Under the pieces are notes generated by a model, which did no database searches, was not told the DNA's origin, and saw only the letters and a list, made by a program, of their open reading frames with translations. A DNA stretch of 64,000 bases from a virus. The translations under genes were made by a program, and so were the position numbers. This document shows, piece after piece, positions 1-64,000 of the stretch. The stretch is from IMG/VR virus record IMGVR_UViG_3300020057_000027, positions 62,001-126,000 of that record; one strand, given 5' to 3'. Every line of letters begins with the position of its first letter. Position 1 is the first letter of the stretch.

Positions 1-1
1 T

Positions 2-169
2 ACGTTGAAGGTTGATTTGCTTCCAGAACAAAAAGAGTTTCATTCAAAATCAGAACAGAGACGAGTTGAAGCTACTTTACCTCCAACTTCAGTTAGAGTG
101 TTTGATCTTGATAAGAAAGACTGGCGAGCATTTAGAATTGATTCGGTTAAATCATTTGAGATCGTATAA
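2..169 (+). CDS. C-terminal end of a small phage protein, DUF2693/WYL_2-like
   Basis: Open frame entering from the left edge and ending in TAA that overlaps the ATG of the next gene (TAATG). The last residues, VFDLDKKDWRAFRIDSV followed by KSFEIV, match the typical C-terminal strand pattern of the small SH3/Sm-like DUF2693 (WYL_2) proteins common in T4-like phages. The N-terminus lies outside the window, so only about 55 residues are visible. The family assignment comes from recalled motif shape and is moderate. Overlap with the next gene implies translational coupling. Confidence 0.6.
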   Translation, partial: TLKVDLLPEQKEFHSKSEQRRVEATLPPTSVRVFDLDKKDWRAFRIDSVKSFEIV

Positions 170-1293
170 TGTCTGGCGTAACCTCTGTTGAACGTAAAGC
201 AAGACGCAATCACGCGATCTTAGAAGCTATGGGCGGAGAACCAGTTTGGGACCTGAAGAAGGATATTTCCCAAATAGGTTCTCTGCTTAATTGGTACAGT
301 CAAAATAAAGATTCTACCGATGGTCAAAAATATTTTGTTCAATATTTCAAAAGAGAAAACAAGCCCGCATTAGAGATTAAGCATTTAGAAAAACTTAAAC
401 CGTGGGAGATTGGCACACACGGATGGTTAGCTAGAATTGTAGCATTAACTGAGCCTAGACCTGAAGAGCTAGTTAAAAAGCTAGATGAAAAATATGCAAC
501 ATTAATAGCTGGAATTGTACCAGAAGTTCCAGAGGTTGTAGAAGTTAAAAAAGAATTACCAAACATTCAAGATAGATTACAAGAACAACTATCAGAATAT
601 ATGTCCGAAGTTGAAGGTTGGATAGATGATTTTTTTGAAAATAAATTTGAATCAAAAATAGTTCCATTTGAATGGTTCAAAGAGAAACAGATCAAACCAT
701 TACAGATTAAAAATCTCAGTGAGCATTATAAAAATCATAATTTAGCTGAACTTAAACTGGCACAATCAGGTAAAGATGACCAGTTAGTTGAAGCTTATGA
801 ATTTTTAGGTAAATCTGGCTTAAAGAAAATAATTGGTTTTATTGAAACTATTATAGAAGGTGCCGACAAGTGGTACGATATTTCTAAACAGCTATCTTCT
901 CTTGGAAGAAAACCTAGAATTAAAAAGACGAAACCAGCAATCAAACAGATTGCAAAATTAAAATACTTAAAAGAGAGTGGTGAGTTTAAGAGTATAGATC
1001 CAATCAAAGTTATTGGTGCCGAACAGTTATGGGTATATAACGTAAAGTATAGAACACTTGGAGTTTATGTGTGTTCTAATCCACACGGCTTTCAAATTAA
1101 AGGTTGTACAATCTTGAACTTTGATGAAAAAGAATCTTCAGCTAAGAAGTTGCGAAAACCTGAAGAGGTTATTCCGAAAGTCCTAGAAGCAGGTAAAGTA
1201 GCTTTACGTAAGATACTTCCAACAGTGCGAGCAAAGGAAAAGAAGTTGACTGGAAGAATCAATAAAGATACAATACTAATTAAAGTCATATGA
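169..1293 (+). CDS. Conserved T4-like phage protein of unknown function
   Basis: 374 residues, starting at an ATG that overlaps the previous stop and ending in a TGA that overlaps the next ATG (ATGA), so it belongs to a tightly coupled operon with the ExoI-like gene. The C-terminal third (YNVKYRTLGVYVCSNPHGF and the KPEEVIPKVLEAGKVALRK stretch) looks globular and conserved, as in uncharacterised proteins of T4-like cyanophages. The middle is charged and probably helical. No catalytic motif is recognised. Coupling to a 3'-5' exonuclease suggests a DNA-metabolism role, which is inference. Confidence 0.75.
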   Translation: MSGVTSVERKARRNHAILEAMGGEPVWDLKKDISQIGSLLNWYSQNKDSTDGQKYFVQYFKRENKPALEIKHLEKLKPWEIGTHGWLARIVALTEPRPEELVKKLDEKYATLIAGIVPEVPEVVEVKKELPNIQDRLQEQLSEYMSEVEGWIDDFFENKFESKIVPFEWFKEKQIKPLQIKNLSEHYKNHNLAELKLAQSGKDDQLVEAYEFLGKSGLKKIIGFIETIIEGADKWYDISKQLSSLGRKPRIKKTKPAIKQIAKLKYLKESGEFKSIDPIKVIGAEQLWVYNVKYRTLGVYVCSNPHGFQIKGCTILNFDEKESSAKKLRKPEEVIPKVLEAGKVALRKILPTVRAKEKKLTGRINKDTILIKVI

Positions 1294-2642
1294 AAACAAT
1301 ATTTTTTGATTTAGAAACTACAGACCTCAATTTTGTTGGGCAGATATTAAACTACGCTTTTGTTGCTGTAGATAGTAGCTGGAAGATCACAGATACTCTT
1401 CACGGTACGATTAAAGTATCTCCGCTTCAGTTACCATCTCCGTATGCTATTCTTGCTAATCGGGTTGATTTGATTAAACACCAAGAGACAGCAGAAGATA
1501 CAGAGCCTAATGCGATGTTAAAAATTCGTCATTGGTTGGATGATGTTATTGAGAAAGAAAAAGATCCAGTTAAGCTGATTGGTTTTAACTCTGTTAGATT
1601 TGACGTTCCTTTTCTTAGAACTTCTATGATAAGAAACGGAATCAATCCGTATCATCCTCAGTTAAGATATGGAGATGTACTTCACGTTGCACAGAAGTTA
1701 GCAGCAGTAAATCCTTCTTTTGATGCTATGCTTGGAGTAAATAAGTCCTTGAAGCTTGAAAGACTTTGCCAATTAGAAAATATAATGCAAGGTAAGCAGA
1801 CACACGAAAGTTTAGATGACGTGTTAATCACTATTGAACTAGCAAAACACTTTTCTAATAACTATGGTATTGATGTTAGGTCGTGGTCAGAATATGAAGC
1901 GAAGAAATTTGAAGACGGAAAGAAAGTTGTTATAAAAGTCTTTCCAGAGAAAGATGCTAAGTATCATCAAGATGAATATGCTAACAATAAAACTTCAGCA
2001 AGATTAGTTTGCTTAGATGTTGATAAAGCATATTCGCTCTGGATAGATATTGATGCGTGGAAAGAAGGTAAAGGTGCCGATAGTATTTCTTGGTACTCTA
2101 AAGCTTATAGTACATTCTTTGTTGATAAAGAAATTAAAGATGAAGCAACACTATCTCTAGCCGCAGAAGCGAGAGAAGATCTTTCTATGTTTAACTTGAA
2201 GAATTTCTTTCCAGAAAGAAACTGCGACATTGAGCAATTCATTTATATGATGAAGTTTAATGAGAACGGAGCACTATCTGATGCTATTTGGTCTGGCAAC
2301 ACTGATGGACTTAAGCAGTTAAATTCTAAGTATGGTAGCAAGCTATACTTGAGATATTTGATGAACCAAAAACCATTATCAGAAACCTTTGATATGGTTA
2401 AGAAATACGCACTATACCGCTATGGTGGTAAGATGAAAGTTAATAAGATGGATATAACACAAAATGATCCTAAATCTTTTCACATAACATATGGTGAGTT
2501 ATTGAACACACTTGATAAACTTCTTTCAGAAAAACAAGGTGAAGATAAAAAGCTTTTAACTTCTTTGTTAGAATTTTACAAACAATCTCCAATTACTATT
2601 GTTGCTGGCGATGAATTGATAGGAGTAGTAAATGCTAGTTGA
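1290..2642 (+). CDS. sbcB-like: Exodeoxyribonuclease I-like DEDDh 3'-5' exonuclease
   Basis: 450 residues, close to the usual length of ExoI (about 475). The N-terminus MKTIFFDLETTDLNFVGQ holds the ExoI motif Asp7-Glu9. The ExoII motif is GFNSVRFDVPFLR near residue 100 and the ExoIII motif is HESLDDVLIT near residue 172, giving the DEDDh set that binds two metal ions. ExoI degrades single-stranded DNA 3' to 5'. The C-terminal half fits the SH3-like and helical regions of ExoI but is divergent. Its ATG overlaps the preceding stop. A role in phage recombination or in recycling host DNA is inferred. Confidence 0.88.
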   Translation: MKTIFFDLETTDLNFVGQILNYAFVAVDSSWKITDTLHGTIKVSPLQLPSPYAILANRVDLIKHQETAEDTEPNAMLKIRHWLDDVIEKEKDPVKLIGFNSVRFDVPFLRTSMIRNGINPYHPQLRYGDVLHVAQKLAAVNPSFDAMLGVNKSLKLERLCQLENIMQGKQTHESLDDVLITIELAKHFSNNYGIDVRSWSEYEAKKFEDGKKVVIKVFPEKDAKYHQDEYANNKTSARLVCLDVDKAYSLWIDIDAWKEGKGADSISWYSKAYSTFFVDKEIKDEATLSLAAEAREDLSMFNLKNFFPERNCDIEQFIYMMKFNENGALSDAIWSGNTDGLKQLNSKYGSKLYLRYLMNQKPLSETFDMVKKYALYRYGGKMKVNKMDITQNDPKSFHITYGELLNTLDKLLSEKQGEDKKLLTSLLEFYKQSPITIVAGDELIGVVNAS

Positions 2643-2868
2643 TATTCTGTTATTTTTTCTTGTTTTTACTATTGGTAGAATTATAGGTAAAGCTGAAGCT
2701 AGAATGGCACTATCTCAGGCAGCAAGAGATCTTCCAATTTATGATAAAATTATTAAGCTTGCAGAACTTAAAGGTGAAGATATTAGTAAGCTTACTAATG
2801 ATGAGATACATAAAAGGGTAGAAAAATATAAAAAGGATATAAGTGCCAGAGACGATCTTCCTTATTAG
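2632..2868 (+). CDS. Small membrane-anchored protein
   Basis: 78 residues; AGGAG lies just before the ATG, which overlaps the end of the exonuclease gene. The N-terminus LVDILLFFLVFTIGRIIG is one membrane segment, followed by a charged helical tail. It heads a run of three overlapping mini-genes that each encode an N-terminal membrane segment. No family is recognised. Confidence 0.65.
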   Translation: MLVDILLFFLVFTIGRIIGKAEARMALSQAARDLPIYDKIIKLAELKGEDISKLTNDEIHKRVEKYKKDISARDDLPY

Positions 2869-2965
2869 TATCATCATAGCAGCAGCAATTTATTACACTG
2901 GATTTAAACACGGCTATTCAAAATGTATTGATGATCTCCGAAAAGCTCCAATCAAGAGAGGTTAA
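2843..2965 (+). CDS. Very small membrane protein with GTG start
   Basis: 40 codons, overlapping the end of the previous gene. GTG is chosen because AAAAGG sits six bases upstream and no ATG is available in frame. The product has one hydrophobic segment (IFLISIIIAAAIYYTGF) and a basic tail. The stop TAA abuts the ATG of the next mini-gene, consistent with coupled translation. Confidence 0.5.
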   Translation: MPETIFLISIIIAAAIYYTGFKHGYSKCIDDLRKAPIKRG

Positions 2966-3106
2966 ATGTTAGTTCTTCTTTTTGTCATATTTCAATTTTG
3001 TATTGCGTTTGCTTTTGGATGGTTCAGAGGTAATATGAAAAGATTTGAATTGGATGAAAAAGAAAAATTAGATCTATATTGTGCAGGGTGGAGAGACAGT
3101 ATATAA
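2966..3106 (+). CDS. Very small membrane protein
   Basis: 46 residues; the ATG follows directly after the previous TAA. One N-terminal membrane segment (LVLLFVIFQFCIAFAFGW), then a charged tail ending CAGWRDSI. This is the third member of a tandem set of membrane mini-genes; function unknown. Confidence 0.5.
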   Translation: MLVLLFVIFQFCIAFAFGWFRGNMKRFELDEKEKLDLYCAGWRDSI

Positions 3107-3120
3107 TATTTTAGGAGAAT

Positions 3121-3444
3121 ATGATGATCAATACTACTTCAAGGAAAGGGCTCTTGACGGATTTAAGGAATTCCAATCCTCTTTTAAAAAAGTTGAGCCG
3201 CACTAGATTTTCATATAAGACAGCTAAGAGTATTTTAGAAAAGTTTTCTAATGATCCTTTAGCTATGTTAGCATATGAAGAGGTTGCATCTTTTTTCAAA
3301 CAGAATGAAAAGAAAACGGTGCGTTGGTTCTTTGCTGAAAATCCTATGTTGGGTGGTATTAGACCAATTGAAATGATAATAATGGGAAGACAAAAGAAGT
3401 TAATGCAATTTATTTTAGATCAAAAAGAAGGTAGAGGTGAGTAA
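3121..3444 (+). CDS. Small protein with MbcA/ParS (DUF2384)-like C-terminus
   Basis: 107 residues; a strong TTAGGAG precedes ATGATG. The C-terminal part AENPMLGGIRPIEMI followed by IMGRQKKLMQFI resembles the motif of MbcA/ParS/Xre antitoxin C-terminal domains (NP-LGG--P-E---G---V---L). No RES-domain toxin lies next to it, so an antitoxin role is not supported by context. It could be an orphan antitoxin, a decoy against a host system, or an unrelated DNA-binding protein. Confidence 0.6.
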   Translation: MMINTTSRKGLLTDLRNSNPLLKKLSRTRFSYKTAKSILEKFSNDPLAMLAYEEVASFFKQNEKKTVRWFFAENPMLGGIRPIEMIIMGRQKKLMQFILDQKEGRGE

Positions 3445-3820
3445 TAAACCACATACTTGTCCAGTCTGCGGAGGTTCAGGAACTAATCCTGTTGGTGGTT
3501 GGTCTACCAGTGCTATACCTATGACAGTTCCCTGTACAACTTGTAGTGGTCAAGGTATTGTTTGGGGTCCAGAAGGATCAGAAAAAAATTGGACGATGCC
3601 TGAGATAGCAGCAGATTTATATCCTATAATTAATATTCCCAGAATATTCCCACCTCTTCAAGATCCACACGATTTGATGCCACCTCCAAATAAAATACAA
3701 GAAATAATGGAGCAATTGGATGAAGCAATCAAAAAACATAAAGAAGAGAATCCAAAAACCTTAGAAGAAGAAATATTAGAAATAATAAAAGAAACCTGTA
3801 CAAAACGCATACAACTGTGA
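3437..3820 (+). CDS. Zinc-finger protein with DnaJ-like CxxCxGxG repeats
   Basis: 127 residues from GTG, overlapping the previous gene by eight bases. Near the N-terminus are CPVCGGSGT and CTTCSGQGI, two CxxCxGxG units as in the zinc domain of DnaJ, which probably bind one zinc ion. No J-domain is present. The rest is proline-rich, then an acidic/basic helix. Function unknown. Confidence 0.7.
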   Translation: MSNKPHTCPVCGGSGTNPVGGWSTSAIPMTVPCTTCSGQGIVWGPEGSEKNWTMPEIAADLYPIINIPRIFPPLQDPHDLMPPPNKIQEIMEQLDEAIKKHKEENPKTLEEEILEIIKETCTKRIQL

Positions 3821-3826
3821 TATAAT
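3797..3826 (+). promoter_or_regulatory. Sigma70-like promoter placed for a leaderless start
   Basis: TATAAT at 3821-3826, with a weak -35 (TGTACA) at 3797-3802. Six bases separate the -10 box from the ATG at 3833, so the expected +1 is the A of the start codon. Confidence 0.5.
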
Positions 3827-3832
3827 GATTAT

Positions 3833-4720
3833 ATGATATTAATTGATTTTAACCAAACTCTTATTTCTAATTTGATGTCGCAGATCGGCAGCAATCCTAA
3901 TGCCCAACTAAGTGAAGATTTGATACGCCATATGGTGCTATCAAGTATCTTATCATATAAAAAGAAATTTGGTCCAGATTATGGTCAGATGGTTTTTTGT
4001 TCTGATGATAGACATTATTGGCGCCGCGAAGTATTTCAATACTATAAAGCTAATAGAAAGAAGGCGCGAGAAAGTTCTGGATTTGATTGGGGTTTAATCT
4101 TTAACACTCTCAATAAAATTAGAGATGAGATTAGAGAAACTTTTCCCTACTTAGTAATTCAAATTCATGGCGCCGAAGCGGATGATATCATTGCTACTAT
4201 GACAAAATATACACAGACTAATAATCTTACTAGAGTTGGTTTGGATGAAGAAGCTCAGCCAGTATTGATATTATCTGGAGATAAGGATTTCTTACAGCTA
4301 CAGAAGTATCCAAATATTAAGCAGTATTCACCTATGCAGAAGAAATATCTAAGTGTAGATGATCCTCATAAATATCTAATAGAGCATATTATCAGGGGAG
4401 ATAGTGGTGACGGTATTCCTAACTTCTTATCTTCAGATAGTGTTTTTGTAACAGAAGGTGCAAAGCAAAAATCAGTAATGACTAAAAAAGTCGATGAATG
4501 GTTGAGAGCTAAATCACCAGAAGAATTTTGTGATGAAGGAATGTTACGTAATTATAAGAGAAACGAGCAACTGATTGACCTAAGTAAAGTGCCTGAGGCG
4601 ATAGAATTAGCTATCATTCAAGCATATGAACAAGGTCCAAAAGGTAGCAGAAAAAACTTATTTGATTACTTTGTGAAAAATCGGTTGAAGTTTTTAATGG
4701 ATGAGATGTCTCAATTTTAA
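3833..4720 (+). CDS. rnh: RNase H / 5'-3' exonuclease (T4 Rnh type)
   Basis: 295 residues (T4 RNase H has 305). The protein starts MILIDFNQTLISNLM, like the T4 enzyme. Acidic metal-site motifs follow: GAEADDIIATMTKYT near residue 113 and LILSGDKDFLQLQ near residue 150. The H3TH region is RGDSGDGIPN near residue 188. It is a FEN-1-family flap nuclease that removes RNA primers from lagging-strand fragments beside gp32. No Shine-Dalgarno sequence is visible; the promoter spacing predicts a leaderless mRNA. Confidence 0.9.
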   Translation: MILIDFNQTLISNLMSQIGSNPNAQLSEDLIRHMVLSSILSYKKKFGPDYGQMVFCSDDRHYWRREVFQYYKANRKKARESSGFDWGLIFNTLNKIRDEIRETFPYLVIQIHGAEADDIIATMTKYTQTNNLTRVGLDEEAQPVLILSGDKDFLQLQKYPNIKQYSPMQKKYLSVDDPHKYLIEHIIRGDSGDGIPNFLSSDSVFVTEGAKQKSVMTKKVDEWLRAKSPEEFCDEGMLRNYKRNEQLIDLSKVPEAIELAIIQAYEQGPKGSRKNLFDYFVKNRLKFLMDEMSQF

Positions 4721-4730
4721 TGGAGTTAAT

Positions 4731-5243
4731 ATGGCATTAGTACATAATCTACCTAGAACGGTAGGAGAAGTTTTTGAAGCATTGAAAGGTGCTAAGACAA
4801 AAGGTGAGAGAGCAAAGATTCTACAAGAGAATGATAATCTCGCGGTGCGATCAATATTGCGATTAAATTTTGACCCTAAGTTGAAATTTGAATTGCCTGA
4901 AGGATTTCCTGCCAATTACAAACCTAATCCAAAACCAACTGGTTTTGGTGAAGTGACTTTGAAAAGTATTGTAAAGAAGTTTTATATTTTTGTTAAAGAA
5001 TCTACGCCAAATTTGAGACAGTTTAAGCGTGAACAGATCTTCGGACAGTTACTTGAACAATTATCTCATCAAGAAGCAACAGTGCTTGTTGAAGCGAAGG
5101 ATAAAAAGCTTAATGTGGGTTTAACTCGCAAGTTAGTAGAGGAAATATTTCCTGATCTACTGCCGGCGGATGCTAAATCTATTAAAGAGACTAAAACTTC
5201 TGGAGATTTAGATGAAACCGAGGGCGCTGATAAGGTTGTTTAA
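4731..5243 (+). CDS. Conserved T4-like phage protein, DUF6433-like
   Basis: 170 residues from the ATG at 4731, chosen because GGAG lies six bases upstream; an upstream in-frame ATG overlaps rnh. The pattern (N-terminal helix, LRLNFDPKLKFELPEGFP, then FKREQIFGQLLEQLSHQEA and LTRKLVEEIFPDLLP) matches a family seen in T4-like cyanophages and usually labelled DUF6433. Its role is unknown; proximity to rnh suggests replication. Confidence 0.7.
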   Translation: MALVHNLPRTVGEVFEALKGAKTKGERAKILQENDNLAVRSILRLNFDPKLKFELPEGFPANYKPNPKPTGFGEVTLKSIVKKFYIFVKESTPNLRQFKREQIFGQLLEQLSHQEATVLVEAKDKKLNVGLTRKLVEEIFPDLLPADAKSIKETKTSGDLDETEGADKVV

Positions 5244-5448
5244 CCTAGTAGTATCATATGATACAGAGCAGCCCGATATTCTTTTGGAGCAAGAAGCCCA
5301 ACTTTTAGTAGCAGAGATAAACAGAATATTAAAAGAGAATTTACCTGGCCCTATACCACAACTATCTTTTGAAGATATGAAAAAGAAAATTAAAATTGGA
5401 GTTAAAAATTATAAAGCCTCAGAAATTGGGCTTGATGATAGTGAATAA
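5212..5448 (+). CDS. Small protein of unknown function
   Basis: 78 residues; the start overlaps the end of the previous gene. The segment QEAQLLVAEINRILKENLP resembles WDIQQKLREIEK..VIDEVNQLIREEL in the next gene, so the two may be diverged tandem duplicates. No family recognised. Confidence 0.6.
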   Translation: MKPRALIRLFNLVVSYDTEQPDILLEQEAQLLVAEINRILKENLPGPIPQLSFEDMKKKIKIGVKNYKASEIGLDDSE

Positions 5449-5450
5449 TT

Positions 5451-5684
5451 ATGAGAGCAAGACTAACGATACTTTACAATCCTTCTTGTCCACAAGAGAC
5501 TCAAGAGATTGACGATATGCGCCACGCATCCGATTTCAAAATGATCATCTGGGACATCCAACAAAAATTAAGAGAAATAGAAAAGCACGGAGATCATTCT
5601 AAACTTACTGCTTATGATGTTATAGATGAAGTAAATCAACTCATAAGAGAAGAACTCACTAGTAAGGGTTTAACATTAGAATAA
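5451..5684 (+). CDS. Small protein of unknown function
   Basis: 77 residues, two bases after the previous stop. Mostly amphipathic helix with conserved-looking WDIQQKLREIEKHG and DEVNQLIREEL segments. It is the last gene before the hairpin-rich non-coding stretch. Confidence 0.6.
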   Translation: MRARLTILYNPSCPQETQEIDDMRHASDFKMIIWDIQQKLREIEKHGDHSKLTAYDVIDEVNQLIREELTSKGLTLE

Positions 5685-5689
5685 ATAAT

Positions 5690-5941
5690 ATTAGCCGCGC
5701 CCCTTAAGCAAGGGTCAGTATCCGCCCGTTTAATTCAACGGGCTAATGAAGTGGTTGCTACCACAAAAAAGAATTCCTGCTTGCGAAGTAGGTGTGGAAG
5801 CACACCTTTAATACAATGGGTGGAGGTAGTTAAATACCGTTGAAATCTTTTTGTATATGCTTCTTTTTCTTTCCTACCCTTGGCAGTAGACCTCTGGATA
5901 CTTCTAAATAATTTGAAGTATTTAATTAGAAGAGGTGTCAA
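5690..5941 (+). promoter_or_regulatory. Hairpin-array leader with a sequestered ribosome binding site
   Basis: Five compact hairpins follow each other: 5701-5714 (CCCTT/AAGGG), 5724-5743 (GCCCGTT/AACGGGC), 5751-5764 (GTGGT/ACCAC), 5776-5792 (CCTGCTT/AAGTAGG) and 5790-5807 (AGGTGTG/CACACCT). The last two share bases and exclude each other. Near the next gene, ACCTCT (5890-5895) is complementary to AGAGGT (5931-5936), which is the Shine-Dalgarno of the gene at 5942, and TACTTC (5899-5904) pairs with GAAGTA (5915-5920). A competing pairing, CTTCTAA (5901-5907) with TTAGAAG (5926-5932), is also possible. A cis-acting translational switch is inferred. Confidence 0.55.
5746..5811 (+). CDS. Possible 21-codon leader peptide
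   Basis: Short ORF spanning three of the five hairpins of the leader region; the product begins MKWLLPQKR. There is no clear Shine-Dalgarno. It is worth recording only because ribosome movement through it would disrupt the hairpins at 5751-5807. No amino acid is strongly enriched. Confidence 0.25.
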   Translation: MKWLLPQKRIPACEVGVEAHL

Positions 5942-6595
5942 ATGATTAAACTGTTGCTTGGATTCATTTTGGATGCTATAAGAGTATCCGTTAAATGTTT
6001 TCTTCTATTCCTTCCGTCGTTGTTAGTCTATACCGTTTTAACTCAACCAGCAATCATAATGAATCGTGGACTTCCTCTGGTTGAAATTGCTAATCAACCA
6101 TTAATTCACGAATTACTTCCTCACACAAGATGGGGAGATCTTAAACCTTGTGGTACAGTATTTGATGAACAAGAAGAATTCAATAAAGCTAGACAGTGTG
6201 TTAATCAGACCGCATGGCGCAAACGTCCAGTTAGTGAAGAATTAGAAATTCCTAGATGTTACATAGTTAGTGCTAGTTCGCCTGATGTATACAGCGAAAA
6301 AACAGGAACATTTAATTTCATACCAGTAGTAGATATATACGGAATTGGTGCTGTATTGGGTGTATATCAACCAGAAACACGTACTGTATTCATAGTTGAA
6401 AATATTGATGCTGCCCAAGTCTACAGACACGAAACACAACATTATATGCTTCACGAACATGATCCTGAAACTCGTGGTGGCGGCCATCATCAAGAGATCT
6501 GGCAGTCGTGTGAAGCTCCTTACTACAGTCCAAGTATAGAAGCAAAAATGATTGGTGCTATTAAAGATTTCAGTAAACCAAAAGCAGAGAAATAA
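5942..6595 (+). CDS. Membrane-anchored metallopeptidase-like protein
   Basis: 217 residues. The N-terminal 35 residues form a hydrophobic anchor (LLFLPSLLVYTVLTQP). Near residue 163 is HETQHYMLHEHD, an HExxH zinc signature, followed by more histidines (GGGHHQEIW) that could provide the third ligand. The fold therefore looks like a zincin, probably facing the periplasm. Substrate unknown. The AGAGG site before the ATG lies within a predicted helix (see the leader region). Confidence 0.65.
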   Translation: MIKLLLGFILDAIRVSVKCFLLFLPSLLVYTVLTQPAIIMNRGLPLVEIANQPLIHELLPHTRWGDLKPCGTVFDEQEEFNKARQCVNQTAWRKRPVSEELEIPRCYIVSASSPDVYSEKTGTFNFIPVVDIYGIGAVLGVYQPETRTVFIVENIDAAQVYRHETQHYMLHEHDPETRGGGHHQEIWQSCEAPYYSPSIEAKMIGAIKDFSKPKAEK

Positions 6596-6601
6596 AAAAA
6601 A

Positions 6602-6618
6602 GGGCACATTGAGTGCCC
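6602..6618 (-). terminator. Rho-independent terminator for the minus-strand mini-gene
   Basis: GGGCAC-TCAAT-GTGCCC hairpin followed, on the minus strand, by a run of seven to eight T. It lies ten bases beyond the stop of the 39-codon minus gene. Confidence 0.75.
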
Positions 6619-6627
6619 CTTGAGTGT

Positions 6628-6747
6628 TTACTTCTTGCCTTTCTTAGTAGCTTTCTTCAAAGGAAGTACACAAGCTTTACACTGTGAGGCCTTCTTTAAT
6701 CCAAGCTTAACTAGGAGTCTAGCAAGTAAACATTTTAGCTTTTTCAT
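6628..6747 (-). CDS. Small basic protein, minus-strand single-gene unit
   Basis: 39 residues: MKKLKCLLARLLVKLGLKK, then an ASQCKACVLPLKK segment and a lysine-rich end. TTGGAG precedes the ATG at good distance, and a terminator follows the stop. Three cysteines and many lysines suggest a small nucleic-acid-binding or zinc peptide. A complete transcription unit reversed against all its neighbours makes it more credible than its length suggests. Confidence 0.6.
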   Translation of the reverse strand: MKKLKCLLARLLVKLGLKKASQCKACVLPLKKATKKGKK

Positions 6748-6768
6748 GTTGTTTCTCCAATAAAAACG

Positions 6769-6797
6769 TTTACTATTCAGATTATTTATGTTAGAAT
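6769..6797 (+). promoter_or_regulatory. Sigma70-like promoter placed for a leaderless start
   Basis: TTTACT, 17 bases, TAGAAT, then six bases to the ATG at 6804. No Shine-Dalgarno. Confidence 0.5.
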
Positions 6798-6803
6798 AAT
6801 CTT

Positions 6804-7283
6804 ATGAACATATTCTATCTTTCTGAAGATCCAAGTATAGCCGCTAGGTATCACAATGATAAACATGTAGTTAAAATGATTTTAGAAACTGCTCAAATAC
6901 TATCAACGGCACATAGAGTATTGGATAAGAGTATATCTACTGAATTATATAAAGCTACGCATATCAACCATCCGTCTACTAAATGGGCACGTGCCAACAT
7001 AAATAATTATCAGTGGTTATATAATTTGTTTTGTGAACTTTGCACAGAATACACTTTTAGGTACGGAAAAACACACCTTACTGAGAAGAAACTTAAACAT
7101 GTGTTACAACAAGCGCCGATGCTTATATCTAATGACGCTTTCACTCAACCTCCTCAAGCTATGCCTGACGAATTTCGCAGTGCGGATAGTATTCAATCAT
7201 ACAGAACCTATTATATTAAAAGTAAAAATCATTTGGCAAGTTGGACTAAAAGACCAACACCAGATTGGTATACAGGAGTTTAA
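6804..7283 (+). CDS. Conserved phage protein of unknown function
   Basis: 159 residues. MNIFYLSEDPSIAARYHND followed by KHVVKMILETAQILSTAHR, then HPSTKWARAN, YTFRYGKTH and a terminal TKRPTPDWY, make a well-conserved family found in many phages. Histidine and tyrosine conservation suggests an enzyme. Some annotations link similar proteins to pyrimidine-dimer glycosylases, but I see no proof of that here. The start agrees with the leaderless promoter. Confidence 0.75.
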   Translation: MNIFYLSEDPSIAARYHNDKHVVKMILETAQILSTAHRVLDKSISTELYKATHINHPSTKWARANINNYQWLYNLFCELCTEYTFRYGKTHLTEKKLKHVLQQAPMLISNDAFTQPPQAMPDEFRSADSIQSYRTYYIKSKNHLASWTKRPTPDWYTGV

Positions 7284-7285
7284 TT

Positions 7286-7546
7286 ATGCCAACATATGAA
7301 TTTGAATGTAGTAAGTGTAATTTTAAGTTCAGTGATCTTTTGAAGATAGTAGAAAGAAGTATACCTTTAGAAAGTCCCTGTCCAAATTGTAAGGAGGAAA
7401 AATGCGTTACTTCAGTCTTCTCGGCTCCAGCTTTGGTGAGTCCGAGTGCTATAGATGGTCTGAGAAAACCTCGGTCGGATTTCAAGGAGAGGATGTTACA
7501 GATTAAAGAAGGCAACAAACACACGACTAAAATAAAGGACTATTAA
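7286..7546 (+). CDS. FmdB-type zinc-ribbon protein
   Basis: 86 residues from the ATG at 7286, which has AGGAG upstream; an earlier in-frame start lacks one. MPTYEFECSKCNFKFSDLL and the later CPNCKEEK give the CxxC...CxxC zinc ribbon of the FmdB regulatory family. The C-terminus is basic and disordered. It may act in transcription or as a nuclease accessory; unknown. Confidence 0.8.
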   Translation: MPTYEFECSKCNFKFSDLLKIVERSIPLESPCPNCKEEKCVTSVFSAPALVSPSAIDGLRKPRSDFKERMLQIKEGNKHTTKIKDY

Positions 7547-7548
7547 CT

Positions 7549-8322
7549 ATGGGAAAAAGATCCCGTAAAAATACGAATTACAAACCAGAGCAAGCCCCAC
7601 AAGAAGACGTTTTAAAAGAAGAAGATCCTTATAGAAGACAGAAAAAGTTATTAAATCATAATTTCAAATTAGAGGCCATCAAACCTCTTACTGAAAATCA
7701 ACGAAAAGCTTTTTACGCTTTTGGTAGTGATAAACATCTTTTGTTGTATGGTGTTGCAGGTACAGGAAAAACATTTCTTGGTTTATATTTTGGTCTATCA
7801 GAATTATTTTCTGGTAATGTTCGCCAAATAATAATTGTGAGAAGCGCGGTGGCATCAAGAGATCTAGGGTTTATGCCTGGAACACTATCAGAAAAGATGG
7901 CAGTCTATGAAGCTCCATATAAAGATATTTGTGCTGAACTTTCTGGTGGCCGTAGAGATGTATATGATACACTGAAAAAGAAAGGCAATCTTGATTTTAT
8001 GTCCACATCATTCATTAGAGGATTAACCTTTGATGACGCAATATTGATTGTGGATGAAGTTCAGAACTTAACCGATCACGAATTAAATTCAGTCTTAACA
8101 CGAGTAGGAAAAAACTGTAAAGTAATACTATGCGGTGATTTTAGACAAGACGATTTGAAAATGAACGGTAAAAAGTCACAAGAAACTGGTATCCATAATA
8201 TGATAAAAATAGCTAGAGCAATGCCCAGTTTTGACTTGATTGAGTTTCAAATTGGTGATATAGTACGTAGTGGGTTCGTAAAAGAATACATTATAACCCG
8301 CCACAATTTAAAGCTAGATTAA
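7549..8322 (+). CDS. phoH: PhoH-like ATPase
   Basis: 257 residues. Walker A GVAGTGKT lies near residue 68 after the PhoH-type lead-in LTENQRKAFYAF. Walker B is ILIVDEVQNLTDHE near residue 167, and the DFRQDDLK segment follows. This is the compact phage PhoH form, an AAA-like or SF1-helicase-like ATPase of unclear role that is very common in T4-like marine phages. Two bases separate it from the zinc-ribbon gene. Confidence 0.9.
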   Translation: MGKRSRKNTNYKPEQAPQEDVLKEEDPYRRQKKLLNHNFKLEAIKPLTENQRKAFYAFGSDKHLLLYGVAGTGKTFLGLYFGLSELFSGNVRQIIIVRSAVASRDLGFMPGTLSEKMAVYEAPYKDICAELSGGRRDVYDTLKKKGNLDFMSTSFIRGLTFDDAILIVDEVQNLTDHELNSVLTRVGKNCKVILCGDFRQDDLKMNGKKSQETGIHNMIKIARAMPSFDLIEFQIGDIVRSGFVKEYIITRHNLKLD

Positions 8323-8336
8323 CCTTGGAGTTTATT

Positions 8337-8711
8337 ATGAGTGAAGTTGAAAAAGAAACACAAGGCGTAAAACACGATCAAGATAAGATTCGTATGGATC
8401 TTGTACCTTGGGATGTTGTAGTTGAGATTGCAAAGATCTTAACTTTTGGTGCTAAGAAATACGCCGACAGAAATTGGGAAAAAGGTTTCAATTGGTCAAG
8501 AGTATATGGAGCTTTGATGCGCCATTTAACTCTGTGGTTTCAAGGTCAAGACACAGATGCCGAGACTGGAAGATCACATCTTGCACATGCTGGATGCTGT
8601 TTGTTTTTCCTTTTGGCATTTGTTCTTCGTGGTGTAGGTAAAGATGATAGACCTAAACTCACTGAAGCGCAAATAGATGAAATGACTAAGTATGAAATTA
8701 ATCCTAGATAA
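8337..8711 (+). CDS. dATP/dGTP pyrophosphohydrolase-like protein (DUF5664)
   Basis: 124 residues from the ATG at 8337, which has TTGGAG upstream; a TTG further up is in frame. The motif string KHDQDKIRMDLVPWDVVVEI, then LTFGAKKYADRNWEKG, ALMRHLTLWFQG and TGRSHLAHAGCCLFFLLAF is the MazG-like all-alpha NTP pyrophosphatase family DUF5664. It probably hydrolyses dNTPs, either to adjust pools or as part of modified-base synthesis. No PurZ-like partner is in this window. Confidence 0.85.
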   Translation: MSEVEKETQGVKHDQDKIRMDLVPWDVVVEIAKILTFGAKKYADRNWEKGFNWSRVYGALMRHLTLWFQGQDTDAETGRSHLAHAGCCLFFLLAFVLRGVGKDDRPKLTEAQIDEMTKYEINPR

Positions 8712-8732
8712 TAGTTCCAATATATAGTACGT

Positions 8733-8738
8733 TATAAT
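8733..8738 (+). promoter_or_regulatory. -10 box of the tmRNA gene
   Basis: TATAAT, nine bases before the first G of the tmRNA. The overlapping AATAAATA also resembles the late-promoter octamer. No clear -35 box. Confidence 0.5.
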
Positions 8739-8747
8739 AAATAGATT

Positions 8748-9141
8748 GGGGCTGCCATGGTTTCGACTGGAAAAACTAAGGTTAGTCGCGCAAGCCGTAG
8801 ATGATTCTTGGCTACGTTAAAATGAATCAAATGTTAAATGCAAACTCTAACGATTTTGCCGATTACGCACTAGCTGCATAATCTGTGTTTAAGTAAAGAT
8901 AGATAGTAGTATACTTAAACATATAATTTCACCACTATCGGAGCCTCTCAATAACCGTCCGTAAGAGAGTAAACCAAAACTGGGATGGGAATAATGGTTG
9001 ACCATTTGTAATTCAGGTTATGTTGTTTATTTTGAAACTGAATTGCGTGAAGGGCTGAAACCCCTCAAAAAATAAACTACGCTTGTAGTGCGAATAATTA
9101 AAGATTCTAGGACGCGAGTTCGATTCTCGCCAGCTCCACCA
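8748..9141 (+). ncRNA. ssrA: Transfer-messenger RNA (one-piece tmRNA)
   Basis: 394 bases. The 5' end GGGGCUGCCAUGGUUUCGAC is the tmRNA signature. The acceptor stem GGGGCU (8748-8753) pairs with AGCUCC (9132-9137), followed by A and an encoded CCA. The T-arm near 9117 is GCGAG/CUCGC with loop UUCGAUU. The resume codon begins an ORF reading ANSNDFADYALAA-stop (8840-8881), whose YALAA end resembles the protease tags of gamma-proteobacteria. It would rescue stalled ribosomes and tag peptides. The middle is expected to hold pseudoknots, which I did not fold. Confidence 0.93.
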
Positions 9142-9144
9142 TAT

Positions 9145-9219
9145 CGCGGGGAAGAGAAAGAGTAACTCGCTTGGCTCATAACCAAGAGATAGCATGTGCG
9201 ACTCATGCCTCCGCTACCA
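9145..9219 (+). tRNA. tRNA-Met (CAU), initiator-like
   Basis: 75 bases with encoded CCA, four bases after the tmRNA. Anticodon stem CTTGG/CCAAG, loop CTCATAA. The acceptor CGCGGGG against CTCCGCT leaves position 1-72 unpaired (C-U), the hallmark of initiator tRNA, and CGCGGGG is also the start of E. coli tRNA-fMet. The three G-C pairs of the initiator anticodon stem are absent, so initiator identity is uncertain. Confidence 0.85.
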
Positions 9220-9234
9220 TTTTTTAAGGATACT

Positions 9235-9405
9235 ATGAACGGCGATAGACACATTAAAGGTTATGCAGTTTGTCTTTGTAAAAACTGTACACCTCCTTCA
9301 GGGAGATCTAAGTATCGTGCTTGGTTAAAATCGTTTCGTTCAGGTCTAATGCGTAAACAAAACAGAAAAATCATCAAAGAACAATTGTTAGATACACCAG
9401 TTTAA
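9235..9405 (+). CDS. Small basic protein of unknown function
   Basis: 56 residues from the ATG at 9235, with AAGGA upstream. Contains CLCKNC and a strongly basic second half (SKYRAWLKSFRSGLMRKQNR), suggesting a nucleic-acid-binding peptide. It sits between the tmRNA/tRNA-Met pair and a terminator-like hairpin. Confidence 0.6.
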   Translation: MNGDRHIKGYAVCLCKNCTPPSGRSKYRAWLKSFRSGLMRKQNRKIIKEQLLDTPV

Positions 9406-9476
9406 GCCCGAAACCCCGAAAAGCCAATACGTAGTGGAATGACTAAATATTAGTCTAGGGATTAGGGCTCTTTTTT
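9405..9476 (+). terminator. Probable terminator
   Basis: AGCCC (9405-9409) pairs with GGGCT (9465-9469), with a further CCC/GGG inside, followed by CTTTTTT. The loop is long, so efficiency is uncertain. Confidence 0.45.
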
Positions 9477-9483
9477 GGGTGTT

Positions 9484-10353
9484 ATGAAAAGTTTCTATCA
9501 ATATATAACAGAATCAATCGTCGATCCATATCACGAATCTTATTCTGATGAAGTTTTTGATGACTCATCCACAGAAAATCCAAAATTAAAAACAAAAATA
9601 TTAAATCTAATCAATAAAGACTTAGAACAATTTAAAAAGACTCTTAATATAAAAGATGTTGTTCTAGTTGGAAGTATATTAACTAAAAGATATCGCTTTG
9701 ATACTGATTTAGATGTTCATATATTAGCTGATGGTGCTAGTGAAGCATCAATGGAAAAGTTCGCAAAAGATTACAGTGAACATATAATTCCGGGAACAGA
9801 TCATCCAATCAACTACTTCATAATTTCAAATAAAAAAGATCACGATAGAGCTAATGCGTTAGGTGATGCTGAATTTGATATAGAACAAAATAAATTCAGA
9901 AGAAAGCCAGTAGATAGACCTTTTGATATTACACAATACTTTGGAGATTTTAAAAAGAAAGTAGATAAAATAAATTCACTCAAAGCAGATTTAAGACACG
10001 ATTTAATAGATTATGAATCATTGAAGAAAGTTGATAAATCTGAAGTTAAAAAATTATCAGTATTAATCAAAGATGAATTAAAGAAAATAGAAAACACCGC
10101 ATCTGGTTTAGTTGATATCTATAATAAAATTAGACAAGATAGAAAAGATGCTTTTGCTGGTGAAGTTACTCCAGATGAAATAAGAAAATACGGCGAAAAG
10201 AATCGTACACCAGGAAATGTTATTTTTAAATTGATGGAGAAATATCATTATTTACAATTCTTGAAAAAAATAGAAGAGATTTTAGGTCCGGACAAAAAGC
10301 TTTCGGATAAAGAAGCTGAGAAATTAGCAAAGGTAGTAAAAGAAGATGATTAG
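9484..10353 (+). CDS. Nucleotidyltransferase-fold protein
   Basis: 289 residues from the ATG at 9484 (a TTG nine bases upstream is in frame). N-terminus MKSFYQYITES is the T4-like lead seen on many phage proteins. Near residue 62 is VVLVGSILTKRYRFDTDLDV, matching the GS...DxD core of the pol-beta nucleotidyltransferase superfamily. The C-terminal half is helical. Substrate unknown; a tRNA- or nucleotide-modifying role is possible given the RNA genes nearby, but that is speculation. Confidence 0.7.
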   Translation: MKSFYQYITESIVDPYHESYSDEVFDDSSTENPKLKTKILNLINKDLEQFKKTLNIKDVVLVGSILTKRYRFDTDLDVHILADGASEASMEKFAKDYSEHIIPGTDHPINYFIISNKKDHDRANALGDAEFDIEQNKFRRKPVDRPFDITQYFGDFKKKVDKINSLKADLRHDLIDYESLKKVDKSEVKKLSVLIKDELKKIENTASGLVDIYNKIRQDRKDAFAGEVTPDEIRKYGEKNRTPGNVIFKLMEKYHYLQFLKKIEEILGPDKKLSDKEAEKLAKVVKEDD

Positions 10354-10783
10354 CGAATTAGATAAAGTTGGTCTAGTATACGACAAACTTACAGAAAAAG
10401 AAAAGAAATTTTTTAAAGATTACATCTGGAATGGAGTAGGTAGTAGAAGTTTCTTTGTTAATCCACATGATCTAATTTTCAAAGAAGCATCACTATACCA
10501 TGATTTTTACTATTGGCGCGGCGGCCCACAAGAGTTAAGAGAATTGGCAGATAAAGATTTTTTTCATCGTTGCCACTCAGCCGTTAGAAAACAACCAAAA
10601 TATAAAAGACCTTTTTATTATCTTACATCTTATGTATATTTTGCATTTTTACGAATGCTTGGTAAAGTAGCGTGGGAATATTCAGAAAAACCATCCAAGA
10701 CTTTTAAAGAATTGCTTGATAAAGTCCATTTTTATTATGATAATAACCCAAACATATCAGGACGTCCACCAAAGTTCAAATAG
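10346..10783 (+). CDS. Phospholipase A2-like protein
   Basis: 145 residues, overlapping the previous gene by eight bases. NPHDLIFKEASLYHDFYYWR then ELADKDFFHRCH reproduces the spacing of the PLA2 His-Asp helix (xxHDxxY) and the later Asp-containing helix of parvovirus-type and bacterial PLA2-like proteins. The calcium-loop glycine pattern (WNGVGSRSFF) is a partial match. A role in membrane disruption is possible; the assignment is inferred from motif spacing alone. Confidence 0.55.
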   Translation: MISELDKVGLVYDKLTEKEKKFFKDYIWNGVGSRSFFVNPHDLIFKEASLYHDFYYWRGGPQELRELADKDFFHRCHSAVRKQPKYKRPFYYLTSYVYFAFLRMLGKVAWEYSEKPSKTFKELLDKVHFYYDNNPNISGRPPKFK

Positions 10784-10788
10784 GTTAT

Positions 10789-11061
10789 ATGCAAGAATTT
10801 GTGGACAAATATTTACTTGAGTCACATCATTTCAAGTCCCGCCCAGAAAAATTAACTACTGAAGACGAAAAGAAATTTAATATACTAACGTTGAGTGGTG
10901 AAGAAGTTTGGGATATCTTAGTATTTTTAATGATACATATGATGCGTGGAAGATATGTATCTCATACCGTAGAAGAGAAATTCACTAAGATACATGCATT
11001 AAAGAGAATTGAAACGGGAACTGTGGAATATTGGCTCCACATAAAATATCAAATCAGATAA
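10789..11061 (+). CDS. Small protein of unknown function
   Basis: 90 residues, five bases after the previous stop and probably co-transcribed. Starts MQEFVDKYLLESHHFKSRP. Predicted mixed alpha/beta; no family recognised. Confidence 0.6.
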   Translation: MQEFVDKYLLESHHFKSRPEKLTTEDEKKFNILTLSGEEVWDILVFLMIHMMRGRYVSHTVEEKFTKIHALKRIETGTVEYWLHIKYQIR

Positions 11062-11074
11062 ACGCAATAAATAT

Positions 11075-11242
11075 TTAATATAATCCTAGAAGTTGTGCAA
11101 CATAGATAATTGTTCCAAGTATTACTAATAGTCGTATACCAAAAACGTATGCTCCATCAATTCCTATCTTTGGAAGTATAGCTAGAAAAGCGCCTATTAA
11201 AATTAGATTGATTATTACGTGTGAATTAAGTAGTGCATTAAT
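11075..11242 (-). pseudogene. Minus-strand membrane-protein frame without a standard start
   Basis: A 55-codon open frame with strongly protein-like composition: NSHVIINLILIGAFLAILPK, a GIDGAYVFG turn, then RLLVILGTIIYVAQLLGLY, i.e. two membrane segments. The first possible codon is ATT; there is no ATG, GTG or TTG. AAGG and an out-of-frame ATG lie just upstream, so either an indel broke the start or ATT is used. It fills the otherwise empty gap at 11062-11286. Confidence 0.4.
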
Positions 11243-11286
11243 ATTTCATATTGACCTTATTATTAAAATAACTTACTATATAGTTT

Positions 11287-11294
11287 CATAAATA
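11287..11294 (+). promoter_or_regulatory. Late-type promoter octamer
   Basis: CATAAATA, one base from the T4 late consensus TATAAATA, six bases before the ATG at 11301. The transcript would start at or beside the start codon. Confidence 0.5.
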
Positions 11295-11300
11295 TTAACC

Positions 11301-11951
11301 ATGAAGACACTCAAAACATATATTACTGAAGTAGCCGTGACGGCTCCAAATGTCATGCATGATGCTAATGCTACTATTGAGAAGCTAAAGAAAGAGCTAT
11401 CTCATGTTCTTGGCAATCGTTATGTTATTAAAGCAAATGTTTCAGGAAATCTTGGAAAATCAGCACATCTTAGAATAGTAGATACACATCCAGCTAATGG
11501 TATTGATCATAACTCTCCGGTGTTTATGCAGTTTATGATGTATCTTTCAACTAGTCACGGCAAAGATGCAGATCTTGATAAAGTATCTTGGAAAATGTCA
11601 CAAGGTCCTCGCTCAGTTCCTTATAGAAAAATCACTTCAGCAAAATCTATTGATGATGCAACATCAAAATTAATTCAATGGTTCAAACAGAATAAATCAA
11701 AATTAGATTCATTACTACATCCTTTGAAAGAAGAAAATATTAGAAGCATTGATGGTGTATTCGATAAAGAAAATCTAGCAAGAATACATAAACTACAGCC
11801 ATTCAAAGTTGATGATATTTTAATTAGTAGAAAAGGTGAAAAATTTACTGTTGTTAAAATCCAAGCATTATCAAATTCGTATGCACATAGTTTAGCTATA
11901 GATATTGTTGGATCTAATAAAGGAAAAGTTTTCACTATTTACGTAAAATAG
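11301..11951 (+). CDS. Phage protein of unknown function, late type
   Basis: 216 residues starting MKTLKTYITEV, the short N-terminal pattern common on T4-like late or structural proteins. The first 140 residues look globular (YVIKANVSGNLGKSAHLRIV). The last 60 (KPFKVDDILISRKGEKFTVV) look like a small beta-barrel. No recognised family. The late-type octamer suggests expression with virion genes. Confidence 0.7.
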   Translation: MKTLKTYITEVAVTAPNVMHDANATIEKLKKELSHVLGNRYVIKANVSGNLGKSAHLRIVDTHPANGIDHNSPVFMQFMMYLSTSHGKDADLDKVSWKMSQGPRSVPYRKITSAKSIDDATSKLIQWFKQNKSKLDSLLHPLKEENIRSIDGVFDKENLARIHKLQPFKVDDILISRKGEKFTVVKIQALSNSYAHSLAIDIVGSNKGKVFTIYVK

Positions 11952-11954
11952 TCA

Positions 11955-11983
11955 TTGACAGAACACTAAAATACCTATATAAT
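11955..11983 (+). promoter_or_regulatory. Consensus sigma70 promoter of the first tRNA operon
   Basis: TTGACA (11955-11960), 17 bases, TATAAT (11978-11983): a perfect match. Six bases lead to the ATG of the leader ORF at 11990, so +1 falls on its start codon. Confidence 0.85.
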
Positions 11984-11989
11984 AGTCTT

Positions 11990-12079
11990 ATGATAGAAAT
12001 TCGTTCTAACCTATTACCGCTCCCACTCTTATATCCCTCGCGGGATTATAAAACACTCTTGCGTCCATTGGACGCATAA
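11990..12079 (+). CDS. Leader peptide rich in Leu, Pro and Tyr ahead of tRNA-Pro/Tyr/Leu/Leu
   Basis: 29 codons, probably leaderless (ATG at the expected +1). Residues 8-16 read LLPLPLLYP, nine consecutive codons all Leu, Pro or Tyr. In total 8 Leu, 4 Pro and 2 Tyr in 29. The four tRNAs that follow are Pro, Tyr, Leu and Leu. Hairpins overlap the ORF: ATCCC (12033-12037)/GGGAT (12042-12046) and TGCGTCC (12060-12066)/GGACGCA (12070-12076). GATTAT (12044-12049) can instead pair with ATAATC (12076-12081). Ribosome-sensed attenuation is inferred. Three of the Leu codons are CUC, which the encoded tRNAs would not read. Confidence 0.6.
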   Translation: MIEIRSNLLPLPLLYPSRDYKTLLRPLDA

Positions 12080-12122
12080 TCACACATTCAAATATTAGTA
12101 GAAGAAAAGATAATTAAATTAT

Positions 12123-12199
12123 CTAGGTGTAGCAAAGTTTGGTATTGCGCCCGCTTTGGGAGCGGGAGGCCGCAGGTTCAAATCCTGCCACCTAGACCA
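12123..12199 (+). tRNA. tRNA-Pro (UGG)
   Basis: 77 bases with encoded CCA. Acceptor CTAGGTG/CACCTAG, anticodon stem CCCGC/GCGGG, loop TTTGGGA, T-loop TTCAAAT. First tRNA after the Leu/Pro/Tyr leader. Confidence 0.95.
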
Positions 12200-12202
12200 T
12201 AT

Positions 12203-12286
12203 GGGAGTTAAGACATACGGACTTGTCGGCTGTCTGTAAAACAGTTGTAGAAATGCAAGGGGGTTCGATTCCCTCAACTCCCACCA
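12203..12286 (+). tRNA. tRNA-Tyr (GUA)
   Basis: 84 bases with encoded CCA. Acceptor GGGAGTT/AACTCCC, anticodon loop CTGTAAA, class II variable arm (TTGTAGAAATGCAA), T-loop TTCGATT. Confidence 0.93.
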
Positions 12287-12289
12287 TAT

Positions 12290-12374
12290 ACTCTTGTGGC
12301 GGAACTGGCATACGCGGCAGACTTAAACCCTGTTGCCTTCGGGATTGAGGGTTCGACTCCCTCCAAGAGTACCA
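12290..12374 (+). tRNA. tRNA-Leu (UAA)
   Basis: 85 bases with encoded CCA. Acceptor ACTCTTG/CAAGAGT, anticodon loop CTTAAAC with one A-C mismatch at the top of the stem, long class II variable arm (GTTGCCTTCGGGATT), T-loop TTCGACT. Confidence 0.9.
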
Positions 12375-12382
12375 TTTTTTAT

Positions 12383-12459
12383 AGTCAAGTGATGGAATTG
12401 GAATACATACTTGTCTCAAACACAAGGTTTTAAGGGTTCGACTCCCTTCTTGACTACCA
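12383..12459 (+). tRNA. tRNA-Leu (CAA), unusually short variable arm
   Basis: 77 bases with encoded CCA. Acceptor AGTCAAG/CTTGACT, anticodon stem CTTGT/ACAAG, loop CTCAAAC, T-stem AAGGG/CCCTT. The D-arm is Leu-like, but only about five bases (GTTTT) lie between the anticodon and T arms, whereas bacterial tRNA-Leu normally has a long class II arm. Confidence 0.82.
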
Positions 12460-12476
12460 TTTTTAAAAATAATTTA

Positions 12477-12505
12477 TTGACAAATGCCTTCCCGGCATAT
12501 ATACT
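12477..12505 (+). promoter_or_regulatory. Sigma70-like promoter
   Basis: TTGACA, 17 bases, TATACT. Directs transcription of the structured RNA region between tRNA-Leu and the hammerhead. Confidence 0.75.
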
Positions 12506-12660
12506 ACCACAAGTTGAATGAGTTTTGGGATTTTATGTCCCATTTTCTTTTGTGGATTGTAAGCTCTACTACTACCGTGGCGGGTGGTCTTTAGGTAGGC
12601 CTAAAACGAAGACTTTCGGGTTCACTGTAGTGGAGCTTAGAGTTTACAAATTTGCAAAAT
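12506..12660 (+). ncRNA. Structured RNA of unknown type
   Basis: A 12-bp stem TAAGCTCTACTA (12560-12571)/TAGTGGAGCTTA (12628-12639), with one G-U pair, encloses a smaller helix GTCTT/AAGAC and a TAGG/CCTA hairpin. A separate hairpin TGGGA/TCCCA lies near the 5' end. No tRNA cloverleaf fits. A 19-codon ORF (12535-12594; SSTTT and GG codon runs) crosses the 5' strand of the main stem. No clear terminator follows before the next promoter. Confidence 0.45.
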
Positions 12661-12665
12661 AAAGA

Positions 12666-12695
12666 TTGACAAACGTAGTGAACGTGTGTTATTCT
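12666..12695 (+). promoter_or_regulatory. Sigma70-like promoter upstream of the hammerhead
   Basis: TTGACA, 18 bases, TATTCT. Expected start near 12702, about 50 bases before the ribozyme. Confidence 0.65.
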
Positions 12696-12750
12696 ATATA
12701 AAGATAGTCTGATGAAAGGGAAAATCAACTAGGGATAACTTCAACTATCC

Positions 12751-12843
12751 CATCGGGCACACCTGATGAGTCCATAAGGACGAAACAGGGGAGTTAATAG
12801 AGCGTAATAATCGGATCGATTGCTCCTCCCCTGTCGTGTGATG
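12751..12843 (+). ncRNA. Hammerhead ribozyme
   Basis: All core elements are present in order: stem I CACAC (12758-12762), core CTGATGA (12763-12769), stem II GTCC-ATAA-GGAC (12770-12781), GAAA (12782-12785), stem III CAGGGGAG (12786-12793) with CTCCCCTG (12826-12833), and then TC with cleavage expected after C12835. GTGTG (12836-12840) closes stem I, extended by CAT/ATG at 12751 and 12841. Stem I is open-ended (type I). It would cut the transcript upstream of tRNA-Glu. An inverted repeat GGGATA/TATCCC (near 12734-12750) lies just before it. Confidence 0.85.
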
Positions 12844-12950
12844 AAGGACTTAAGGCCTTAAACCTTATCATCGTTCTTCGGTTGGCAAGTTTCGTCTAAA
12901 CATTTATTGTTGCGCTTTCAGTGACAGCTTAGATTAAGGACGAGTATTAG

Positions 12951-13031
12951 ATGGAATCGCGGGTATTTCCACGCCGAGCATTGCGAAAGCGTACATGTGA
13001 ACACTACCGTATAGTTTGCCTAGTTCTGTAA
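12951..13031 (+). CDS. Arg-rich leader peptide overlapping a terminator
   Basis: 26 codons with AAGGA ten bases upstream. Begins MESRVFPRRALRKR and has six Arg. The stop codon (13029-13031) lies in the loop of the terminator hairpin at 13018-13049, the geometry of a transcription attenuator. No tRNA-Arg follows within the window, so what it would sense is unclear. The region 12844-12950 also contains the CGCTTTC/GAAAGCG long-range pair that spans into this ORF. Confidence 0.45.
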   Translation: MESRVFPRRALRKRTCEHYRIVCLVL

Positions 13032-13049
13032 GATTGATTGGGCTTTTTT
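13018..13049 (+). terminator. Terminator or attenuator after the hammerhead RNA
   Basis: GCCTAG (13018-13023) pairs with TTGGGC (13038-13043), including G-U pairs, followed immediately by six T. Confidence 0.65.
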
Positions 13050-13064
13050 GTTTTTAGATATTGT

Positions 13065-13106
13065 ATGTTAAACGGACTGGAACGATTAGAGACTGAGAGA
13101 GCGTAA
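13065..13106 (+). CDS. Possible Glu-rich leader peptide ahead of tRNA-Glu
   Basis: 13 codons reading MLNGLERLETERA, with three Glu, ending eight bases before tRNA-Glu. CGTAA/TTACG can form a hairpin over its stop. No Shine-Dalgarno. It fits the pattern of the two long leaders but is too short to be convincing alone. Confidence 0.3.
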   Translation: MLNGLERLETERA

Positions 13107-13113
13107 TTTTTAC

Positions 13114-13188
13114 GTTCCCGTCTTCTAACGGCTAGGAAGTCTGACTTTCAATCAGATAACGAGGGTTCGATTCCCTCCGGGAACACCA
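13114..13188 (+). tRNA. tRNA-Glu (UUC)
   Basis: 75 bases with encoded CCA. Acceptor GTTCCCG/CGGGAAC, anticodon stem TCTGA/TCAGA, loop CTTTCAA, T-loop TTCGATT. Confidence 0.94.
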
Positions 13189-13197
13189 AAGGTAATT

Positions 13198-13377
13198 ATG
13201 ACTGATCAAAAATTTGCTGATTTATCTACAGAAGATTTAGAATTAGCTATTGATATGTTTGAACAAACACAGTTAAGAACGAAAGATGTAATTCTTCAAA
13301 ATCAAATTGATGAATTAAAGAAAGAGTTAGACAATAGAAAAAGACCTTTACTTGAAAAGGTTTTACTGAAGGGATAA
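13198..13377 (+). CDS. Small coiled-coil protein between tRNA genes
   Basis: 59 residues starting MTDQKFADLSTEDLELAIDM. Helical and highly charged throughout, with seven Asp and six Glu. Located exactly between tRNA-Glu and tRNA-Asp. GGTAATT precedes the ATG. It may be an ordinary small gene; the Asp/Glu content is suggestive in this setting but not extreme. Confidence 0.6.
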   Translation: MTDQKFADLSTEDLELAIDMFEQTQLRTKDVILQNQIDELKKELDNRKRPLLEKVLLKG

Positions 13378-13381
13378 TTAT

Positions 13382-13465
13382 ATGACTACAGATATTACAG
13401 ACGATAGAAGCCACGATATTATGGGCTTATGGTCTAATGGTCATGACGCTACTCTGTCTAAGTAG
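13382..13465 (+). CDS. Possible Asp-rich leader peptide running into tRNA-Asp
   Basis: 27 codons with GAAGGGA upstream. The part before the tRNA reads MTTDITDDRSHDIM, four Asp in fourteen. The ORF then continues through the 5' half of tRNA-Asp and stops just after the anticodon loop, so a translating ribosome would occlude tRNA folding. Consistent with the leader pattern; weak alone. Confidence 0.35.
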   Translation: MTTDITDDRSHDIMGLWSNGHDATLSK

Positions 13466-13497
13466 AAGTCCGGGTTCGATTCCCGATAAGCCCGCCA
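13423..13497 (+). tRNA. tRNA-Asp (GUC)
   Basis: 75 bases with encoded CCA. Acceptor GGGCTTA/TAAGCCC, anticodon stem CTACT/AGTAG, loop CTGTCTA, T-loop TTCGATT. Confidence 0.94.
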
Positions 13498-13504
13498 CAA
13501 ATTT

Positions 13505-13512
13505 GCTAAATA
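13505..13512 (+). promoter_or_regulatory. Late-type -10 element of the second tRNA operon
   Basis: GCTAAATA, five bases before the leader ATG. The segment AATAGTTTTATGAT matches AATAGTCTTATGAT at the first leader (one base different). No convincing -35. Confidence 0.4.
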
Positions 13513-13517
13513 GTTTT

Positions 13518-13589
13518 ATGATTAAGTTTCTTTCAATCACGTCCTCATCCACCTGTACATCTACAGGGTCAACAGGCTGTTGCCTGTAA
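13518..13589 (+). CDS. Leader peptide of Ser, Thr, Cys and Gly ahead of tRNA-Gly/Gly/Thr/Cys/Ser
   Basis: 23 codons. Residues 8-22 read TSSSTCTSTGSTGCC, fifteen consecutive codons all Ser, Thr, Cys or Gly. The next five genes are tRNA-Gly(UCC), Gly(GCC), Thr, Cys and Ser. The two Gly codons, GGG and GGC, are the ones those two tRNA-Gly would read. The ORF holds four pairing segments: CCTGTA (13552-13557), TACAGG (13562-13567), ACAGGC (13572-13577) and GCCTGT (13582-13587). They can pair 1:2 plus 3:4, or 2 with 4. GCCC-TAAC-GGGC follows at 13598-13609. No Shine-Dalgarno. Attenuation is inferred. Confidence 0.6.
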   Translation: MIKFLSITSSSTCTSTGSTGCCL

Positions 13590-13652
13590 TTCAATTCGCC
13601 CTAACGGGCACATCATCACAAATAAGGGTAGAAGTTTTTCAAATCGCAAAAT

Positions 13653-13727
13653 GCGAATAAGATGTTAATGGATACATGTCAGTTTTCCAAACTGAATTTC
13701 TCGGATCGTTACCGAGTATTCGCTCCA
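13653..13727 (+). tRNA. tRNA-Gly (UCC)
   Basis: 75 bases with encoded CCA. Acceptor GCGAATA/TATTCGC, anticodon stem TCAGT/ACTGA, loop TTTCCAA, T-arm CTCGG/CCGAG with the unusual loop ATCGTTA. Confidence 0.88.
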
Positions 13728-13730
13728 TAT

Positions 13731-13804
13731 GCGGGATTAGTATAATGGTATCATGTCACGTTGCCAACGTGAAGACGCGAGTCCGATTCTCGCATCCCGC
13801 TCCA
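13731..13804 (+). tRNA. tRNA-Gly (GCC)
   Basis: 74 bases with encoded CCA. Acceptor GCGGGAT/ATCCCGC, anticodon stem TCACG/CGTGA, loop TTGCCAA, T-loop TCCGATT. Confidence 0.94.
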
Positions 13805-13813
13805 ATAGTTTAA

Positions 13814-13887
13814 GCCGTTATAGTATAGTGGTATTATATCCCCCTTGTGAGGTGATGATTCGGGTTCGATTCCTGATGACGGCTCCA
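13814..13887 (+). tRNA. tRNA-Thr (UGU)
   Basis: 74 bases with encoded CCA. Acceptor GCCGTTA/TGACGGC with a G-U pair. Anticodon stem TCCCC/GGTGA with one C-U mismatch and loop CTTGTGA, giving UGU. A His (GUG) reading needs two mismatches and is less likely. Confidence 0.8.
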
Positions 13888-13890
13888 TAT

Positions 13891-13966
13891 GCTTCTTTCG
13901 CCAAGATAGTAAGGCAACCGCCTGCAAAACGGTTATGCGAGGGCGCACATCTCTCAAGAAGCTCCA
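13891..13966 (+). tRNA. tRNA-Cys (GCA) with a degenerate T-loop
   Basis: 76 bases with encoded CCA. Acceptor GCTTCTT/AAGAAGC, anticodon loop CTGCAAA with one mismatch in the stem. The T-stem GAGGG/CTCTC is intact, but the T-loop reads CGCACAT instead of TTCRANY. Confidence 0.8.
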
Positions 13967-13969
13967 TAA

Positions 13970-14053
13970 GGAAGGTACTGCTCAAGGGGGCAATCCGGTT
14001 TGAACCCGGAGGTGATGTAAAAGTCAGGCGTTCGATTCGTCTACCTTCCGCCA
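13970..14053 (+). tRNA. tRNA-Ser (UGA)
   Basis: 84 bases with encoded CCA. Acceptor GGAAGGT/ACCTTCC, anticodon stem TCCGG/CCGGA, loop TTTGAAC, class II variable arm, T-loop TTCGATT. Its last bases are repeated at 16152. Confidence 0.92.
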
Positions 14054-14059
14054 TTTCTC

Positions 14060-14088
14060 TTGACATTATGATGTTGTTGATATATAAT
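14060..14088 (+). promoter_or_regulatory. Consensus sigma70 promoter, leaderless spacing
   Basis: TTGACA, 17 bases, TATAAT, then five bases to the ATG at 14094. Confidence 0.75.
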
Positions 14089-14093
14089 TAATT

Positions 14094-14357
14094 ATGCGAA
14101 AAACATTTAAGACTGGAACCGTAGTAGTATTTGAACCAAAGAATTTTAATCCAGAATTCTGGGATAATCTTTCAGAAAAAGATAGAAATAGATACTATGG
14201 TCTATTAGGTTACGGTCAAGCCAAGCCAGTATTCTTTGTATTTTTAACTGAATTGAAAAATGCTCCTGGTCATTGTATATTAGTTAATCTTAATACACAT
14301 CAATTAGAAACTATGCGGCCCACTTCAGATTTTAGAGAAGTAACAGAAGAATTTTAA
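14094..14357 (+). CDS. Conserved small phage protein
   Basis: 87 residues. FKTGTVVVFEPKNFNPEFWD then KDRNRYYGLLGYGQAKP, HCILVNLNTHQLETMRPTSD and FREVTEEF form a compact beta-rich domain seen in other large phages. Function unknown. The mRNA is probably leaderless; the last base overlaps the next ATG. Confidence 0.75.
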   Translation: MRKTFKTGTVVVFEPKNFNPEFWDNLSEKDRNRYYGLLGYGQAKPVFFVFLTELKNAPGHCILVNLNTHQLETMRPTSDFREVTEEF

Positions 14358-14872
14358 TGATACAAAGCGATAAAATATTATATTCTGCTGGTTCTAATGA
14401 TGAATGTTATACACCTGATTATGGTGTTGAGCCAATACTAGAATTCATTCCGAAAGGTGCTATAGTTTGGTGTCCATTTGATACTGAATCAAGTCAATTT
14501 GTAATACAGATTAGTAAACAGAATAAAGTTATAGCTAGTCATATTGATGAAGGTAAAGACTTCTTTACTTATGAACCAGAAAAATGGGATGTTATAATAT
14601 CTAATCCACCATTCACTAACAAGCGCAAATATTTTGAAAGAGCATTAAGTCTTGGTAAACCGTTTGCATTGATAATGACAAACACTTGGTTGAATGATGC
14701 TGCACCTAAACAGATTTTTAAAGATAAAGATCTACAACTATTAATGTTTGACAAGCGAATGGAATTTATACAGCCTAATAGCACTAAGACTAATAAGATT
14801 ACTTTCAGTAGTAGCTATTATTGTTGGAACTTTCTACCAAAACAGATTGTTATTAAGACTTTGAATAAGTAG
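14357..14872 (+). CDS. Methyltransferase-fold protein with NPPF motif
   Basis: 171 residues. WDVIISNPPFTNKRKYFERA near residue 78 contains the NPPF catalytic motif of N6-adenine or other amino methyltransferases. VWCPFDTESSQFVIQI stands where the SAM-binding strand should be, but lacks the glycine-rich loop. The protein is short for a DNA methyltransferase and may act on a small molecule or RNA, or be inactive. Confidence 0.7.
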   Translation: MIQSDKILYSAGSNDECYTPDYGVEPILEFIPKGAIVWCPFDTESSQFVIQISKQNKVIASHIDEGKDFFTYEPEKWDVIISNPPFTNKRKYFERALSLGKPFALIMTNTWLNDAAPKQIFKDKDLQLLMFDKRMEFIQPNSTKTNKITFSSSYYCWNFLPKQIVIKTLNK

Positions 14873-16096
14873 TTATTTCTTAACTACTTTGAAACCTGGC
14901 CAGTTGTTCATAGCTGCTCCAGCATTAGCCCAGTAGTGAAACTTGATACTAAACTTATCATAGTTAGCAGTCATAAATTTCATTCCCTCTGTAGGGTTCA
15001 TGATGATAACCTTTACAGCACCATCTTTCATCTTGAAAAGTTTTTGTGCTAATACGTTAATTTCTTTTGTCCATTTAGCATTTAAATCAAAATTGAGATT
15101 CGTTAAAAAGAAAAACATAACGCTATCCCAATCAACTTTTTGATCTAGTTTGTTAGCTGCTATACCATATTTTGTTTCTGGTAATTGTTTATATAACATT
15201 TTGTTTGTCATCTTTGAATGATCAGCAACAAACTTTTTAAACTGCATTTCATTCAAGTCTCCATATCCCATCTTCTTAAGTTGAGCATATAGTTTCTTCA
15301 TATAAGGCAAGTGCTTAGAGAAGAAAAATAGAGCATCATATATTTTTCTGTTAGATATATGAGAGAAGCCTTCGTGTAATAGTTTTTCTCCTGGATCTTT
15401 TGGCTTGTATTTTTCTAATTCACCTTTAAGATTAGTTAAGGTGTTACCACTACCGAAATCTGTTTCAGATTTTCCAGACTTAACAGCAAGTCCAATTTCT
15501 TCTTCATAGTAATCTACTGTAGCTGAATTACTTTCAGAACTAAATCTGATATATTTTTTCTTCTGTTTAAGTGAATCCATTGCGGCAGCGATTTCACCAA
15601 AGTCATTACGGATAGTAGCTAATGTTTTATCATCTACTAAAGCAAATATTTTAGGGTTATATTTTTCACCATTGACAATATCTATGAGGTGTAATAAAAC
15701 TTTTTTGACTTCTGGTGTTATGCCTTTACCTTTAGCAATTTCAGTTCTTGAATCTTTTTCTAGTGCTGCTAGAGTTTTATAAGTCTTTCCGTTCATTCCG
15801 AAAGCTGCCGGAGTAAATTGCTTTGCTGCAACCTTGCCATATCTCATTACAAGAACAAACTTTTCGCCTTTATCATTAATTACATATGAAGTGTATTTAC
15901 CTGAGTATCCACTCCCAGCATTAAACATTTCATGTTTTACTTTTAGTTTCTGTATAGTTTCTTGAACTTTCTTTCCGTCTGATTCATTAATGACCTGCCA
16001 AGAAGGTAGCCCACTCTTCTGCTTTGCCCTAGAATCAGGGGTTACTTTTATGTTGAGATTTGCTAGTGTTGACCAAAAAGGTGTTATAGCTGCCAT
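14873..16096 (-). CDS. Large late-type protein of unknown function, minus strand
   Basis: 407 residues, convergent with the methyltransferase gene (the stops are adjacent). A late-type octamer (CATAAATA on the minus strand, 16120-16127) lies upstream, suggesting a virion or assembly role. The N-terminal half is beta-rich (KFVLVMRYGKVAAKQFTPAA); the C-terminal half is helical and ends with HYWANAGAAMNNWPGF. No family recognised. Confidence 0.75.
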   Translation of the reverse strand: MAAITPFWSTLANLNIKVTPDSRAKQKSGLPSWQVINESDGKKVQETIQKLKVKHEMFNAGSGYSGKYTSYVINDKGEKFVLVMRYGKVAAKQFTPAAFGMNGKTYKTLAALEKDSRTEIAKGKGITPEVKKVLLHLIDIVNGEKYNPKIFALVDDKTLATIRNDFGEIAAAMDSLKQKKKYIRFSSESNSATVDYYEEEIGLAVKSGKSETDFGSGNTLTNLKGELEKYKPKDPGEKLLHEGFSHISNRKIYDALFFFSKHLPYMKKLYAQLKKMGYGDLNEMQFKKFVADHSKMTNKMLYKQLPETKYGIAANKLDQKVDWDSVMFFFLTNLNFDLNAKWTKEINVLAQKLFKMKDGAVKVIIMNPTEGMKFMTANYDKFSIKFHYWANAGAAMNNWPGFKVVKK

Positions 16097-16119
16097 TGAT
16101 TTCCTTGTAAACTGTATAA

Positions 16120-16127
16120 TATTTATG
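16120..16127 (-). promoter_or_regulatory. Late-type octamer, minus strand
   Basis: CATAAATA on the minus strand, about 24 bases before the ATG at 16096. Confidence 0.45.
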
Positions 16128-16151
16128 TCTCTGGTTGTTATGATGTTCCAT

Positions 16152-16173
16152 CTTCCGCCATTTCTCTTGACAT
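16152..16173 (+). repeat. Copy of the tRNA-Ser 3' end plus promoter -35
   Basis: 22 bases beginning CTTCCGCCATTTCTC and running to TTGACAT are identical to 14045-14066, where they are the 3' end of tRNA-Ser and the adjacent promoter. The rest of the tRNA is absent here. Confidence 0.7.
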
Positions 16174-16200
16174 ATAGATATGATTGTAGTATTATAAATA
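16167..16200 (+). promoter_or_regulatory. Overlapping sigma70 and late promoters
   Basis: TTGACA (16167-16172), 17 bases, TATTAT (16190-16195), overlapping the late octamer TATAAATA (16193-16200). This would allow both early and late expression of the ligase operon. Confidence 0.65.
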
Positions 16201-16224
16201 GATAAAGTTATTCAACAGGTACAC

Positions 16225-16518
16225 ATGAGTAAAAGAAAATTAGCTGTGTTAGTTTTTTCATCAAAAGGAATACTAGCCGTAGAACCTACTGTCCGTGGTT
16301 TTCTAACAACAAGTTTAAAATTTGTAAGACTACAAGCAAAACTACAAAAAAAGTTTAGAGCTAAAAATACACCAATAGCAATAGGTATTCAAACTCCTTA
16401 TTTTGATACTATCAGATGGGAACTACTTGAATGGGTAGTACCTTGGCAAGCAGATGCAGCTCCACAAGATGAACATGATCATTTAAAGTATTTAAAGGAT
16501 GATACATATGACTGCTAA
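16225..16518 (+). CDS. Small protein upstream of ligase
   Basis: 97 residues starting MSKRKLAVLVFSSKG. CAGGT lies upstream of the ATG. Ends overlap the ligase gene, implying coupling. No family recognised. Confidence 0.65.
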   Translation: MSKRKLAVLVFSSKGILAVEPTVRGFLTTSLKFVRLQAKLQKKFRAKNTPIAIGIQTPYFDTIRWELLEWVVPWQADAAPQDEHDHLKYLKDDTYDC

Positions 16519-17524
16519 AATTACTCGTCCATTATTAGCAGGAAAAGTTGAAGACTTTTCTAAAATTAATTATCCAGTATATGCTACTCCAAAGCTTGAT
16601 GGCATTAGGGTAATGAAAGTTGATGGCCAAACAGTCACAAGAAAATTTAAAGAACTTCCCAATAAATCTGTTAGAGCAAAACTAAACTTTCTATTACCTG
16701 ATGGAATGGATGGTGAAGTGATGACAAGAATTACTAATGTTGTCGGGGATCATTCTGTGATGTTTGAAGAGGGAACTAGAACAGTTACATCTCGTGAAGC
16801 AACATTCAATGAGATCCAATCACAGATAATGTCATTTGATGGTGAGCCTGATTTTATTCTATATCTCTTTGACTATGTTAAAGACTCGCTAGATAAGCCG
16901 TACCTTGAGCGTGTAGCAGACCTTCAGAAGTGGTTTGATGATGTTCTATTGAAAGCTATGGTAGCATCTAAAATCCCAATGGGAGTAACTACAGTAGATC
17001 CAGAAAATTTTAAAGATAAGATTAGACTTATCATTCCAAAACAAATTAATGATGAAGAAGAATTGTTACATTATGAACAAAGATGTTTAAAGCTTGGCTT
17101 TGAAGGTGTAATGATTCGTAAAGGTGATGGAAAATATAAGTGTGGTAGATCTACAGAGAAAGAAAGTATACTATTAAAGCTTAAGAGGTTTGAAGACTCA
17201 GAGGCCGAAGTATTAGGTTTTACCGAAAAGTTGCGTAATGATAATATACAAGAAGAAGATGAGTTTGGACTGTCAAAACGTTCTCATAAAAAAGAAGGTT
17301 TAGTTCCCGCCGATACATTAGGTGCATTAGTTGTTAAAGATATTAAAAGCAGTGTTGAATTTGAAGTTGGCTCAGGTTTTGATGACGCAACCAAAAAAGA
17401 AATATGGACTAACCAATCTAAATACTTAGGTAAGACAATCAAATATAAATTTCAACCTGTTGGAATTAAAGATAAACCAAGATTCCCTGTATTTTTGGGG
17501 TTTCGTCACATAGATGATATATGA
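16508..17524 (+). CDS. ATP-dependent DNA ligase
   Basis: 338 residues from the ATG at 16508 (an ATG nine bases upstream is equally possible). The adenylation motif I is ATPKLDGIRVM with Lys29 as nucleophile. Motif III-like FILYLFDYV, motif IV-like GFEGVMIRK and motif V-like ESILLKLKRF follow in order. The OB domain is at the C-terminus. It is shorter than T4 gp30 (487 residues), like the compact ligases of other large phages. It seals nicks after RNase H in lagging-strand maturation. Confidence 0.93.
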   Translation: MTAKITRPLLAGKVEDFSKINYPVYATPKLDGIRVMKVDGQTVTRKFKELPNKSVRAKLNFLLPDGMDGEVMTRITNVVGDHSVMFEEGTRTVTSREATFNEIQSQIMSFDGEPDFILYLFDYVKDSLDKPYLERVADLQKWFDDVLLKAMVASKIPMGVTTVDPENFKDKIRLIIPKQINDEEELLHYEQRCLKLGFEGVMIRKGDGKYKCGRSTEKESILLKLKRFEDSEAEVLGFTEKLRNDNIQEEDEFGLSKRSHKKEGLVPADTLGALVVKDIKSSVEFEVGSGFDDATKKEIWTNQSKYLGKTIKYKFQPVGIKDKPRFPVFLGFRHIDDI

Positions 17525-17946
17525 GTAAAATAGACTTTGAAACTATAGAAAGAACTTGCTGTGCCTGTCCTTCTCAGTGGCAAGGTTATCTTACCGATGG
17601 TAGAATGTTCTATGCCCGTTATCGTTGGGGTAGACTAGCAGTAGAATTCAGTAATAAGCCAGTTAAAGATGTATCAGAACTATTTGATGATTGTACAATT
17701 GTGTATGATAGTGATGATGGAGATGGTTTTGATGGTCTTATGACTGATTGGAAATTTTACGGGATATTATTGAAGAATAATCTATTAGATGCTAATAGTA
17801 TAACACGAGTTACGATCAAATATTTTTCAAGATTTTTTGGTTATCTCGAAGACCGAGCATTTGCTAGAAGTCTCGCAAAAGGTATTAGAAGAATAACAAA
17901 ATACGGATTGTTTGGAGATAAGGCCGATGAAGATAAAAATAAGTGA
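17521..17946 (+). CDS. Unknown protein, first of a tandem paralogous pair
   Basis: 141 residues, overlapping the ligase stop (ATGA). The segment CPSQWQGYLTDGRMFYARYR then WGRLAVEF and LLKNNLLD aligns with FPSEWKGKCIEGVAVILSFR, HGKLKIFY and LLKKHDLLFE in the next gene. The pair probably arose by duplication. Function unknown. Confidence 0.7.
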   Translation: MSKIDFETIERTCCACPSQWQGYLTDGRMFYARYRWGRLAVEFSNKPVKDVSELFDDCTIVYDSDDGDGFDGLMTDWKFYGILLKNNLLDANSITRVTIKYFSRFFGYLEDRAFARSLAKGIRRITKYGLFGDKADEDKNK

Positions 17947-18163
17947 ATTCACAAGAACCAATCTTGGTTTTCCTTCCGAATGGAAAGGCAAATGTATTGA
18001 AGGTGTGGCAGTTATTTTAAGTTTTAGACACGGCAAATTAAAAATATTCTACGATGAAAAATTACTTTTAGATACTCATAAAGATGAATGGGATATAAGT
18101 GGATATCTTTCTGATGAGGATTTAATATTTCTGTTAAAAAAGCATGACTTATTATTTGAATAA
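17927..18163 (+). CDS. Unknown protein, second of a tandem paralogous pair
   Basis: 78 residues from the ATG at 17927, which has GGAGATAAGG upstream. Shares the PSxWxG...R-G-L core with the preceding gene and overlaps it by 20 bases. Confidence 0.68.
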   Translation: MKIKISEFTRTNLGFPSEWKGKCIEGVAVILSFRHGKLKIFYDEKLLLDTHKDEWDISGYLSDEDLIFLLKKHDLLFE

Positions 18164-18179
18164 TGATATAAGTATTATA

Positions 18180-18413
18180 ATGACGTTAAAACTTCACACA
18201 CAAACAAGTTTCTCCCGCGAAATAGAAAGACTCGTGCGAGAGAAAAAAGTTACTTACTTTGATGCAGTATGTGATTACTGTAAAGAGTTTAACATAGAAC
18301 CCGAAACCGTTCCGAAGCTACTCACACAACAAATTAAAGGTCTGATAGAAACAGAAGCTACGGAATTGAATATGATCAATCGTGGACAAAAGAAACCAAA
18401 GATATTAGAATGA
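18180..18413 (+). CDS. 33: Late promoter-associated protein, T4 gp33-like
   Basis: 77 residues from the ATG at 18180 (T4 gp33 has 112). EIERLVREKKVTYFDAVCDY then CKEFNIEPETVPKLL and IKGLIETEATELNMI follows the T4 gp33 pattern (MVEEFGMSYLEAT, then ENSIPETQFAKFI). gp33 is the RNA-polymerase co-activator that couples late transcription to the sliding clamp. The match fits the TATAAATA late promoters here. TATAAG lies seven bases before the ATG, again a near-leaderless layout. Confidence 0.75.
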   Translation: MTLKLHTQTSFSREIERLVREKKVTYFDAVCDYCKEFNIEPETVPKLLTQQIKGLIETEATELNMINRGQKKPKILE

Positions 18414-19042
18414 TAACAGTGACACCATTTCAAGCATATAAAAAATACGTTGCTTTGAAGCTACATTTTTCGTCTGGTAGTTATGACTATTTCAAATTTA
18501 ATGGAGAGGTAAAAGTATCTGTTGATTCATTTGAGAAAAGAAACGATAAAGCATTTTTCTATAGACTAGCTAAGAAATATAAACCAGAAGAGTTAGAGCA
18601 ATATCTAGTAGCAAATTTCTTAGATGATCCAGATAACTGGATTGGTGATCTAATCACTACAGAAGGTGAAGATGTATTGAAAGCATGGCAGAAGAAAATT
18701 CAATCACTCACATATAATTTCAAACAAGACATTACACACATTAAAGAATTCTCTGATGTATGGCTAGATTCTTTTGATTATGCTTTTGTATCACATAAAG
18801 GATCTCATCCATACGTATTAGATGTAACACTACAAAAAGAAATTTCTATTGAAACTTTTATTATTATGAATAAGATATTAAAGTTTTTCCCTAGATTTGA
18901 TAGAACTATCAAAGAAAAATTAATATGGAACGAATTTAAGAGTTTGTGCTTGAAGTATGAGCCATTCTTAAAGATTGTGGATGAAAACAAATTCAAAGAC
19001 ATAATGAAAGAAATTCTAGTTAATACTGGAAAGCTTACATAA
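18410..19042 (+). CDS. 59: Helicase loader, T4 gp59-like
   Basis: 210 residues (T4 gp59 has 217), overlapping the gp33 stop (ATGA). YDYFKFNGEVKVSVDSFEKR then NDKAFFYRLAKKYKPEEL and PDNWIGDLITTEG align with T4 gp59 (YDVIKYN, KRRDKYFFQKLSEKY, DAWIGDI). It loads the gp41 helicase on gp32-coated forks. The order gp33-gp59-gp32 is that of T4. Confidence 0.88.
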   Translation: MITVTPFQAYKKYVALKLHFSSGSYDYFKFNGEVKVSVDSFEKRNDKAFFYRLAKKYKPEELEQYLVANFLDDPDNWIGDLITTEGEDVLKAWQKKIQSLTYNFKQDITHIKEFSDVWLDSFDYAFVSHKGSHPYVLDVTLQKEISIETFIIMNKILKFFPRFDRTIKEKLIWNEFKSLCLKYEPFLKIVDENKFKDIMKEILVNTGKLT

Positions 19043-19070
19043 AAGTCTTTGTATTATTGTAATGATATGC

Positions 19071-19101
19071 TACTATAGTGTTAAGGTCAAACATTATAGT
19101 A
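19071..19101 (+). promoter_or_regulatory. Inverted repeat in the gp32 leader
   Basis: TACTATA (19071-19077) and TATAGTA (19095-19101) with a 17-base spacer, in the non-coding 103 bases before gp32. T4 gp32 represses its own mRNA through the leader. This may be the equivalent or a promoter element; AGGAG then precedes the ATG at 19146. Confidence 0.4.
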
Positions 19102-19145
19102 TATTGATTATTTTGAAAAGACCAATTTGAATATAGGAGAAAAAT

Positions 19146-20069
19146 ATGTCATTTGATGCAATTAAAAAGACGAAGGGCACCTCTGGTCTTTCGGCCATTC
19201 AGCAAAAGCTTGAACAGCTTGGCGGTGAAGGTAAACAAGAGCGACAAAAAGATGAACGTTTCTGGCGCCCGACACAAGGTAAAGATGGTGTTGGTTCAGC
19301 TATTATTCGCTTTCTTCCAGTGAGTGAAGGTGATAGTCAGCCGTGGGTAGAACTAACTGAATATGCTTTTCAGGGTCCAGGCGGTTGGTATATTGAAAAA
19401 GCTTTGACTAGTATTGGTCGTAAAGATCCAGTACAGGATAAGTTTTCTGAATTGTGGCAGACTGGTATTGAGGCGAATCGTGAAAAAGCTAAGAAGCTTA
19501 AGCGTAAGTTTAGTTATGTTTCAAACATTCTTGTTATCAAAGATCCAGGAGCACCTGAAAATGAAGGTAAGGTATTCTTGTATAAGTTTGGTAAGCGAAT
19601 TTTTGATAAGATCCGTAATGCTATGTTTCCTGAACAAGATGAGCTTGACGAACAAAAGAAGGAAGGGATTAACGTATTCTGTCCATGGGAAGGTTCAAAC
19701 TTTAAGCTACGTGTAGCAAAGGTTGATAGTTTTCCTAATTATGATAAGTCAGAATTCGCTACGCCTGCTGCCCTATTGGACGGTGATGATACAAAGATTA
19801 AGAATCTTTGGGAAAGTCAATATAAACTGAGTGATGTTGTAGCACCAGATCAGTTTAAGTCATATGATGCATTGAAAGCTAGACTTGATCGTGTACTTGG
19901 TTTATCGTTGCCGAAGGGTAATGCTGAAACCACACAGAAGAGCGCACCAAAAACTGTTGCGGCTACAGTAGCAGAAGTAACAGAAAGTGAAGAAACTTCA
20001 ACTTCTGAGACTCCCGAAAATGTTGATGATGATATTAGTTATCTTCAGCAATTAGCTAGTGAAGATTAA
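19146..20069 (+). CDS. 32: Single-stranded DNA-binding protein, T4 gp32-like
   Basis: 307 residues (T4: 301). RFLPVSEGDSQPWVELTEYA, FQGPGGWYIEKALTSIG, then RKFSYVSNILVIKDPGAPEN and EGKVFLYKFGKRIFDKI follow T4 gp32 closely. The T4 zinc ligands (three Cys after WYIE) are replaced by GRKDPVQDKFSELW, so no zinc site remains. The acidic C-terminal tail (SEETSTSETPENVDDDISYL), used for partner binding, is present. It coats ssDNA at the fork and works with gp59. Confidence 0.93.
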   Translation: MSFDAIKKTKGTSGLSAIQQKLEQLGGEGKQERQKDERFWRPTQGKDGVGSAIIRFLPVSEGDSQPWVELTEYAFQGPGGWYIEKALTSIGRKDPVQDKFSELWQTGIEANREKAKKLKRKFSYVSNILVIKDPGAPENEGKVFLYKFGKRIFDKIRNAMFPEQDELDEQKKEGINVFCPWEGSNFKLRVAKVDSFPNYDKSEFATPAALLDGDDTKIKNLWESQYKLSDVVAPDQFKSYDALKARLDRVLGLSLPKGNAETTQKSAPKTVAATVAEVTESEETSTSETPENVDDDISYLQQLASED

Positions 20070-22549
20070 ACACCACAGGCGCCAGTAACACTGCCGCCCA
20101 TAGTGGAGCATTGAATGTTAGTAGCGTTCGGTGCTCCATTATTTCCACCACCTCCGGACATCATATTATTAGTTTGTGGAGCATAAACAACATTTGTTGC
20201 GGCCGCAGCATTTGTTTGATCTACTGATTGTTGTGCTTGTGCTACTTGCGTTAATGTTCCTGAAGACGCAGGTGAGGCAGCACTAGCCAAAGCGGTTGGT
20301 GGAGCCACTGCTGGACCAGATGGGTTAGTATTTCCTACTGCCGTAATACTAGTATCTTGACTTGTTTTTGCGAATCTTTTTTGTCTATCTTCTAAACCAT
20401 TACTGCCGCCGTTAATAACTTTTGTGCTGGCGGTTATATTAGAAAAATCTTTAACTCTTGGTTTAACTCTAGCTTTCCAGAATTCTGTCGCTACTCGTGC
20501 AGCTATCTTTGGGTCTGCTGCCCAATCAGGATTATTTTCAAGATCTAAACCAATTCTACTTCCGAATTCTTTATAGTTTGCTCTTCCTGTTAGTTGTATG
20601 AAACCTCTACCTTTAAATCTAGGTCCATCTCCTGGTTCTGTATTACCTAAATTTTTAATTCTACCTTCATAAGCTCGTCCAGATGCCATTTCTCTTAGTC
20701 TGGTATAACCCATACTTTCATGTGACATTTGTGCCATAAAGGCAGCACGTTCTGTTGGGTCAGTAATTCCTGCCCCATTCATAGCACTGATTAATAATTC
20801 TTTTCCAGTATCACCTGATATTGAAGATGATCCGACTGCTTTGGGAGCACTTTCTGGAGAACCAGGAGCTCCAGAAGTACCTGAACCGCCAGGAAGTGTT
20901 GGTGGTTTTGCTGCGGCCTTTTGATCTATAGTATTAGCTACGGCAAGTGCCTTTGTTCTTTTTACTTGTGATATTTTCTTTTGATTTGCGTATGAACCTT
21001 CTTTAGCTCCTTCAGCATCTCCTACCATTTCATAAGAAAATCTTCCTGTGCCAGTTTTGAATTCTCTATCTAATTCTGCGTCTTGTTTATCAAAATCTTT
21101 ATTTACAGCATCTTTATTATCTTTAGTTAATGAAGCGGAAAGAGGCTCGGTCATTCCTAATACAGCACTTCTTGCTTTATTGACTTGTTCCATTGCAGCG
21201 CCGCGAATACCAAAGTTTTCTGGAAGTAGAGCGACTGCGGAATCTGCCATATCAAAAATAGATTTAAACATCCCATTAATTGTTGACATAAGAAAATCAA
21301 AGATACCAAATAGTCCAGCTTGAAATGGATTTGCTGCTCCCATATCAGGGACGGCATCACCTAGCCAACTATTGACACCATCCATCATAAGACCGAATAA
21401 AGCTCCTACGATAGTTCCACCCAAAGGTAATACTGCCGAGCCTGCTTCAGCTCCCGCTTTTGCGCCTGCTCCTAGATTAGCAATACCATCAATAAGACTT
21501 TTATCTAAACCTTGAATGAATTTTTCTGTGTCACTATCACCAAACTTACCAGTTTTCAAATATGATTGCATTATATCATATGCACCATATAACACAGCAC
21601 CAGCGGCACCTGCCATAAGACCATATTTACCAATCATCATTAGTAAACTACCTTTACCTCCGCTGCCGCCACCCAATAGATCTGATAGACTACCTAGAAT
21701 TCCTTTACCTTGTTTTTTAGTTCCGCCTGAGTCTTTATCTCTTACTAATCCCCTGCCCTCTCTTGATGATTCTACAGAATCAAGAGCATTAAGACTTTTA
21801 TTTGTTGCGTCTTTATCAGCAAACTGAACAAGTTTTTTTACATCATCTGAAATTTCTTCTGTGAATAAGAAGATATCTTGAAGTATATACAATAGACTTC
21901 CATCTGAGTCTAGTCCTCCACCACTACCGCCACCGAAAGGACTTTTTGTGTCTCTCATTAACGGCGAACCATAAGGAGAAAATGGGTCAGATTTATCTTT
22001 ATCTGGTTGTGTATTGGGTCTTAATGCTTCGGCGTCTTCTCTAAGTGTTGCCTTCTTTTGTTCTTCGGCAGCAACTTTTTTCTCTTTGCGTGATTTTAAG
22101 AAATCACCAGCAATTTTTACTCCTAACCCTATTAGTGGGTCGCCGCCTGCTATACCAATTAATAGTGCTCCAACGTCAACGGAACTATCCGAAACAATTT
22201 TTTTAGCTCTAGCGAAAAAAGCTTTTTTACTTGCTAGTTGTGCTTGAATAGCAGTCTGTACTTTATTAATAGAATCTAAAACAATACCTTCTTCGGTTGG
22301 CCCAACTCCTGCTTGTTTGGTGTATTTTCTTAAATTGTTTAATCTAATGTTTCGTTGTTCTAGTTCATCAATAGAAGCTTTGTCTGCTCCAACTAATGTA
22401 GATTGAATAATACGAAAAACATTACGTGAGAAATCTGATTGGGTTTTATTTTCTTCTTCATCTAAGGCGCGATCAATACCATAGAAATTCTTTTCATCTT
22501 TTGATAGATTTTCTTGTATTTCTTTATCAAGTACGTCGTTAAGTGCCAT
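20066..22549 (-). CDS. Large tail protein with GH19 lysozyme-like domain
   Basis: 827 residues. The N-terminal 190 residues are helical; glycine-rich and hydrophobic stretches follow (MIGKYGLMAGAAGAVLYGAY). At about 580-725 is a glycoside hydrolase 19 domain: FMAQMSHESMGYTRLREMA with the catalytic Glu, then RFKGRGFIQLTGRANY. The C-terminus is Ala/Ser/Asn-rich. Position beside gp26 and tube proteins suggests a tape-measure or hub protein that carries the cell-wall lytic activity. The gp5-like hub here has no lysozyme. Its stop overlaps the gp32 stop from the opposite strand. Confidence 0.8.
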   Translation of the reverse strand: MALNDVLDKEIQENLSKDEKNFYGIDRALDEEENKTQSDFSRNVFRIIQSTLVGADKASIDELEQRNIRLNNLRKYTKQAGVGPTEEGIVLDSINKVQTAIQAQLASKKAFFARAKKIVSDSSVDVGALLIGIAGGDPLIGLGVKIAGDFLKSRKEKKVAAEEQKKATLREDAEALRPNTQPDKDKSDPFSPYGSPLMRDTKSPFGGGSGGGLDSDGSLLYILQDIFLFTEEISDDVKKLVQFADKDATNKSLNALDSVESSREGRGLVRDKDSGGTKKQGKGILGSLSDLLGGGSGGKGSLLMMIGKYGLMAGAAGAVLYGAYDIMQSYLKTGKFGDSDTEKFIQGLDKSLIDGIANLGAGAKAGAEAGSAVLPLGGTIVGALFGLMMDGVNSWLGDAVPDMGAANPFQAGLFGIFDFLMSTINGMFKSIFDMADSAVALLPENFGIRGAAMEQVNKARSAVLGMTEPLSASLTKDNKDAVNKDFDKQDAELDREFKTGTGRFSYEMVGDAEGAKEGSYANQKKISQVKRTKALAVANTIDQKAAAKPPTLPGGSGTSGAPGSPESAPKAVGSSSISGDTGKELLISAMNGAGITDPTERAAFMAQMSHESMGYTRLREMASGRAYEGRIKNLGNTEPGDGPRFKGRGFIQLTGRANYKEFGSRIGLDLENNPDWAADPKIAARVATEFWKARVKPRVKDFSNITASTKVINGGSNGLEDRQKRFAKTSQDTSITAVGNTNPSGPAVAPPTALASAASPASSGTLTQVAQAQQSVDQTNAAAATNVVYAPQTNNMMSGGGGNNGAPNATNIQCSTMGGSVTGACGV

Positions 22550-22555
22550 TTGTTA

Positions 22556-22867
22556 TTACTCTTCTTCTTTCTTGTTGGCTTTATTAGTGTCTTTCCATTT
22601 ATCATCAAGAGTTGCGAAACCAACATAAGCTCCAATAACTGAACCCATTATAATATAGAACCAAGTTATGATATTATCTAAAACTTTTAATCTTGCCGGC
22701 GGCACTTCAAACAAACACCAATAAGTTACAACTAGAATAGATAGTAGGGAAATATATGCCATTCGTCTACGATGTTTCCAACGATTTGCGGCAAGTATAG
22801 CAATTTTCTTGGCGTGTTCTTTAGCGCCTTCTAAGTTAAATTCTTGTGCTTTATTATCTGCTTCCAT
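22556..22867 (-). CDS. Small membrane protein, holin-like
   Basis: 103 residues, six bases upstream of the lysin-bearing gene. Two membrane segments (YISLLSILVVTYWCLF and IITWFYIIMGSVIGAYVGFA) flanked by charged ends. Adjacency to a lysozyme domain makes a holin plausible, but the gene lies in a tail cluster and could encode a virion membrane protein. AATAAATA upstream on this strand suggests late expression. Confidence 0.6.
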   Translation of the reverse strand: MEADNKAQEFNLEGAKEHAKKIAILAANRWKHRRRMAYISLLSILVVTYWCLFEVPPARLKVLDNIITWFYIIMGSVIGAYVGFATLDDKWKDTNKANKKEEE

Positions 22868-22871
22868 AAGG

Positions 22872-23060
22872 TTATTTATTGCGCCTTTGTTGAGCCAATT
22901 GCTCTTGTTCCTTAAGGTGCTTAACTAGCAATAACATGTATAGTTCTAACTCGTATGGAATTAGACTCTCAAGTTCAGTCAAACTATACTTATGATGCTG
23001 AACCAAAGAGAATAACGACTGATAGTAATTCTCTAGGCTGTTGTGGCCCAGCGTTATCCG
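22872..23060 (-). CDS. 26: C-terminal extension of gp26, reached by -1 frameshift
   Basis: A 62-codon frame that begins inside the end of the gp26 gene in the -1 phase and has no ATG, GTG or TTG near its start. It reads RITLGHNSLENYYQSLFSL then HHKYSLTELESLIPYELELY, and the last part is typical of T4-type hub proteins (a -LxELE-MxPYExxxY- helix). The 0-frame gene ends AGT TTT TTC GGA TAA, which contains the heptamer T TTT TTC (23066-23060) in correct phase for a tandem -1 slip. The extension ends five bases before the holin-like start. Confidence 0.7.
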   Translation of the reverse strand, partial: RITLGHNSLENYYQSLFSLVQHHKYSLTELESLIPYELELYMLLLVKHLKEQEQLAQQRRNK

Positions 23061-23785
23061 AAAAAACTTTCTAACCCCTCAAGAGTATATTCTTGTGTGA
23101 AAGGACATATTCCACACTTAACAGTAATTTTTTGTGATAGCTTTGGCATTGTTCTAAAGAAGTCTTCTATTAATATAAACTGGTCAGAACGTAAGTTTTC
23201 TAAAAACTCTACGCCTTTTTCTGTTGTTACTTCTGATGCTTTGTTGAGCTTTTCATCTTCAAAGACATTTTCAACACATCCCCAAATTACTTTGAAGAGA
23301 TCGTTTAGATCTTTAGAGGCTCGTGCTTTCTCTAATGCGTCAAGCATTTTTGCGTTAGGGTAACGCATAATTAAACCAACATTAGGTGTTAAGAAGATTT
23401 TTTTAGAGTGTCCCTCTTTAGCTTCAATCTTAGCATCTTTAAGATTAATTTCAACTACTCGCGGTTTTGAACATTCAGGACATTCTGTCCCTTGTCTTGG
23501 TAGAAATCTAATCTTTGCTGTCTCACCTATAGAACTAATTCGTAATTGTATTAAGATGTATTCTATATCATACATTTCTAATGTATCAATATTGAAATTA
23601 GAAGTAACAATACAGTTGTTTATGATTTGTTTTGTTGCTCTTACGATATCTTCAGGGTCTCCGCTTTGAAGAGCCATAAGAAGAATTTTTTCTTCTTTGA
23701 CTAAGAACGGTCTAACAAGTATCGTATCTTTTGTTGATGGTACAACAACTTCATATGTTGGTGTGTCTAATTTTGGTAATGCCAT
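23054..23785 (-). CDS. 26: Baseplate hub protein, T4 gp26-like
   Basis: 243 residues. MALPKLDTPTYEVVVPSTKD then LVRPFLVKEEKILLMALQSG and QIINNCIV are diagnostic of the T4 baseplate protein family PF12322 (gp26). A CPEC zinc-like pair lies near residue 135. It takes part in assembly of the central hub. The stop follows a slippery U UUU UUC, so two products, 243 residues and about 304 residues, are expected. Confidence 0.88.
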   Translation of the reverse strand: MALPKLDTPTYEVVVPSTKDTILVRPFLVKEEKILLMALQSGDPEDIVRATKQIINNCIVTSNFNIDTLEMYDIEYILIQLRISSIGETAKIRFLPRQGTECPECSKPRVVEINLKDAKIEAKEGHSKKIFLTPNVGLIMRYPNAKMLDALEKARASKDLNDLFKVIWGCVENVFEDEKLNKASEVTTEKGVEFLENLRSDQFILIEDFFRTMPKLSQKITVKCGICPFTQEYTLEGLESFFG

Positions 23786-23827
23786 AATAACTCCATGTTT
23801 ATAATACTATAATTTAGGTACAATAAT

Positions 23828-24520
23828 TTAAGCTAATAGTTGTGCTACCAAAGATGTTGCTAGTGGAATATAAGAGCTTAAATCTGGTAATCCAGGTGTA
23901 AGACCGCCTGGAAGTATAGGAGATGAAATAAGGTCTACGGCAGCATTATATTTTCTATAAGCAAACTGTATGTTTAATCTCAAATAATCTTCTGAAGCAT
24001 AACTTAATTCTTGGGCCGCTATTGCTATAGGAAAACATTCTTGTAATTGCCACACTGATAGTAGATTAGCAGCCGAAGACACATCAGCTCCAACACTATC
24101 ATTAAGTTTTACAACTACTATAGTTGAGCAATAATCATCAAAATAATTCATATAATTATTATGTGGGTTGTGGATGTAATTCATCCATACATCAAAGAAA
24201 GTTCTTTCTACCATTGATTTTGTACAAATAAAACCAACATTGAAATCATCATACAATGTACCATATGGCATTTTCATTGTTGAGCCGTACATAGTAAATG
24301 GTGTGGTTGCTATTTGCTTACCAGGAATACTAGCTGTTTCTGCCATCAAGCTCACTTGTGCTGAGCCAGCAACACTTAATACTGTTCCTAAAACACCAAG
24401 AGAACCACCTAATAACATTCCTGGAGGTGGTGATATGAAGCACACATAATGACACGGACGTGATGGCTCGCCTAATTTGTCAAATGAAAATTTTAATGTG
24501 TCGGGTGAAAATAATCCCAT
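23828..24520 (-). CDS. Tail-tube-fold baseplate protein (gp54/gp19-like)
   Basis: 230 residues. SLMAETASIPGKQIATTPFT then MYGSTMKMPYGTLYDDFNVG and FFDVWMNYIHNP match the tail-tube monomer signature (PGR-IAT, G-KIPYG-LYDDF, R--F-DW). Longer than the gp19 tube protein (163 residues) and located with gp48 and gp26, so more likely the tube initiator gp54 than the tube itself. Confidence 0.72.
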   Translation of the reverse strand: MGLFSPDTLKFSFDKLGEPSRPCHYVCFISPPPGMLLGGSLGVLGTVLSVAGSAQVSLMAETASIPGKQIATTPFTMYGSTMKMPYGTLYDDFNVGFICTKSMVERTFFDVWMNYIHNPHNNYMNYFDDYCSTIVVVKLNDSVGADVSSAANLLSVWQLQECFPIAIAAQELSYASEDYLRLNIQFAYRKYNAAVDLISSPILPGGLTPGLPDLSSYIPLATSLVAQLLA

Positions 24521-25120
24521 TTAGTATTTGCTCCTTGAATCTTCCCAGATATCTTTTTTTGTTTCGTTCTTAAATCTTTCAGTTGGTAAAAATAATGCCA
24601 TATCCCATTCTTCTGGTGTTACTGGTAGGAAAAAATTACCTATGTTATAATACCTATATCTTTTAATACATGCTTTGTAGAATCTCATTCTTCTTGAGCT
24701 TTGTAGTATATTGTATGTTATATTTATTCGTAAAGTATTATTTCTTGTGTCAGGTGTTTCAAATTTATAGAGCGCATCCATGAAAAATGCTCTATCTACT
24801 GGTCTTAGGTAATGAAAGTTTAGACCTAGAAAACCTCCAGGAACTGGTTTGATTATCAATACTAATGGAAATAGGTCATAATAGGGTAGTTTATCTTTAT
24901 GTTTTGGATTATATTTGAATGAATACATCCAGCCTGGATTAATATGATTTATTGGTGTGTGAGGTATGATTTTTGTGTCTAGCTTCAGTGAAGTATTACC
25001 ATAATAGGTTTGAATCTTCTTTCTATACCATTCTAATGATACTCTGGTTCTTGCTTCAAAGACTTCTTGGTTTAAGTCTTTTTGAAACAGGTCTTTTAAT
25101 ATTTTCGTGTATATAGACAT
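24521..25120 (-). CDS. Conserved T4-like protein beside gp4
   Basis: 199 residues, directly abutting the tube-fold gene. YYDLFPLVLIIKPVPGGFLG then LNFHYLRPVDRAFFM, FYKACIKRYRYYNIGN and EEWDMALFLPTERF form a conserved pattern found next to gp4 in marine T4-like phages. A virion-assembly role is likely from position. I cannot assign it to a T4 gene. Confidence 0.7.
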   Translation of the reverse strand: MSIYTKILKDLFQKDLNQEVFEARTRVSLEWYRKKIQTYYGNTSLKLDTKIIPHTPINHINPGWMYSFKYNPKHKDKLPYYDLFPLVLIIKPVPGGFLGLNFHYLRPVDRAFFMDALYKFETPDTRNNTLRINITYNILQSSRRMRFYKACIKRYRYYNIGNFFLPVTPEEWDMALFLPTERFKNETKKDIWEDSRSKY

Positions 25121-25132
25121 AGTGGTATTTAG

Positions 25133-25579
25133 TTAAGATCCAAGAACTTTAATACCTAAAGCTTTTAGAGTATCTTCTGTCCATACCTGAAACGTTGCGC
25201 TATTCTTATTAGCAAGGGCATCCGCTGCTTTCCATTTAGCTTGGTTCTTTACATATGACATAACTTCAGTGATATATCGTTTAGTTTGACGTTTCGGTTT
25301 TTTGGGTGGTTGTGTGTGTTTCTTAGGTTTTACTTCTATCCATAGTTTTCTACCAGACTCTAATTCTATCTGAAAATCCACAAAGTAACGATGATAGCTT
25401 CCATCAGTCGGACATAAATAAGGTATAATAAGTTCTTCGGAGGACCATGAAACAACTTTTGAATTATTGTCACACCACAACATTACAGATAGTTCCCAAG
25501 ATGAACGATAAACAATCCCAGTATAATCACCATTATACTTGCTTGGGTTTTTGGGTTTAAACTTTCCTTGGTAGGTCAT
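25133..25579 (-). CDS. 4: Head completion nuclease, T4 gp4 (50/65)-like
   Basis: 148 residues. KFKPKNPSKYNGDYTGIVYR then SSWELSVMLWCDNN, VVSWSSEELIIPY, RYFVDFQIELESGRKLWIEV and KPKK carry the nuclease-like core (E...D...ExK) of T4 gp4, which closes and stabilises filled heads. Start is five bases from the divergent gp48 gene. Confidence 0.9.
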   Translation of the reverse strand: MTYQGKFKPKNPSKYNGDYTGIVYRSSWELSVMLWCDNNSKVVSWSSEELIIPYLCPTDGSYHRYFVDFQIELESGRKLWIEVKPKKHTQPPKKPKRQTKRYITEVMSYVKNQAKWKAADALANKNSATFQVWTEDTLKALGIKVLGS

Positions 25580-25584
25580 AAAAT

Positions 25585-26484
25585 ATGGGATTTGAATCTT
25601 TCTTAAAAGCTATTGGTAAACGAGCTACTGCCTCGGGAACCATCATAGATGCTAATACTAAAGCTAGTCTTGGTGGAACTTCTGCTATATTCCCTTCAGA
25701 CCTATTTACGCCAGCAAATGAAGCGTTTATCCTTTTTGTTAAAAGAGATCCAGTTAATCAAAACGAGATATCAAAAGATACTGATAAAGACTCTCCAGCA
25801 AGAATGGCTTTATACATGCCTCCACAGATGAAAGTTAATTATGGGTCGCAGTGGGAAGAAATACAAATGACCGTATTTCAATATATGGATATGGGTAAAG
25901 AAGGTGCTGCTGGTGCTGAGTTTGTAAAAAATGTAGCAGGCGGAACAGACGCAGGCAGAAAGGCAGCAATGGACGCAGCAATTCAAGCAGTCGGTAGAGG
26001 TTTCACTAATCTATTAGATTTCACTGCTTCAGGTTCTAACTTCGGACAGCAATTTGAACAACTAACCAAAAAGACATTAAATCCCCATATGGCTCTATTG
26101 TTTAAGGGTGTTAGCTTTAGAGAGTTTTCGTTTGATTTTCAAATGATGGCAAGAAATGAAGAAGAAACAGAAGCAATAAGAAAAATTATAAGATCATTCA
26201 AAGCTGGCATGCATCCTAAAATAGAAGATGGTTCTGGAAGATATATGATCTATCCAGATACTTTTGATATATATTTGAAAACGGGCGTTAAAGGAACAAA
26301 CACCGATTCAGAATATCTATTTCAAATTAAAACTGCTGCCCTTACTGGTATGAGTGTTGATTACGCAGGTTCAGGTATTCCTAGTTTTTTTGCTGCCAAT
26401 GGGGCTCCAGTTGATATAAGACTTAGTTTATCATTCAAAGAACTCGGTGTTCTAACTAGAGAAGATGTTCATAAGGGATATTAA
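25585..26484 (+). CDS. 48: Baseplate tail-tube cap, T4 gp48-like
   Basis: 299 residues. NPHMALLFKGVSFREFSFDF then QMMARNEEETEAIRKIIRSF and KAGMHPKIEDGSG are the conserved gp48 core; T4 gp48 has 364 residues. It caps the hub and, with gp54, starts tube polymerisation. Five bases separate it from the divergent gp4 gene, so both promoters must lie within coding sequence. Confidence 0.88.
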   Translation: MGFESFLKAIGKRATASGTIIDANTKASLGGTSAIFPSDLFTPANEAFILFVKRDPVNQNEISKDTDKDSPARMALYMPPQMKVNYGSQWEEIQMTVFQYMDMGKEGAAGAEFVKNVAGGTDAGRKAAMDAAIQAVGRGFTNLLDFTASGSNFGQQFEQLTKKTLNPHMALLFKGVSFREFSFDFQMMARNEEETEAIRKIIRSFKAGMHPKIEDGSGRYMIYPDTFDIYLKTGVKGTNTDSEYLFQIKTAALTGMSVDYAGSGIPSFFAANGAPVDIRLSLSFKELGVLTREDVHKGY

Positions 26485-27002
26485 TGAAACATTTTGAATT
26501 TTTTCCTAAAATAGATTACAGTAACGAAAAATCTGTGAACATAATGGTTCGCGGAAAGATTAGAGATGCTATATTAGCCAACGTTGCTCTGTATTACAAA
26601 TATACCATAGAAGATTCTGATCGTCCAGATATATTAGCAAACAAATATTATGGCAATAGTAATCATACTTGGGCTATATTCTATGCTAATGAGATATTTG
26701 ATCCTAGATTTGACTGGCCTTTGAATAGCTCACAGTTTTATTCATATATTAAAGCAAAATACGGTTCAGTACAAAAAACACAAAATCTATTAGATGAGCC
26801 ACATCATTACCTTTTAGATGATACCTTCGTAATAGATAAAACAACCTACCTAGATAATAGTATTGAGCAAGCAAGAAAACAGAAGATTAGTGTATATCAA
26901 CACGAATGGAATCTTAATGAAGCGAAAAGAGATATTAAAATAGTTGATGTGGTATACTTAAGACAATTAACTAATGAATTAGAAAATTTGTTTAAGAGTT
27001 AA
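26484..27002 (+). CDS. 53: Baseplate wedge subunit, T4 gp53-like
   Basis: 172 residues, overlapping gp48 (TAATG). DSDRPDILANKYYGNSNHTW then AIFYANEIFDPRFDWPL matches gp53 (LA-K-YG---W-ILLAN-I-DP--DWPL). gp53 joins wedges to the hub. Confidence 0.9.
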   Translation: MKHFEFFPKIDYSNEKSVNIMVRGKIRDAILANVALYYKYTIEDSDRPDILANKYYGNSNHTWAIFYANEIFDPRFDWPLNSSQFYSYIKAKYGSVQKTQNLLDEPHHYLLDDTFVIDKTTYLDNSIEQARKQKISVYQHEWNLNEAKRDIKIVDVVYLRQLTNELENLFKS

Positions 27003-27003
27003 T

Positions 27004-28362
27004 ATGGGTGACGGAGAATTACGCCGTGAACATGATTTTATCCTCAACTACTTAAAAATAGTAGACTGGAAGGGTAATGAATATGATTTCACTGCACATT
27101 ACATTGAATTCACATACGAAGAAAGTATCTTTACTGTACCACACGGCACATTAGTTGCTATGGACGCAATAGATTATCCTACGCTATTGCCCATAATCGG
27201 CGAAGAAAGAATGAAAGCATCTTTCACACGTCCAGATGAAAAAAAGTTGGGCGATAATTTACCAGACCTAAAATTTGATTTGCATGTATATGCTCTAACT
27301 GGTAAACATCAAGATCAGGGGTCAAGAAAGCGTCAAGTATATAATCTAAAATATATTTCAGATGCGCCAATCAAGAGCGTAAACACTAGAGTATTCAAAG
27401 CATATAAAGGTAAACTATATTCTGATATGGTTCAAGAAATATATGATGAATTCATTACTGATGGTAAACCTTTAGAAATAGAAAAAACTCTGCACGAAAT
27501 GGATTACGTTGTTAATAATGAAAAACCATTCAACGCAATAAAGAAAATGTGCCAGCGTTCTATATCAGATGAGCAAAATGGTAGTATGTATACATTTTAT
27601 GAAGATAGAGATAAATTCTATTTCATGAGTCTTGGTAAAATGTTTGATAGACCAGTAACAACAACTATCAGCTATGAACCAAAAAACATCAATAAAGATA
27701 CGCCTGCATTAGAACATAAGACAAAAGATTTAGAGCGCGACATGTATAACGTATCACAAATGTCCAATGGTGATGGATTTGATATTTTACATTCCGCAAT
27801 GAGTGGCGAAGGCAGTTCTAATTTACTATCAATTAATCCAATAAGAAGAAAGTTTATAGAAAAAACTTTTGACTTAAGAGAAGAATACGATAGCTTCAAA
27901 CATATTGAAAAGAATAAGAAGTGGTCAGACAAAAATAAAATGTTTGGCGATAAAAAATCTAATCCGTTGATGATTGTTAGTAACATTGGTAATGATACAG
28001 CTCCATATATTTCAGATCACGAGCCCGGCATCAAACCATATTTCTTTGAAGAATATAAACTTCATAGACTATCTCAAAAAATGCAGATATCAAAACATAT
28101 TACTAAAGTTACTCTATCTGGTGATCCAAGAGTAAAAGCTGGTGATATGATAGAATTTCTATTACCTGAAGCATTAGGTAAAACTAATATTGATGAACCA
28201 GAAGAATTGGATAGATATCTTCAAGGTAAATATCTAGTAGCCGCAGTAGCACATATAATGAAACAAAATAGTTATACTATACATTTGGAACTATTGAAAG
28301 ATTCATACTTCAAAGAACTTCTTAATAGAGATCCAGTGGAAGAATATGAAGGTAAATTTTAA
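27004..28362 (+). CDS. 27: Baseplate hub protein, T4 gp27-like
   Basis: 452 residues (T4 gp27: 391). The N-terminal half has the beta-rich tube-type domains (FTAHYIEFTYEESIFTVPHG); YNLKYISDAPIKSVNTRVFK and the C-terminal VKAGDMIEFLLPEALG resemble T4 gp27/VgrG-type hub rings. Directly follows gp53. The gp5-like partner is encoded at 52.9 kb, far from here. Confidence 0.75.
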   Translation: MGDGELRREHDFILNYLKIVDWKGNEYDFTAHYIEFTYEESIFTVPHGTLVAMDAIDYPTLLPIIGEERMKASFTRPDEKKLGDNLPDLKFDLHVYALTGKHQDQGSRKRQVYNLKYISDAPIKSVNTRVFKAYKGKLYSDMVQEIYDEFITDGKPLEIEKTLHEMDYVVNNEKPFNAIKKMCQRSISDEQNGSMYTFYEDRDKFYFMSLGKMFDRPVTTTISYEPKNINKDTPALEHKTKDLERDMYNVSQMSNGDGFDILHSAMSGEGSSNLLSINPIRRKFIEKTFDLREEYDSFKHIEKNKKWSDKNKMFGDKKSNPLMIVSNIGNDTAPYISDHEPGIKPYFFEEYKLHRLSQKMQISKHITKVTLSGDPRVKAGDMIEFLLPEALGKTNIDEPEELDRYLQGKYLVAAVAHIMKQNSYTIHLELLKDSYFKELLNRDPVEEYEGKF

Positions 28363-28368
28363 TAATAC

Positions 28369-28397
28369 TTGCATTATATTGATTAGTTTAGTATATT
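28369..28397 (+). promoter_or_regulatory. Sigma70-like promoter, leaderless spacing
   Basis: TTGCAT, 17 bases, TATATT, then six bases to the ATG at 28404. Confidence 0.55.
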
Positions 28398-28403
28398 AGT
28401 TAT

Positions 28404-28622
28404 ATGAAGATTTTCTTGTCAATTACTTTAGTTCTATGCGGTGTTGCAATTGGTCTTGCAATAGACCAAGCCAACAATCGTCGTTTAGTGACAAAAGCAG
28501 AAACAGCGTGTCATAATCGGTGCGACAAAAGCAATCCAGAAGAGATTGGCAACTTAATTTGTAAATCACAGTGTACCAGAATCATCGTTGACAGTCAATG
28601 CTTGAAATTTCCTAATCAATAA
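28404..28622 (+). CDS. Small exported cysteine-rich protein
   Basis: 72 residues. Signal peptide MKIFLSITLVLCGVAIGLA, then a mature part with five Cys (CHNRC, CKSQC, C) likely to form disulfides in the periplasm. First gene of the accessory block; function unknown. Confidence 0.65.
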   Translation: MKIFLSITLVLCGVAIGLAIDQANNRRLVTKAETACHNRCDKSNPEEIGNLICKSQCTRIIVDSQCLKFPNQ

Positions 28623-28623
28623 T

Positions 28624-28842
28624 ATGCTTCCTACCACAGAACGCCGACTCCGCAAAAACTTTGCTAGTGCCGTAAACAATTTTGAATTAAAAATCAAATG
28701 GTTACAAGAGCAAGCTAATAACAAAGATATAAAGATTAAATCCCTCCACAAAGAAATTCTAATATTGAAAAACAAGAACAAACGTCTTGGAATAGCAATC
28801 GCTATTATAATATTAGGATTTTTGTTGTATTCACTAATATAA
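28624..28842 (+). CDS. Tail-anchored coiled-coil protein
   Basis: 72 residues: basic N-terminus, a helix suited to coiled coil (LKIKWLQEQANNKDIKIKSL), and a C-terminal membrane anchor (LGIAIAIIILGFLLYSLI). The layout resembles inner-membrane spanin or lysis-control proteins, but there is no spanin partner next to it. Confidence 0.6.
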   Translation: MLPTTERRLRKNFASAVNNFELKIKWLQEQANNKDIKIKSLHKEILILKNKNKRLGIAIAIIILGFLLYSLI

Positions 28843-28851
28843 TGTGTTAAG

Positions 28852-29028
28852 ATGACTGATAAGAAGAATGAATCAGACGAACCTGTTCCTGTAGAAGTAA
28901 AGGAATATGAACGTTTGAGAAAAAAACACAAGAGTCGTATGCGTAGAGAGCAAGAACAGAAAGAGCGTGAAGAACAGCTAGAAGATCTTGACGATGACAT
29001 GTATGCTATTATGAAAAAGATCAAGTGA
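28852..29028 (+). CDS. Small, highly charged helical protein
   Basis: 58 residues starting MTDKKNESDEP, then an Arg/Lys/Glu-rich helix (YERLRKKHKSRMRREQEQ). GTTAAG precedes the ATG weakly. No family recognised. Confidence 0.5.
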   Translation: MTDKKNESDEPVPVEVKEYERLRKKHKSRMRREQEQKEREEQLEDLDDDMYAIMKKIK

Positions 29029-29043
29029 TCTTCGGAGTATATT

Positions 29044-29505
29044 ATGAATTACGCGCATCTATATTATCTTGCTAGTCCATATTCACACAAAGATCATGCC
29101 GTTATGTCTCAAAGGGCTGAGACAGTAACACGAGCCGCAGTCGATCTATTAAATCAAGGTATATTCGTATTTGCACCAATAGCATACAATGCACCTTGGG
29201 AGAAATACAATCTGCCAGGCGATTGGAACTTCTGGCAAGAGTTTGACAAAGCATTTGTATCACGTATGGATGCAGTGGTTGTTTTAACTATTGAAGGTTG
29301 GGATATTTCTACTGGTGTTACAGCCGAAATTGAGTTTGCTAAACAAAATCACATTCCAGTTTATTACTTATCATTAGAACAAATAGCATCAGGAGATTTG
29401 GGACATATTCATCCTAATATTGCAACACGAGATAAACTTGCATTATTGAATGAAGCTTGTTATAATAGTGTAAGAAAAGGTTTATTTGAAGGAACAAAAT
29501 TATGA
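29044..29505 (+). CDS. DUF1937 / deoxyribosyltransferase-like protein
   Basis: 153 residues with CGGAG upstream. YYLASPYSHKDHAVMSQRAE near the N-terminus, then FAPIAYNAPW, FDKAFVSRMDAVVVLTIEGW and GVTAEIEFAKQNHIPVYYL are the DUF1937/DUF4406 pattern, related to nucleoside 2-deoxyribosyltransferases. Probably acts on nucleotides; substrate unknown. Confidence 0.85.
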   Translation: MNYAHLYYLASPYSHKDHAVMSQRAETVTRAAVDLLNQGIFVFAPIAYNAPWEKYNLPGDWNFWQEFDKAFVSRMDAVVVLTIEGWDISTGVTAEIEFAKQNHIPVYYLSLEQIASGDLGHIHPNIATRDKLALLNEACYNSVRKGLFEGTKL

Positions 29506-29789
29506 ATAATGTTGAGCCAGTTGGTGGATTATATGAAGTTGAAGTATTAGATACAAGCGTAACTGCTTCAGGTCTAGTATTAGCTAGAAGTGAAAATGAT
29601 CACTTGCTGGTTAGAATATTGAAGGCTCCAGTTCGCAAGCGACAAAATGCTAATGGTTTTTTTCAAGTTAATATTGCTGGTGCTGGTGATATTGTAATTA
29701 TACATAAAAACAATCTTGTTGAAATTAAAGTCGGCCTCGTTAATGTTAGATTGACAAGTGATGATGCTATTATAGGAATTGTGAGTTAA
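29502..29789 (+). CDS. Small beta-rich protein
   Basis: 95 residues, overlapping the DUF1937 stop (ATGA). VTASGLVLARSENDHLLVRI and AGDIVIIHKNNLVEIKVG suggest a small beta-barrel similar in feel to co-chaperonin gp31/GroES loops, but too weak to assign. Confidence 0.6.
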   Translation: MNNVEPVGGLYEVEVLDTSVTASGLVLARSENDHLLVRILKAPVRKRQNANGFFQVNIAGAGDIVIIHKNNLVEIKVGLVNVRLTSDDAIIGIVS

Positions 29790-29791
29790 TT

Positions 29792-30073
29792 ATGCCATAT
29801 ATTAAAAGTGAAGAAAGAGTGCCATATAATGATTTGGTTGATAAACTATCTGAATTGGTGAAAGATTATGGTGAGCAGCACGCTGCCACATATGGTGGCC
29901 AGTTAAACTATATCATTACTACTCTATTACTTAAAACATACGCTGATACGTTACCCAATTACTCAGATTATAATGAAATCATTGGTGTTTTAGAGTGTGC
30001 GAAATTAGAAATGTATCGCAGACAAACAGCACCATATGAAGATGTGAAGATTGAGGAGAATGGTAATGTCTAA
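29792..30073 (+). CDS. Small conserved-looking phage protein
   Basis: 93 residues. The pattern QLNYIITTLLLKTYADTLPN then YSDYNEIIGVLECAKLEMYR occurs in small phage proteins of unknown function. Helical. It overlaps the next gene by eight bases. Confidence 0.65.
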   Translation: MPYIKSEERVPYNDLVDKLSELVKDYGEQHAATYGGQLNYIITTLLLKTYADTLPNYSDYNEIIGVLECAKLEMYRRQTAPYEDVKIEENGNV

Positions 30074-30440
30074 TAATTCTATTTTTTCAGGACTTAGTTT
30101 TGAATCTCTCGCTAATGTTAGTGCTAAAAAAATACAAGACTATATAAAAGAGTATAAAATAAAATATGCTAGAGTATCGCAAATTGATTCACTGTTAAAT
30201 ATATTGGCAGTTGATGCCGAGAAATTACAAAATCAATTAAGTCACCTATCAATGGAACGTCAAGAATTAGTTCCAGATATGCGTAAAGATATGAAAGTTT
30301 TATTTGGTATGATTGCTTCACACGTTGATATGCCAGTAGTTAAAGAAACCTTTTCTACCGACAATCAAAATTATAATAGTATAGATGTTGGCGGTATAGA
30401 AAGAATACTTAATGGAATAAGGAACTATAAGGCAGAATAG
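30066..30440 (+). CDS. Helical protein of unknown function
   Basis: 124 residues from the ATG at 30066, about eight bases after AGGAG; an ATG six bases earlier is in frame. Long coiled-coil segment VSQIDSLLNILAVDAEKLQN. No family recognised. Confidence 0.6.
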   Translation: MSNNSIFSGLSFESLANVSAKKIQDYIKEYKIKYARVSQIDSLLNILAVDAEKLQNQLSHLSMERQELVPDMRKDMKVLFGMIASHVDMPVVKETFSTDNQNYNSIDVGGIERILNGIRNYKAE

Positions 30441-30442
30441 AT

Positions 30443-30652
30443 ATGACAATGAAACCAAAAGAAATACAAGAAGAATTAGTAAAAGTTGTTAATGAATGTT
30501 TGTGCCATCGTGAAGCACTGGCAGTATTGGAAAAGCGCCGCACGGATTTGATTAAGCTTGCTAGAGGATTTAGCTCTAGTGTTAAAAGCAGTGAAGCTGT
30601 TGGAGCTCCTGGAGTAATACAAGGGCCACCACCTGCTAAAAAGGAAGAATAA
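30443..30652 (+). CDS. Small helical protein
   Basis: 69 residues starting MTMKPKEIQEELVKVVNECL; proline/glycine-rich tail (GAPGVIQGPPPAKKEE). Overlaps the next ATG by one base. Confidence 0.55.
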   Translation: MTMKPKEIQEELVKVVNECLCHREALAVLEKRRTDLIKLARGFSSSVKSSEAVGAPGVIQGPPPAKKEE

Positions 30653-30885
30653 TGACACAAAAAGTAGAAGAATTAGCAAAAGATATCGCAGAAAAACTTA
30701 TTAGTATTGAAGCTAAAGAAGTTGAAGTTGAGGAAATCAAAAAGAAAGTTTCATCATTAGACGATGAGATTAAAACATTACAAGAGTCCAAAAGAACATT
30801 AGAGCAATTGATTAGTTCAGAAAGATATGTGATTGCAGAGCGATTGGGTAAACCAAAGGCAGAGGTACTTGCTTTTAAGAGATGA
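30652..30885 (+). CDS. Small coiled-coil protein
   Basis: 77 residues, almost entirely heptad-like (ISIEAKEVEVEEIKKKVSSL). Overlaps its neighbours on both sides (TAATG, ATGA), so co-translated. Confidence 0.6.
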   Translation: MTQKVEELAKDIAEKLISIEAKEVEVEEIKKKVSSLDDEIKTLQESKRTLEQLISSERYVIAERLGKPKAEVLAFKR

Positions 30886-31115
30886 AATATTTAATACTAG
30901 TAACATTACTATTGAATAGTTGTACGTTTAGACCTATTGAGCCACTTGGACATATAGTAGTTTATAGTATTGAATGTGATAGTGCTTTAAGTTGTAATTA
31001 TAAAGCATTGACTCAATGTCCATTAGGATTTGGAGTTGAGAGTTATGATAATAACATTATGTTTTTTTGGTGTAGTACATGGCAAGGGTTTCTAAAAGAA
31101 AATCAAAAACCTTAG
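30882..31115 (+). CDS. Small lipoprotein
   Basis: 77 residues. Signal MKYLILVTLLLNSC with a lipobox-type LNSC cleavage site, then a short mature part with four more Cys (IECDSALSCNYKALTQC). Probably anchored in the cell envelope; a superinfection-exclusion role is conceivable but not shown. Confidence 0.65.
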   Translation: MKYLILVTLLLNSCTFRPIEPLGHIVVYSIECDSALSCNYKALTQCPLGFGVESYDNNIMFFWCSTWQGFLKENQKP

Positions 31116-31372
31116 AGTTTAAAAGTAAATCAGCTAAAGAGATGTTTGATTTAATCGAAGAAGTTAAGAAAGCTAATGATGCTGGCCTGTTGAATATTGT
31201 CCGAATATCGCCAGCGGATAATTATATTCAATTTCAATTAGGCACTAATGATAAAAAGAAAATTAAAAAAGTATGTGACTCATTATTACAGCGTTATACC
31301 TCATTACATTTTATGTGGAATAAAACACCAGAGGGTAGTGTAGCAGGCGTGGTATATTATTATGAAACATAG
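31079..31372 (+). CDS. Small alpha/beta protein, accessory family A
   Basis: 97 residues, start overlapping the lipoprotein gene. Layout: helix (FDLIEEVKKANDAGL), two strands, a helix (KKIKKVCDSLLQRYTSL), then a final strand ending GVVYYYET. The same order and the aromatic end recur in the genes at 31833 and 34336, and more loosely at 31571, 32351 and 36488. Function unknown. Confidence 0.6.
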   Translation: MARVSKRKSKTLEFKSKSAKEMFDLIEEVKKANDAGLLNIVRISPADNYIQFQLGTNDKKKIKKVCDSLLQRYTSLHFMWNKTPEGSVAGVVYYYET

Positions 31373-31574
31373 AAACTTTTATGTGAATGATAAATTACAA
31401 TTTTCATTTTTTCTTACTAATGAAGATAAAGAAACTGTATTGAAAAACTTCTTTGAAGGTCACGACTGGAAGTTTCAGGCTTGGTATTGTGGATGGATAG
31501 TTAAAGAAACAAAATGTAATAAAGACTTAACTGAAATACACATAACAGTTACTTTAGGTCAAGAGAAGAAATGA
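31362..31574 (+). CDS. Small alpha/beta protein
   Basis: 70 residues, overlapping both neighbours. FYVNDKLQFSFFLTNEDKET then VLKNFFEGHDWKFQAW suggests strand-helix-strand, possibly a shortened relative of family A. Confidence 0.55.
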   Translation: MKHRNFYVNDKLQFSFFLTNEDKETVLKNFFEGHDWKFQAWYCGWIVKETKCNKDLTEIHITVTLGQEKK

Positions 31575-31936
31575 ATAACTTAGCACAACTATTAGATGAA
31601 CTCGATGAGGCTAATAAAAACAGATTATTAGAATACGAAGTTTTGGTTAATGCTTCAGATAAACTGGGATTGGTAATCAGAACCGCAGGCACACAATCAG
31701 AAAAGTCTATTAATGTGCTAATACACAGAATAGAATCAGTTTATCCAGCAAAGGTAATAACAAGAGAGGATTATCAGCGAGTCGGCAGAAAGATTGCTAC
31801 CAAGTTGGAGATAGTTTATAATTTGGATTCCTATGAGCAAGAAAACTTCCTACAGATCTATGGAGGACGAATCATTAGAAGAGATCCTACATTTACTAGA
31901 GAAGTTACAACAAAATCAATCAATAAAAAACCTTGA
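31571..31936 (+). CDS. Small alpha/beta protein, accessory family A
   Basis: 121 residues, ATGA overlap with the previous stop. Helix LAQLLDELDEANKNRL, strands LGLVIRTAG, helix KSINVLIHRIESVYPA, then TKLEIVYNLD. Longer C-terminus than its relatives, overlapped by the next gene for about 100 bases. Confidence 0.55.
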   Translation: MNNLAQLLDELDEANKNRLLEYEVLVNASDKLGLVIRTAGTQSEKSINVLIHRIESVYPAKVITREDYQRVGRKIATKLEIVYNLDSYEQENFLQIYGGRIIRRDPTFTREVTTKSINKKP

Positions 31937-32129
31937 AGTTGTAACCAAAGCACAGATAACTCCACAGGAAAAATTGGTGTGTACACTAACGTTTGAAGTA
32001 ACATCTGGATTAACTATTGATAAGTATCATAAAATAGCAAGTTTCTTCCAAGAGCATTTTCCTTATTTCTCAATAAAAAGAGTTTACCACAAGCATCAAA
32101 TTGTGCTATACTATTCATATGAAGATTAA
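31833..32129 (+). CDS. Small alpha/beta protein, accessory family A
   Basis: 98 residues; start uncertain because the first ATG lies 104 bases inside the previous gene (an alternative ATG is at 31860). Helix EEILHLLEKLQQNQSIKN, strands LVCTLTFEVTS, helix DKYHKIASFFQEHFPYF, final strand IVLYYSYED. Confidence 0.5.
   Translation: MSKKTSYRSMEDESLEEILHLLEKLQQNQSIKNLEVVTKAQITPQEKLVCTLTFEVTSGLTIDKYHKIASFFQEHFPYFSIKRVYHKHQIVLYYSYED
32083..32112 (+). promoter_or_regulatory. Sigma70-like promoter, leaderless spacing
   Basis: TTTACC, 18 bases, TATACT, then six bases to the ATG at 32119. Located inside the preceding gene. Confidence 0.5.
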
Positions 32130-32367
32130 AGATATCAGAAAACTTTTGGAAGGCTTAGATGGGCCATTGTTTAATGGTACGCCTAGAGATCCTAAACGTA
32201 TACCTGATATACTCAGACAACTAAAAGAAATATGGGAAAAGTATCCTGATTTGAGATTGTCTCAATTGATAGGTAATTTACAAACACGAGATGGTGATTT
32301 ATATAATGTGGAAGATCAACAATTAATAGACCGATTAAGGGATTTATATAATGACCGTAAAGCTTGA
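32119..32367 (+). CDS. Small helical protein
   Basis: 82 residues from the ATG at 32119. KDIRKLLEGLDGPLFNGTPR then RIPDILRQLKEIWEKYPDLR and LSQLIGNL resemble phage proteins that specify a short helical bundle. No Shine-Dalgarno; the promoter predicts a leaderless mRNA. Confidence 0.65.
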   Translation: MKIKDIRKLLEGLDGPLFNGTPRDPKRIPDILRQLKEIWEKYPDLRLSQLIGNLQTRDGDLYNVEDQQLIDRLRDLYNDRKA

Positions 32368-32647
32368 TATATTTCACGAAAACGTATTAGGTAAAATACG
32401 AAAAGAGTTTGATGATGCTAAACATAAAGGATTAGTAATAATAGATTTTCGTCCTAATAATAATAGACTTGATATCGGATTTGCTGATTCAGTAGATCTG
32501 CAAATGATTGATAGAGTGTGTGAATATGTCAGAAAAAATTATGATAGAATTCAATATCAAGTTTTTAGAAGAATTCAATATCAAGTTTTTAGAGATGAAT
32601 GGAGTCAATGTAATGTTATGCGGATTATGAATATGAGAGCGGAATAG
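32351..32647 (+). CDS. Small alpha/beta protein with internal tandem repeat
   Basis: 98 residues of the family A layout (helix, LVIIDFRPNNNRLDIGF, helix). Near residue 70 the octapeptide RIQYQVFR is repeated directly, encoded by an exact 24-base tandem duplication (about 32547-32596). The insertion keeps the frame. Confidence 0.6.
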   Translation: MTVKLDIFHENVLGKIRKEFDDAKHKGLVIIDFRPNNNRLDIGFADSVDLQMIDRVCEYVRKNYDRIQYQVFRRIQYQVFRDEWSQCNVMRIMNMRAE

Positions 32648-32715
32648 AAATTAGAAATTGAAAATAAAACATATACAATCGTGGGATTGGATGAATTATT
32701 AAAAGGAAGATAGTT

Positions 32716-33192
32716 ATGTTGTTTAGTTCACTGCCTGTTACACACGATCCCGAGATTGTTTTATCGGGATATGCAATAATGGAACTTGAGACTGGTTCTT
32801 GGAAGGGAAAGACATATCACTTTGTTGGTAATGATGTCCGCAATGGCGGTGGCCGAACTAGCACACCTATTCAAGTATTTGATAAAGAACAAATGATAGG
32901 TATCACAGCCAGCGGCAGAACGTATAAGCTAGTAGAAAATAGAGTTGGGTTTTCTGATATGGGAGATTCCGCATATATTTTTAATATGTTCTTTCAAGCT
33001 AACCATGGCACATTTAAAAAAGATGTAACAGAACAATTTCTATCTGGCAATAAAAGAATTCTAAAAAATCTTATGGACGCTGAACAATCAGCCGAAACAG
33101 AACATTTGAAGAAAGCTAGAAAAGCTAGAAAAAAGAAACCAAGTAAGAAAGAAAAAGAGTTGCTTGATATACTAATGAAATCTATAATCTAA
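32716..33192 (+). CDS. Phage protein of unknown function
   Basis: 158 residues. GIAxSGRxYxL-type segment (GITASGRTYKLVENRVGF) and a lysine-rich C-terminal helix (KKARKARKKKPSKKEKE). AAGGAAG precedes the ATG. The stop overlaps a convergent minus-strand gene by eleven bases. Confidence 0.6.
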   Translation: MLFSSLPVTHDPEIVLSGYAIMELETGSWKGKTYHFVGNDVRNGGGRTSTPIQVFDKEQMIGITASGRTYKLVENRVGFSDMGDSAYIFNMFFQANHGTFKKDVTEQFLSGNKRILKNLMDAEQSAETEHLKKARKARKKKPSKKEKELLDILMKSII

Positions 33193-33601
33193 ATTCTTTT
33201 TTGTTTGCCTTGAAGAAAGCATAACCTGTTTCATTCCAAGGTTTAACTGAGAATCGTTTAGATTTACGTTTTGCTAGTTTGTACATTGTGCTACCATAGT
33301 CAGCACGTCTATGTGTGCCTCGGACATATACCCATATTTGACGTTTGCCGCTCCAACTTGGTTCAATAATAGCCGACCAAGCTATTAATTTGTTTCGTGT
33401 GTTGTATAACATAATCACGAAACCCATGTATATGTGAGGTTTAAGTTTTTGGTCTTTTAGAAAACCTTTCATACCTGCACCATTACCGAATTTGATTGAG
33501 ACACGAGCAAGATCTCCGCGTTCTTTTGGTGTTAATTCCCAGAAGTGCTTCTTGACTAATTTCATATTACCTTGGATTGTTGTAGATTGTGGGCGCATCA
33601 T
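33182..33601 (-). CDS. GNAT-like acetyltransferase
   Basis: 139 residues, minus strand. IYMGFVIMLYNTRNKLIAWS then IWVYVRGTHRRADYGSTMYK and the terminal PWNETGYAFFKAN fit the GNAT fold (central strands, RGxGxG-like loop, final FY-K). The RRADYGS loop replaces the usual Q/RxxGxG/A. TATAAA lies seven bases before the ATG on this strand. Confidence 0.6.
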   Translation of the reverse strand: MMRPQSTTIQGNMKLVKKHFWELTPKERGDLARVSIKFGNGAGMKGFLKDQKLKPHIYMGFVIMLYNTRNKLIAWSAIIEPSWSGKRQIWVYVRGTHRRADYGSTMYKLAKRKSKRFSVKPWNETGYAFFKANKKEFRL

Positions 33602-33667
33602 ATTTAGGTTTATACTACATAGTTTATACTAAATGTATAGTTAAACTTTTACTAAACTATAAACAAT

Positions 33668-34120
33668 ATGAATATAAAAATATGTACAAAATGTGGAGAA
33701 TCCAAAGAAGAAAAAGATTTTTACTTTAGGTCTCCTAAGTCATTAAATGATAGACACTCACATTGTAAAAAATGTCATTGGTTGTATTATCAGAAAAAGC
33801 AAGATATGGAATACAGAGATAAGAAAAAACCATATATGAAAAACTATCAAAGAATTAGAAAGTTAGCTAATTATGGATTAACTCAGGATGCTTACAATCA
33901 GTTATTAATTGAGCAAGATAATAAATGTAAATTGTGCGGCAAGGTTGAAACAGTTGTTGGTAGAGATAACACATTAGATCCACTATCAATAGATCACTGC
34001 CATAATACTAATAGAGTTAGAGCTTTATTATGTAGAAAATGTAATACTGGATTAGGTTGTTTTGTTGATTCTCCAGAGTTACTTCAAAAGGCTATTGACT
34101 ATCTGAAAACATTCTGTTAG
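33668..34120 (+). CDS. Endonuclease VII-type HNH nuclease
   Basis: 150 residues. Two zinc pairs at the N-terminus (KICTKCGES, HCKKCHWLYY), then KCKLCGKVE, SIDHCHNTNRVRALLCRKCN and TGLGCF, the core of the recombination endonuclease VII family. T4 gp49 resolves Holliday junctions. Members with an extra zinc domain like this are often free-standing mobile endonucleases. Its isolated position in accessory genes favours the mobile interpretation. Confidence 0.85.
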   Translation: MNIKICTKCGESKEEKDFYFRSPKSLNDRHSHCKKCHWLYYQKKQDMEYRDKKKPYMKNYQRIRKLANYGLTQDAYNQLLIEQDNKCKLCGKVETVVGRDNTLDPLSIDHCHNTNRVRALLCRKCNTGLGCFVDSPELLQKAIDYLKTFC

Positions 34121-34123
34121 AAT
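34095..34123 (+). promoter_or_regulatory. Sigma70-like promoter, leaderless spacing
   Basis: TTGACT, 17 bases, TAGAAT, then six bases to the ATG at 34130. Lies in the end of the endonuclease gene. Confidence 0.65.
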
Positions 34124-34129
34124 AGTATT

Positions 34130-34366
34130 ATGTCTTTCAAATACGAAGCAGATCCAGACTTCAATAGAGATGATTACAATACGTGGTATGACGGAGACTT
34201 GATTAAACTTAAAATCCAAAATGATGCTTGGCCGCCTCAACATCTATTCAGTATCATCAAAAGAAAGGGTGATAACATCCGCATAGTGGTAAACAAGATT
34301 GGACACGGCACATGGGTTAAAGTTGAGGAGGTTGAATGGGTTGCAAGACCGCTTTTCCCAGATTAG
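34130..34366 (+). CDS. Small beta-rich protein
   Basis: 78 residues. LIKLKIQNDAWPPQHLFSII and GTWVKVEEVEWVARPLF suggest a beta-barrel. Leaderless start expected. Overlaps the next gene. Confidence 0.6.
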   Translation: MSFKYEADPDFNRDDYNTWYDGDLIKLKIQNDAWPPQHLFSIIKRKGDNIRIVVNKIGHGTWVKVEEVEWVARPLFPD

Positions 34367-34668
34367 ATGAAGTTCCAAGAACTTGGTCTATTGAGAAAAC
34401 TACTTCACATCCACTGCTAATACAATTTCTTGATGAGATTCAAAAAGCTGTGGATAACAAATTGGTACATCATCAAATTATACAATATCAAGGATTCTTC
34501 GCAGGCTACATAACAGTATCAGGTAAGAACAAAGATAAGATTGCTATTTTGATGAAACATATAATCCGCACATACCCTTGGATTGAAACAGCTCCAAGTC
34601 CAACGTCAGACTATAGTTTTATGTACAAATACCGAGATCCACACGAAAAAAGGTCAAAAAGTACCTAA
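34336..34668 (+). CDS. Small alpha/beta protein, accessory family A
   Basis: 110 residues with GAGGAGG before the ATG. Helix LLIQFLDEIQKAVDNK, strand GYITVSGK, helix KIAILMKHIIRTYPWI, final strand YSFMYKYRD. 34669-34729 carries nothing clear. Confidence 0.6.
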   Translation: MGCKTAFPRLDEVPRTWSIEKTTSHPLLIQFLDEIQKAVDNKLVHHQIIQYQGFFAGYITVSGKNKDKIAILMKHIIRTYPWIETAPSPTSDYSFMYKYRDPHEKRSKST

Positions 34669-34729
34669 GATGGGAATCCGAATAGGTGGAAATGTCATTT
34701 AATCGCTATTTTGCTCCAATGTATAGATT

Positions 34730-35164
34730 ATGAAGAATAGAATAGATATAGTGCTAGATGCGGTGTTTAACAGCGACAAACACGCTCTAGGCTTGATTTG
34801 TTTTGAAGTTGATGTCACAGGGGTGACTCAAAAAGAATATGACCTATACGCTCCATCCTATGATATTCGCTTGGATATGATAGCATTTGAGCTATCTTGG
34901 ATAATATATACGAAGAATCATCCACAGCCCAATCCACAAGATTTCAAGTCTTTTGTCAAATACGATAACCGCGGAAGAGAGCTATTCAAGAAAGCAAGAG
35001 AGATAGCAGAATCCAAGCTTCCGCGAGATATATCCTTAAACAAGTTGCGTAAAGTCTCCAGATATGTTAGAATAAAAGAAGAGCCATTGAAATTCATAAC
35101 AGCATTTCTGATAGCCACACTTTTACTTTTTACGGTGGTATTATGTACAGCATTTTTAAGATAA
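34730..35164 (+). CDS. Tail-anchored membrane protein
   Basis: 144 residues: soluble charged domain, then a C-terminal membrane segment (FITAFLIATLLLFTVVLC). The helix FKSFVKYDNRGRELFKKARE looks DNA-binding-like but is not assigned. Confidence 0.6.
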   Translation: MKNRIDIVLDAVFNSDKHALGLICFEVDVTGVTQKEYDLYAPSYDIRLDMIAFELSWIIYTKNHPQPNPQDFKSFVKYDNRGRELFKKAREIAESKLPRDISLNKLRKVSRYVRIKEEPLKFITAFLIATLLLFTVVLCTAFLR

Positions 35165-35262
35165 TTATAATTCTCTGGGTGTTTTGTATACTAGCCGTGC
35201 CAGTTGGTGGATTCATATATGGGTTCTATTTACAAAATGAAAAAATACAATCAGAAAAGTAA
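35143..35262 (+). CDS. Very small membrane protein
   Basis: 39 residues, overlapping the previous gene. MYSIFKIIIILWVFCILAVP makes one membrane segment, followed by GGFIYGFYLQNEK. No upstream Shine-Dalgarno. Confidence 0.45.
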   Translation: MYSIFKIIIILWVFCILAVPVGGFIYGFYLQNEKIQSEK

Positions 35263-35398
35263 ATATATGTGGGACTGGATAATTACAATACTATCAGCAA
35301 TAATAGTATTGCCTGTATTCTTGATCGGATACATAGTAGTGTGGGTTGTGATGGCGTTATATCAATTCGTGAAATATTCCCTAACGGGTAAACTATAA
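35219..35398 (+). CDS. Small membrane protein, start uncertain
   Basis: One or two membrane segments (WIITILSAIIVLPVFLIG, IVVWVVMALYQFV). ATG candidates at 35219, 35237 and 35267; the last avoids overlap with the previous gene, but none has a good ribosome site. Confidence 0.5.
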   Translation: MGSIYKMKKYNQKSKYMWDWIITILSAIIVLPVFLIGYIVVWVVMALYQFVKYSLTGKL

Positions 35399-35459
35399 CA
35401 TCCATAATTCATTCGTATAGTAGACATGTTGTATCTCCTGATATAAAATTCAGTTTATT

Positions 35460-35535
35460 GAAACGTTCTGAATAGTATAGAAGAGCTAAAAGCAATATCG
35501 TACCGCTCCGAACCGACGATATAGAAAAACGTTTC
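35460..35535 (+). promoter_or_regulatory. Nested hairpin in a non-coding gap
   Basis: Outer stem GAAACGTT (35460-35467)/AACGTTTC (35528-35535) encloses ATATCGT (35495-35501)/ACGATAT (35516-35522). It occupies most of the 185-base gap 35399-35583 and is followed by TTTT. It may be a weak terminator or a structured leader for the gene at 35584. Confidence 0.45.
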
Positions 35536-35583
35536 TTTTCCAATAAATATCCATAGAATAATTTACTCACTGGAGATATATGG

Positions 35584-35826
35584 ATGAAAACCTTACTCCT
35601 TCGTTTTGAGCGCAAGCTTAAAAAACACTCAACAAAATTCAGATGGCTTCACGATGAATGTCCACTCACATTTCTATTATTGATTTGGGGTCTTTGTTCA
35701 TTAATTGGGTTCACAGGTATTTTCTTAGTATATTTCAATATCATATCACACGAAGATTTTAACATCTTACTTTCAATGCTTGCATTACTCGCAGCGTTCA
35801 TATTATCCATAGTAGTCGTACTTTAA
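35584..35826 (+). CDS. Small two-pass membrane protein
   Basis: 80 residues with GGAG upstream. Basic N-terminus, then two membrane segments (LTFLLLIWGLCSLIGFTGIF and ILLSMLALLAAFILSIVVVL). Confidence 0.65.
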   Translation: MKTLLLRFERKLKKHSTKFRWLHDECPLTFLLLIWGLCSLIGFTGIFLVYFNIISHEDFNILLSMLALLAAFILSIVVVL

Positions 35827-35908
35827 AACACTTATTCTAATAAGCTGATTGGATGCAGGAATTAGCACCATCTTTCAGTAACCTATTAGTAACATTCAAC
35901 TAAGTGCT

Positions 35909-35967
35909 TGTTAATATTAACACAAATGATCTCTGATCACACATGAAATTGTGTAGTACACAATTTC
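35909..35967 (+). repeat. Cluster of three inverted repeats
   Basis: Perfect palindrome TGTTAATATTAACA (35909-35922), hairpin TGATC-TCT-GATCA (35927-35939) and a 9-bp hairpin GAAATTGTG-TAGTA-CACAATTTC (35945-35967), all in the non-coding gap 35827-36037. Could be operators, a processing site or a packaging/replication signal. Nothing else is visible in the gap. Confidence 0.6.
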
Positions 35968-36002
35968 ACAGCAATATTAATATCCACAAAATTAAGAATA
36001 AC

Positions 36003-36031
36003 TTTGTATCCAACTAATGTTGTGTTATACT
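36003..36031 (+). promoter_or_regulatory. Promoter-like sequence, leaderless spacing
   Basis: TATACT (36026-36031), weak -35 TTTGTA (36003-36008), six bases to the ATG at 36038. Confidence 0.45.
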
Positions 36032-36037
36032 AGTATT

Positions 36038-36172
36038 ATGAATGGTGATTATATGAAAAAATTTATATTTGAGTCATTACAGATTGCTGCCGGTATTCTG
36101 GTAGCCCATATTATAGTAGAAAAATGGCACACTATTAGCAATTTTGCTGATATGGTGGTTAGTAAGTTTTAA
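36038..36172 (+). CDS. Very small membrane protein
   Basis: 44 residues, one membrane segment (SLQIAAGILVAHIIV). Leaderless start expected. The same frame stays open and protein-like for 25 codons after its TAA, suggesting that a longer ancestral gene was cut. Confidence 0.5.
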   Translation: MNGDYMKKFIFESLQIAAGILVAHIIVEKWHTISNFADMVVSKF

Positions 36173-36410
36173 TTAACAGATCTTCGCAGAGATTTTGAAA
36201 AAGCGCAAGATGCTGGACTATTGGTCCGCCGCACGATAGGCCGAGCCAAGTGATCCGTCTCAATATGAATCGGTTCGATATTTGACTAATACATAGTGTA
36301 ATCGCATCCGCAACGGACATCCTGAAATAGAATACGGCTACGCTATCTGATGAAGTTGAAGAGATGAATAGATTGCTTGGCAACGCAATAACAACCACAA
36401 AATCCAAATT
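36173..36410 (+). pseudogene. Decayed coding remnants
   Basis: Fragments in different frames look like protein but lack starts: TDLRRDFEKAQDAGLLVRRT (in frame after the previous stop), and IASATDILK, stop, NTATLSDEVEEMNRLLGNAI. They are interrupted by TAG and TGA codons. No intact gene can be drawn in this 238-base stretch. Confidence 0.4.
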
Positions 36411-36503
36411 ATGAGGTATCACACACAATGGGCCCCCAACGGTACCAATTGGTTAGTAGAGCCTCCAAAGAAAACAAGGAAAAAGAAATGCACGAAGAAA
36501 TAG
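36411..36503 (+). CDS. Very small basic protein
   Basis: 30 residues: MRYHTQWAPNGTNWLVEPPK, then a Lys/Arg-rich end. Its ATG overlaps the TGA of the upstream remnant frame. Protein-like composition but unproven. Confidence 0.4.
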   Translation: MRYHTQWAPNGTNWLVEPPKKTRKKKCTKK

Positions 36504-36907
36504 AAGATCCAATCAACCGAGGATTAATGAGTCATGTGGTACAGAATTACGGGAGATTTAATTCATACCGAATTAATGAAACAATAACAAAACTGCATAT
36601 GTATGTAAGTCATGATCGTGATGAAGTTGTAATAAAAGAAGGTAGTTACGAGATATTCAGATTTCACCAAGAGTTGAAGAAAGCTGCCGACCAGTATCTC
36701 CTAGTATGGTCAGGTATAATGCAAGAAGAAGGAGATTTCAGAGTATCGCATAATGTGAACAAAGACAGATTTGATGAAATGGTACAATACCTAGCAAAAA
36801 CATATCAGTCAATAGATTTTTATGTTTGTGATGCTATGAGTGAATACGGCAAGGTATTATATAAAGCAAAAAGTATTGAGAAAGTTCCAATGAATTCAAT
36901 AGATTAG
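36488..36907 (+). CDS. Small alpha/beta protein, accessory family A
   Basis: 139 residues from the ATG at 36488, with AAGGA upstream; an upstream in-frame ATG overlaps another mini-gene. Helix FHQELKKAADQYLLVW, helix RFDEMVQYLAKTYQSI and strand SEYGKVLYKAK repeat the family layout, with an N-terminal extension. Confidence 0.6.
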   Translation: MHEEIEDPINRGLMSHVVQNYGRFNSYRINETITKLHMYVSHDRDEVVIKEGSYEIFRFHQELKKAADQYLLVWSGIMQEEGDFRVSHNVNKDRFDEMVQYLAKTYQSIDFYVCDAMSEYGKVLYKAKSIEKVPMNSID

Positions 36908-36911
36908 CATA

Positions 36912-37085
36912 ATGCATGAACACGAAAGACTATCAGCAGATATCGGCAAAGCAATAGTACATACTGAGATTAATCAGATTATTCAGACTTCCAAGGTTCC
37001 ATCAGATTATTCAGACTTCCAAGGTTCCGCTAATACTTGTATTTGGGTTCGGGTCGTTCCACACCGGACGCCCAAAAATTCTTAG
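36912..37085 (+). pseudogene. Small gene disrupted by a 28-bp tandem duplication
   Basis: 57 codons starting MHEHERLSADIGKAIV. A 28-base unit beginning ATCAGATTATTCAG is present twice in tandem (about 36972-37027). Because 28 is not a multiple of three, the two copies are read in different frames and the downstream frame is changed. The original C-terminus is probably lost. Confidence 0.5.
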
Positions 37086-37261
37086 TTATTACGCATTTTT
37101 CTTTCCCGGATTCTGAATCGGCCAAGCAAAATCCATGCCAATTAGGCCGGCTAAGAAAAACTCTTAGACAGGCCTACAACATTCTCGTAGACGCCGGCAG
37201 GCCGGGAGGCCTTGCAAGAATCATACCAAAGTATTCCAGAATTATTTGGATTAAGTATTGA
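37037..37261 (+). pseudogene. Coding remnant downstream of the duplication
   Basis: Open frame with only a TTG start, immediately after an in-frame TAA. Protein-like content (PCQLGRLRKTLRQAYNILVD then AGRPGGLARIIPKYSRIIWI). Higher GC than its neighbours. Probably the C-terminal part of the gene broken by the duplication. Confidence 0.45.
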
Positions 37262-37287
37262 CAGCCGCCAACAATCCATGGTATACT
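37258..37287 (+). promoter_or_regulatory. Sigma70 promoter, leaderless spacing
   Basis: TTGACA, 18 bases, TATACT, then TAGTAT and the ATG at 37294. Confidence 0.7.
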
Positions 37288-37293
37288 TAGTAT

Positions 37294-37536
37294 ATGATAA
37301 AGAATCAAGAGACATTAGACGGACGCTATAACAGGTTAAACAATATGCACTATAGCGAAAGATTGAAACAAGAGGCAGCAATATTAGAAGCCCGGCTTGC
37401 TAATGCTGAAAAGACTATCCAAGAATTCAGAAAACATTTGGAGTCTACAAAGTTTCATAACGATCCTACTATTCAGGTTCGGGATGTTAATAATTATCTT
37501 TTAGATATTTTAGATGACATTAGAGGTATAGCATAA
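37294..37536 (+). CDS. Small coiled-coil protein
   Basis: 80 residues; helix RLKQEAAILEARLANAEKTI with heptads. Leaderless mRNA expected. Its last base overlaps the next ATG. Confidence 0.6.
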   Translation: MIKNQETLDGRYNRLNNMHYSERLKQEAAILEARLANAEKTIQEFRKHLESTKFHNDPTIQVRDVNNYLLDILDDIRGIA

Positions 37537-37826
37537 TGAAAAAGATTACACTTCTATTTTTAACAGATCCGGGACATGGTTGGTTGAAGGTTCGGCGCTC
37601 AGTAGTTGAGGCGGCCGGAGTTGCTCAGTCGATTAGTCAGTACAGCTATCAAAGAAACAATCATGTATATTTGGAACAAGATTGTGATGCCGGACAACTT
37701 CTTGAAGCTCTAAAAGCTCAAGGTGTTGAAGTGAAGATCAAGAATGTGACTGCTAGAAATAAGCAATCCAAAATCCGAAGTTATCACAGATATACTAAAC
37801 CTTATGTATCATGTTTCGGAGGTTAA
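37536..37826 (+). CDS. Conserved small phage protein
   Basis: 96 residues. GHGWLKVRRSVVEAAGVAQS then SQYSYQRNNHVYLEQDCDAG and QLLEALKAQGVEV is a widespread small phage family (SYxRG--VYLEED-DA). Function unknown. Confidence 0.75.
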   Translation: MKKITLLFLTDPGHGWLKVRRSVVEAAGVAQSISQYSYQRNNHVYLEQDCDAGQLLEALKAQGVEVKIKNVTARNKQSKIRSYHRYTKPYVSCFGG

Positions 37827-37827
37827 T

Positions 37828-38034
37828 ATGAATCCACAATATGATAAGTCACACGGCTCGCCGTATGATCGTGGTACCAGTGCTGATGCATACTACGGCA
37901 GAGGAATTGAACCACACAAGTATCCAAATGGCACGTACAATGCGCCAAAGTTGGAACTAACAGATCCAAAAAAGATAGAAGCATACTTGGCCGGTTATCG
38001 AGGAGAGACTGATGATCGCAAGGTGTGGGAATAA
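37828..38034 (+). CDS. Conserved small phage protein
   Basis: 68 residues from the ATG at 37828, with CGGAGG upstream. YDKSHGSPYDRGTSADAYYG then RGIEPHKYPNGTYNAPK and AYLAGYRGE follow a family found in many phages, often beside the previous one. Function unknown. Confidence 0.8.
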   Translation: MNPQYDKSHGSPYDRGTSADAYYGRGIEPHKYPNGTYNAPKLELTDPKKIEAYLAGYRGETDDRKVWE

Positions 38035-38048
38035 TTTTGGAGTAATGC

Positions 38049-38077
38049 TTGCATATTGCTGGCAACAGTGATATACT
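38049..38077 (+). promoter_or_regulatory. Sigma70-like promoter
   Basis: TTGCAT, 17 bases, TATACT. The 60-base leader holds GGCG-GGTG-CGCC and a T-run before the Shine-Dalgarno of the gene at 38150. Confidence 0.6.
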
Positions 38078-38149
38078 GGTATTATAGAAAGTAGAAACCG
38101 AAGGCGGGTGCGCCGCTAGTAGAGTTTTTTTAAATTGGAGTATGATAAA

Positions 38150-38395
38150 ATGACTAAAGTAAGTACAGAGAAGAAAGAGTTGGCCGAGAAGATCGTGCAG
38201 GCTCTAGGGCCTATTGTGACCCGAAAGCAGGTTCTAGCGTTCGTTAAGTCGAACGGCGGAGCGGTTGCTGATGTGCGGTTCATCTTTAATAACAAGAACT
38301 TCCGGGCCGGTCGTGGTCAGTATGATCTTTCAAGCCTTAATGGTGTTGAAGCTACTAACACTTCCGTAGTGGGTGCTCCTGTTGTGAGTGCATAG
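38150..38395 (+). CDS. Stand-alone small domain related to the AAA ATPase N-terminus
   Basis: 81 residues from the ATG at 38150, with TTGGAG upstream. VTRKQVLAFVKSNGGAVADV then FRAGRGQYDL aligns with FTRDEVKALAKENGIKTTEL then ERGRYGVV at the N-terminus of the ATPase at 39296. Looks like a small winged-helix or HTH-type module. A regulator or decoy of the ATPase is possible. Confidence 0.65.
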   Translation: MTKVSTEKKELAEKIVQALGPIVTRKQVLAFVKSNGGAVADVRFIFNNKNFRAGRGQYDLSSLNGVEATNTSVVGAPVVSA

Positions 38396-38472
38396 TCCTC
38401 AGGGCTAATAAATTTCCTACCTGCCCTATTGAGCATCCTGGCATACGATGTGGGACGTGTATGCTTTTTGTT

Positions 38473-38480
38473 TATAAATA
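38473..38480 (+). promoter_or_regulatory. Late promoter octamer, leaderless spacing
   Basis: TATAAATA, exact T4 late consensus, five bases before the ATG at 38486. Confidence 0.6.
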
Positions 38481-38485
38481 ACTTT

Positions 38486-38755
38486 ATGGATAAAAGGTTC
38501 ATGCAATTATTGTTTACTCCGTTCTTTAGTGCAGCTATGCAGGGCACGGACTCGCATATTCCTGGACAGGAATATATCAATATAATGGTTAAGCGCATCA
38601 AAGAAATTAAAGCGCCGTTACAAACTGAGGTTCTGTTATACCTGGCCGCCGAATTAGAAAACACAGTAAGAAAGCTTCCAAGCATTCCGAGAGATCTCCG
38701 AGACGATTTCAAGCTTAAGATCGAAGCAATCAAGAAAGTCCTAGAAGAGTTCTAA
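38486..38755 (+). CDS. Small helical protein
   Basis: 89 residues from the ATG at 38486. YINIMVKRIKEIKAPLQTEV then LLYLAAELENTVRKLPSIPR. The late octamer places +1 on the start codon. No family recognised. Confidence 0.6.
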   Translation: MDKRFMQLLFTPFFSAAMQGTDSHIPGQEYINIMVKRIKEIKAPLQTEVLLYLAAELENTVRKLPSIPRDLRDDFKLKIEAIKKVLEEF

Positions 38756-38810
38756 TCATATCACATAGTTACGGCTGTCCAAAATACGAGTTTTTCGTAG
38801 CCGAATAGTC

Positions 38811-38840
38811 TTGACTTAAGTGTGGATTGTATGGTATACT
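38811..38840 (+). promoter_or_regulatory. Sigma70 promoter, leaderless spacing
   Basis: TTGACT, 18 bases, TATACT, TAGTAT, then the ATG at 38847. Same -10 to ATG sequence as at 37282-37296. Confidence 0.7.
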
Positions 38841-38846
38841 TAGTAT

Positions 38847-39035
38847 ATGATAAGAAATGAAAACAAAAGCATTGAAGAAGTAATAGAACAGATTAACGAT
38901 TTAACATATGATGTTATGTTGTTAGAATCCGAGTTAAAAGGATGTGAAGTTGTTTCACTAGGTATGGATCTAATGGATCAACTAATAGAAAAGAGAATCA
39001 AACTAGCAATTTTAAAAGACTGTAACGGATTCTAA
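38847..39035 (+). CDS. Small coiled-coil protein
   Basis: 62 residues; helix VIEQINDLTYDVMLLESELK. Leaderless mRNA expected. No family recognised. Confidence 0.55.
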   Translation: MIRNENKSIEEVIEQINDLTYDVMLLESELKGCEVVSLGMDLMDQLIEKRIKLAILKDCNGF

Positions 39036-39036
39036 G

Positions 39037-39261
39037 ATGTGCAAAGTATACGATATATTCGCTCCGAACATTAGGGTAGAAGGCAAAGCATTGGCAACAT
39101 TCAGCACCACGGCAGAGCTTGAAGCCGAGCATGAGATTTTGAAAGCTATACTATTGGATGAGACGGAAGCTAAGTGGATCCAAGAACTTGCATATGAGCA
39201 GATACAAATAGTGGAATGTGCAATTTCAATACTTGACATGTCATCCACACATGTGCTATAA
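39037..39261 (+). CDS. Small helical protein
   Basis: 74 residues, one base after the previous stop. Helices TAELEAEHEILKAILLDETE and QIQIVECAISILDM. The promoter of the next operon lies inside its end. Confidence 0.55.
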   Translation: MCKVYDIFAPNIRVEGKALATFSTTAELEAEHEILKAILLDETEAKWIQELAYEQIQIVECAISILDMSSTHVL

Positions 39262-39262
39262 T
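39233..39262 (+). promoter_or_regulatory. Sigma70 promoter for the ATPase gene
   Basis: TTGACA, 18 bases, TATAAT. Here a normal 5' leader with AGAGGG precedes the ATG. Confidence 0.75.
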
Positions 39263-39295
39263 AGATTATAAGATAAAAATAGAGGGTTGTTAATT

Positions 39296-40234
39296 ATGAG
39301 TAATTTAGTTGAAGTATTAAAGAGTTCCGGTTCCACTAGTTTCACAAGAGACGAAGTGAAAGCACTAGCAAAGGAAAATGGAATTAAGACTACAGAGCTT
39401 AAAGCGTTTCTCCAAGATCCTGCTAATCGTCAAGAGCGCGGCCGCTATGGTGTAGTGATTACGCAAGCAAAGCCTGTACAGACAGAAACGGAAGAACAGA
39501 TTGCAGTAAGAATCCGGGATCGTTTTGAGATACTAGAATCACTTTCTAGTTCCGCCGCTTCAGGTGAAACTCGGGCCCTAATAGTAAGCGGCCCTCCGGG
39601 ACTTGGTAAAACTCACACAGTAACAAACACAGTAGAAGCACTATGCCGGGATAACGTAGTTGTTACCCTATCAGGTTCCGCCTCAGCTATCGGGTTGTAT
39701 AGAGGTTTATCAGACACAAGATCAAAAGGTTCAGTATTGATCTTAGATGATTGTGATGCGGTATTCTTTGACCTAGCAAGTTTATCACTACTTAAGGCCG
39801 CTTGTGATAGCACAAAGAAAAGAATCCTAAGATGGTCTAGTGAATACCACTTTGGCGGAGACGCTATAGACAAGTGTTTCGAGTATCACGGAACAGTTAT
39901 ATTCATTACCAATATAGACTTTGATGCCGAGTTAGCACGTAGATCAAAACTAACACCACATTTGGAAGCCTTAATGTCAAGAGCGCATTATCTCACGTTA
40001 GGTATTAGAACCAAGAAAGATTTTATAGTACGTATCATTGATGTGATCAAGGTGATGTACAATAAGGGCGAATTCGGAAAAGATGAAGCTGTGGATGCTA
40101 TTACCTTTATTAAAGACCATGCTGATAGTCTTAGAGAGTTGTCATGTAGAACAGCTATTAAGATTACACAGTTACGCAAGAGTCTCCCGGATGATTGGGA
40201 ACGTGTAGCAAGAATAACAATGTGTAAGGAATAG
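39296..40234 (+). CDS. AAA ATPase with N-terminal winged-helix-like domain
   Basis: 312 residues from the ATG at 39296. N-terminal module (residues 1-60), then Walker A SGPPGLGKTHTV near 105, Walker B GSVLILDDCDAVFFD near 150, sensor GTVIFITNIDFD near 210 and ARRSKLTPHLEALMSRAHYL as the arginine-finger region. It is an ATPase of the type many large phages carry without known function; it may remodel a nucleoprotein complex. Strong promoter and Shine-Dalgarno. Confidence 0.85.
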   Translation: MSNLVEVLKSSGSTSFTRDEVKALAKENGIKTTELKAFLQDPANRQERGRYGVVITQAKPVQTETEEQIAVRIRDRFEILESLSSSAASGETRALIVSGPPGLGKTHTVTNTVEALCRDNVVVTLSGSASAIGLYRGLSDTRSKGSVLILDDCDAVFFDLASLSLLKAACDSTKKRILRWSSEYHFGGDAIDKCFEYHGTVIFITNIDFDAELARRSKLTPHLEALMSRAHYLTLGIRTKKDFIVRIIDVIKVMYNKGEFGKDEAVDAITFIKDHADSLRELSCRTAIKITQLRKSLPDDWERVARITMCKE

Positions 40235-40246
40235 CATATAGACAGG

Positions 40247-40267
40247 GCCGGGACTAAGAATCCCGGC
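40247..40267 (+). terminator. GC-rich hairpin after the ATPase gene
   Basis: GCCGGGA-CTAAGAA-TCCCGGC, 7-bp perfect stem, 13 bases past the stop. No T-run follows, so it may be an mRNA-stabilising 3' hairpin rather than a true terminator. Confidence 0.5.
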
Positions 40268-40357
40268 TCGATTAAAATTAAAAAGAATACAAGGTTCGTG
40301 TGAGGATCCGTTTTAAGTAGGAAATAAAAAAAGAACCATTTATATAAGAGAGTACCT

Positions 40358-40570
40358 ATGACGACAGCGCAAAATTTAAAACCCATTCCAAAAAAATCTG
40401 GTAAAAAAATTTCAGACCCTATTAGTGATTTTTCTACACTCCGAGAATTCCTTAATAAAGAGTTTGCAAGAAAACAAGAGGTTAAGCGACATTTAGAATA
40501 TGAGCTTAGTTTAATCGATCAAGAGTTTGAAGAACTTAAAGAGTTATATCAACAGGTTAAGACATCTTAA
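40358..40570 (+). CDS. Small coiled-coil protein
   Basis: 70 residues; AGAGAG upstream. Basic N-terminus (PIPKKSGKKI), then helix EVKRHLEYELSLIDQEFEEL. No family recognised. Confidence 0.55.
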   Translation: MTTAQNLKPIPKKSGKKISDPISDFSTLREFLNKEFARKQEVKRHLEYELSLIDQEFEELKELYQQVKTS

Positions 40571-40578
40571 TTTGACTA

Positions 40579-40607
40579 TTGACAGCCTCCAAAGAGTATG
40601 GTATAAT
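40579..40607 (+). promoter_or_regulatory. Consensus sigma70 promoter
   Basis: TTGACA, 17 bases, TATAAT. A short leader with GAGGTG precedes the regulator gene. Confidence 0.8.
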
Positions 40608-40638
40608 AGTATTATAACATGATGATTGAGGTGAAACA

Positions 40639-41022
40639 ATGTTGAGATTTAGATTAAAAAAATTAATTGAAGAAGTTGCAGAACTAAGAGGTGAAAAATT
40701 TTATCTCACTAACCTAAGCAAAGAATCGGGTTTAGATAAGAACGCACTTTCCAGATTAGCTAATCATCCAAAGATTACACCATCAAGCGAAGTATATAAT
40801 AAACTATTAAACTTTGCTTACAACGAATTCCGCAAAGCATACAAGAACAGAACAGATCAAGAGGTCGCAGAACTTATACAGCGAGATTTTGTTTTGTTCG
40901 TCCCGGATGCTCTAACGGATGCTCTAAAGGTCGCAGTAAAGGTCGCAGAACCTAATCACATAACACCAGACGATTTTGAATATCACACAAGGTACCAATG
41001 GAAAGAGATTAAGAGTATATAA
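40639..41022 (+). CDS. XRE/Cro-type transcriptional regulator
   Basis: 127 residues. FRLKKLIEEVAELRGEKFYL then TNLSKESGLDKNALSRLANH is a helix-turn-helix of the Cro/C1 family. EVYNKLLNFAYNEFRK completes the domain. The C-terminal part (VAELIQRDFVLFVPD) may dimerise. It sits after its own consensus promoter, which suggests autoregulation. Targets may be the many sigma70-like promoters nearby. Confidence 0.8.
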   Translation: MLRFRLKKLIEEVAELRGEKFYLTNLSKESGLDKNALSRLANHPKITPSSEVYNKLLNFAYNEFRKAYKNRTDQEVAELIQRDFVLFVPDALTDALKVAVKVAEPNHITPDDFEYHTRYQWKEIKSI

Positions 41023-41079
41023 CGACACACTAAGTTTCCGATTATACTTCTATCTACAGAGTAAAGGGTTTAAGTTGAT

Positions 41080-41262
41080 ATGATACACAAAGCTTCCGTA
41101 AATTACCAGAACGTACCATCTTGGAAACTTGTTTTGATTCTCAAAGACTGTAAAAAGCTGCTTGACAGTAGACCTGATTATAGTGTACAATTAAGAGAGA
41201 GGTTGAAGAACACTATTAAGCTACTGAGAAATATTTTAATTCAGAGACAGGTGTTAGCATGA
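41080..41262 (+). CDS. Small helical protein
   Basis: 60 residues. VPSWKLVLILKDCKKLLDSR then LRERLKNTIKLLRNILIQRQ. Its stop overlaps the next ATG (ATGA). Confidence 0.5.
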   Translation: MIHKASVNYQNVPSWKLVLILKDCKKLLDSRPDYSVQLRERLKNTIKLLRNILIQRQVLA

Positions 41263-41366
41263 AAGGTCGGTCACTAAATGAGTTTGAGCAGATTAGGTTT
41301 GAGTTAAACAAACGAGGTGTTACATTCCTGTGGATGAAAATTCTGGGTATTCGTTTTATGAGATAA
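41259..41366 (+). CDS. Very small protein
   Basis: 35 residues: MKGRSLNEFEQIRFELNKRG, then VTFLWMKILGIRFMR. Coupled to the previous gene by an ATGA overlap. Function unknown. Confidence 0.4.
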   Translation: MKGRSLNEFEQIRFELNKRGVTFLWMKILGIRFMR

Positions 41367-41394
41367 CAGAAAAGTTTTTAAGTGAGTTTAGAAA

Positions 41395-41613
41395 ATGATT
41401 GATATAGTTATTCCTAGGTTGCTGAGTGGTTGCTGTGGAGCAAAGCTAATAAACGGAAGCATGTGTTCAGACTGTAAAGAACACGCTGATGTATATTGCG
41501 AGACGTGCGGTTCAGAATACGAGTACGGCACAGAGTCGTGTGTGGTGTGTGGTGCTAAAGAGATGACGATTGATGATGTACGAGACTTACTTGGACGTGC
41601 TGATGGTGAATAG
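41395..41613 (+). CDS. Small zinc-ribbon protein
   Basis: 72 residues with eight Cys: CCGAKL, CSDCKE, CETCGSEY and CVVCGAKE, enough for two zinc sites, and an acidic end (MTIDDVRDLLGRADGE). No Shine-Dalgarno of note. Possibly nucleic-acid or protein binding. Confidence 0.65.
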   Translation: MIDIVIPRLLSGCCGAKLINGSMCSDCKEHADVYCETCGSEYEYGTESCVVCGAKEMTIDDVRDLLGRADGE

Positions 41614-41648
41614 GACGGCTTAGCGATTAAACGATATAGATTGATAAT

Positions 41649-41873
41649 ATGAAAACTACTTTTGATATTGATAACGAGATGGTGATGTTGGCTAATTCAG
41701 TTGTCACAGTAGTTAATGGACACGATGGAAAGTTTTATCTTCACGTCACAAAGTCACGGTCTAAAGAGCAGACAGATAAACCTATTGTGTGTGATAATAG
41801 AGAAGAGTTTGCAAAGATGCTTGTAAGAATTATGTTTGATGAAAAATGTTTTATTGAAAGAGTAATACAATGA
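41649..41873 (+). CDS. Small alpha/beta protein
   Basis: 74 residues. VVTVVNGHDGKFYLHVTKSR gives a beta hairpin, then an acidic helix. Overlaps the next gene (ATGA). Confidence 0.55.
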   Translation: MKTTFDIDNEMVMLANSVVTVVNGHDGKFYLHVTKSRSKEQTDKPIVCDNREEFAKMLVRIMFDEKCFIERVIQ

Positions 41874-42112
41874 AAGAAAAATACGTGCTATTAAAGAAAG
41901 AGTATTCAGAAGAAGATCTTTATGATCTTGAAAGAGACGTGTCAGAGATACATGACTTTCCTAAGGATGCGGAATATAAACGATTGAAGAACGATGATGA
42001 CTTCAAAGCTGGAACTTATTTGGTTACTATAGTTTATGTTCCTGGAGATGGTGATAGACTAGAAGGTGGTTCAGAACTTGACGAAGACGATGTGGATTTG
42101 GGAGGTAGTTAA
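41870..42112 (+). CDS. Small acidic protein
   Basis: 80 residues, rich in Asp and Glu (about 30 percent), ending GGSELDEDDVDLGGS. Could mimic DNA charge, but no known inhibitor family is recognised. Confidence 0.55.
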   Translation: MKEKYVLLKKEYSEEDLYDLERDVSEIHDFPKDAEYKRLKNDDDFKAGTYLVTIVYVPGDGDRLEGGSELDEDDVDLGGS

Positions 42113-42331
42113 ATGGAACTTAATAGAGAACCAACACAAGCAGATATTAAAGAGTACGTAAGACAAGCACTTTGCAGAATGTTAAATGATGCACTTGAGT
42201 TGAATGATCTACAGTTACAACGTGGAGAAGATCCAGCAGTGGTGAAAGCTACTGAAGAGGATATAATGGAAGACTTTCAAATGATGCTTGACTGGTTTAG
42301 ATTAACAGAGTATAATAAACAGAGAAGGTAA
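42113..42331 (+). CDS. Small acidic helical protein
   Basis: 72 residues directly after the previous stop, with GGGAGG upstream. Helices ADIKEYVRQALCRMLNDALE and ATEEDIMEDFQMMLDWFR. Confidence 0.55.
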   Translation: MELNREPTQADIKEYVRQALCRMLNDALELNDLQLQRGEDPAVVKATEEDIMEDFQMMLDWFRLTEYNKQRR

Positions 42332-42335
42332 AATT

Positions 42336-42623
42336 ATGTCAACCATTTACATAGTGCGAGGCCAAACTGGTATATACGACGATCATTATGAATGGAATGT
42401 AATGGCATTTACCGATAAACAACAAGCACAATTTAGGGTTTCTATTCTTCATACTATATTAAAAGAACATAATGCACTTTATGAAAATGGTATTGATTGC
42501 GCCGCTTATAATGATAAAGATGTAAAAGCATTACTGGAATCTGAAATAAAAAACTTTGACCCACACTTTTCTTTAGATTATACCGGAACAGAATATCAAA
42601 TTGAAGAACTTGAATTGGTATGA
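42336..42623 (+). CDS. Conserved small phage protein
   Basis: 95 residues. IYIVRGQTGIYDDHYEWNVM then AFTDKQQAQFRVSILHTIL fits a family common in phages (YIV-G--G-YSD--EW-V-AF-D---A). Function unknown. Confidence 0.7.
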   Translation: MSTIYIVRGQTGIYDDHYEWNVMAFTDKQQAQFRVSILHTILKEHNALYENGIDCAAYNDKDVKALLESEIKNFDPHFSLDYTGTEYQIEELELV

Positions 42624-42895
42624 GTAAAAAGAAACTATCAGACAAAGAACTAATCATGAGGTCTGGAGCTTTACTTGCTGAGATGTATCAGGTTATTGGT
42701 GATGCGATGTTTACGTTGGATGAAAAGCGTATAACACAGAAAGAAAAACTTAGAGTAGGAAAGAGATTGCTTGATGCTGCTGATCTAATAGACGCTGAAA
42801 TGGCTAACTGGAATAGCAGATTGAATACTAGAAAACAATGTGATGCTTTTGATAAAGCACTTGACTATGTTAATAAGAAGATGAAGTATGAGTAA
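42620..42895 (+). CDS. Small helical protein
   Basis: 91 residues, ATGA overlap. Long helices LIMRSGALLAEMYQVIGDAM and VGKRLLDAADLIDAEM. Overlaps the next gene by eight bases. Confidence 0.55.
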   Translation: MSKKKLSDKELIMRSGALLAEMYQVIGDAMFTLDEKRITQKEKLRVGKRLLDAADLIDAEMANWNSRLNTRKQCDAFDKALDYVNKKMKYE

Positions 42896-43178
42896 GAAAG
42901 TATTTGTTCCAGATCTATGTTCGGCTAATGTAAAGATTTATTCTTCACTGGAAGAAGCAAACGAGGTGCAAGGTTTTGTGCATCCAGGAGATACTTGTCC
43001 TACATATATGGACGCTCTTATGTTTATTAAGAAGCACACCGAAGAAGATTTACAATATCAAGAAGCCACAGCATGTACAGCACATGCTTGGGCGAATCGT
43101 GATAGAGAAAATCTTATTAAAGTAAAGAAAGAAATTAGAAGTCTATTAACAGGTAGGAAGAATGGAACTAAGAGATAG
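42888..43178 (+). CDS. Small protein of unknown function
   Basis: 96 residues. VKIYSSLEEANEVQGFVHPG then DTCPTYMDALMFIKKHTEED and a basic end. Confidence 0.55.
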   Translation: MSKKVFVPDLCSANVKIYSSLEEANEVQGFVHPGDTCPTYMDALMFIKKHTEEDLQYQEATACTAHAWANRDRENLIKVKKEIRSLLTGRKNGTKR

Positions 43179-43249
43179 ACTATTTTTATGCTTGTATTTC
43201 TTGATGTGATAGTGTATACTTTAGTCTTTATGCAATTGAGGAATTTAAT

Positions 43250-43411
43250 ATGAGTAATCCAGTAGAAGATATAGTAGCAGAAAAAGTAGCACAAGAAATT
43301 ATTACGGTTGAGGAAATTAAAGAAGTCCTTGAGGCCATATCTACATATACTGCACTGCTAGATGTTATAGTACAAAATTTTGAACAGCGCATAGGCGCAT
43401 TGGAGTTATAA
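43250..43411 (+). CDS. Small helical protein
   Basis: 53 residues with GAGGAA upstream. Acidic helix VEEIKEVLEAISTYTALLDV. TATACT lies 29 bases before the ATG (43214-43219), a possible promoter. Confidence 0.5.
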   Translation: MSNPVEDIVAEKVAQEIITVEEIKEVLEAISTYTALLDVIVQNFEQRIGALEL

Positions 43412-43412
43412 C

Positions 43413-43706
43413 ATGGTAGACGTAAAATCAATATTAGCAGAATATGATATCTTTGAAGACGATTTCGGATTCACTGGTGTATCAGAAGATGAAATGAATC
43501 AAGCGGTAGATCAAGCGGTTGCTGCCACAGAGGAAGAAACAATTGCTGAGTATAAAGCAAAATTGCTTGAGGTAGAAAAATTGATTATGCCATTCTTAGG
43601 TAAGCTGCTAAAGACTAATGAAACATTTATCAAGTGGCCACCAGATATTCGTAAACCGACAATACAAAAACAGATTGAAAAGATTTTAGCTATAACTAGG
43701 AGTTAA
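43413..43706 (+). CDS. Small acidic protein
   Basis: 97 residues. Acidic N-terminal half (AEYDIFEDDFGFTGVSEDEM); helical C-terminal half (EYKAKLLEVEKLIMPFLGKL). Confidence 0.55.
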   Translation: MVDVKSILAEYDIFEDDFGFTGVSEDEMNQAVDQAVAATEEETIAEYKAKLLEVEKLIMPFLGKLLKTNETFIKWPPDIRKPTIQKQIEKILAITRS

Positions 43707-43707
43707 T

Positions 43708-43998
43708 ATGACTGAAGATACACCACAAGTAACACTAACAGAGCCAACACCACAAGTTGTTGGAGCTATTGATGCTGAGCCGTTAGCAATTCTTCCAGAT
43801 ACTAAGAGACTGGCGCGAGATAAGTTGATTCATAGACTACAAGTAACAAGCGTGAGGCTTGCGCGAAGACAGACTGGAAATCTTAGTCGTTTGGGAAATC
43901 TTCTTAGACGTGTTAATGGACTTAGAAAGCAGTTAGGTTTTCCTACACTTACATTAGCACAGTTCAGAGGATTTAATCCGCCACCATCTGCGGAATAA
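43708..43998 (+). CDS. Small basic-tailed protein
   Basis: 96 residues, one base after the previous stop, with AGGAG upstream. Disordered Thr/Pro-rich N-terminus, then basic helix LQVTSVRLARRQTGNLSRLG. Possible RNA or DNA binder. Confidence 0.55.
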   Translation: MTEDTPQVTLTEPTPQVVGAIDAEPLAILPDTKRLARDKLIHRLQVTSVRLARRQTGNLSRLGNLLRRVNGLRKQLGFPTLTLAQFRGFNPPPSAE

Positions 43999-44016
43999 CA
44001 AAAGGAAGAGTAATGT

Positions 44017-44100
44017 GTGAGAGGTGACTGGAACTTTCTATTGCCTTGGGTGATTCCGATCTTGTGGGTGATATTAGGTATAATACATTATAGGAGTTAA
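44017..44100 (+). CDS. 27-residue membrane peptide, GTG start
   Basis: GTG with AAGGAAG upstream. RGDWNFLLPWVIPILWVILG then IIHYRS is one membrane span. The end of the ORF supplies the AGGAG of the next gene, so translation is coupled. Confidence 0.5.
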   Translation: MRGDWNFLLPWVIPILWVILGIIHYRS

Positions 44101-44102
44101 TT

Positions 44103-44363
44103 ATGAGTTATTTGAGAGTGAACAGCGTACAAGGAGAATTAGTCCTTGACGTTGATAGAATCGGAGGTGTTGGTGAAGTATTTGCCAATTCAGCTTTAGG
44201 TGGACAAGATGATGCTTTTATTAGTGTAGCATTATTTCTTTCTGGTTATCAAATAACAGTATATGTTAGAGATGCAGAACAGAAAGATAAACTTATTGAA
44301 GCAGTGAAAGATATTCTTAATCAAAGAAAAATTAGACAGCCAATGAAGGTGATTGAAGTATGA
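44103..44363 (+). CDS. Small beta/alpha protein
   Basis: 86 residues. FISVALFLSGYQITVYVRDA then a basic helix and KVIEV. Stop overlaps the next ATG. Confidence 0.55.
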   Translation: MSYLRVNSVQGELVLDVDRIGGVGEVFANSALGGQDDAFISVALFLSGYQITVYVRDAEQKDKLIEAVKDILNQRKIRQPMKVIEV

Positions 44364-44570
44364 GCTTACCATCAGTCGAACTCTCAAGAATTTTAAATAA
44401 TTTGTGCGCGAGATGAAGCAATGGAAATTTTGAAACACGCATGTACTCAATATGCTTCTGGTACTATTCATCCTGAAGACATGGAACTATTTGAACATGA
44501 TTTAGAAGTTATATTCAAAGAATTAGATCTTGCTAATAATGCGTTGAATGATGTACAGTTAAAGCAATAA
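44360..44570 (+). pseudogene. Small gene split by a frameshift
   Basis: An 18-codon frame from 44360 (MSLPSVELSRILNNLCAR) stops at 44416. A second frame continues RDEAMEILKHACTQYASGTI and ends KELDLANNALNDVQLKQ at 44570, with its first ATG at 44421. Joined, they make a natural 70-residue helical protein, so an indel or a programmed shift is likely. The second part could also be expressed alone (49 residues). Confidence 0.45.
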
Positions 44571-44571
44571 T

Positions 44572-44775
44572 ATGGAGCGCATAGATACTAATAAGGAACA
44601 AGCATTATCAGATATTAAAGTAAAAGCATTGTTAGTTATAGAAGCACTTTGTTTTGGTGAGGTAAAGATAGACCAATTAAAACAAAACGAATTGATATAT
44701 AAATTTTCTCATGCTGCTTTAAGTAAAAATGTTTGTAACCGATGTAATCATTCCGATTGGGAAAAAAGAGCTTAA
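44572..44775 (+). CDS. Small protein with Cys pairs
   Basis: 67 residues. Helical, with CNRCNHSDW near the C-terminus, half of a zinc site. Confidence 0.5.
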   Translation: MERIDTNKEQALSDIKVKALLVIEALCFGEVKIDQLKQNELIYKFSHAALSKNVCNRCNHSDWEKRA

Positions 44776-44822
44776 TCAATGGTACTCTGATTTAACTGGA
44801 GCCGGCATAATATAAGTTGAAT

Positions 44823-45038
44823 ATGAAACACTTCTATAATCCACAATATGACTGCTTGGATATAGAACACGTCATGTTTTTGCGCGAGGTTTTAATTCAA
44901 TTAAAACACGAAGTTGTATCCATTCCAGAAGAGTATCTGATGGAAGAAGATGTGCGAATATATTTGGAAGATAGATTTGATTGGTTTGCTAAACTACAGT
45001 TAGAACTTGACTTATTGTTACTGGACGTGATACACTAA
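44823..45038 (+). CDS. Small acidic helical protein
   Basis: 71 residues from the ATG at 44823. FLREVLIQLKHEVVSIPEEY, then leucine-rich end LQLELDLLLLD. The promoter for the next gene is inside its 3' end. Confidence 0.55.
   Translation: MKHFYNPQYDCLDIEHVMFLREVLIQLKHEVVSIPEEYLMEEDVRIYLEDRFDWFAKLQLELDLLLLDVIH
45007..45036 (+). promoter_or_regulatory. Sigma70-like promoter, leaderless spacing
   Basis: TTGACT, 18 bases, TACACT, six bases to the ATG at 45043. Confidence 0.55.
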
Positions 45039-45042
45039 TAGT

Positions 45043-45273
45043 ATGGGTAAAAAGAAAAAGATAATTGAGCTTCCAAAAACTAAGAATCCTGATGTAGGAG
45101 TTATTGAGTTTGTGTTAGATGCGAGAGCTACTGAATTGAGAAATAAAATTGAAGAATTAAATTCTGAAGTAGAAGATCTATCAAACGAATTAGAAGAAGT
45201 TGAAAACGCACTTACTGAATTAGGTATTGTAACTGATGTACTATTAGATAATAATTTATTGAAGGACGAGTGA
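45043..45273 (+). CDS. Small coiled-coil protein
   Basis: 76 residues: basic start (MGKKKKIIELPKTK), then a long heptad helix (LNSEVEDLSNELEEVENALT). Confidence 0.6.
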   Translation: MGKKKKIIELPKTKNPDVGVIEFVLDARATELRNKIEELNSEVEDLSNELEEVENALTELGIVTDVLLDNNLLKDE

Positions 45274-45854
45274 TGAGTATACAGGGTAGATTTAAAAAGA
45301 TTTTCGGATTCAAAGAACAGTATCTTCATGAGACTTCTATTGGACGTATCTATCAACACTCTCAAGAAAAAACTATTGGGATGATGACTGCTTTTAGAAG
45401 TGAGTTCGAGTTAAAAGAAAACATAAGACGCAATCAGCAATTGAAATTTAGTATACAAACTAATGGTTTTGGTTTTATTAATTTAACTGGGCACTATGTA
45501 GAAAACGGAAAGCCCGTTGTTGAACAGAGCTTTTTAATTATTAGTTCCCCTGATGATAACGGTAAACTGAAAGGATTCTTAAAAGCTTCAGGACATAAAT
45601 GGAATCAAGACAGTGTTCTGTATAAAGAATTCGGTGAAAAAGCTATGCTGATCGGAACATCTGCCGGTAATGATACTAATGGTAATCCACGTTGGCCTGG
45701 CCTGGGCACTGAAGTTACTGTTGGTGATTGGAAAGCAAATAAGATAGGACAATTTTACAGTCAATTAAAAGGTCGAGGTAATCGAACATTCGTGTTTGAA
45801 TCTGCCGACTATGAGCCAAATTTATTCACAAAAGCATATAGAGGTAGAGTATGA
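45273..45854 (+). CDS. Protein of unknown function
   Basis: 193 residues from the ATG at 45273, overlapping the previous stop (TGATG). Beta-rich N-terminal half (LKFSIQTNGFGFINLTGHYV) and FLKASGHKWNQDSVLYKEFG followed by glycine-rich loops. No family recognised. Overlaps the next gene (ATGA). Confidence 0.65.
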   Translation: MSIQGRFKKIFGFKEQYLHETSIGRIYQHSQEKTIGMMTAFRSEFELKENIRRNQQLKFSIQTNGFGFINLTGHYVENGKPVVEQSFLIISSPDDNGKLKGFLKASGHKWNQDSVLYKEFGEKAMLIGTSAGNDTNGNPRWPGLGTEVTVGDWKANKIGQFYSQLKGRGNRTFVFESADYEPNLFTKAYRGRV

Positions 45855-46180
45855 ACAATTTTGAAAACCATTTAGAGGGTACTTATATTCCATACACCGG
45901 CGGGCGATTTTATACGTTTGTTGAAAGGGATGTATTTGAAGATTATTTCGATAAGATTGATGATGAATCATTAGAAGATTTAACTGTGGGTGAAACGTAT
46001 ACTTTCTTCCGTGTTGTTAAAGACCAGAAGACCGATGAGGTTTTGTTTGTCAAAATTACCGGAGAGATTATTTCAATAAATGAAACAGAGATGGTTTTTA
46101 TCCATACTGGAACATTGGGTAAGGTAATGAGTTTGGATAACTTTCTTGAGAACTGGTTTTTCATGTCAGGTAAAGTATAA
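45851..46180 (+). CDS. Small beta-rich protein
   Basis: 109 residues. LTVGETYTFFRVVKDQKTDE then VLFVKITGEIISINETEMVF suggests a small barrel. Confidence 0.6.
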   Translation: MNNFENHLEGTYIPYTGGRFYTFVERDVFEDYFDKIDDESLEDLTVGETYTFFRVVKDQKTDEVLFVKITGEIISINETEMVFIHTGTLGKVMSLDNFLENWFFMSGKV

Positions 46181-46214
46181 TAAATAGGTCTATTAGTTTA
46201 TAGAGGTAATACAA

Positions 46215-46445
46215 ATGGCAACATATCATACAACAGAAGAAGAAGCGGCAATCAGAGCATTAAGCACAAGAGATCTAGCAAAGAAAAATAACAAGATGCT
46301 GAATGAAGCACTTGTTGCGGATACTCCAGATAAGAAACTTAAACATAGTGAATGTAAAGCTATTGTAAGAGAAGAGCTTGCCACTAGAGGTATTCTTTCC
46401 TCATCGGCCGAAGAGCGTTTGATTGATGGCACTGAATTAGTATAA
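46215..46445 (+). CDS. Small helical protein
   Basis: 76 residues with GAGGT upstream. TTEEEAAIRALSTRDLAKKN then KLKHSECKAIVREELATRGI. AATAAATA at 46178-46185 may be a late-type promoter. Confidence 0.55.
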   Translation: MATYHTTEEEAAIRALSTRDLAKKNNKMLNEALVADTPDKKLKHSECKAIVREELATRGILSSSAEERLIDGTELV

Positions 46446-46458
46446 GGATAATTTCATT

Positions 46459-46710
46459 ATGTTAGAATTGAATGATTATGAAAAAGGTCAAGTAAAAGAT
46501 GCTATTCGGATAGCTTGCGAACATTATGGATATGGTTCATCCCTATCTAGTCCATATGCACTTAAATTTGTGCTTAATAAGAAATTAGAAAGTATTCGCA
46601 ATTCTCAATATCAAGGTATTAATGATAGTACACTTCTTTTAAACACTGGAACATCTGCCATGCTAATTCGTGCTGCTATTGCTTTTTTAGAAAAGGAATA
46701 TCAAGTATGA
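46459..46710 (+). CDS. Small helical protein
   Basis: 83 residues. YEKGQVKDAIRIACEHYGYG then LLLNTGTSAMLIRAAIAFLE. Similar in layout to the helical family at 46933-48491. Overlaps the next gene (ATGA). Confidence 0.55.
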   Translation: MLELNDYEKGQVKDAIRIACEHYGYGSSLSSPYALKFVLNKKLESIRNSQYQGINDSTLLLNTGTSAMLIRAAIAFLEKEYQV

Positions 46711-46964
46711 AAGTTGGTGAATTAATTGAATTACTAAAGACAGCTCCACAAGATCTTGAAGTGTTAGTTCCAGGATATGAAGGTGGATTTGATGACATAA
46801 CTCGGGCCGTTACAGACTATGTAACATTTAATGCTAATAAGGAATGGTGGATGGGTTCACATGATGTTATTGAACCTAATCAGGTAAAAGACACAGAAAG
46901 GCCAAACGCATTGCTATTAAGGACTACTCGTAATGAAAGAAAACTCGGCGCAGAAAGCGATTAA
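46707..46964 (+). CDS. Conserved small protein of the KVGELIELLK family
   Basis: 85 residues. MKVGELIELLKTAPQDLEVL then VPGYEGGFDDITRA matches a small family widespread in phages and bacteria (a short helix plus strand with GYEGG-DD). Function unknown. Confidence 0.75.
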   Translation: MKVGELIELLKTAPQDLEVLVPGYEGGFDDITRAVTDYVTFNANKEWWMGSHDVIEPNQVKDTERPNALLLRTTRNERKLGAESD

Positions 46965-47193
46965 AGACTTTCTATTAAATGAAGTCCTTAGACGTGATGA
47001 TACTATATCGGAACGTGAGTTAAAACTTACTGAAGCGATGATCCGCGCGAAGCTGGCAGAGCTTGTTGTCCAAGTAGAAAAATTAGATGATAAATCTTCC
47101 GCAGATGCTTATAATAGCTATTTGCTTACCGCACTATCATTAAAAATAATACTATCATATTCAAAAAAGTTGAGGGCCGATGCAGTGGTTTAA
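46933..47193 (+). CDS. Small helical protein, accessory family B
   Basis: 86 residues, overlapping its neighbours. Helix MIRAKLAELVVQVEKLD, a short charged linker, helix YLLTALSLKIILSYSKKL. The same helix-linker-helix arrangement recurs in the next four genes. Confidence 0.55.
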   Translation: MKENSAQKAIKDFLLNEVLRRDDTISERELKLTEAMIRAKLAELVVQVEKLDDKSSADAYNSYLLTALSLKIILSYSKKLRADAVV

Positions 47194-47650
47194 AAAGCTA
47201 TTTAAGAAATCACTTAATACTCAATTAAATGAGGCAGCACACGAATTCAAAGATCTTGATGCTAATGATATTGGTTCAGCTACTAGTACAGCATCTACTC
47301 ATCCAGTAACACATTCATGGAGTCAAAATGCTCATAATGTTCATATACCGATGGGAGCTGTTCCGGGAATAATGGGTGCCCACGTTCATACTCCACCAAG
47401 CCAGAATCCAGTTTATGCGGGTGTAGGAATTCCTAATAATTTTAATATTCAAAAAAGAGATAGGTCAGTAACTTCATATAGAGCGCGGGAATATGTGGAT
47501 AAACTCAATTTAAAAATCGCCAGTCTAATAAGAATAAGACTTGTTGCTAAGACACAAGAAGAAAAAGACGCATTGACGTTATCAATTGATATATTAGAAA
47601 TGAGCAGGGAACTTGTAACGGAAGTATTTGTCAATCAACTAAAAGATTAA
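47180..47650 (+). CDS. Protein with family B helical C-terminus
   Basis: 156 residues. N-terminal 90 residues are Ser/His/Pro-rich and probably disordered. The C-terminal part (LNLKIASLIRIRLVAKTQEE then KDALTLSIDILEMSRELV) has the family B layout. Confidence 0.6.
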   Translation: MQWFKKLFKKSLNTQLNEAAHEFKDLDANDIGSATSTASTHPVTHSWSQNAHNVHIPMGAVPGIMGAHVHTPPSQNPVYAGVGIPNNFNIQKRDRSVTSYRAREYVDKLNLKIASLIRIRLVAKTQEEKDALTLSIDILEMSRELVTEVFVNQLKD

Positions 47651-47651
47651 T

Positions 47652-48029
47652 ATGAAACTTTTTAAAGATGTGGGGTTTCTATTAAGGTGGTATGATAAAG
47701 AAGATCTATTATATTTCTATGAGCAATTACAGAATAGAATAACCAATACAGTTAAGAGTGAAACGACAGATAACGAAAAGCTTCAGGGATACATCTGGAA
47801 GATAATGGCTACTACTATTGAACGTTGTCTTCCTCAAAGTAGAAGATATACAAGAATAAACGAAAAACAGAGAGAAGAGTTCTGCCAATTAATATCAGAT
47901 AGAATGAAAGATTTGAATGTACAGTATCAAGATTACACAATAACAAAACAAGAAAGAGAAACTATATTGTTTAGTTTATATGCAATGAAGTTTCTTTTGG
48001 CCTTAGCAAAACACGATGACCTATTTTAG
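47652..48029 (+). CDS. Helical protein, family B layout
   Basis: 125 residues. FCQLISDRMKDLNVQYQDYT then QERETILFSLYAMKFLLALA is the family B pair of helices, after an extra N-terminal helix region. Confidence 0.6.
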   Translation: MKLFKDVGFLLRWYDKEDLLYFYEQLQNRITNTVKSETTDNEKLQGYIWKIMATTIERCLPQSRRYTRINEKQREEFCQLISDRMKDLNVQYQDYTITKQERETILFSLYAMKFLLALAKHDDLF

Positions 48030-48037
48030 GAGACAAT

Positions 48038-48259
48038 ATGAATAAGAATAAATTAAATGAACTTGTGGCTCGCATCGAAGCTAAACTGGATAAAATGCCA
48101 GATAATACTAAGAAGACAAAAGAGAAAGAAGATATTCTCTTGACAAAAGGTATATTAGAGTTTATACTGATGTTAGCTCAAAATGAATTGAGTAAAAATT
48201 CTGAAAATGGATTAGTGGCAACACTAGAGGAAGTATATAACTTAACACACGATGAGTAG
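48038..48259 (+). CDS. Small helical protein, family B
   Basis: 73 residues with AGGAG upstream. LNELVARIEAKLDKMPDNTK then KEDILLTKGILEFILMLAQN. Overlaps the next start by eight bases. Confidence 0.55.
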   Translation: MNKNKLNELVARIEAKLDKMPDNTKKTKEKEDILLTKGILEFILMLAQNELSKNSENGLVATLEEVYNLTHDE

Positions 48260-48491
48260 AGATATATTAGACGCATTTGAAAGGAGGCATGGGAAGAGAC
48301 AGTTTGAAAATGAACAACTTCCTAAGTTGACTGGCGTTGAAAAAAGATTATTTTGTGATAGACTACAAACTAAAATAGTAGCATTACAAAATCAATTGGA
48401 TAAAGAGAGTGGTTCAAATTTAGATAATCTTAAACTATCTCAGATGACTTTAATGTGGATATACGATCAAGTTTTTTATGGTAAATTATGA
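48252..48491 (+). CDS. Small helical protein, family B
   Basis: 79 residues. LFCDRLQTKIVALQNQLDKE then NLKLSQMTLMWIYDQVFYG. Overlaps the next ATG (ATGA). Confidence 0.55.
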   Translation: MSRDILDAFERRHGKRQFENEQLPKLTGVEKRLFCDRLQTKIVALQNQLDKESGSNLDNLKLSQMTLMWIYDQVFYGKL

Positions 48492-49066
48492 AAGATGAAT
48501 TAGAGAAAGAAATAACAGATAGTTGTCCTAAACTTTTCAGATCGTTCTGGGAAGAGAGACAAAAACTTAATGATCAATGGGCCGCTAAAGGTCGAGAACC
48601 TTTTCATCCGATTGCTTTTGGTTTTGAGTGTGGTGGTGGGTGGTTTCCTATCCTAAAAGAACTATGCTTAAAGATTGAAGCATTAATCAATACATTACCG
48701 TTAGACGAACAGCAAAATTTTCATGTTGCTCAGGTTAAAGAAAAGTTTGGCGGACTTAGATTCTATATGCATGGCGAGACTGATGAAATGAGTAAACTTA
48801 TCAGAGAAGCAGAAGAAAAATGTGATTCTACTTGTGAGACTTGTTCCGCTCCATCTATCCAATTAGGTCAGGGCTGGATTGTTAATGCTTGTCGGCCGTG
48901 TTGGGTGAAGTATGCAGTCGGCCACAGTTATCGCTATGATACTGATGAAGAATCCCAAGGAAAGTATTATGATGATACTGTAAAGCGCATTAATAAACGT
49001 AAGACCGCACTAGCAAGAGTAAACAAACTAAGAACTAGTAAGGGTTTAGAAATCCGTCATTATTAA
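48488..49066 (+). CDS. Conserved phage/bacterial protein with Cys motif
   Basis: 192 residues. PIAFGFECGGGWFPILKELC then HVAQVKEKFGGLRFYMHGET and CDSTCETCSAP is a conserved family seen in phages and prophages (F--GDGW--IL, QVKEKFG-LRFY, CE-CG). Three Cys after the core (CxxxCxxC) may bind zinc. Function unknown. Confidence 0.78.
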   Translation: MKDELEKEITDSCPKLFRSFWEERQKLNDQWAAKGREPFHPIAFGFECGGGWFPILKELCLKIEALINTLPLDEQQNFHVAQVKEKFGGLRFYMHGETDEMSKLIREAEEKCDSTCETCSAPSIQLGQGWIVNACRPCWVKYAVGHSYRYDTDEESQGKYYDDTVKRINKRKTALARVNKLRTSKGLEIRHY

Positions 49067-49107
49067 ATTGAACAAAATCAATACCTTATAGTCTCTTGGA
49101 ATAACTG

Positions 49108-49137
49108 TTGACAGTGACGGATAATCCATGATATACT
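49108..49137 (+). promoter_or_regulatory. Sigma70 promoter
   Basis: TTGACA, 18 bases, TATACT; a 100-base leader follows before the gene at 49246. Confidence 0.75.
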
Positions 49138-49245
49138 TATAGTATAGAGAGTGAGTTGATATCAAATTCATTCTGAGGTGTTTACGGTTTCCACCTTTCC
49201 CACCAGAGACATATAAACCGTTTATTTTATAATGAGGTATTGAAC

Positions 49246-49503
49246 ATGATTACACAAAACGAATTGAACAAACTAAGCAGAGAAGAACTAAGAGAATTAA
49301 ATCATCGTATCGTAGTAGCTTTAAACTATAAGCAAGCCGCACTAGCAATTACCTTTAGTGTTGGAGATCGGGTTTCCTTCACAGGAAAATATAATCAAAA
49401 ATTAACTGGTCAAGTTACCAAAGTAAACCTAAAAAGCATTAAAGTTAAAGATATTAATAATGGAAACTGGAAATGTTCACCAAGTCTATTAACTAAAATC
49501 TAA
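49246..49503 (+). CDS. Small KOW/SH3-like protein
   Basis: 85 residues from the ATG at 49246, with GAGGT upstream. Helical N-terminus (ELNKLSREELRELNHRIV), then VGDRVSFTGKYNQKLTGQVT, a KOW-like barrel. May bind RNA or the transcription/translation machinery. Confidence 0.65.
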   Translation: MITQNELNKLSREELRELNHRIVVALNYKQAALAITFSVGDRVSFTGKYNQKLTGQVTKVNLKSIKVKDINNGNWKCSPSLLTKI

Positions 49504-49537
49504 TAAAATCAACCACTTAGATATCGTGGAATAGTTG

Positions 49538-49567
49538 TTGACAGTAGCAGTTATTCCATGATATACT
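49538..49567 (+). promoter_or_regulatory. Sigma70 promoter with conserved 5' leader
   Basis: TTGACA, 18 bases, TATACT. The following bases ATAAGTATAGACAATAAGAA are identical after the promoter at 51076. Confidence 0.75.
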
Positions 49568-49605
49568 ATAAGTATAGACAATAAGAACTAAGAGGTAGTT
49601 ATATT

Positions 49606-49892
49606 ATGATTCAATTAAGTGATACGCAAGTAAAAAAAATTAAGCAAGTGACTGGATATCGTGGTCGTAATGTTAAACTAGAAAACTTTAAACCTGGAAT
49701 GGGTTTAGCTTCATATTGGGATGAGGGTTCTAAAAATAATTTTTGGATAATGGTCATGCGGTTCCGGTTTCATCTAATGGTGGACCGTTTCAAAAAAATG
49801 AAATCAAACTTGAAAATCTTGAAGCTAATCAAGTTGTAGCTGAAGTTAGTATTTTCAGAGGTAAATCAGTAGCTTTATATATTCATTCATAA
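49606..49892 (+). pseudogene. Small phage gene broken by a frameshift in a T-run
   Basis: The first frame reads MIQLSDTQVKKIKQVTGYRG to LASYWDEGSKNNFW. Near 49740-49745 (TTTTT) the family-like sequence continues in another frame as DNGHAVPVSSNGGPFQKNEI, ending SIFRGKSVALYIHS at 49892. One extra T would restore a 95-residue protein. The uninterrupted first frame ends at 49839 with an atypical tail. Sequencing error or real inactivation cannot be told apart. Confidence 0.6.
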
Positions 49893-49902
49893 GAGGTAAA
49901 TC

Positions 49903-50157
49903 ATGAGTACAGCAACAATAATTGAAAGTCCGGAAACTTTAGTTTTGTTTAGTTATACTACTCCGGTTGCTTATGTCAATAAGTTGACTGGAGAAGTTTT
50001 CAAGACAAGTAAAAAACATAGTAAGACTACTACTAAACATATCAATCAATTTTTTAGTGAGAAGGTTATTGGAAATACTCATTCTGCTTTTAACGTGATC
50101 GAAGTTGAGCAAGAGACATTAGACAAGAAATTTCCACTTAGCATTGTTAAACTATAA
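49903..50157 (+). CDS. Small protein of unknown function
   Basis: 84 residues with AGAGGT upstream. VLFSYTTPVAYVNKLTGEVF then KTTTKHINQFFSEKVIG is a pattern seen in small phage proteins. Confidence 0.6.
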   Translation: MSTATIIESPETLVLFSYTTPVAYVNKLTGEVFKTSKKHSKTTTKHINQFFSEKVIGNTHSAFNVIEVEQETLDKKFPLSIVKL

Positions 50158-50165
50158 GAGGTAAC

Positions 50166-50363
50166 ATGAAAGCAATATATTTTCCAAGTAGAAAAGAAGA
50201 ACTATTGAAGCTATTAGAAGAGCTTAAAGACGTTGTACTAGCTAGTCGAAGTCTACTAGAGGGTGAGCATTATCGTGATGCTAGTGAGACGGTAAAGAGC
50301 TTGATTGAGACAATAGAAGAAAGAGAAGTTGAAGAAGTTGTTTTGGGAGATCAATATGAATAA
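50166..50363 (+). CDS. Small helical protein
   Basis: 65 residues with AGAGGT upstream. RKEELLKLLEELKDVVLASR, acidic end. Overlaps the next gene by eight bases. Confidence 0.55.
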   Translation: MKAIYFPSRKEELLKLLEELKDVVLASRSLLEGEHYRDASETVKSLIETIEEREVEEVVLGDQYE

Positions 50364-50547
50364 AGAAAATTTAAATACTCCAAAACGTGTATGGGTGAAT
50401 TCACCTAGTACACTTCAACCATATCACGAGCTACACGGAAGAATTGGAATCGCAGTCTTAATAAAAGACGAAGTACGAATTTACTTCACGGAAGGTTCAG
50501 TTCATAATCAGCAAATAGATCCTTTATATCTTTCGGAGAAACATTAA
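50356..50547 (+). CDS. Small beta-rich protein
   Basis: 63 residues from the ATG at 50356, with GGGAG upstream. RIGIAVLIKDEVRIYFTEGS suggests a small sheet. Confidence 0.55.
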   Translation: MNKENLNTPKRVWVNSPSTLQPYHELHGRIGIAVLIKDEVRIYFTEGSVHNQQIDPLYLSEKH

Positions 50548-50548
50548 T

Positions 50549-50743
50549 ATGAAAAATGAAATATCAGTTGTGCTTAATGGGGTTGTTATTGGTAAGGTTT
50601 ATGAGCTATCAGATCGTTGGGTTGCTCAGCCGTCGTGGTCGCTTTATAGTTGTTCGTTTCTTAGCAGTGAAGAAGCAATAATTGAACTTAAATTCCATTA
50701 TCAAACAAGTCAATTGCAATCAGGTAATCATCAAATACAATAG
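50549..50743 (+). CDS. Small protein of unknown function
   Basis: 64 residues, one base after the previous stop. ISVVLNGVVIGKVYELSDRW then YSCSFLSSEEAIIELKFHY. Confidence 0.55.
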   Translation: MKNEISVVLNGVVIGKVYELSDRWVAQPSWSLYSCSFLSSEEAIIELKFHYQTSQLQSGNHQIQ

Positions 50744-50751
50744 AGGTATCA

Positions 50752-50988
50752 ATGAATAGTGAAGACATTAAACGTTATCAAAGAGCTTTTGAGCAGGGTA
50801 GACAAGACGTATTAAACAAAACAGATACACTAGAGCTTGCAAGAGACGAAAAGGAATATGAATTCTATATCAAAGGTCGTAAAGATGCTGGAGAGATTCC
50901 AGTTAAAGTTGAACCACGGATTGAAGGTTATTCAAGACAAACTGCGGAAACTGAAAACGTTAATCCACTTAAAACTATACTCTTCTAA
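50752..50988 (+). CDS. Small protein of unknown function
   Basis: 78 residues with AGAGGT upstream. DIKRYQRAFEQGRQDVLNKT then YEFYIKGRKDAGEIPVKVEP. Followed by a GGGTAAT/ATTACCC hairpin at 51008-51032 that may end transcription. Confidence 0.55.
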   Translation: MNSEDIKRYQRAFEQGRQDVLNKTDTLELARDEKEYEFYIKGRKDAGEIPVKVEPRIEGYSRQTAETENVNPLKTILF

Positions 50989-51075
50989 GAAAAACTCGTA
51001 GTTCTAAATGGGTAATATACTGGTTTCATTACCCTATTTCCGTTACTTATTACCCTATTATATTCCAAATAAGTA

Positions 51076-51105
51076 TTGACAAGAGCATTGGATCTATGGT
51101 ATACT
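51076..51105 (+). promoter_or_regulatory. Sigma70 promoter with conserved 5' leader
   Basis: TTGACA, 18 bases, TATACT, then the same transcribed start as at 49562 onward, leading to AAGAGGTA and the gene at 51141. Confidence 0.75.
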
Positions 51106-51140
51106 ATAAGTATAGACAATAAGAATAAGAGGTAATGAGA

Positions 51141-51434
51141 ATGAAAATTGAATTTAGTTTATTGAATAAGAAGTATAATGAAGCATTGAAGCTGGTTAAA
51201 AGTCCAGAGAATGAATCAAGTATTGTTAAGAACGTTCCGCTTGAGGTACTAGACAAGGTTAAAGAGATATTGAAAGAGACGTTTCCGAATTCAAAGTTTT
51301 ATGTTAAGTATAGAGGTCCAAGACAAGCTGTTGGATCTGCTAGTGGTACGTGTTGGAAAAAGTTTGCTAAGTCGGCAGCTATATATTTCAAAACGTCATA
51401 TGATTATGAGACAAGAACTTGGAAGTATCAGTAA
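51141..51434 (+). CDS. Small protein of unknown function
   Basis: 97 residues from the ATG at 51141 (an ATG at 51135 is too close to the Shine-Dalgarno). PLEVLDKVKEILKETFPNSK then FYVKYRGPRQ and YFKTSYDYE give a helix-strand layout. Confidence 0.55.
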   Translation: MKIEFSLLNKKYNEALKLVKSPENESSIVKNVPLEVLDKVKEILKETFPNSKFYVKYRGPRQAVGSASGTCWKKFAKSAAIYFKTSYDYETRTWKYQ

Positions 51435-51441
51435 TTAGAGA

Positions 51442-51582
51442 GCTTATAAGGTTTAAAATTATGCCGGGCTAGCTCAACGAAAGAGCGGCCAAAGAACACC
51501 GCACTGTCCGTGTTGAGGACAGAGAGCGGATTCTGGTGTAAGGGTTCCGGGTTAAACTCCCGGGCCCGGCGGCTTATAAGGT
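51442..51582 (+). repeat. Direct repeats flanking the tRNA-like structure
   Basis: GCTTATAAGGT occurs at 51442-51452 and again at 51572-51582, bracketing the tRNA-like RNA. Confidence 0.7.
51463..51570 (+). ncRNA. tRNA-like structure with a very long anticodon arm
   Basis: 108 bases. Acceptor-like stem GCCGGGC (51463-51469)/GCCCGGC (51564-51570), D-like arm GCTC/GAGC (from 51472), T-arm CCGGG-TTAAACT-CCCGG (51547-51563). The middle arm stacks CCA, GAA, CCGC and CTGTCC against GGACAG, GCGG, TTC and TGG with small bulges, closed by the seven-base loop GTGTTGA. Read as an anticodon loop this gives GUU. No CCA is encoded. A normal tRNA anticodon arm has five pairs; this has about sixteen. Confidence 0.65.
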
Positions 51583-51651
51583 AGCGTTGGAAGACGAGAA
51601 AATAACACGAGGCGACTGTACGCGCCTACTCTAATGAAAAGTTTTTTTATG

Positions 51652-51680
51652 TTGACAGTATATGATTAATCTGGTATTAT
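51652..51680 (+). promoter_or_regulatory. Sigma70 promoter, leaderless spacing
   Basis: TTGACA, 17 bases, TATTAT, six bases (TATAAT) to the ATG at 51687. Confidence 0.7.
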
Positions 51681-51686
51681 TATAAT

Positions 51687-52379
51687 ATGGGTTGCGATAT
51701 TCACATATATCCTGAGTGGTACTCTAAGAAAGACCAACTAGAAAGTATACCAGAAAAATCTGTTTGGATTCATTCCGCTTGTTCTGAATTTCATGTTGGT
51801 AGAAATTACGAGCTGTTTAGTATAATGGCTCAAGTAAGAGGTGCTTCTCCATTTGGTTATTCACCAAGAGGTTTACCCGATGATCCAGCTCCTGGATTTG
51901 ATGCTAGTTACAAATATAAACTAATAGTAATACCCGATGAAGAATTAAAAGAATCAGGTTCGTCGGATTTTGGACAGTCTTTTGTTGCAAAGAGTATAGC
52001 AGAAAATTGGAAAACCTGTTTATGTTATTCAATCAAAGTATTACAAGATGCAGATCCAGAAAACAGAAAAAGAGAAGAGATCATGCATCCAGATTATCAT
52101 TCTCATTCGTGGTTGACCACAAAAGAATTATTTCACGTTAGACAGATCTATCTAAGAGAGCAGATCGAATTTAATTACTCCCAATATGATATGACAAAGA
52201 AGAAAGTTAAACCTCTTCTTAAAAAGCTTGATGATTGTCCAGACCCTATAGACCTGTTCAATATAAATTTTGGTAATTTTGAATATACTAGTCTTAATGC
52301 TTTGATTGGTATGTTATATTCTGCTGAGAGAACTGATCCAGATACGCAAGGTAGAATAGTTTTTTGGTTTGATAGTTAA
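51687..52379 (+). CDS. Conserved MGCDIH-family phage protein
   Basis: 230 residues. MGCDIHIYPEWYSKKDQ, then VGRNYELFSIMAQVRGA, RGLPDDPAPGFDA and HPDYHSHSWLTTKELF make up a family common in phages. Conserved Cys, Asp and His suggest a metal site. Function unknown. No Shine-Dalgarno; leaderless start expected. Confidence 0.8.
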   Translation: MGCDIHIYPEWYSKKDQLESIPEKSVWIHSACSEFHVGRNYELFSIMAQVRGASPFGYSPRGLPDDPAPGFDASYKYKLIVIPDEELKESGSSDFGQSFVAKSIAENWKTCLCYSIKVLQDADPENRKREEIMHPDYHSHSWLTTKELFHVRQIYLREQIEFNYSQYDMTKKKVKPLLKKLDDCPDPIDLFNINFGNFEYTSLNALIGMLYSAERTDPDTQGRIVFWFDS

Positions 52380-52391
52380 AGGAAATATATT

Positions 52392-52676
52392 ATGTTTAAA
52401 TACCCTGAATCGTTTGTTGCTAAGTGTAAAGAAGTTTATCCTGATTGGGAAGATCTCCATTATCAATTGAATCTCAATAGTCGAGCAGTTGGTAATATTC
52501 TTGAGCGTGGAGTAGGTTTCTCATTAGATGAAGAGATGATTATATCATTATTCAGAAACAAGAAAGAAACTAAAATTTTAGAAGCTGCTAAGAGAGCTAA
52601 ACTTAAACGAGATCTTTATAGAGAGTGGACAGAAGTGGTAGATACAATCATAGAGCATAACGGGCATGAGGTTTAG
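52392..52676 (+). CDS. Small helical protein
   Basis: 94 residues with AAAGGAA upstream. FVAKCKEVYPDWEDLHYQLN then RAVGNILERGVGFSLDEEMI; a basic helix follows. Confidence 0.6.
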   Translation: MFKYPESFVAKCKEVYPDWEDLHYQLNLNSRAVGNILERGVGFSLDEEMIISLFRNKKETKILEAAKRAKLKRDLYREWTEVVDTIIEHNGHEV

Positions 52677-52833
52677 AGTGTCAGAAGACGAAGTGAAAGT
52701 TGTTTTTAAATGTGGTGTAGGTGAAGCACTAGCAATGATTATTTCATGGAGTCTTCATAAGTCTTTAATTTGGGCTATAGTTCATGGACTGTTTGGCTGG
52801 TTCTACGTCATTTATTATATCATCGTAAGGTAA
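52666..52833 (+). CDS. Small membrane protein
   Basis: 55 residues from the ATG at 52666, overlapping the previous gene. One or two membrane segments (GEALAMIISWSLHKSLIWAI, HGLFGWFYVIYYIIV). Confidence 0.55.
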   Translation: MRFRVSEDEVKVVFKCGVGEALAMIISWSLHKSLIWAIVHGLFGWFYVIYYIIVR

Positions 52834-52893
52834 TATAGGTTTCTAAAACTGAACTAAATATCTCTATGATTGATAAAACATATGTAGAGATTT

Positions 52894-54816
52894 ATGGAAA
52901 GTAATTGGTTCGGAAAAGAAATGATATGGTGGAAAGGCGTTGTCGAAGACCGCAAAGACCCATTGTTTCTTGGCCGTTGTAAAATCAGAATATTCGGCTG
53001 GCACACTCAAGATAAAACACAGATGCCGACTGAGGCACTTCCTTGGGCTCTACCAAGTCTACCTATTGATAACGGAAGAAGTCCTGTAGGGTTGCGCGAG
53101 GGTGATTGGACGTGGGGTTTCTTCATGGACGGTTCTGAAGCACAACAACCAATTGTGTGTGGTTTCACTCCAGGAATTCCCGAAGATAAAGCAGACCCCG
53201 AAAAAGGATATCACGATCCAACTCCAGAAGAAGAATTATTAAGCACTCTACAACCAAGACCTCCTGAGTTTTCTCCTATTATTGAAGCTGAAGAAGGTGA
53301 AGAGGGAGAAGCTGTAGTTGGGTTAGGTAGATTTGATGACCCGAATAAGTTGCCTGGAGAAAACGTTGCGTTTGGTGAATTAACGCAAGACTATGATCCA
53401 GCATTATATAAGTGGGACGTAAATCGTGATGGAAAATATGATGCCGTTGACGCACTTCAAATAAGTGATCCTGATGGTGATGGTATTCCCGGAACGGGAG
53501 CAGGCAGCGACGATATTTTTTCTGGTGGAGAAGTTACTACCATATCTTATCCGATGAGTAGGTATCCATTAGAGCCATTTTTAAATGAACCTACTACACC
53601 AAGAATATCAAGAAACGAAAAGATTGAAGAAACTATAGTTGCAAAAAAGAAAGGTGATCTTCAAACTGGTGATGCTGCCGCTCATGAAGCATTGGGTGTA
53701 GGTAGTGATCAGGGAGCAGAAGCAGAAGCGTTTGGTGAACCAGAAACACCATACGCAGCCAAGTATCCTTTTAATCACGTATATGAAAGTGAAGCTGGCC
53801 ATTATCAAGAAATAGATGATACTCCTGGCGCAGAAAGATTACATTCGTATCATAGATCTGGAACATTCAATGAAATACATCCTGACGGTACGCAAGTAAA
53901 CAAAGTAGTAAAAAAAGGCTTTCATTTTGTAGTAGAAGAACATAATTTTGCAACAAAGAGTTTTGCTAATTTTAGTGCTGCCCAAGCCTTTAGAATCAAT
54001 GCTGGCGCAGAGATGAATCTAAAATCCGGCGGCGACATGAATCAAGATGCTGGTGGCAACCATAATACTATTGTTAAAGGTGATTCTAATAATAGAATAA
54101 AGAAGAATTCATATACTGTTATTGAGGGTGATGTTAGAGTATTAGTAAAGGGTAACGTGTTTCTTGCCGTTGAAGGTAATTTAGAAACAAAAGTCGTCGG
54201 CAATATTTTATTAGACGCTGGCGGAGATATATGTTTAACTGCTGGTGGTGGTATACATACAACCGCTCCACAAATTCATATGGTAACTCCTGTTGTTGAA
54301 GCTAATGTTAAATTTGCTATGACGGCTGGAAGTTCTCCTATAGGACCTCCTCTGCCTGCAATACCACTACCTTGTACTCATATTAACACTGCTGATAATA
54401 AAGATAATCTGGTGGCAGAACCATTTACACCAAAAGAAGGTTTTGTTTGGGAAGAACACACAGGAGATTTATGGAAACCAATATCAGATAGTGATGGTAA
54501 TGCAGTTACTTTAAGTTTGACTTTGGGTGTTCCTCATTTCTTAGTAGAAGCACTTCCTACTGGAGCACTAGAGACAGTAACTATCAAATATAAACACAAA
54601 GATGGTAGAATAGTAGAATGGGAAGTTACAAGGCCAGTACATACACCAGGAACACGAATACTTGAAGCTGGTGTTTATAAAGGTAATGGCAACGGAGGTA
54701 GAGATCATTACCGTTGGAGTAAACCAGGAGCTGAATATCCAACACAGATGTTTTTACGTATCGGTTCATATCATCAATTAATACTTTCAGCGGATGTTAG
54801 ACATGAAGCTTTCTAG
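52894..54816 (+). CDS. 5: Baseplate hub spike, T4 gp5-like without lysozyme
   Basis: 640 residues. The N-terminal OB-fold (DPLFLGRCKIRIFGWHTQDK, LPWALPSLPIDNGR, VGLREGDWTWGFFMDGSEAQ) is the gp5/VgrG type. Near residue 170 is an EF-hand or dockerin-like pair (DVNRDGKYDAVDAL, DPDGDGIPG). The region around 310-480 is the repetitive trimeric beta-helix needle. There is no lysozyme domain between OB-fold and needle as in T4. A 130-residue domain follows the needle. ACTAAATA at 52853 may be its late promoter. Confidence 0.85.
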   Translation: MESNWFGKEMIWWKGVVEDRKDPLFLGRCKIRIFGWHTQDKTQMPTEALPWALPSLPIDNGRSPVGLREGDWTWGFFMDGSEAQQPIVCGFTPGIPEDKADPEKGYHDPTPEEELLSTLQPRPPEFSPIIEAEEGEEGEAVVGLGRFDDPNKLPGENVAFGELTQDYDPALYKWDVNRDGKYDAVDALQISDPDGDGIPGTGAGSDDIFSGGEVTTISYPMSRYPLEPFLNEPTTPRISRNEKIEETIVAKKKGDLQTGDAAAHEALGVGSDQGAEAEAFGEPETPYAAKYPFNHVYESEAGHYQEIDDTPGAERLHSYHRSGTFNEIHPDGTQVNKVVKKGFHFVVEEHNFATKSFANFSAAQAFRINAGAEMNLKSGGDMNQDAGGNHNTIVKGDSNNRIKKNSYTVIEGDVRVLVKGNVFLAVEGNLETKVVGNILLDAGGDICLTAGGGIHTTAPQIHMVTPVVEANVKFAMTAGSSPIGPPLPAIPLPCTHINTADNKDNLVAEPFTPKEGFVWEEHTGDLWKPISDSDGNAVTLSLTLGVPHFLVEALPTGALETVTIKYKHKDGRIVEWEVTRPVHTPGTRILEAGVYKGNGNGGRDHYRWSKPGAEYPTQMFLRIGSYHQLILSADVRHEAF

Positions 54817-55093
54817 TAAACTTGCGGTCTTCTTAATTACACTTCAAGTGGCTGATGCTACTCTAACAGGTTTTGGTGTCAATACATTTGGAATAGGCGC
54901 AGAGGGTAATCCGCTAGTTAAATATGTTATGGTGGAGCTTGGTGTGATTCCGGGACTAATTTTAGTTAAGATGTTTGCTATTCTTTGTATTGGTTTACTG
55001 TGGAAAGCTAAAGCCACTAATATTATATTATTTTTATCGGGCCTATATACTAGTATAGTAATAATGTGGTTACTTGCATTTTACTACAACTAA
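54803..55093 (+). CDS. Small membrane protein, DUF5658-like
   Basis: 96 residues from the ATG at 54803 (54794 also possible), overlapping the spike gene. Three membrane segments; LQVADATLTGFGVNTFGIGA then EGNPLVKYVM is the DUF5658 pattern (D--T---G--EGNP). Function unknown. Confidence 0.7.
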   Translation: MKLSSKLAVFLITLQVADATLTGFGVNTFGIGAEGNPLVKYVMVELGVIPGLILVKMFAILCIGLLWKAKATNIILFLSGLYTSIVIMWLLAFYYN

Positions 55094-55113
55094 AATTAAG
55101 TATATGGAATATT

Positions 55114-55365
55114 ATGAAATTGTCAGGGCCGATAGTAGAAAAGAACGCTAAGGGAGAAACAGTAGTTCATTTAGAAGCAGTAGAAGAGTTTCTTGATTAT
55201 AGTGAAAGGTTAGAAGAAGCTGTAAATAGGTTTGGCGAGATATTGAATTCCAAAGAATTCAATGAAGCATTGGTGGATGTATATGATCCAGAGAGAACAC
55301 CATCTTCAGAAGTAATAATACAAACAGCATTAACACTTAAGAACATCTTGGCCAAAGTGGTATAA
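55114..55365 (+). CDS. Small helical protein before gp25
   Basis: 83 residues from the ATG at 55114. AVEEFLDYSERLEEAVNRFG then SSEVIIQTALTLKNILAKVV. Sits between the spike and wedge genes; no family recognised. Confidence 0.55.
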   Translation: MKLSGPIVEKNAKGETVVHLEAVEEFLDYSERLEEAVNRFGEILNSKEFNEALVDVYDPERTPSSEVIIQTALTLKNILAKVV

Positions 55366-55368
55366 ATA
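55361..55368 (+). promoter_or_regulatory. Late promoter
   Basis: TATAAATA, exact T4 late consensus, 32 bases before gp25. Confidence 0.8.
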
Positions 55369-55400
55369 ACTCTTGGATATACCAAAAGGTTAATATACTC

Positions 55401-55790
55401 ATGCCTGTAGTTAAGAAATATAAAGATTTAGACTTAGACTTTATACCTCATCCCGTATCTGGAGATCTTTTACCGTTGAAAGATGCTGATGCGGTTAAAC
55501 GTTCTGTTAGAAATCTCATACTAACTGGTCTATATGAAAGAGTCTTTCAACCTAAAATTGGTTCAGGCGTTAGAGAGTTATTATTTGAGCTTATAAATCC
55601 ATTAACACAAAAGAGTATTGAAATAGCTATTGAAGACGTTTTAAGAAAACATGAAAAAAGAATAACTTTAATATCTACATTGGCCTCAGTTAATACAGAA
55701 GAAAATGGTTATAATATAACAATAACATTTTCAGTAGACGCTATATCAGAAATATTGGTTGTTGATATGTTCTTAGAAAGAGTAAGATAA
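55401..55790 (+). CDS. 25: Baseplate wedge, T4 gp25-like
   Basis: 129 residues (T4: 132). YKDLDLDFIPHPVSGDLLPL then DADAVKRSVRNLILTGLYER, FQPKIGSGVRELLFE and an acidic core is the conserved gp25/GpW family of sheath-baseplate connectors. Confidence 0.95.
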   Translation: MPVVKKYKDLDLDFIPHPVSGDLLPLKDADAVKRSVRNLILTGLYERVFQPKIGSGVRELLFELINPLTQKSIEIAIEDVLRKHEKRITLISTLASVNTEENGYNITITFSVDAISEILVVDMFLERVR

Positions 55791-55793
55791 AAA

Positions 55794-57593
55794 ATGGCAC
55801 AAATAAAATACACCGAATTAGACTTTGCTAAGATTAAAGATAATCTAAAGACATTCTTAAAATCACAAGATCAATTCAAAGATTATGATTTTGATGGTGC
55901 TGGTATTTCGGTGCTACTAGATCTATTGGCATATAATACTGCCTATAACGGTTTCTATCTAAACATGCTTGCTAGTGAAATGTTTCTTGATAGTGCTGTT
56001 CTTAGAGATAGTGTAGTATCAAGAGCAAAACATTTAGGTTACACTCCACGATCAGTTCGTTCAAATGTTGCTACTATTGATTTAGAAATCTTTCCAGCTT
56101 TCGGTCCAGGAGCAACATCCCCGACAAGTATATTCATAGATACTACTCAAAAATTTTATGCTGTTGTTGATAATAAGAAATATATCTTCAGTCCAAAACA
56201 ATCTATATTAATACAACCTAATGCTGGTAAATATCTTGCTACAGGTTTAGAACTAATTGAGGGAACAAGATTAACCCATAGATGGACTTTTGATGCGTCA
56301 TTAAGCATAAAACAGAGATTTATTATACCTAATAGTAATATAGATACCACTCAATTAAAAGTTACTGTACAAGATTCAGAAACTAATAATACAATAAGAT
56401 CATATAATCTGCACGAAGATATAAATGAATTAACTCCTGAGTCGCAAGTGTATTTTCTGCAAGAGGCAACAGATAAAAAATATGAAATTATTTTCGGTGA
56501 TGGTGTAGTAGGTAAAGGTTTAATTGATGGCAACATTGTTATTGTAGATTATATTGTTTCATCTGGCAGCTTATCTGTTGGCGCAAAGAAATTTGTTCCT
56601 GTAGAAAAAGTTGGCGGTTATGATCAATCAACAATTGTTTGTACTATTCCGGCCAAGGGTTTTACTGAGCAAGAAAGTATTGATAACATTAAAAGATTGG
56701 CACCATTAAATTATGATGCACAAAATCGAGCAGTAACTAGATTAGATTATGAGACATTAGTAAAGAAAGATATACCATCAATTCAATATCTCAGAGTATG
56801 GGGAGGAGAAGATAATGTACCTCCACAATATGGAAGAGTATTCATGTCGCTCAAGCCATTTACTGGAACATCATTATCTGAAGATCAAAAAGCGGCTTTA
56901 ATTGAAGCATATATTAGACCTAGAAATCCAATTTCAATCGAAGTAAAAATTGTAGAGCCTGATTATCTAAGATTGCAGATAGAAAGTTTAATATTATATA
57001 AGAGTAGTAATACTATTTTATCTGAAGCTGATATTAAAAATAAAGTTAAAGATGCTATTATAGCATTTAGATCTGCTGAATTAAATGGGTTTGACGCAGA
57101 TTTTAGATATAGTAAGTTTGTTCAAACTATTGATGAAGCTGATATAGCTATTGAAGGAAATTTAACTAATATTAAAATGAAATATCGTATATTTCCTCCA
57201 TTCAATGTACCAACAAAATTTGAAATCAGCTTGAATAACTCAATAGATAAAGGTGATGCGGCTAACGGTTTAGCATCTATAGTTAGTAGTGCTTTCATAT
57301 ATAAAGGTAATACAACATTTGCAGGGGATGATGGTAAAGGTGTATTATCATTATTTCGCATAGTAAATGATCAAAAAGTTACCATAGAAAATAATATCGG
57401 AACCGTCAACTATGAAACTGGAGAAATAGTTTTAGATGGCTTCTTAGTTCAAAGCATTCCAGATAATAAAGACTATGTTGATTTTGTTATTGTACCTAAA
57501 GTACAAGACGTTGAATCATTACGTAACCAGATCCTTTTAATGGAAGATGAAGATATAATTCTGGCAACTAAAGATCTGAATAAAAAGGTTTAA
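55794..57593 (+). CDS. 6: Baseplate wedge, T4 gp6-like
   Basis: 599 residues (T4: 660), three bases after gp25. YDFDGAGISVLLDLLAYNTA then YNGFYLNMLASEMFLDSAVL and SRAKHLGYTPRS is the gp6 signature. It forms the inner ring of the baseplate; belongs to the Baseplate_J-like superfamily. Confidence 0.94.
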   Translation: MAQIKYTELDFAKIKDNLKTFLKSQDQFKDYDFDGAGISVLLDLLAYNTAYNGFYLNMLASEMFLDSAVLRDSVVSRAKHLGYTPRSVRSNVATIDLEIFPAFGPGATSPTSIFIDTTQKFYAVVDNKKYIFSPKQSILIQPNAGKYLATGLELIEGTRLTHRWTFDASLSIKQRFIIPNSNIDTTQLKVTVQDSETNNTIRSYNLHEDINELTPESQVYFLQEATDKKYEIIFGDGVVGKGLIDGNIVIVDYIVSSGSLSVGAKKFVPVEKVGGYDQSTIVCTIPAKGFTEQESIDNIKRLAPLNYDAQNRAVTRLDYETLVKKDIPSIQYLRVWGGEDNVPPQYGRVFMSLKPFTGTSLSEDQKAALIEAYIRPRNPISIEVKIVEPDYLRLQIESLILYKSSNTILSEADIKNKVKDAIIAFRSAELNGFDADFRYSKFVQTIDEADIAIEGNLTNIKMKYRIFPPFNVPTKFEISLNNSIDKGDAANGLASIVSSAFIYKGNTTFAGDDGKGVLSLFRIVNDQKVTIENNIGTVNYETGEIVLDGFLVQSIPDNKDYVDFVIVPKVQDVESLRNQILLMEDEDIILATKDLNKKV

Positions 57594-57596
57594 TAG

Positions 57597-59681
57597 ATGA
57601 CTCAGTTTATTGACTTATCTGGTTTAGGTATTATCTCAGAAGAAAACTGGGCTTGGGTTATTCGACCTATTGGTATTGGTCCACTATTAGTTGGTACGCC
57701 CGAACTTAATTTAACAATATTCACTCCTTCTATAGTTTCACAAGAAACTTTTGGTTATCATAGTGTTGGTAACATTACATTAAATTCTAGTATAGCTGAT
57801 GCCAACAATACGTTTGGTATTCCTAATATTAGTAATACTTCAAGTGTTCCTTTAATATCATCTCAAATATATTCTCAGCTTCCTAGTTTTGTTAGAGAAG
57901 ATCATCCACATTTCATAAACTTCATGGAAGCATATTATGAATGGATGGAAAATTATAGAAATGTTCAATTTGATATAGCAAGATTAAAAACATATCAAGA
58001 TGTTGAAACTAGTATTGATATTTTTACAGAACAATTCTTTAAAGAATTTTTAACTAATATACCAAGAGGTATTGTTGCTGATAAAGAAAATGTTTTAAAA
58101 AACATTAGAGAGTTCTATCGTGCTAAAGGAACAGAAAAGTCATATAAGTTCTTTTTCAGAATATTGTTTAATATAGATGTTGATTTTTATTATCCTAGAA
58201 TAGACATGTTGCGAGTGTCTGATGGTAAATGGATTCAACCAATTACATTGCGTATCAGATCTACTGTGGGTAATCCTTTTGATTTAGTCGGTAGACGAAT
58301 TAGAGGACTAAACAATAATGCTTCGGCGTTTGTTGAACAAGTACAATTCGTTCAAGAAGGTTTCTTAACTGTATATGAATTATTTTTAAATCGTTCGAGT
58401 ATATCTGGTTTATTTGAAGGTGATGAAGTTATCAAAGCTGCGGATGTTGATATTGAAGGGGTAATTTATCCAATAGTAGATTCAATTAAAGTTGTGAGCG
58501 GCGGCGAAGGGTATTCAACCGGAGACCCTATATTGATTGGTGGGCCAGGCGTTGGAGCTACTGCTGTAGTTCAATCTGTTGGTAGTTTGGGTGCGATAAA
58601 GAAAGTTAAGATGACTGCTTTCGGAGCAGGATATACAAGTGCTCCACTAGTAACTGCTCCCGGAGGTACGGTAGTAGCATCATTAGAAGCAGTAATCGGC
58701 GCACAAACTAAGTATCCCGGATTCTTTTTAAATGAAGATGGTCAAATATCCGCATCAAAATATATTCAAGACGGTAAGTATTACCAACAATTTTCTTATG
58801 TAGTATTTGTTAATGAGTCTATAGAAAAATATAGAGACGCATTAAAGCGAATGATCCATCCTGCCGGTTTAGAGATGTTTGGTGGATTCAGATCTCAAGA
58901 ATTGATAGATGCTGGTGTAAACCTTTCTTCAAGATATGGACAGGTTGGCACTTCAATGCTTAGAATCCACGACCATTTTAAATTTGTTTGGGTGGTATTT
59001 GATATTAATAATCAACCATTGAATGTATTTGATAATGAACAGCTTGCTATACAGTGGTTAAAAGAGCTAGGAACCTTACCATACACCGAATATCTATCAA
59101 CCGACTATGTGGTGCTAGATGTAAATTTGAAAGTATTAGCTGTATTTGCTTCACAGATCGAAGCGCAAGACTGGTTGAACGATCACGAGTCTGAGTATCC
59201 AGGTACATTATTTCATATAAAAGAAAGAATAGACACTAGATTCAATTCTCAATATCTCCAAAGAAGAGATAGTAGACAAGTAAATCCATTTTATTTTGAT
59301 CCTATAGATGCTCGTATTAAATCACAACAAACAGAGCTTATTTTAATCCACGATCTATATGAAGGTATTAATCAAGCCAAACTTGGACCTTCTTACCGTT
59401 CTATTGAGCGAGATAAATTCACATATAGACCATTTGAGAAAACCGATATTACTGGAGAGTTGAATGGTGTTAATGCTGGCTATTGGGGTATTCAAGGTGT
59501 TTTTATATCTCAATTTGCTAATTATCAGATAAAAGACTTTAAAGATATAACAGTAAAAGAGATGACAGAAAAACCTTGGACGAAGATAAATATAATGCCT
59601 GAACCTATTGTTAGAAACAGTGACGGAACTAGCATTAACAGTTTAGAAAAGTTTGGAATAGCTGAAATCTCACACACTTAA
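57597..59681 (+). CDS. Baseplate wedge structural protein in gp7 position
   Basis: 694 residues. LPSFVREDHPHFINFMEAYY then EWMENY, IPRGIVADKENVLKNIREFY and RAKGTEKSYKFFFRILFNID are typical of the large wedge protein found between gp6 and gp8 in marine T4-like phages. T4 gp7 is 1032 residues. The C-terminal part (58.9-59.3 kb) has a repeat of VFDxxxxxxxVFDNEQLAIQWL type. Three bases after gp6. Confidence 0.75.
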   Translation: MTQFIDLSGLGIISEENWAWVIRPIGIGPLLVGTPELNLTIFTPSIVSQETFGYHSVGNITLNSSIADANNTFGIPNISNTSSVPLISSQIYSQLPSFVREDHPHFINFMEAYYEWMENYRNVQFDIARLKTYQDVETSIDIFTEQFFKEFLTNIPRGIVADKENVLKNIREFYRAKGTEKSYKFFFRILFNIDVDFYYPRIDMLRVSDGKWIQPITLRIRSTVGNPFDLVGRRIRGLNNNASAFVEQVQFVQEGFLTVYELFLNRSSISGLFEGDEVIKAADVDIEGVIYPIVDSIKVVSGGEGYSTGDPILIGGPGVGATAVVQSVGSLGAIKKVKMTAFGAGYTSAPLVTAPGGTVVASLEAVIGAQTKYPGFFLNEDGQISASKYIQDGKYYQQFSYVVFVNESIEKYRDALKRMIHPAGLEMFGGFRSQELIDAGVNLSSRYGQVGTSMLRIHDHFKFVWVVFDINNQPLNVFDNEQLAIQWLKELGTLPYTEYLSTDYVVLDVNLKVLAVFASQIEAQDWLNDHESEYPGTLFHIKERIDTRFNSQYLQRRDSRQVNPFYFDPIDARIKSQQTELILIHDLYEGINQAKLGPSYRSIERDKFTYRPFEKTDITGELNGVNAGYWGIQGVFISQFANYQIKDFKDITVKEMTEKPWTKINIMPEPIVRNSDGTSINSLEKFGIAEISHT

Positions 59682-59689
59682 ATTAGTGC

Positions 59690-59697
59690 TATAAATA
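59690..59697 (+). promoter_or_regulatory. Late promoter
   Basis: TATAAATA, 21 bases before gp8; TAGAGGA follows as Shine-Dalgarno. Confidence 0.8.
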
Positions 59698-59718
59698 TTA
59701 CTAGAGGATAAAACTAAG

Positions 59719-61458
59719 ATGACCGCAATAATTAAAAATAGATTCAGAATACAGAACGCTAAAGACTTCTTAGAAAATCTTGTCGGTCATCCTAGAACAA
59801 GTGTTATAGGTAACACAATCAATCTTACTGGTGTAACCGAAGCAGAAAGAATTGCAGATCTTCAAACTGAAATTGGTTCTCATGCTGTAGATAGAAATTT
59901 ATATTTGTTTGTTGGTAGAGCTAGACCTTGGCCAACAGATCTTTTGAACGGAACTAATGAGTTGGCTCCACCTCTAGCTAAAGATACGATATCAGAAGAG
60001 TATCGTATTTGGGATGCTATGTTAGGTTTAAAGAAAGTCACTGAAACTTATTCTTCTCTTGTTGTTCCTAGATTTGATTGGGACGCTACAGGTGAAACTG
60101 TATATAAACCCTTTGACGATCAAGATAAAGATCTATTCAATCATCCAACTACTGCTGAAATTGCTGATGGTAATCTTAATAGCTATACCGCAGGATCTTT
60201 TTATGTATTGACTGATGAATATCATCTATTCAAATGTTTAGGTAATAATCTTTCAGCAAAATCTACAGTTAAACCACAAAAACCTTTAGCTGCTCCATTT
60301 ATATTTGAGGGCTCAGATGGTTATAGATGGAAGTATCTAACAACAATTACTCCCGGCCAGGTAGTTAAATTTTTAACTGAAAGATGGATACCTGTAGTTC
60401 AACTAGCAGAAGATGATGGTAGTTCACAATGGTTGGTTCAACAGGCTGCCACTGAAGGTACTATTGATACTTTTATTATTGATAATAAAGGTTCCGGATA
60501 TATTTACGTTCATTCAGGAACACTACAGGGGTTTAGCGGAACCACAGGTTCTTTAGATTCTGGATTTTCTATTGTGGCCTCAGCATATGTTGGAGCACAG
60601 ATTCATATAGTTTCTGGAACTGGAGCAGGCACAGTAAGAAACATTACATCATATGATGAAACTTTTGGTATTGTTACTGTAAATGTTGCTTGGTCTGTTG
60701 ACGGAAGTTCTGTATATGAAATAACGCCAAAACTTACTATTTCAGGAAACGGAACAGGCGCTACAGCCAAAGCAGTTGTTGAAACTCTTGCTGGGCCTGA
60801 CCAATATAAAATAACAAAAATTATTTCCACTGCTGGTGGTTCTGGTTACACTTTTGCTTCTGTGTCTATTACTGGAGCTGGTGGTTCTGGTGCTTCAGTG
60901 AGAGCGCAGATAGCTGCTCCGGGTGGTCATGGTTCAGATATAGAAAAAGAACTTGGTGCTTTCTTTGCCATGTTGAATGTTAGATTGAAATATGAAGAAG
61001 GTGCTGGAGACTTTCCTATATCTAATGACTATAGACAAATTGGAGTAGTTAGAGATCTTAGAAACTTAGATGGTTCTTTAGCGACTGAAGATACTCGTAT
61101 TGCTACAAAGAAATTAAATCTAACTGGTGTTAGTCCTGGTTTGGGTGGCGATTTTGCTCCAGATGAAGATATCACTACTGGTGGAGCTACTGCTAAAGTT
61201 ATAGATTATGTTGCTACTGGTCCTGGAACAGGAACAATAACTTTCTTTCAAGATGAAATAACAGGTTATGCTTCATTTGCTGGTGGACAAGTGGTTAGTG
61301 GTTTAACTAGTGGTGCTACAGGAACTATTGCTTTATCGGGAGTAATAAATGAAGAAATTAAAAAGAATGTTGGAGAAATCATTTACATAGAAAATCGTAG
61401 ACCTGTTCTGCGAGCCCCTGACCAGATAGAAGATATAAAAGCTATTATAGAATTCTAA
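59719..61458 (+). CDS. 8: Baseplate wedge, T4 gp8-like, enlarged
   Basis: 579 residues (T4 gp8: 334). The N-terminus (NLYLFVGRARPWPTDLLNG, RIWDAMLGLKKVTETYSSLV, VVPRFDW, FKCLGNNLSAKSTVKPQKP, YRWKYLTTI) matches gp8. The extra length is a Gly/Thr-rich beta region around residues 235-500 (SGNGTGATAKAV, GAGGSGASVRAQ) that also occurs in the previous protein (GGPGVGATAVVQ). The C-terminus returns to gp8-like sequence (IYIENRRPV). Confidence 0.88.
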   Translation: MTAIIKNRFRIQNAKDFLENLVGHPRTSVIGNTINLTGVTEAERIADLQTEIGSHAVDRNLYLFVGRARPWPTDLLNGTNELAPPLAKDTISEEYRIWDAMLGLKKVTETYSSLVVPRFDWDATGETVYKPFDDQDKDLFNHPTTAEIADGNLNSYTAGSFYVLTDEYHLFKCLGNNLSAKSTVKPQKPLAAPFIFEGSDGYRWKYLTTITPGQVVKFLTERWIPVVQLAEDDGSSQWLVQQAATEGTIDTFIIDNKGSGYIYVHSGTLQGFSGTTGSLDSGFSIVASAYVGAQIHIVSGTGAGTVRNITSYDETFGIVTVNVAWSVDGSSVYEITPKLTISGNGTGATAKAVVETLAGPDQYKITKIISTAGGSGYTFASVSITGAGGSGASVRAQIAAPGGHGSDIEKELGAFFAMLNVRLKYEEGAGDFPISNDYRQIGVVRDLRNLDGSLATEDTRIATKKLNLTGVSPGLGGDFAPDEDITTGGATAKVIDYVATGPGTGTITFFQDEITGYASFAGGQVVSGLTSGATGTIALSGVINEEIKKNVGEIIYIENRRPVLRAPDQIEDIKAIIEF

Positions 61459-61466
61459 TATAAATA
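61459..61466 (+). promoter_or_regulatory. Late promoter
   Basis: TATAAATA, 27 bases before the last gene; AAGAGAA serves as ribosome site. Confidence 0.75.
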
Positions 61467-61493
61467 GAATACAGACTTTGGTAATAAGAGAAT

Positions 61494-64000
61494 ATGACTA
61501 AAATAGATTTAAATCAATCACCATATTTTGATGATTATAATGAGAATAAAAAATTCTATAAAATCCTATTCCGTCCAGGAAGAGCAGTTCAAGCAAGAGA
61601 ACTAACACAAATTCAAACTGCTTTACAGAAGCAAGTTGAAAGAATGGGAAGACACATCTTTGAACAGGGTTCACAGGTTCTTCCAGGCTCTAAAGAAGGA
61701 GTTCGTTATATTAACAATAACGGCTTCATTAAAATTCCAAGAACCTCATATGCTAATACCTTAACTGAACTTAATACTTATTGGTTAGGAAAAGAAATAA
61801 TTAGTGCTAGTGGTGTTCGTGCTAAAGTAATCGGGGTTAGAGAAGCAGACACTATTAATGAAGCAAGATTATATCTTAACTATCTTAATGCTTCTACTAG
61901 CGGTTTAGTTACTTCTTTTGTTTTGGGTGAAATCATACAAACAGATGAAATAGTTCCAATTACAACTACTATTCCTGCTACTCAATATTCTATCGGTTTA
62001 ATATCTTCTGTTATAGTCGAAGAGGGTGTATATTTCTTTGATGGTAATTTTATTCTTGTTGATCAACAAACTGTTTTTATTACTCCGCCAGACACCGAAG
62101 ATCAAGCAACATGGAATAACCAACCAACGGCTTTGGTTGGACTTAAAATAACTGAAAGTGTTATAACATCCGATGACGATGAAACGCTATTAGATAATGC
62201 GTTGGGTTCACCAAACTATGCGGCTCCAGGAGCCGACAGACTTCATATATCTGCTGATTTAATTCAAGCTGCTTTAAACACTGACGATTCGGATTTTATT
62301 TCTCTTCTTAGAGTTGTTGATGGTGTTGTTCAAGCAAGAGTTATACGAACTGAATATTCAGTCCTTGAAGATACATTAGCTAGAAGAACAAATGATGAAA
62401 GTGGAGACTATAGTGTAGTACCATTTCAAATCCAGATTAGAGATTTCCTAAGAAATAATATTAATAATGGTATTCATAATGAAAAGGAATTTCATTTTGA
62501 TACTCAATTAGAAGCTCAAAAAATATCAATATCTACTTTTGGTTTAGCCGAGCCAGGAAATGCAGTGCTTCATCCTGATTTTATTTCAGTGTGGGTTCCT
62601 GGAACTTCATATAATACTGCTGGAGATGCTAGTTCATTTATTCAACTATGTGATGATCGATTAAGTATCAAAGTTGATCCAGGTAAAGCATACGTTAAGG
62701 GTTATGAAATTGAAAAACTTTCTACTACTATAATAGATGTTGTTAAAGCAAGAACATTACGATATAGAAATAATAAAACTATATCTACTCCTCTTGGAAC
62801 ATTTTTATATGTTAAGAAAATGTATGGAGCATTAACTCTTGAGACATATGACACTGTTGAACTTTATGATCGTCCTATAGTAACTGGAGGTGCATCTTCT
62901 GGAAATAAAATAGGCACTGCTAGAGTATTAGCCGTAGAATTTTTCAGTGGTGTTAATGGTAGTGTTGATGGAGTATATCGCCTATTTGTTTTTGATATGA
63001 AAGCCGATCCAGGCAAGTCACTTAGACAATTAAAATCTATATACTCACCAAATCCAACTTTTACTTGTGATTGTGTAACTCAAAATTTTAGATTAACTGG
63101 TTCTGTTGCTAAATTACCTAATCAATTAATTGGTACGGGAACATCTTGGAAAAACGATGAACTACAAAGACTACAAGCAGGAGATTTTGTTCAAGTAAGC
63201 CAAGGGCCAACAGCTACTATCTATAGACTCCTTTCTACTCCATCAAACGATAATGTGTTAGATGTTACCCCTAATCCAGCAGGAGCACTTTGGCCTGAGG
63301 GTTCTACTATAGATTATTCTTTTGTGTCTCCAGAAACCAATTCACAAAATTCGGGATTATTATTCAGACTACCAGATGATGTTGTATACACACTTCATGG
63401 GGGTTCACAAGGTTTTGTTGATACTTCTCTAGCTGGAATTGATACTGTATATACTTCACGTAGAGTTGTGGGTAATGGAGTTGTTCCTGTATCTGATGAA
63501 CTACAATTTACTTTATCTGATCCTAATGAAGAGTTTGAAGATTTTAATACTTCTGGATATGCAGTAATTAATCTTGGTGGATTATCTGGTGATTGGTTAG
63601 AACTTATTCCATATGTTGCAGGAAATCCTTCTGCTGGAAAATGTGAAGTTCAAGCACTTGGAGCACAAGTAACATTTCACTTAAATAATACTGATACGCT
63701 TTCTGCTGGTCTTAATGGGTTTTATGTAATCACTCCTGTAATACATAGTGGAAATTTTGCTTCAAAAGAAAGATCTAAAACTTTAGTTAAAGGTTCTTTT
63801 CCTCTTGGAGTATACTCTGGTGAAAGTGTAGTTAGTGCAGGCTCGGATGTATCAGAAATTTCTCTTGGTAGAGCAGACGTACTTAGAATAACTAGAGTTG
63901 TAGAATCTCAAAATTATACGTCAGTGCCAAGCGATTTAGAAGTTCTTCCTCCAACAGATAGAGATATTACTGGTCTTTATATTTTAGATGATGGTCAAAG
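61494..64000 (+). CDS. Virion structural protein, DUF4815-type (3' end outside window)
   Basis: At least 835 codons, open to the right edge. The start MTKIDLNQSPYFDDYNENKK then FYKILFRPGRAVQARELTQI and ALQKQVERMGRHIFEQGS is the hallmark of the DUF4815 tail/fibre-associated structural proteins of cyanophages and related T4-like phages. The rest is beta-rich. Position after gp8 suggests a baseplate-outer or short-tail-fibre connector. Confidence 0.85.
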   Translation, partial: MTKIDLNQSPYFDDYNENKKFYKILFRPGRAVQARELTQIQTALQKQVERMGRHIFEQGSQVLPGSKEGVRYINNNGFIKIPRTSYANTLTELNTYWLGKEIISASGVRAKVIGVREADTINEARLYLNYLNASTSGLVTSFVLGEIIQTDEIVPITTTIPATQYSIGLISSVIVEEGVYFFDGNFILVDQQTVFITPPDTEDQATWNNQPTALVGLKITESVITSDDDETLLDNALGSPNYAAPGADRLHISADLIQAALNTDDSDFISLLRVVDGVVQARVIRTEYSVLEDTLARRTNDESGDYSVVPFQIQIRDFLRNNINNGIHNEKEFHFDTQLEAQKISISTFGLAEPGNAVLHPDFISVWVPGTSYNTAGDASSFIQLCDDRLSIKVDPGKAYVKGYEIEKLSTTIIDVVKARTLRYRNNKTISTPLGTFLYVKKMYGALTLETYDTVELYDRPIVTGGASSGNKIGTARVLAVEFFSGVNGSVDGVYRLFVFDMKADPGKSLRQLKSIYSPNPTFTCDCVTQNFRLTGSVAKLPNQLIGTGTSWKNDELQRLQAGDFVQVSQGPTATIYRLLSTPSNDNVLDVTPNPAGALWPEGSTIDYSFVSPETNSQNSGLLFRLPDDVVYTLHGGSQGFVDTSLAGIDTVYTSRRVVGNGVVPVSDELQFTLSDPNEEFEDFNTSGYAVINLGGLSGDWLELIPYVAGNPSAGKCEVQALGAQVTFHLNNTDTLSAGLNGFYVITPVIHSGNFASKERSKTLVKGSFPLGVYSGESVVSAGSDVSEISLGRADVLRITRVVESQNYTSVPSDLEVLPPTDRDITGLYILDDGQ

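Follow-up and report, generated by a model that had tools for sequence, protein, structure and literature searches.

Organization of the tRNA region

The window analysed here, a stretch of 64 kb, is part of a 164 kb IMG/VR record. It belongs to a T4-like myovirus whose baseplate protein gp6 is 38% identical to that of Pelagibacter phage HTVC008M. Four of the five tRNA groups in this phage follow a short ORF matching their own tRNAs (Table 1). The sequence-only reading had described the first of these, namely a consensus promoter, a 29-codon ORF containing LLPLPLLYP with 14 of 29 residues being Leu, Pro or Tyr, and then tRNA-Pro, tRNA-Tyr and two tRNA-Leu genes. All of these are present as stated and the count of residues is right, but it had overlooked that the other tRNA-only units of the cluster display the same cognate-ORF feature.

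Table 1. Leader ORFs, tRNA genes and associated elements of the four tRNA-only units (positions in the window)
Feature	Position	Strand	Basis or remark
Unit 1 sigma-70 consensus promoter, TTGACA-17-TATAAT	11955..11983	+	12/12 matches
Unit 1 leader ORF, 29 codons, MIEIRSNLLPLPLLYPSRDYKTLLRPLDA, probably leaderless	11990..12079	+	Leu/Pro/Tyr enriched in own frame only
C-richest/G-poorest 36-nt stretch of the window's + strand; possible Rho loading region	12004..12039	+	
Unit 1 hairpin 1, within the ORF; 5' arm formed by Leu-Tyr-Pro codons	12029..12051	+	MFE, sequence
Unit 1 hairpin 2, TGCGTCC ATT GGACGCA, extending to the ORF stop codon; without a U-run on this strand	12060..12076	+	MFE, sequence
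Unit 1 tRNAs: Pro(UGG) 12123-12199, Tyr(GUA) 12203-12286, Leu(UAA) 12290-12374, Leu(CAA) 12383-12459	12123..12459	+	tRNA calling (ARAGORN)
Terminator-like hairpin with T6, 5' of the unit 2 ORF and not between ORF and tRNA	13018..13049	+	sequence
Unit 2 leader ORF, MLNGLERLETERA, 3 Glu, ending 7 nt 5' of tRNA-Glu	13065..13106	+	
Unit 2 tRNA-Glu(UUC)	13114..13188	+	
Unit 3 leader ORF, MTTDITDDRSHDIMG..., 4 Asp before the tRNA, running into tRNA-Asp	13382..13465	+	
Unit 3 tRNA-Asp(GUC)	13423..13497	+	
Unit 4 leader ORF, MIKFLSITSSSTCTSTGSTGCCL, Ser/Thr/Gly/Cys = 16/22 residues	13518..13589	+	
Two hairpins within the unit 4 ORF, 13552-13567 and 13572-13587, of which the latter extends to the stop codon	13552..13587	+	
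Third unit 4 hairpin, GCCC TAAC GGGC; no U-run	13598..13609	+	
Unit 4 tRNAs: Gly(UCC), Gly(GCC), Thr(UGU)	13653..13887	+	
Unit 4 tRNA-Cys, anticodon GCA by eye, missed by ARAGORN	13891..13964	+	Rfam tRNA, 40.6 bits
Unit 4 tRNA-Ser(UGA)	13970..14053	+	

Unit 4 surfaced in a systematic scan of ORFs located 5' of tRNA runs. Its peptide, SITSSSTCTSTGSTGCC, precedes tRNA-Gly, Gly, Thr, Cys and Ser, and only one residue from position 6 to 22 is not Ser, Thr, Gly or Cys. The layout of unit 4 resembles that of unit 1, with hairpins inside the ORF, the last of which ends at the stop codon. The leaders of units 2 and 3 are short; in unit 3, the peptide ahead of tRNA-Asp reads MTTDITDDRSHDI from position 13382. 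A further ORF, MESRVFPRRALRKRTCEHYRIVCLVL (12951-13049), possibly another leader, has its 3' end within the terminator-like hairpin located 5' of the tRNA-Glu leader.

The fifth unit is composed of a tmRNA (8748-9141, tag ANSNDFADYALAA) and, directly 3' of it, a tRNA (9145-9216) that was missed by ARAGORN (Rfam, 44 bits) and is assigned as tRNA-Met by its anticodon CAT, read by eye. No cognate leader was found upstream of this unit.

Two other RNAs were recorded near the tRNA units. A type I hammerhead ribozyme candidate (12757-12842) sits between two tRNA units behind its own promoter (12666-12695); it displays an intact CTGATGA/GAAA core with a GTC cleavage site after 12835, and its MFE structure folds exactly as a hammerhead, with an Rfam score (24 bits) below threshold. 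Directly 3' of a near-consensus promoter (12477-12505) lies a strongly structured RNA (12512-12650, z -4.6) for which no Rfam match was obtained and which is perhaps comparable to the species 1/2 RNAs that follow the tRNAs of T4.

Correspondence between leaders and downstream tRNAs

In unit 1, at least 14 Leu, Pro or Tyr residues occurred in 0.19% of base shuffles of the ORF (P 0.002), and the uninterrupted run of nine such residues in none of 20,000. Frame 0 contains 14 of them, the other two frames 5 and 6. Enrichment was confined to the ORF's own frame.

For all four units, the best upstream ORF was scored first with the tRNA set of its own unit and then with those of 129 tRNA runs, taken from this phage and from others, the sets being ARAGORN calls with one hand correction (Cys). 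The four units scored against their own sets gave a sum of 14.3, compared with 3.3 +/- 1.4 after permutation, and none of 20,000 permutations reached it; the best of several upstream ORFs was chosen per unit, a choice that the permutations share. Among the 129 sets, the own set ranked first, first, second and first for units 1 to 4, respectively. Compared with random positions of the same window, the four leaders had a combined P of 1e-5. Shuffling confined to 12-nt blocks gave P values of 0.006 for unit 1 (Leu/Pro/Tyr enrichment) and 0.002 for unit 3, with 0 of 20,000 shuffles for unit 4, and unit 2 alone was not significant (P 0.07). These window statistics were computed after the pattern had been noticed there, and the independent phages described below therefore carry most weight.

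That short ORFs in an AT-rich tRNA region merely happen to match their neighbours is very unlikely. The result for unit 2 taken alone would fit such an origin, as would the little or no enrichment in most surveyed phages, but the joint permutation result for the four tRNA-only units, the shuffles of unit 4 by itself and the independent complete attenuators of other phages all argue against it.

Codons and translation starts

The leader-tRNA match holds at the level of amino acids, with synonymous codons, and not at that of the encoded anticodons. It had been cautioned that three CUC codons of unit 1 are not read by the encoded tRNAs; this was borne out and is slightly larger, since under strict wobble CTA and CCC are unread in addition to the three CTC codons. 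The sensed quantity is therefore probably the charging of the entire isoacceptor pool. Cognate codons were also rarer than expected from the genome usage of the phage (P 0.03 for unit 1, P 0.005 for unit 4), the rare ones being CTC, CCC, TCC, ACG and GGG, each representing 4-5% of its codon family. Attenuators often use rare regulatory codons.

The same data bear on antisense pairing, in which leaders would pair with tRNA anticodon arms and look cognate merely through codon-anticodon complementarity. In unit 1, CCGCTCCCA (12017-12025) complements the tRNA-Pro anticodon arm TGGGAGCGG (12157-12165), the two are paired in the MFE structure, and the complementarity has a P of 0.02-0.08. Units 2 to 4 displayed no excess complementarity (P 0.68-0.83), and a match that is frame specific and made of synonymous codons is not what antisense pairing would leave. 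It is thus a very improbable source of the pattern and was rejected as a general explanation, the support for it being weak and confined to unit 1.

Units 1, 2 and 4 lack a Shine-Dalgarno site. In unit 1, the A of the ATG lies 7 nt beyond the -10 element, and transcription plausibly starts on the ATG, as predicted from promoter spacing. An ATG occurs 4-8 nt past the -10 element at 7 of 25 strong promoters of the record (2.4 expected, P 0.007); besides unit 1, the other six open ORFs of 80-234 aa. This excess makes a leaderless start at 11990 credible and supports the use of leaderless starts by the phage. Examples of leaderless genes in the G000 record are found at L022:6779, L022:10856 and at window positions 14060 and 51652. 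At several promoters of this record, the start is surrounded by a palindrome, of which TATACTTATAGTATA is one example.

Possible read-out in the window

As in an attenuator, an upstream ORF in the window carries codons that specify the amino acids of the regulated product. An intrinsic terminator (GC-rich hairpin followed by a U-run) between leader and first gene is absent: a terminator scan of the window detected no U-run terminator between leader ORFs and tRNAs, and the hairpins of units 1 and 4 lack a U-run. The sole terminator-like hairpin (13018-13049), whose loop exceeds the length allowed by the scanner, stands 5' of the unit 2 ORF.

Two hairpins with a competing pairing had been proposed for unit 1. 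The hairpins are indeed predicted by folding (z -2.9) and the pairing GATTAT/ATAATC (12044-12049 with 12076-12081) exists, but it consists of six mostly A-U pairs and is weak, as is a second competing pairing (12039-12045 with 12057-12063). A classical 2:3 antiterminator was considered in unit 1 and rejected, since CGCGGGA/TCTTGCG is short, with two G-U pairs, and would be a poor competitor of the 7-bp hairpin 2. No convincing switch was found among the predicted hairpins of units 1 and 4. With neither a U-run terminator between ORF and tRNAs nor a strong competing pairing, a transcription switch of this kind is not supported in the window.

Rfam models detected no T-box in the window, and no amino-acid operon leader of Rfam matched the window or the phages CcrBL10, Cp1R7A-A1 and G025 (see below). 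By the absence of an intrinsic terminator, the window locus misses one defining feature of attenuators, and an attenuator-like working is still its best reading, with a Rho-dependent or RNA-decay read-out as the most likely inference.

The Rho version is a specific form of this reading, and a tentative one. The leaders of units 1 and 4, which are rich in C and poor in G, would serve as Rho loading sites, and a ribosome stalled on them would block Rho, restricting tRNA synthesis to times of charged-tRNA shortage. Unit 1 contains the 36-nt stretch with the greatest excess of C over G on the + strand of the window, unit 4 is among the top three such regions of that strand, and third-position C is raised in the cognate codons of both (9/30 compared with about 10%). 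On the other hand, C-richness partly follows from the use of Pro, Leu, Ser and Thr codons, and units 2 and 3 are not C-rich.

Cognate leaders with complete attenuators in other phages

A set of 35 tRNA units preceded by an intrinsic terminator within 400 nt, in which the ORF before the terminator was scored and which did not include the units of the window, displayed an ORF-tRNA match of 38.7 compared with 22.0 +/- 3.0 (0 of 50,000 permutations).

In Mesorhizobium phage Cp1R7A-A1, a leader beginning MNLNVVIIPEVEPV precedes tRNA-Val, Ile, Val, Glu and Glu. IMG/VR record G025 contains three leaders starting with MRTI, and two of these end alike in DLTTL: KHKHFSKSSKWF precedes tRNA-Lys, His, Phe, Lys, Trp and others, NLNMINVNNTLN precedes two tRNA-Asn, and a leader with SSSRSSS precedes tRNA-Arg and Ser. 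Caulobacter phage CcrBL10 carries two leaders, one beginning MFALSHLSLSTKAASPASLSLALLATATKPSTKPTT before Pro, Pro, Thr, Lys, Leu, Leu, Leu, His and Ala, and YRQFVQIQVVRNFR before Val, Ile, Ile, Val, Gln, Gln and others. In all three phages a segment in or just past the ORF is complementary to a terminator arm (TGAGGGTTTT/AAAACCCTCA, GAACTTGG/CCAAGTTC, TAATCCGA/TCGGATTA and TCCGGGCGGGCC/GGCCCGCCTGGA); in one further pair of this set, CCGGTGCTT/AAGCACCGG, the complement pairs with the 3' side of the terminator.

The region of the CcrBL10 Val/Ile/Gln leader has matches in 48 Caulobacter and Brevundimonas phage records. Its core, YRQFVRQIQVVRNFR, contains only residues whose tRNAs occur in the operon across the family, and is kept as Y-R-(Q/N)-x-V-...-I-(Q/R)-... 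in ten aligned phages. Core residues belonging to the Val/Ile/Gln/Asn/Arg/Phe/Tyr set number 14-15 of 14-15, compared with 2-5 of 13 outside the core, this set being pooled over the family and matches to the own operon amounting to 9-14 of 14-15. Three mutually exclusive helices were recognized in the same ten phages: helix 1:2 (93.3% of cells paired, both-side changes at 3 pairs), helix 2:3 (95.8%, 4 pairs) and helix 3:4, the terminator before the genes (99.2%, 3 pairs). Pairing fell to 47-67% when the partner was shifted by one column; the shuffle control of this helix test is not a probability, the sequences being related. The operon thus combines the features of an attenuator, i.e. a cognate leader ORF, a 3:4 terminator and exclusive 1:2 and 2:3 helices. 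The Val-Val-Arg codons of the leader make up segment 1, and a ribosome stalled there would therefore free segment 2 for the antiterminator. Terminators are annotated in the record of phiCbK, and the genome paper of this phage mentions neither attenuation nor leaders (PMC3556154).

Phage tRNA genes commonly have small ORFs between them, and the leader ORFs could in principle encode small phage proteins of unrelated function and low-complexity sequence. This is quite unlikely, as it leaves unexplained both the match to downstream tRNAs and the competing hairpins of these other phages.

Additional candidates were recorded during this examination. A conserved leader plus terminator, MSFQMNKQIITSDCRYWHIEGTPLFANMEKHM in L253 (3091-3189, - strand) and MSYPMPKQFTILDCRYWHIEGAPLFADMNRHM in L234 (12315-12413), stands before long tRNA arrays and uses most amino acids, as if any tRNA shortage were sensed; such pan-amino-acid leaders (L253, L234, L262 and L266) are suggestive, and large tRNA sets make their scores uninformative. 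In L216 (3415-3474), MDRRRYLRLTSSRSSSSLS stops 3 nt short of tRNA Ser, Ser, Leu and Tyr and is terminator-free like the window, its score being near the chance expectation for one such case in the survey. The tRNA regions of the Mesorhizobium phage and the Caulobacter phage also contain a GOLLD RNA (L119, 3892-4354) and a skipping-rope RNA (L124, 3617-3713), respectively.

Distribution

Among 435 tRNA runs, a slight enrichment was observed (448 compared with 413 +/- 13, P 0.004). Two general surveys displayed none (P 0.42 with the window excluded, and P 0.20), nor did averaging over all upstream ORFs of tRNA runs; the signal emerged once a terminator was required (the 35 units above). Leader residues thus track downstream tRNAs better than permuted sets in the window units and in terminator-preceded units, and at most slightly in the surveyed phages at large. 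In T4, the ORF before tRNA-Gln displayed a weak score only. Since the surveyed phages as a group show none-to-slight enrichment, the arrangement is not general and looks like a strategy of some lineages within this survey of phage tRNA runs.

Searches for relatives of the window locus were based on the leader DNA, on LLPLPLLYP as a codon-degenerate pattern, and on the genes nearby (the upstream 216-aa gene, PhoH and the 341-aa gene); they yielded a single contig with the leader, and this one is 99.97% identical. In the open-access library that was searched, leader-peptide control of phage tRNAs was not found described.

Proposed mechanism and relation to known systems

The proposal that the leader senses its own downstream tRNAs was strengthened by the codon-tRNA link in four window units (0/20,000) and by its recurrence with attenuators in unrelated phages, but the terminator switch that would complete it is missing from the window. 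We estimate at about three in four the probability that the window ORF, like three others in the cluster, encodes a leader peptide regulating a phage tRNA operon and that charged-tRNA supply is sensed through a read-out other than an intrinsic terminator. A ribosome translating the leader would gauge the supply of charged tRNAs cognate to the downstream genes. When these are scarce, it would stall at the cognate codons and the downstream tRNA genes would be expressed; when they are plentiful, it would pass and expression would be shut off. In the other phages the read-out would be a classical 1:2 / 2:3 / 3:4 attenuator with intrinsic terminator, and in the window phage a terminator-independent one, Rho-dependent or through RNA decay.

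The attenuators of amino-acid operons (trp, his, leu, thr, ilv) use leader peptides rich in the regulated amino acid. The phage leaders resemble them by a short ORF that lies directly 5' of the regulated operon and contains runs of regulatory codons and, in the other phages, by competing 1:2, 2:3 and 3:4 helices with an intrinsic terminator. They differ in that the regulated genes are tRNAs instead of biosynthetic enzymes, so that the sensed molecule would be the product itself, and in that several amino acids would be sensed together; in the window, the intrinsic terminator is moreover absent and the unit 1 ORF probably leaderless. With Rho control of the tnaC/mgtL type, the window would share the principle that ribosome position on a short ORF decides Rho loading, and units 1 and 4 have the C-over-G stretches. 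Here, in contrast, codons would be the sensor and not nascent-chain arrest, and the role of Rho is hypothetical, the C-over-G stretch being the only property measured. T-box leaders are also leader RNAs that sense tRNA charging, but they bind the tRNA directly without translation. Theta (HDV-like) ribozymes adjoin phage tRNAs and have been linked to suppressor tRNAs; they too are regulatory or processing RNA elements beside phage tRNA genes, but act as ribozymes, whereas the window element is a putative translated leader (PMC10879173).

Taken over all phages studied here, it is probable that phages regulate their own tRNAs by sensing a shortage of tRNA. A broader proposal, to which we give slightly less than even odds, is that in several lineages some lytic phages place their tRNA arrays under the control of leaders tuned to the encoded tRNAs. 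Depletion of host charged tRNA, including depletion through tRNA-cleaving defences, would thereby be sensed and answered with replacements, and the window phage would represent a terminator-free version with a leader before each tRNA-only unit.

Phage tRNAs are usually treated as constitutive supplements to codon usage, and why and when they are expressed is an open question. A cognate leader per array implies feedback at the level of the product, in which a shortage of charged tRNA is measured and that very tRNA is made. The complete switch is carried by phiCbK, a well-studied phage of Caulobacter crescentus, which is a laboratory host and not pathogenic. If this control operates as proposed, phage tRNAs would be tied to host stress and to tRNA-cleaving defences.
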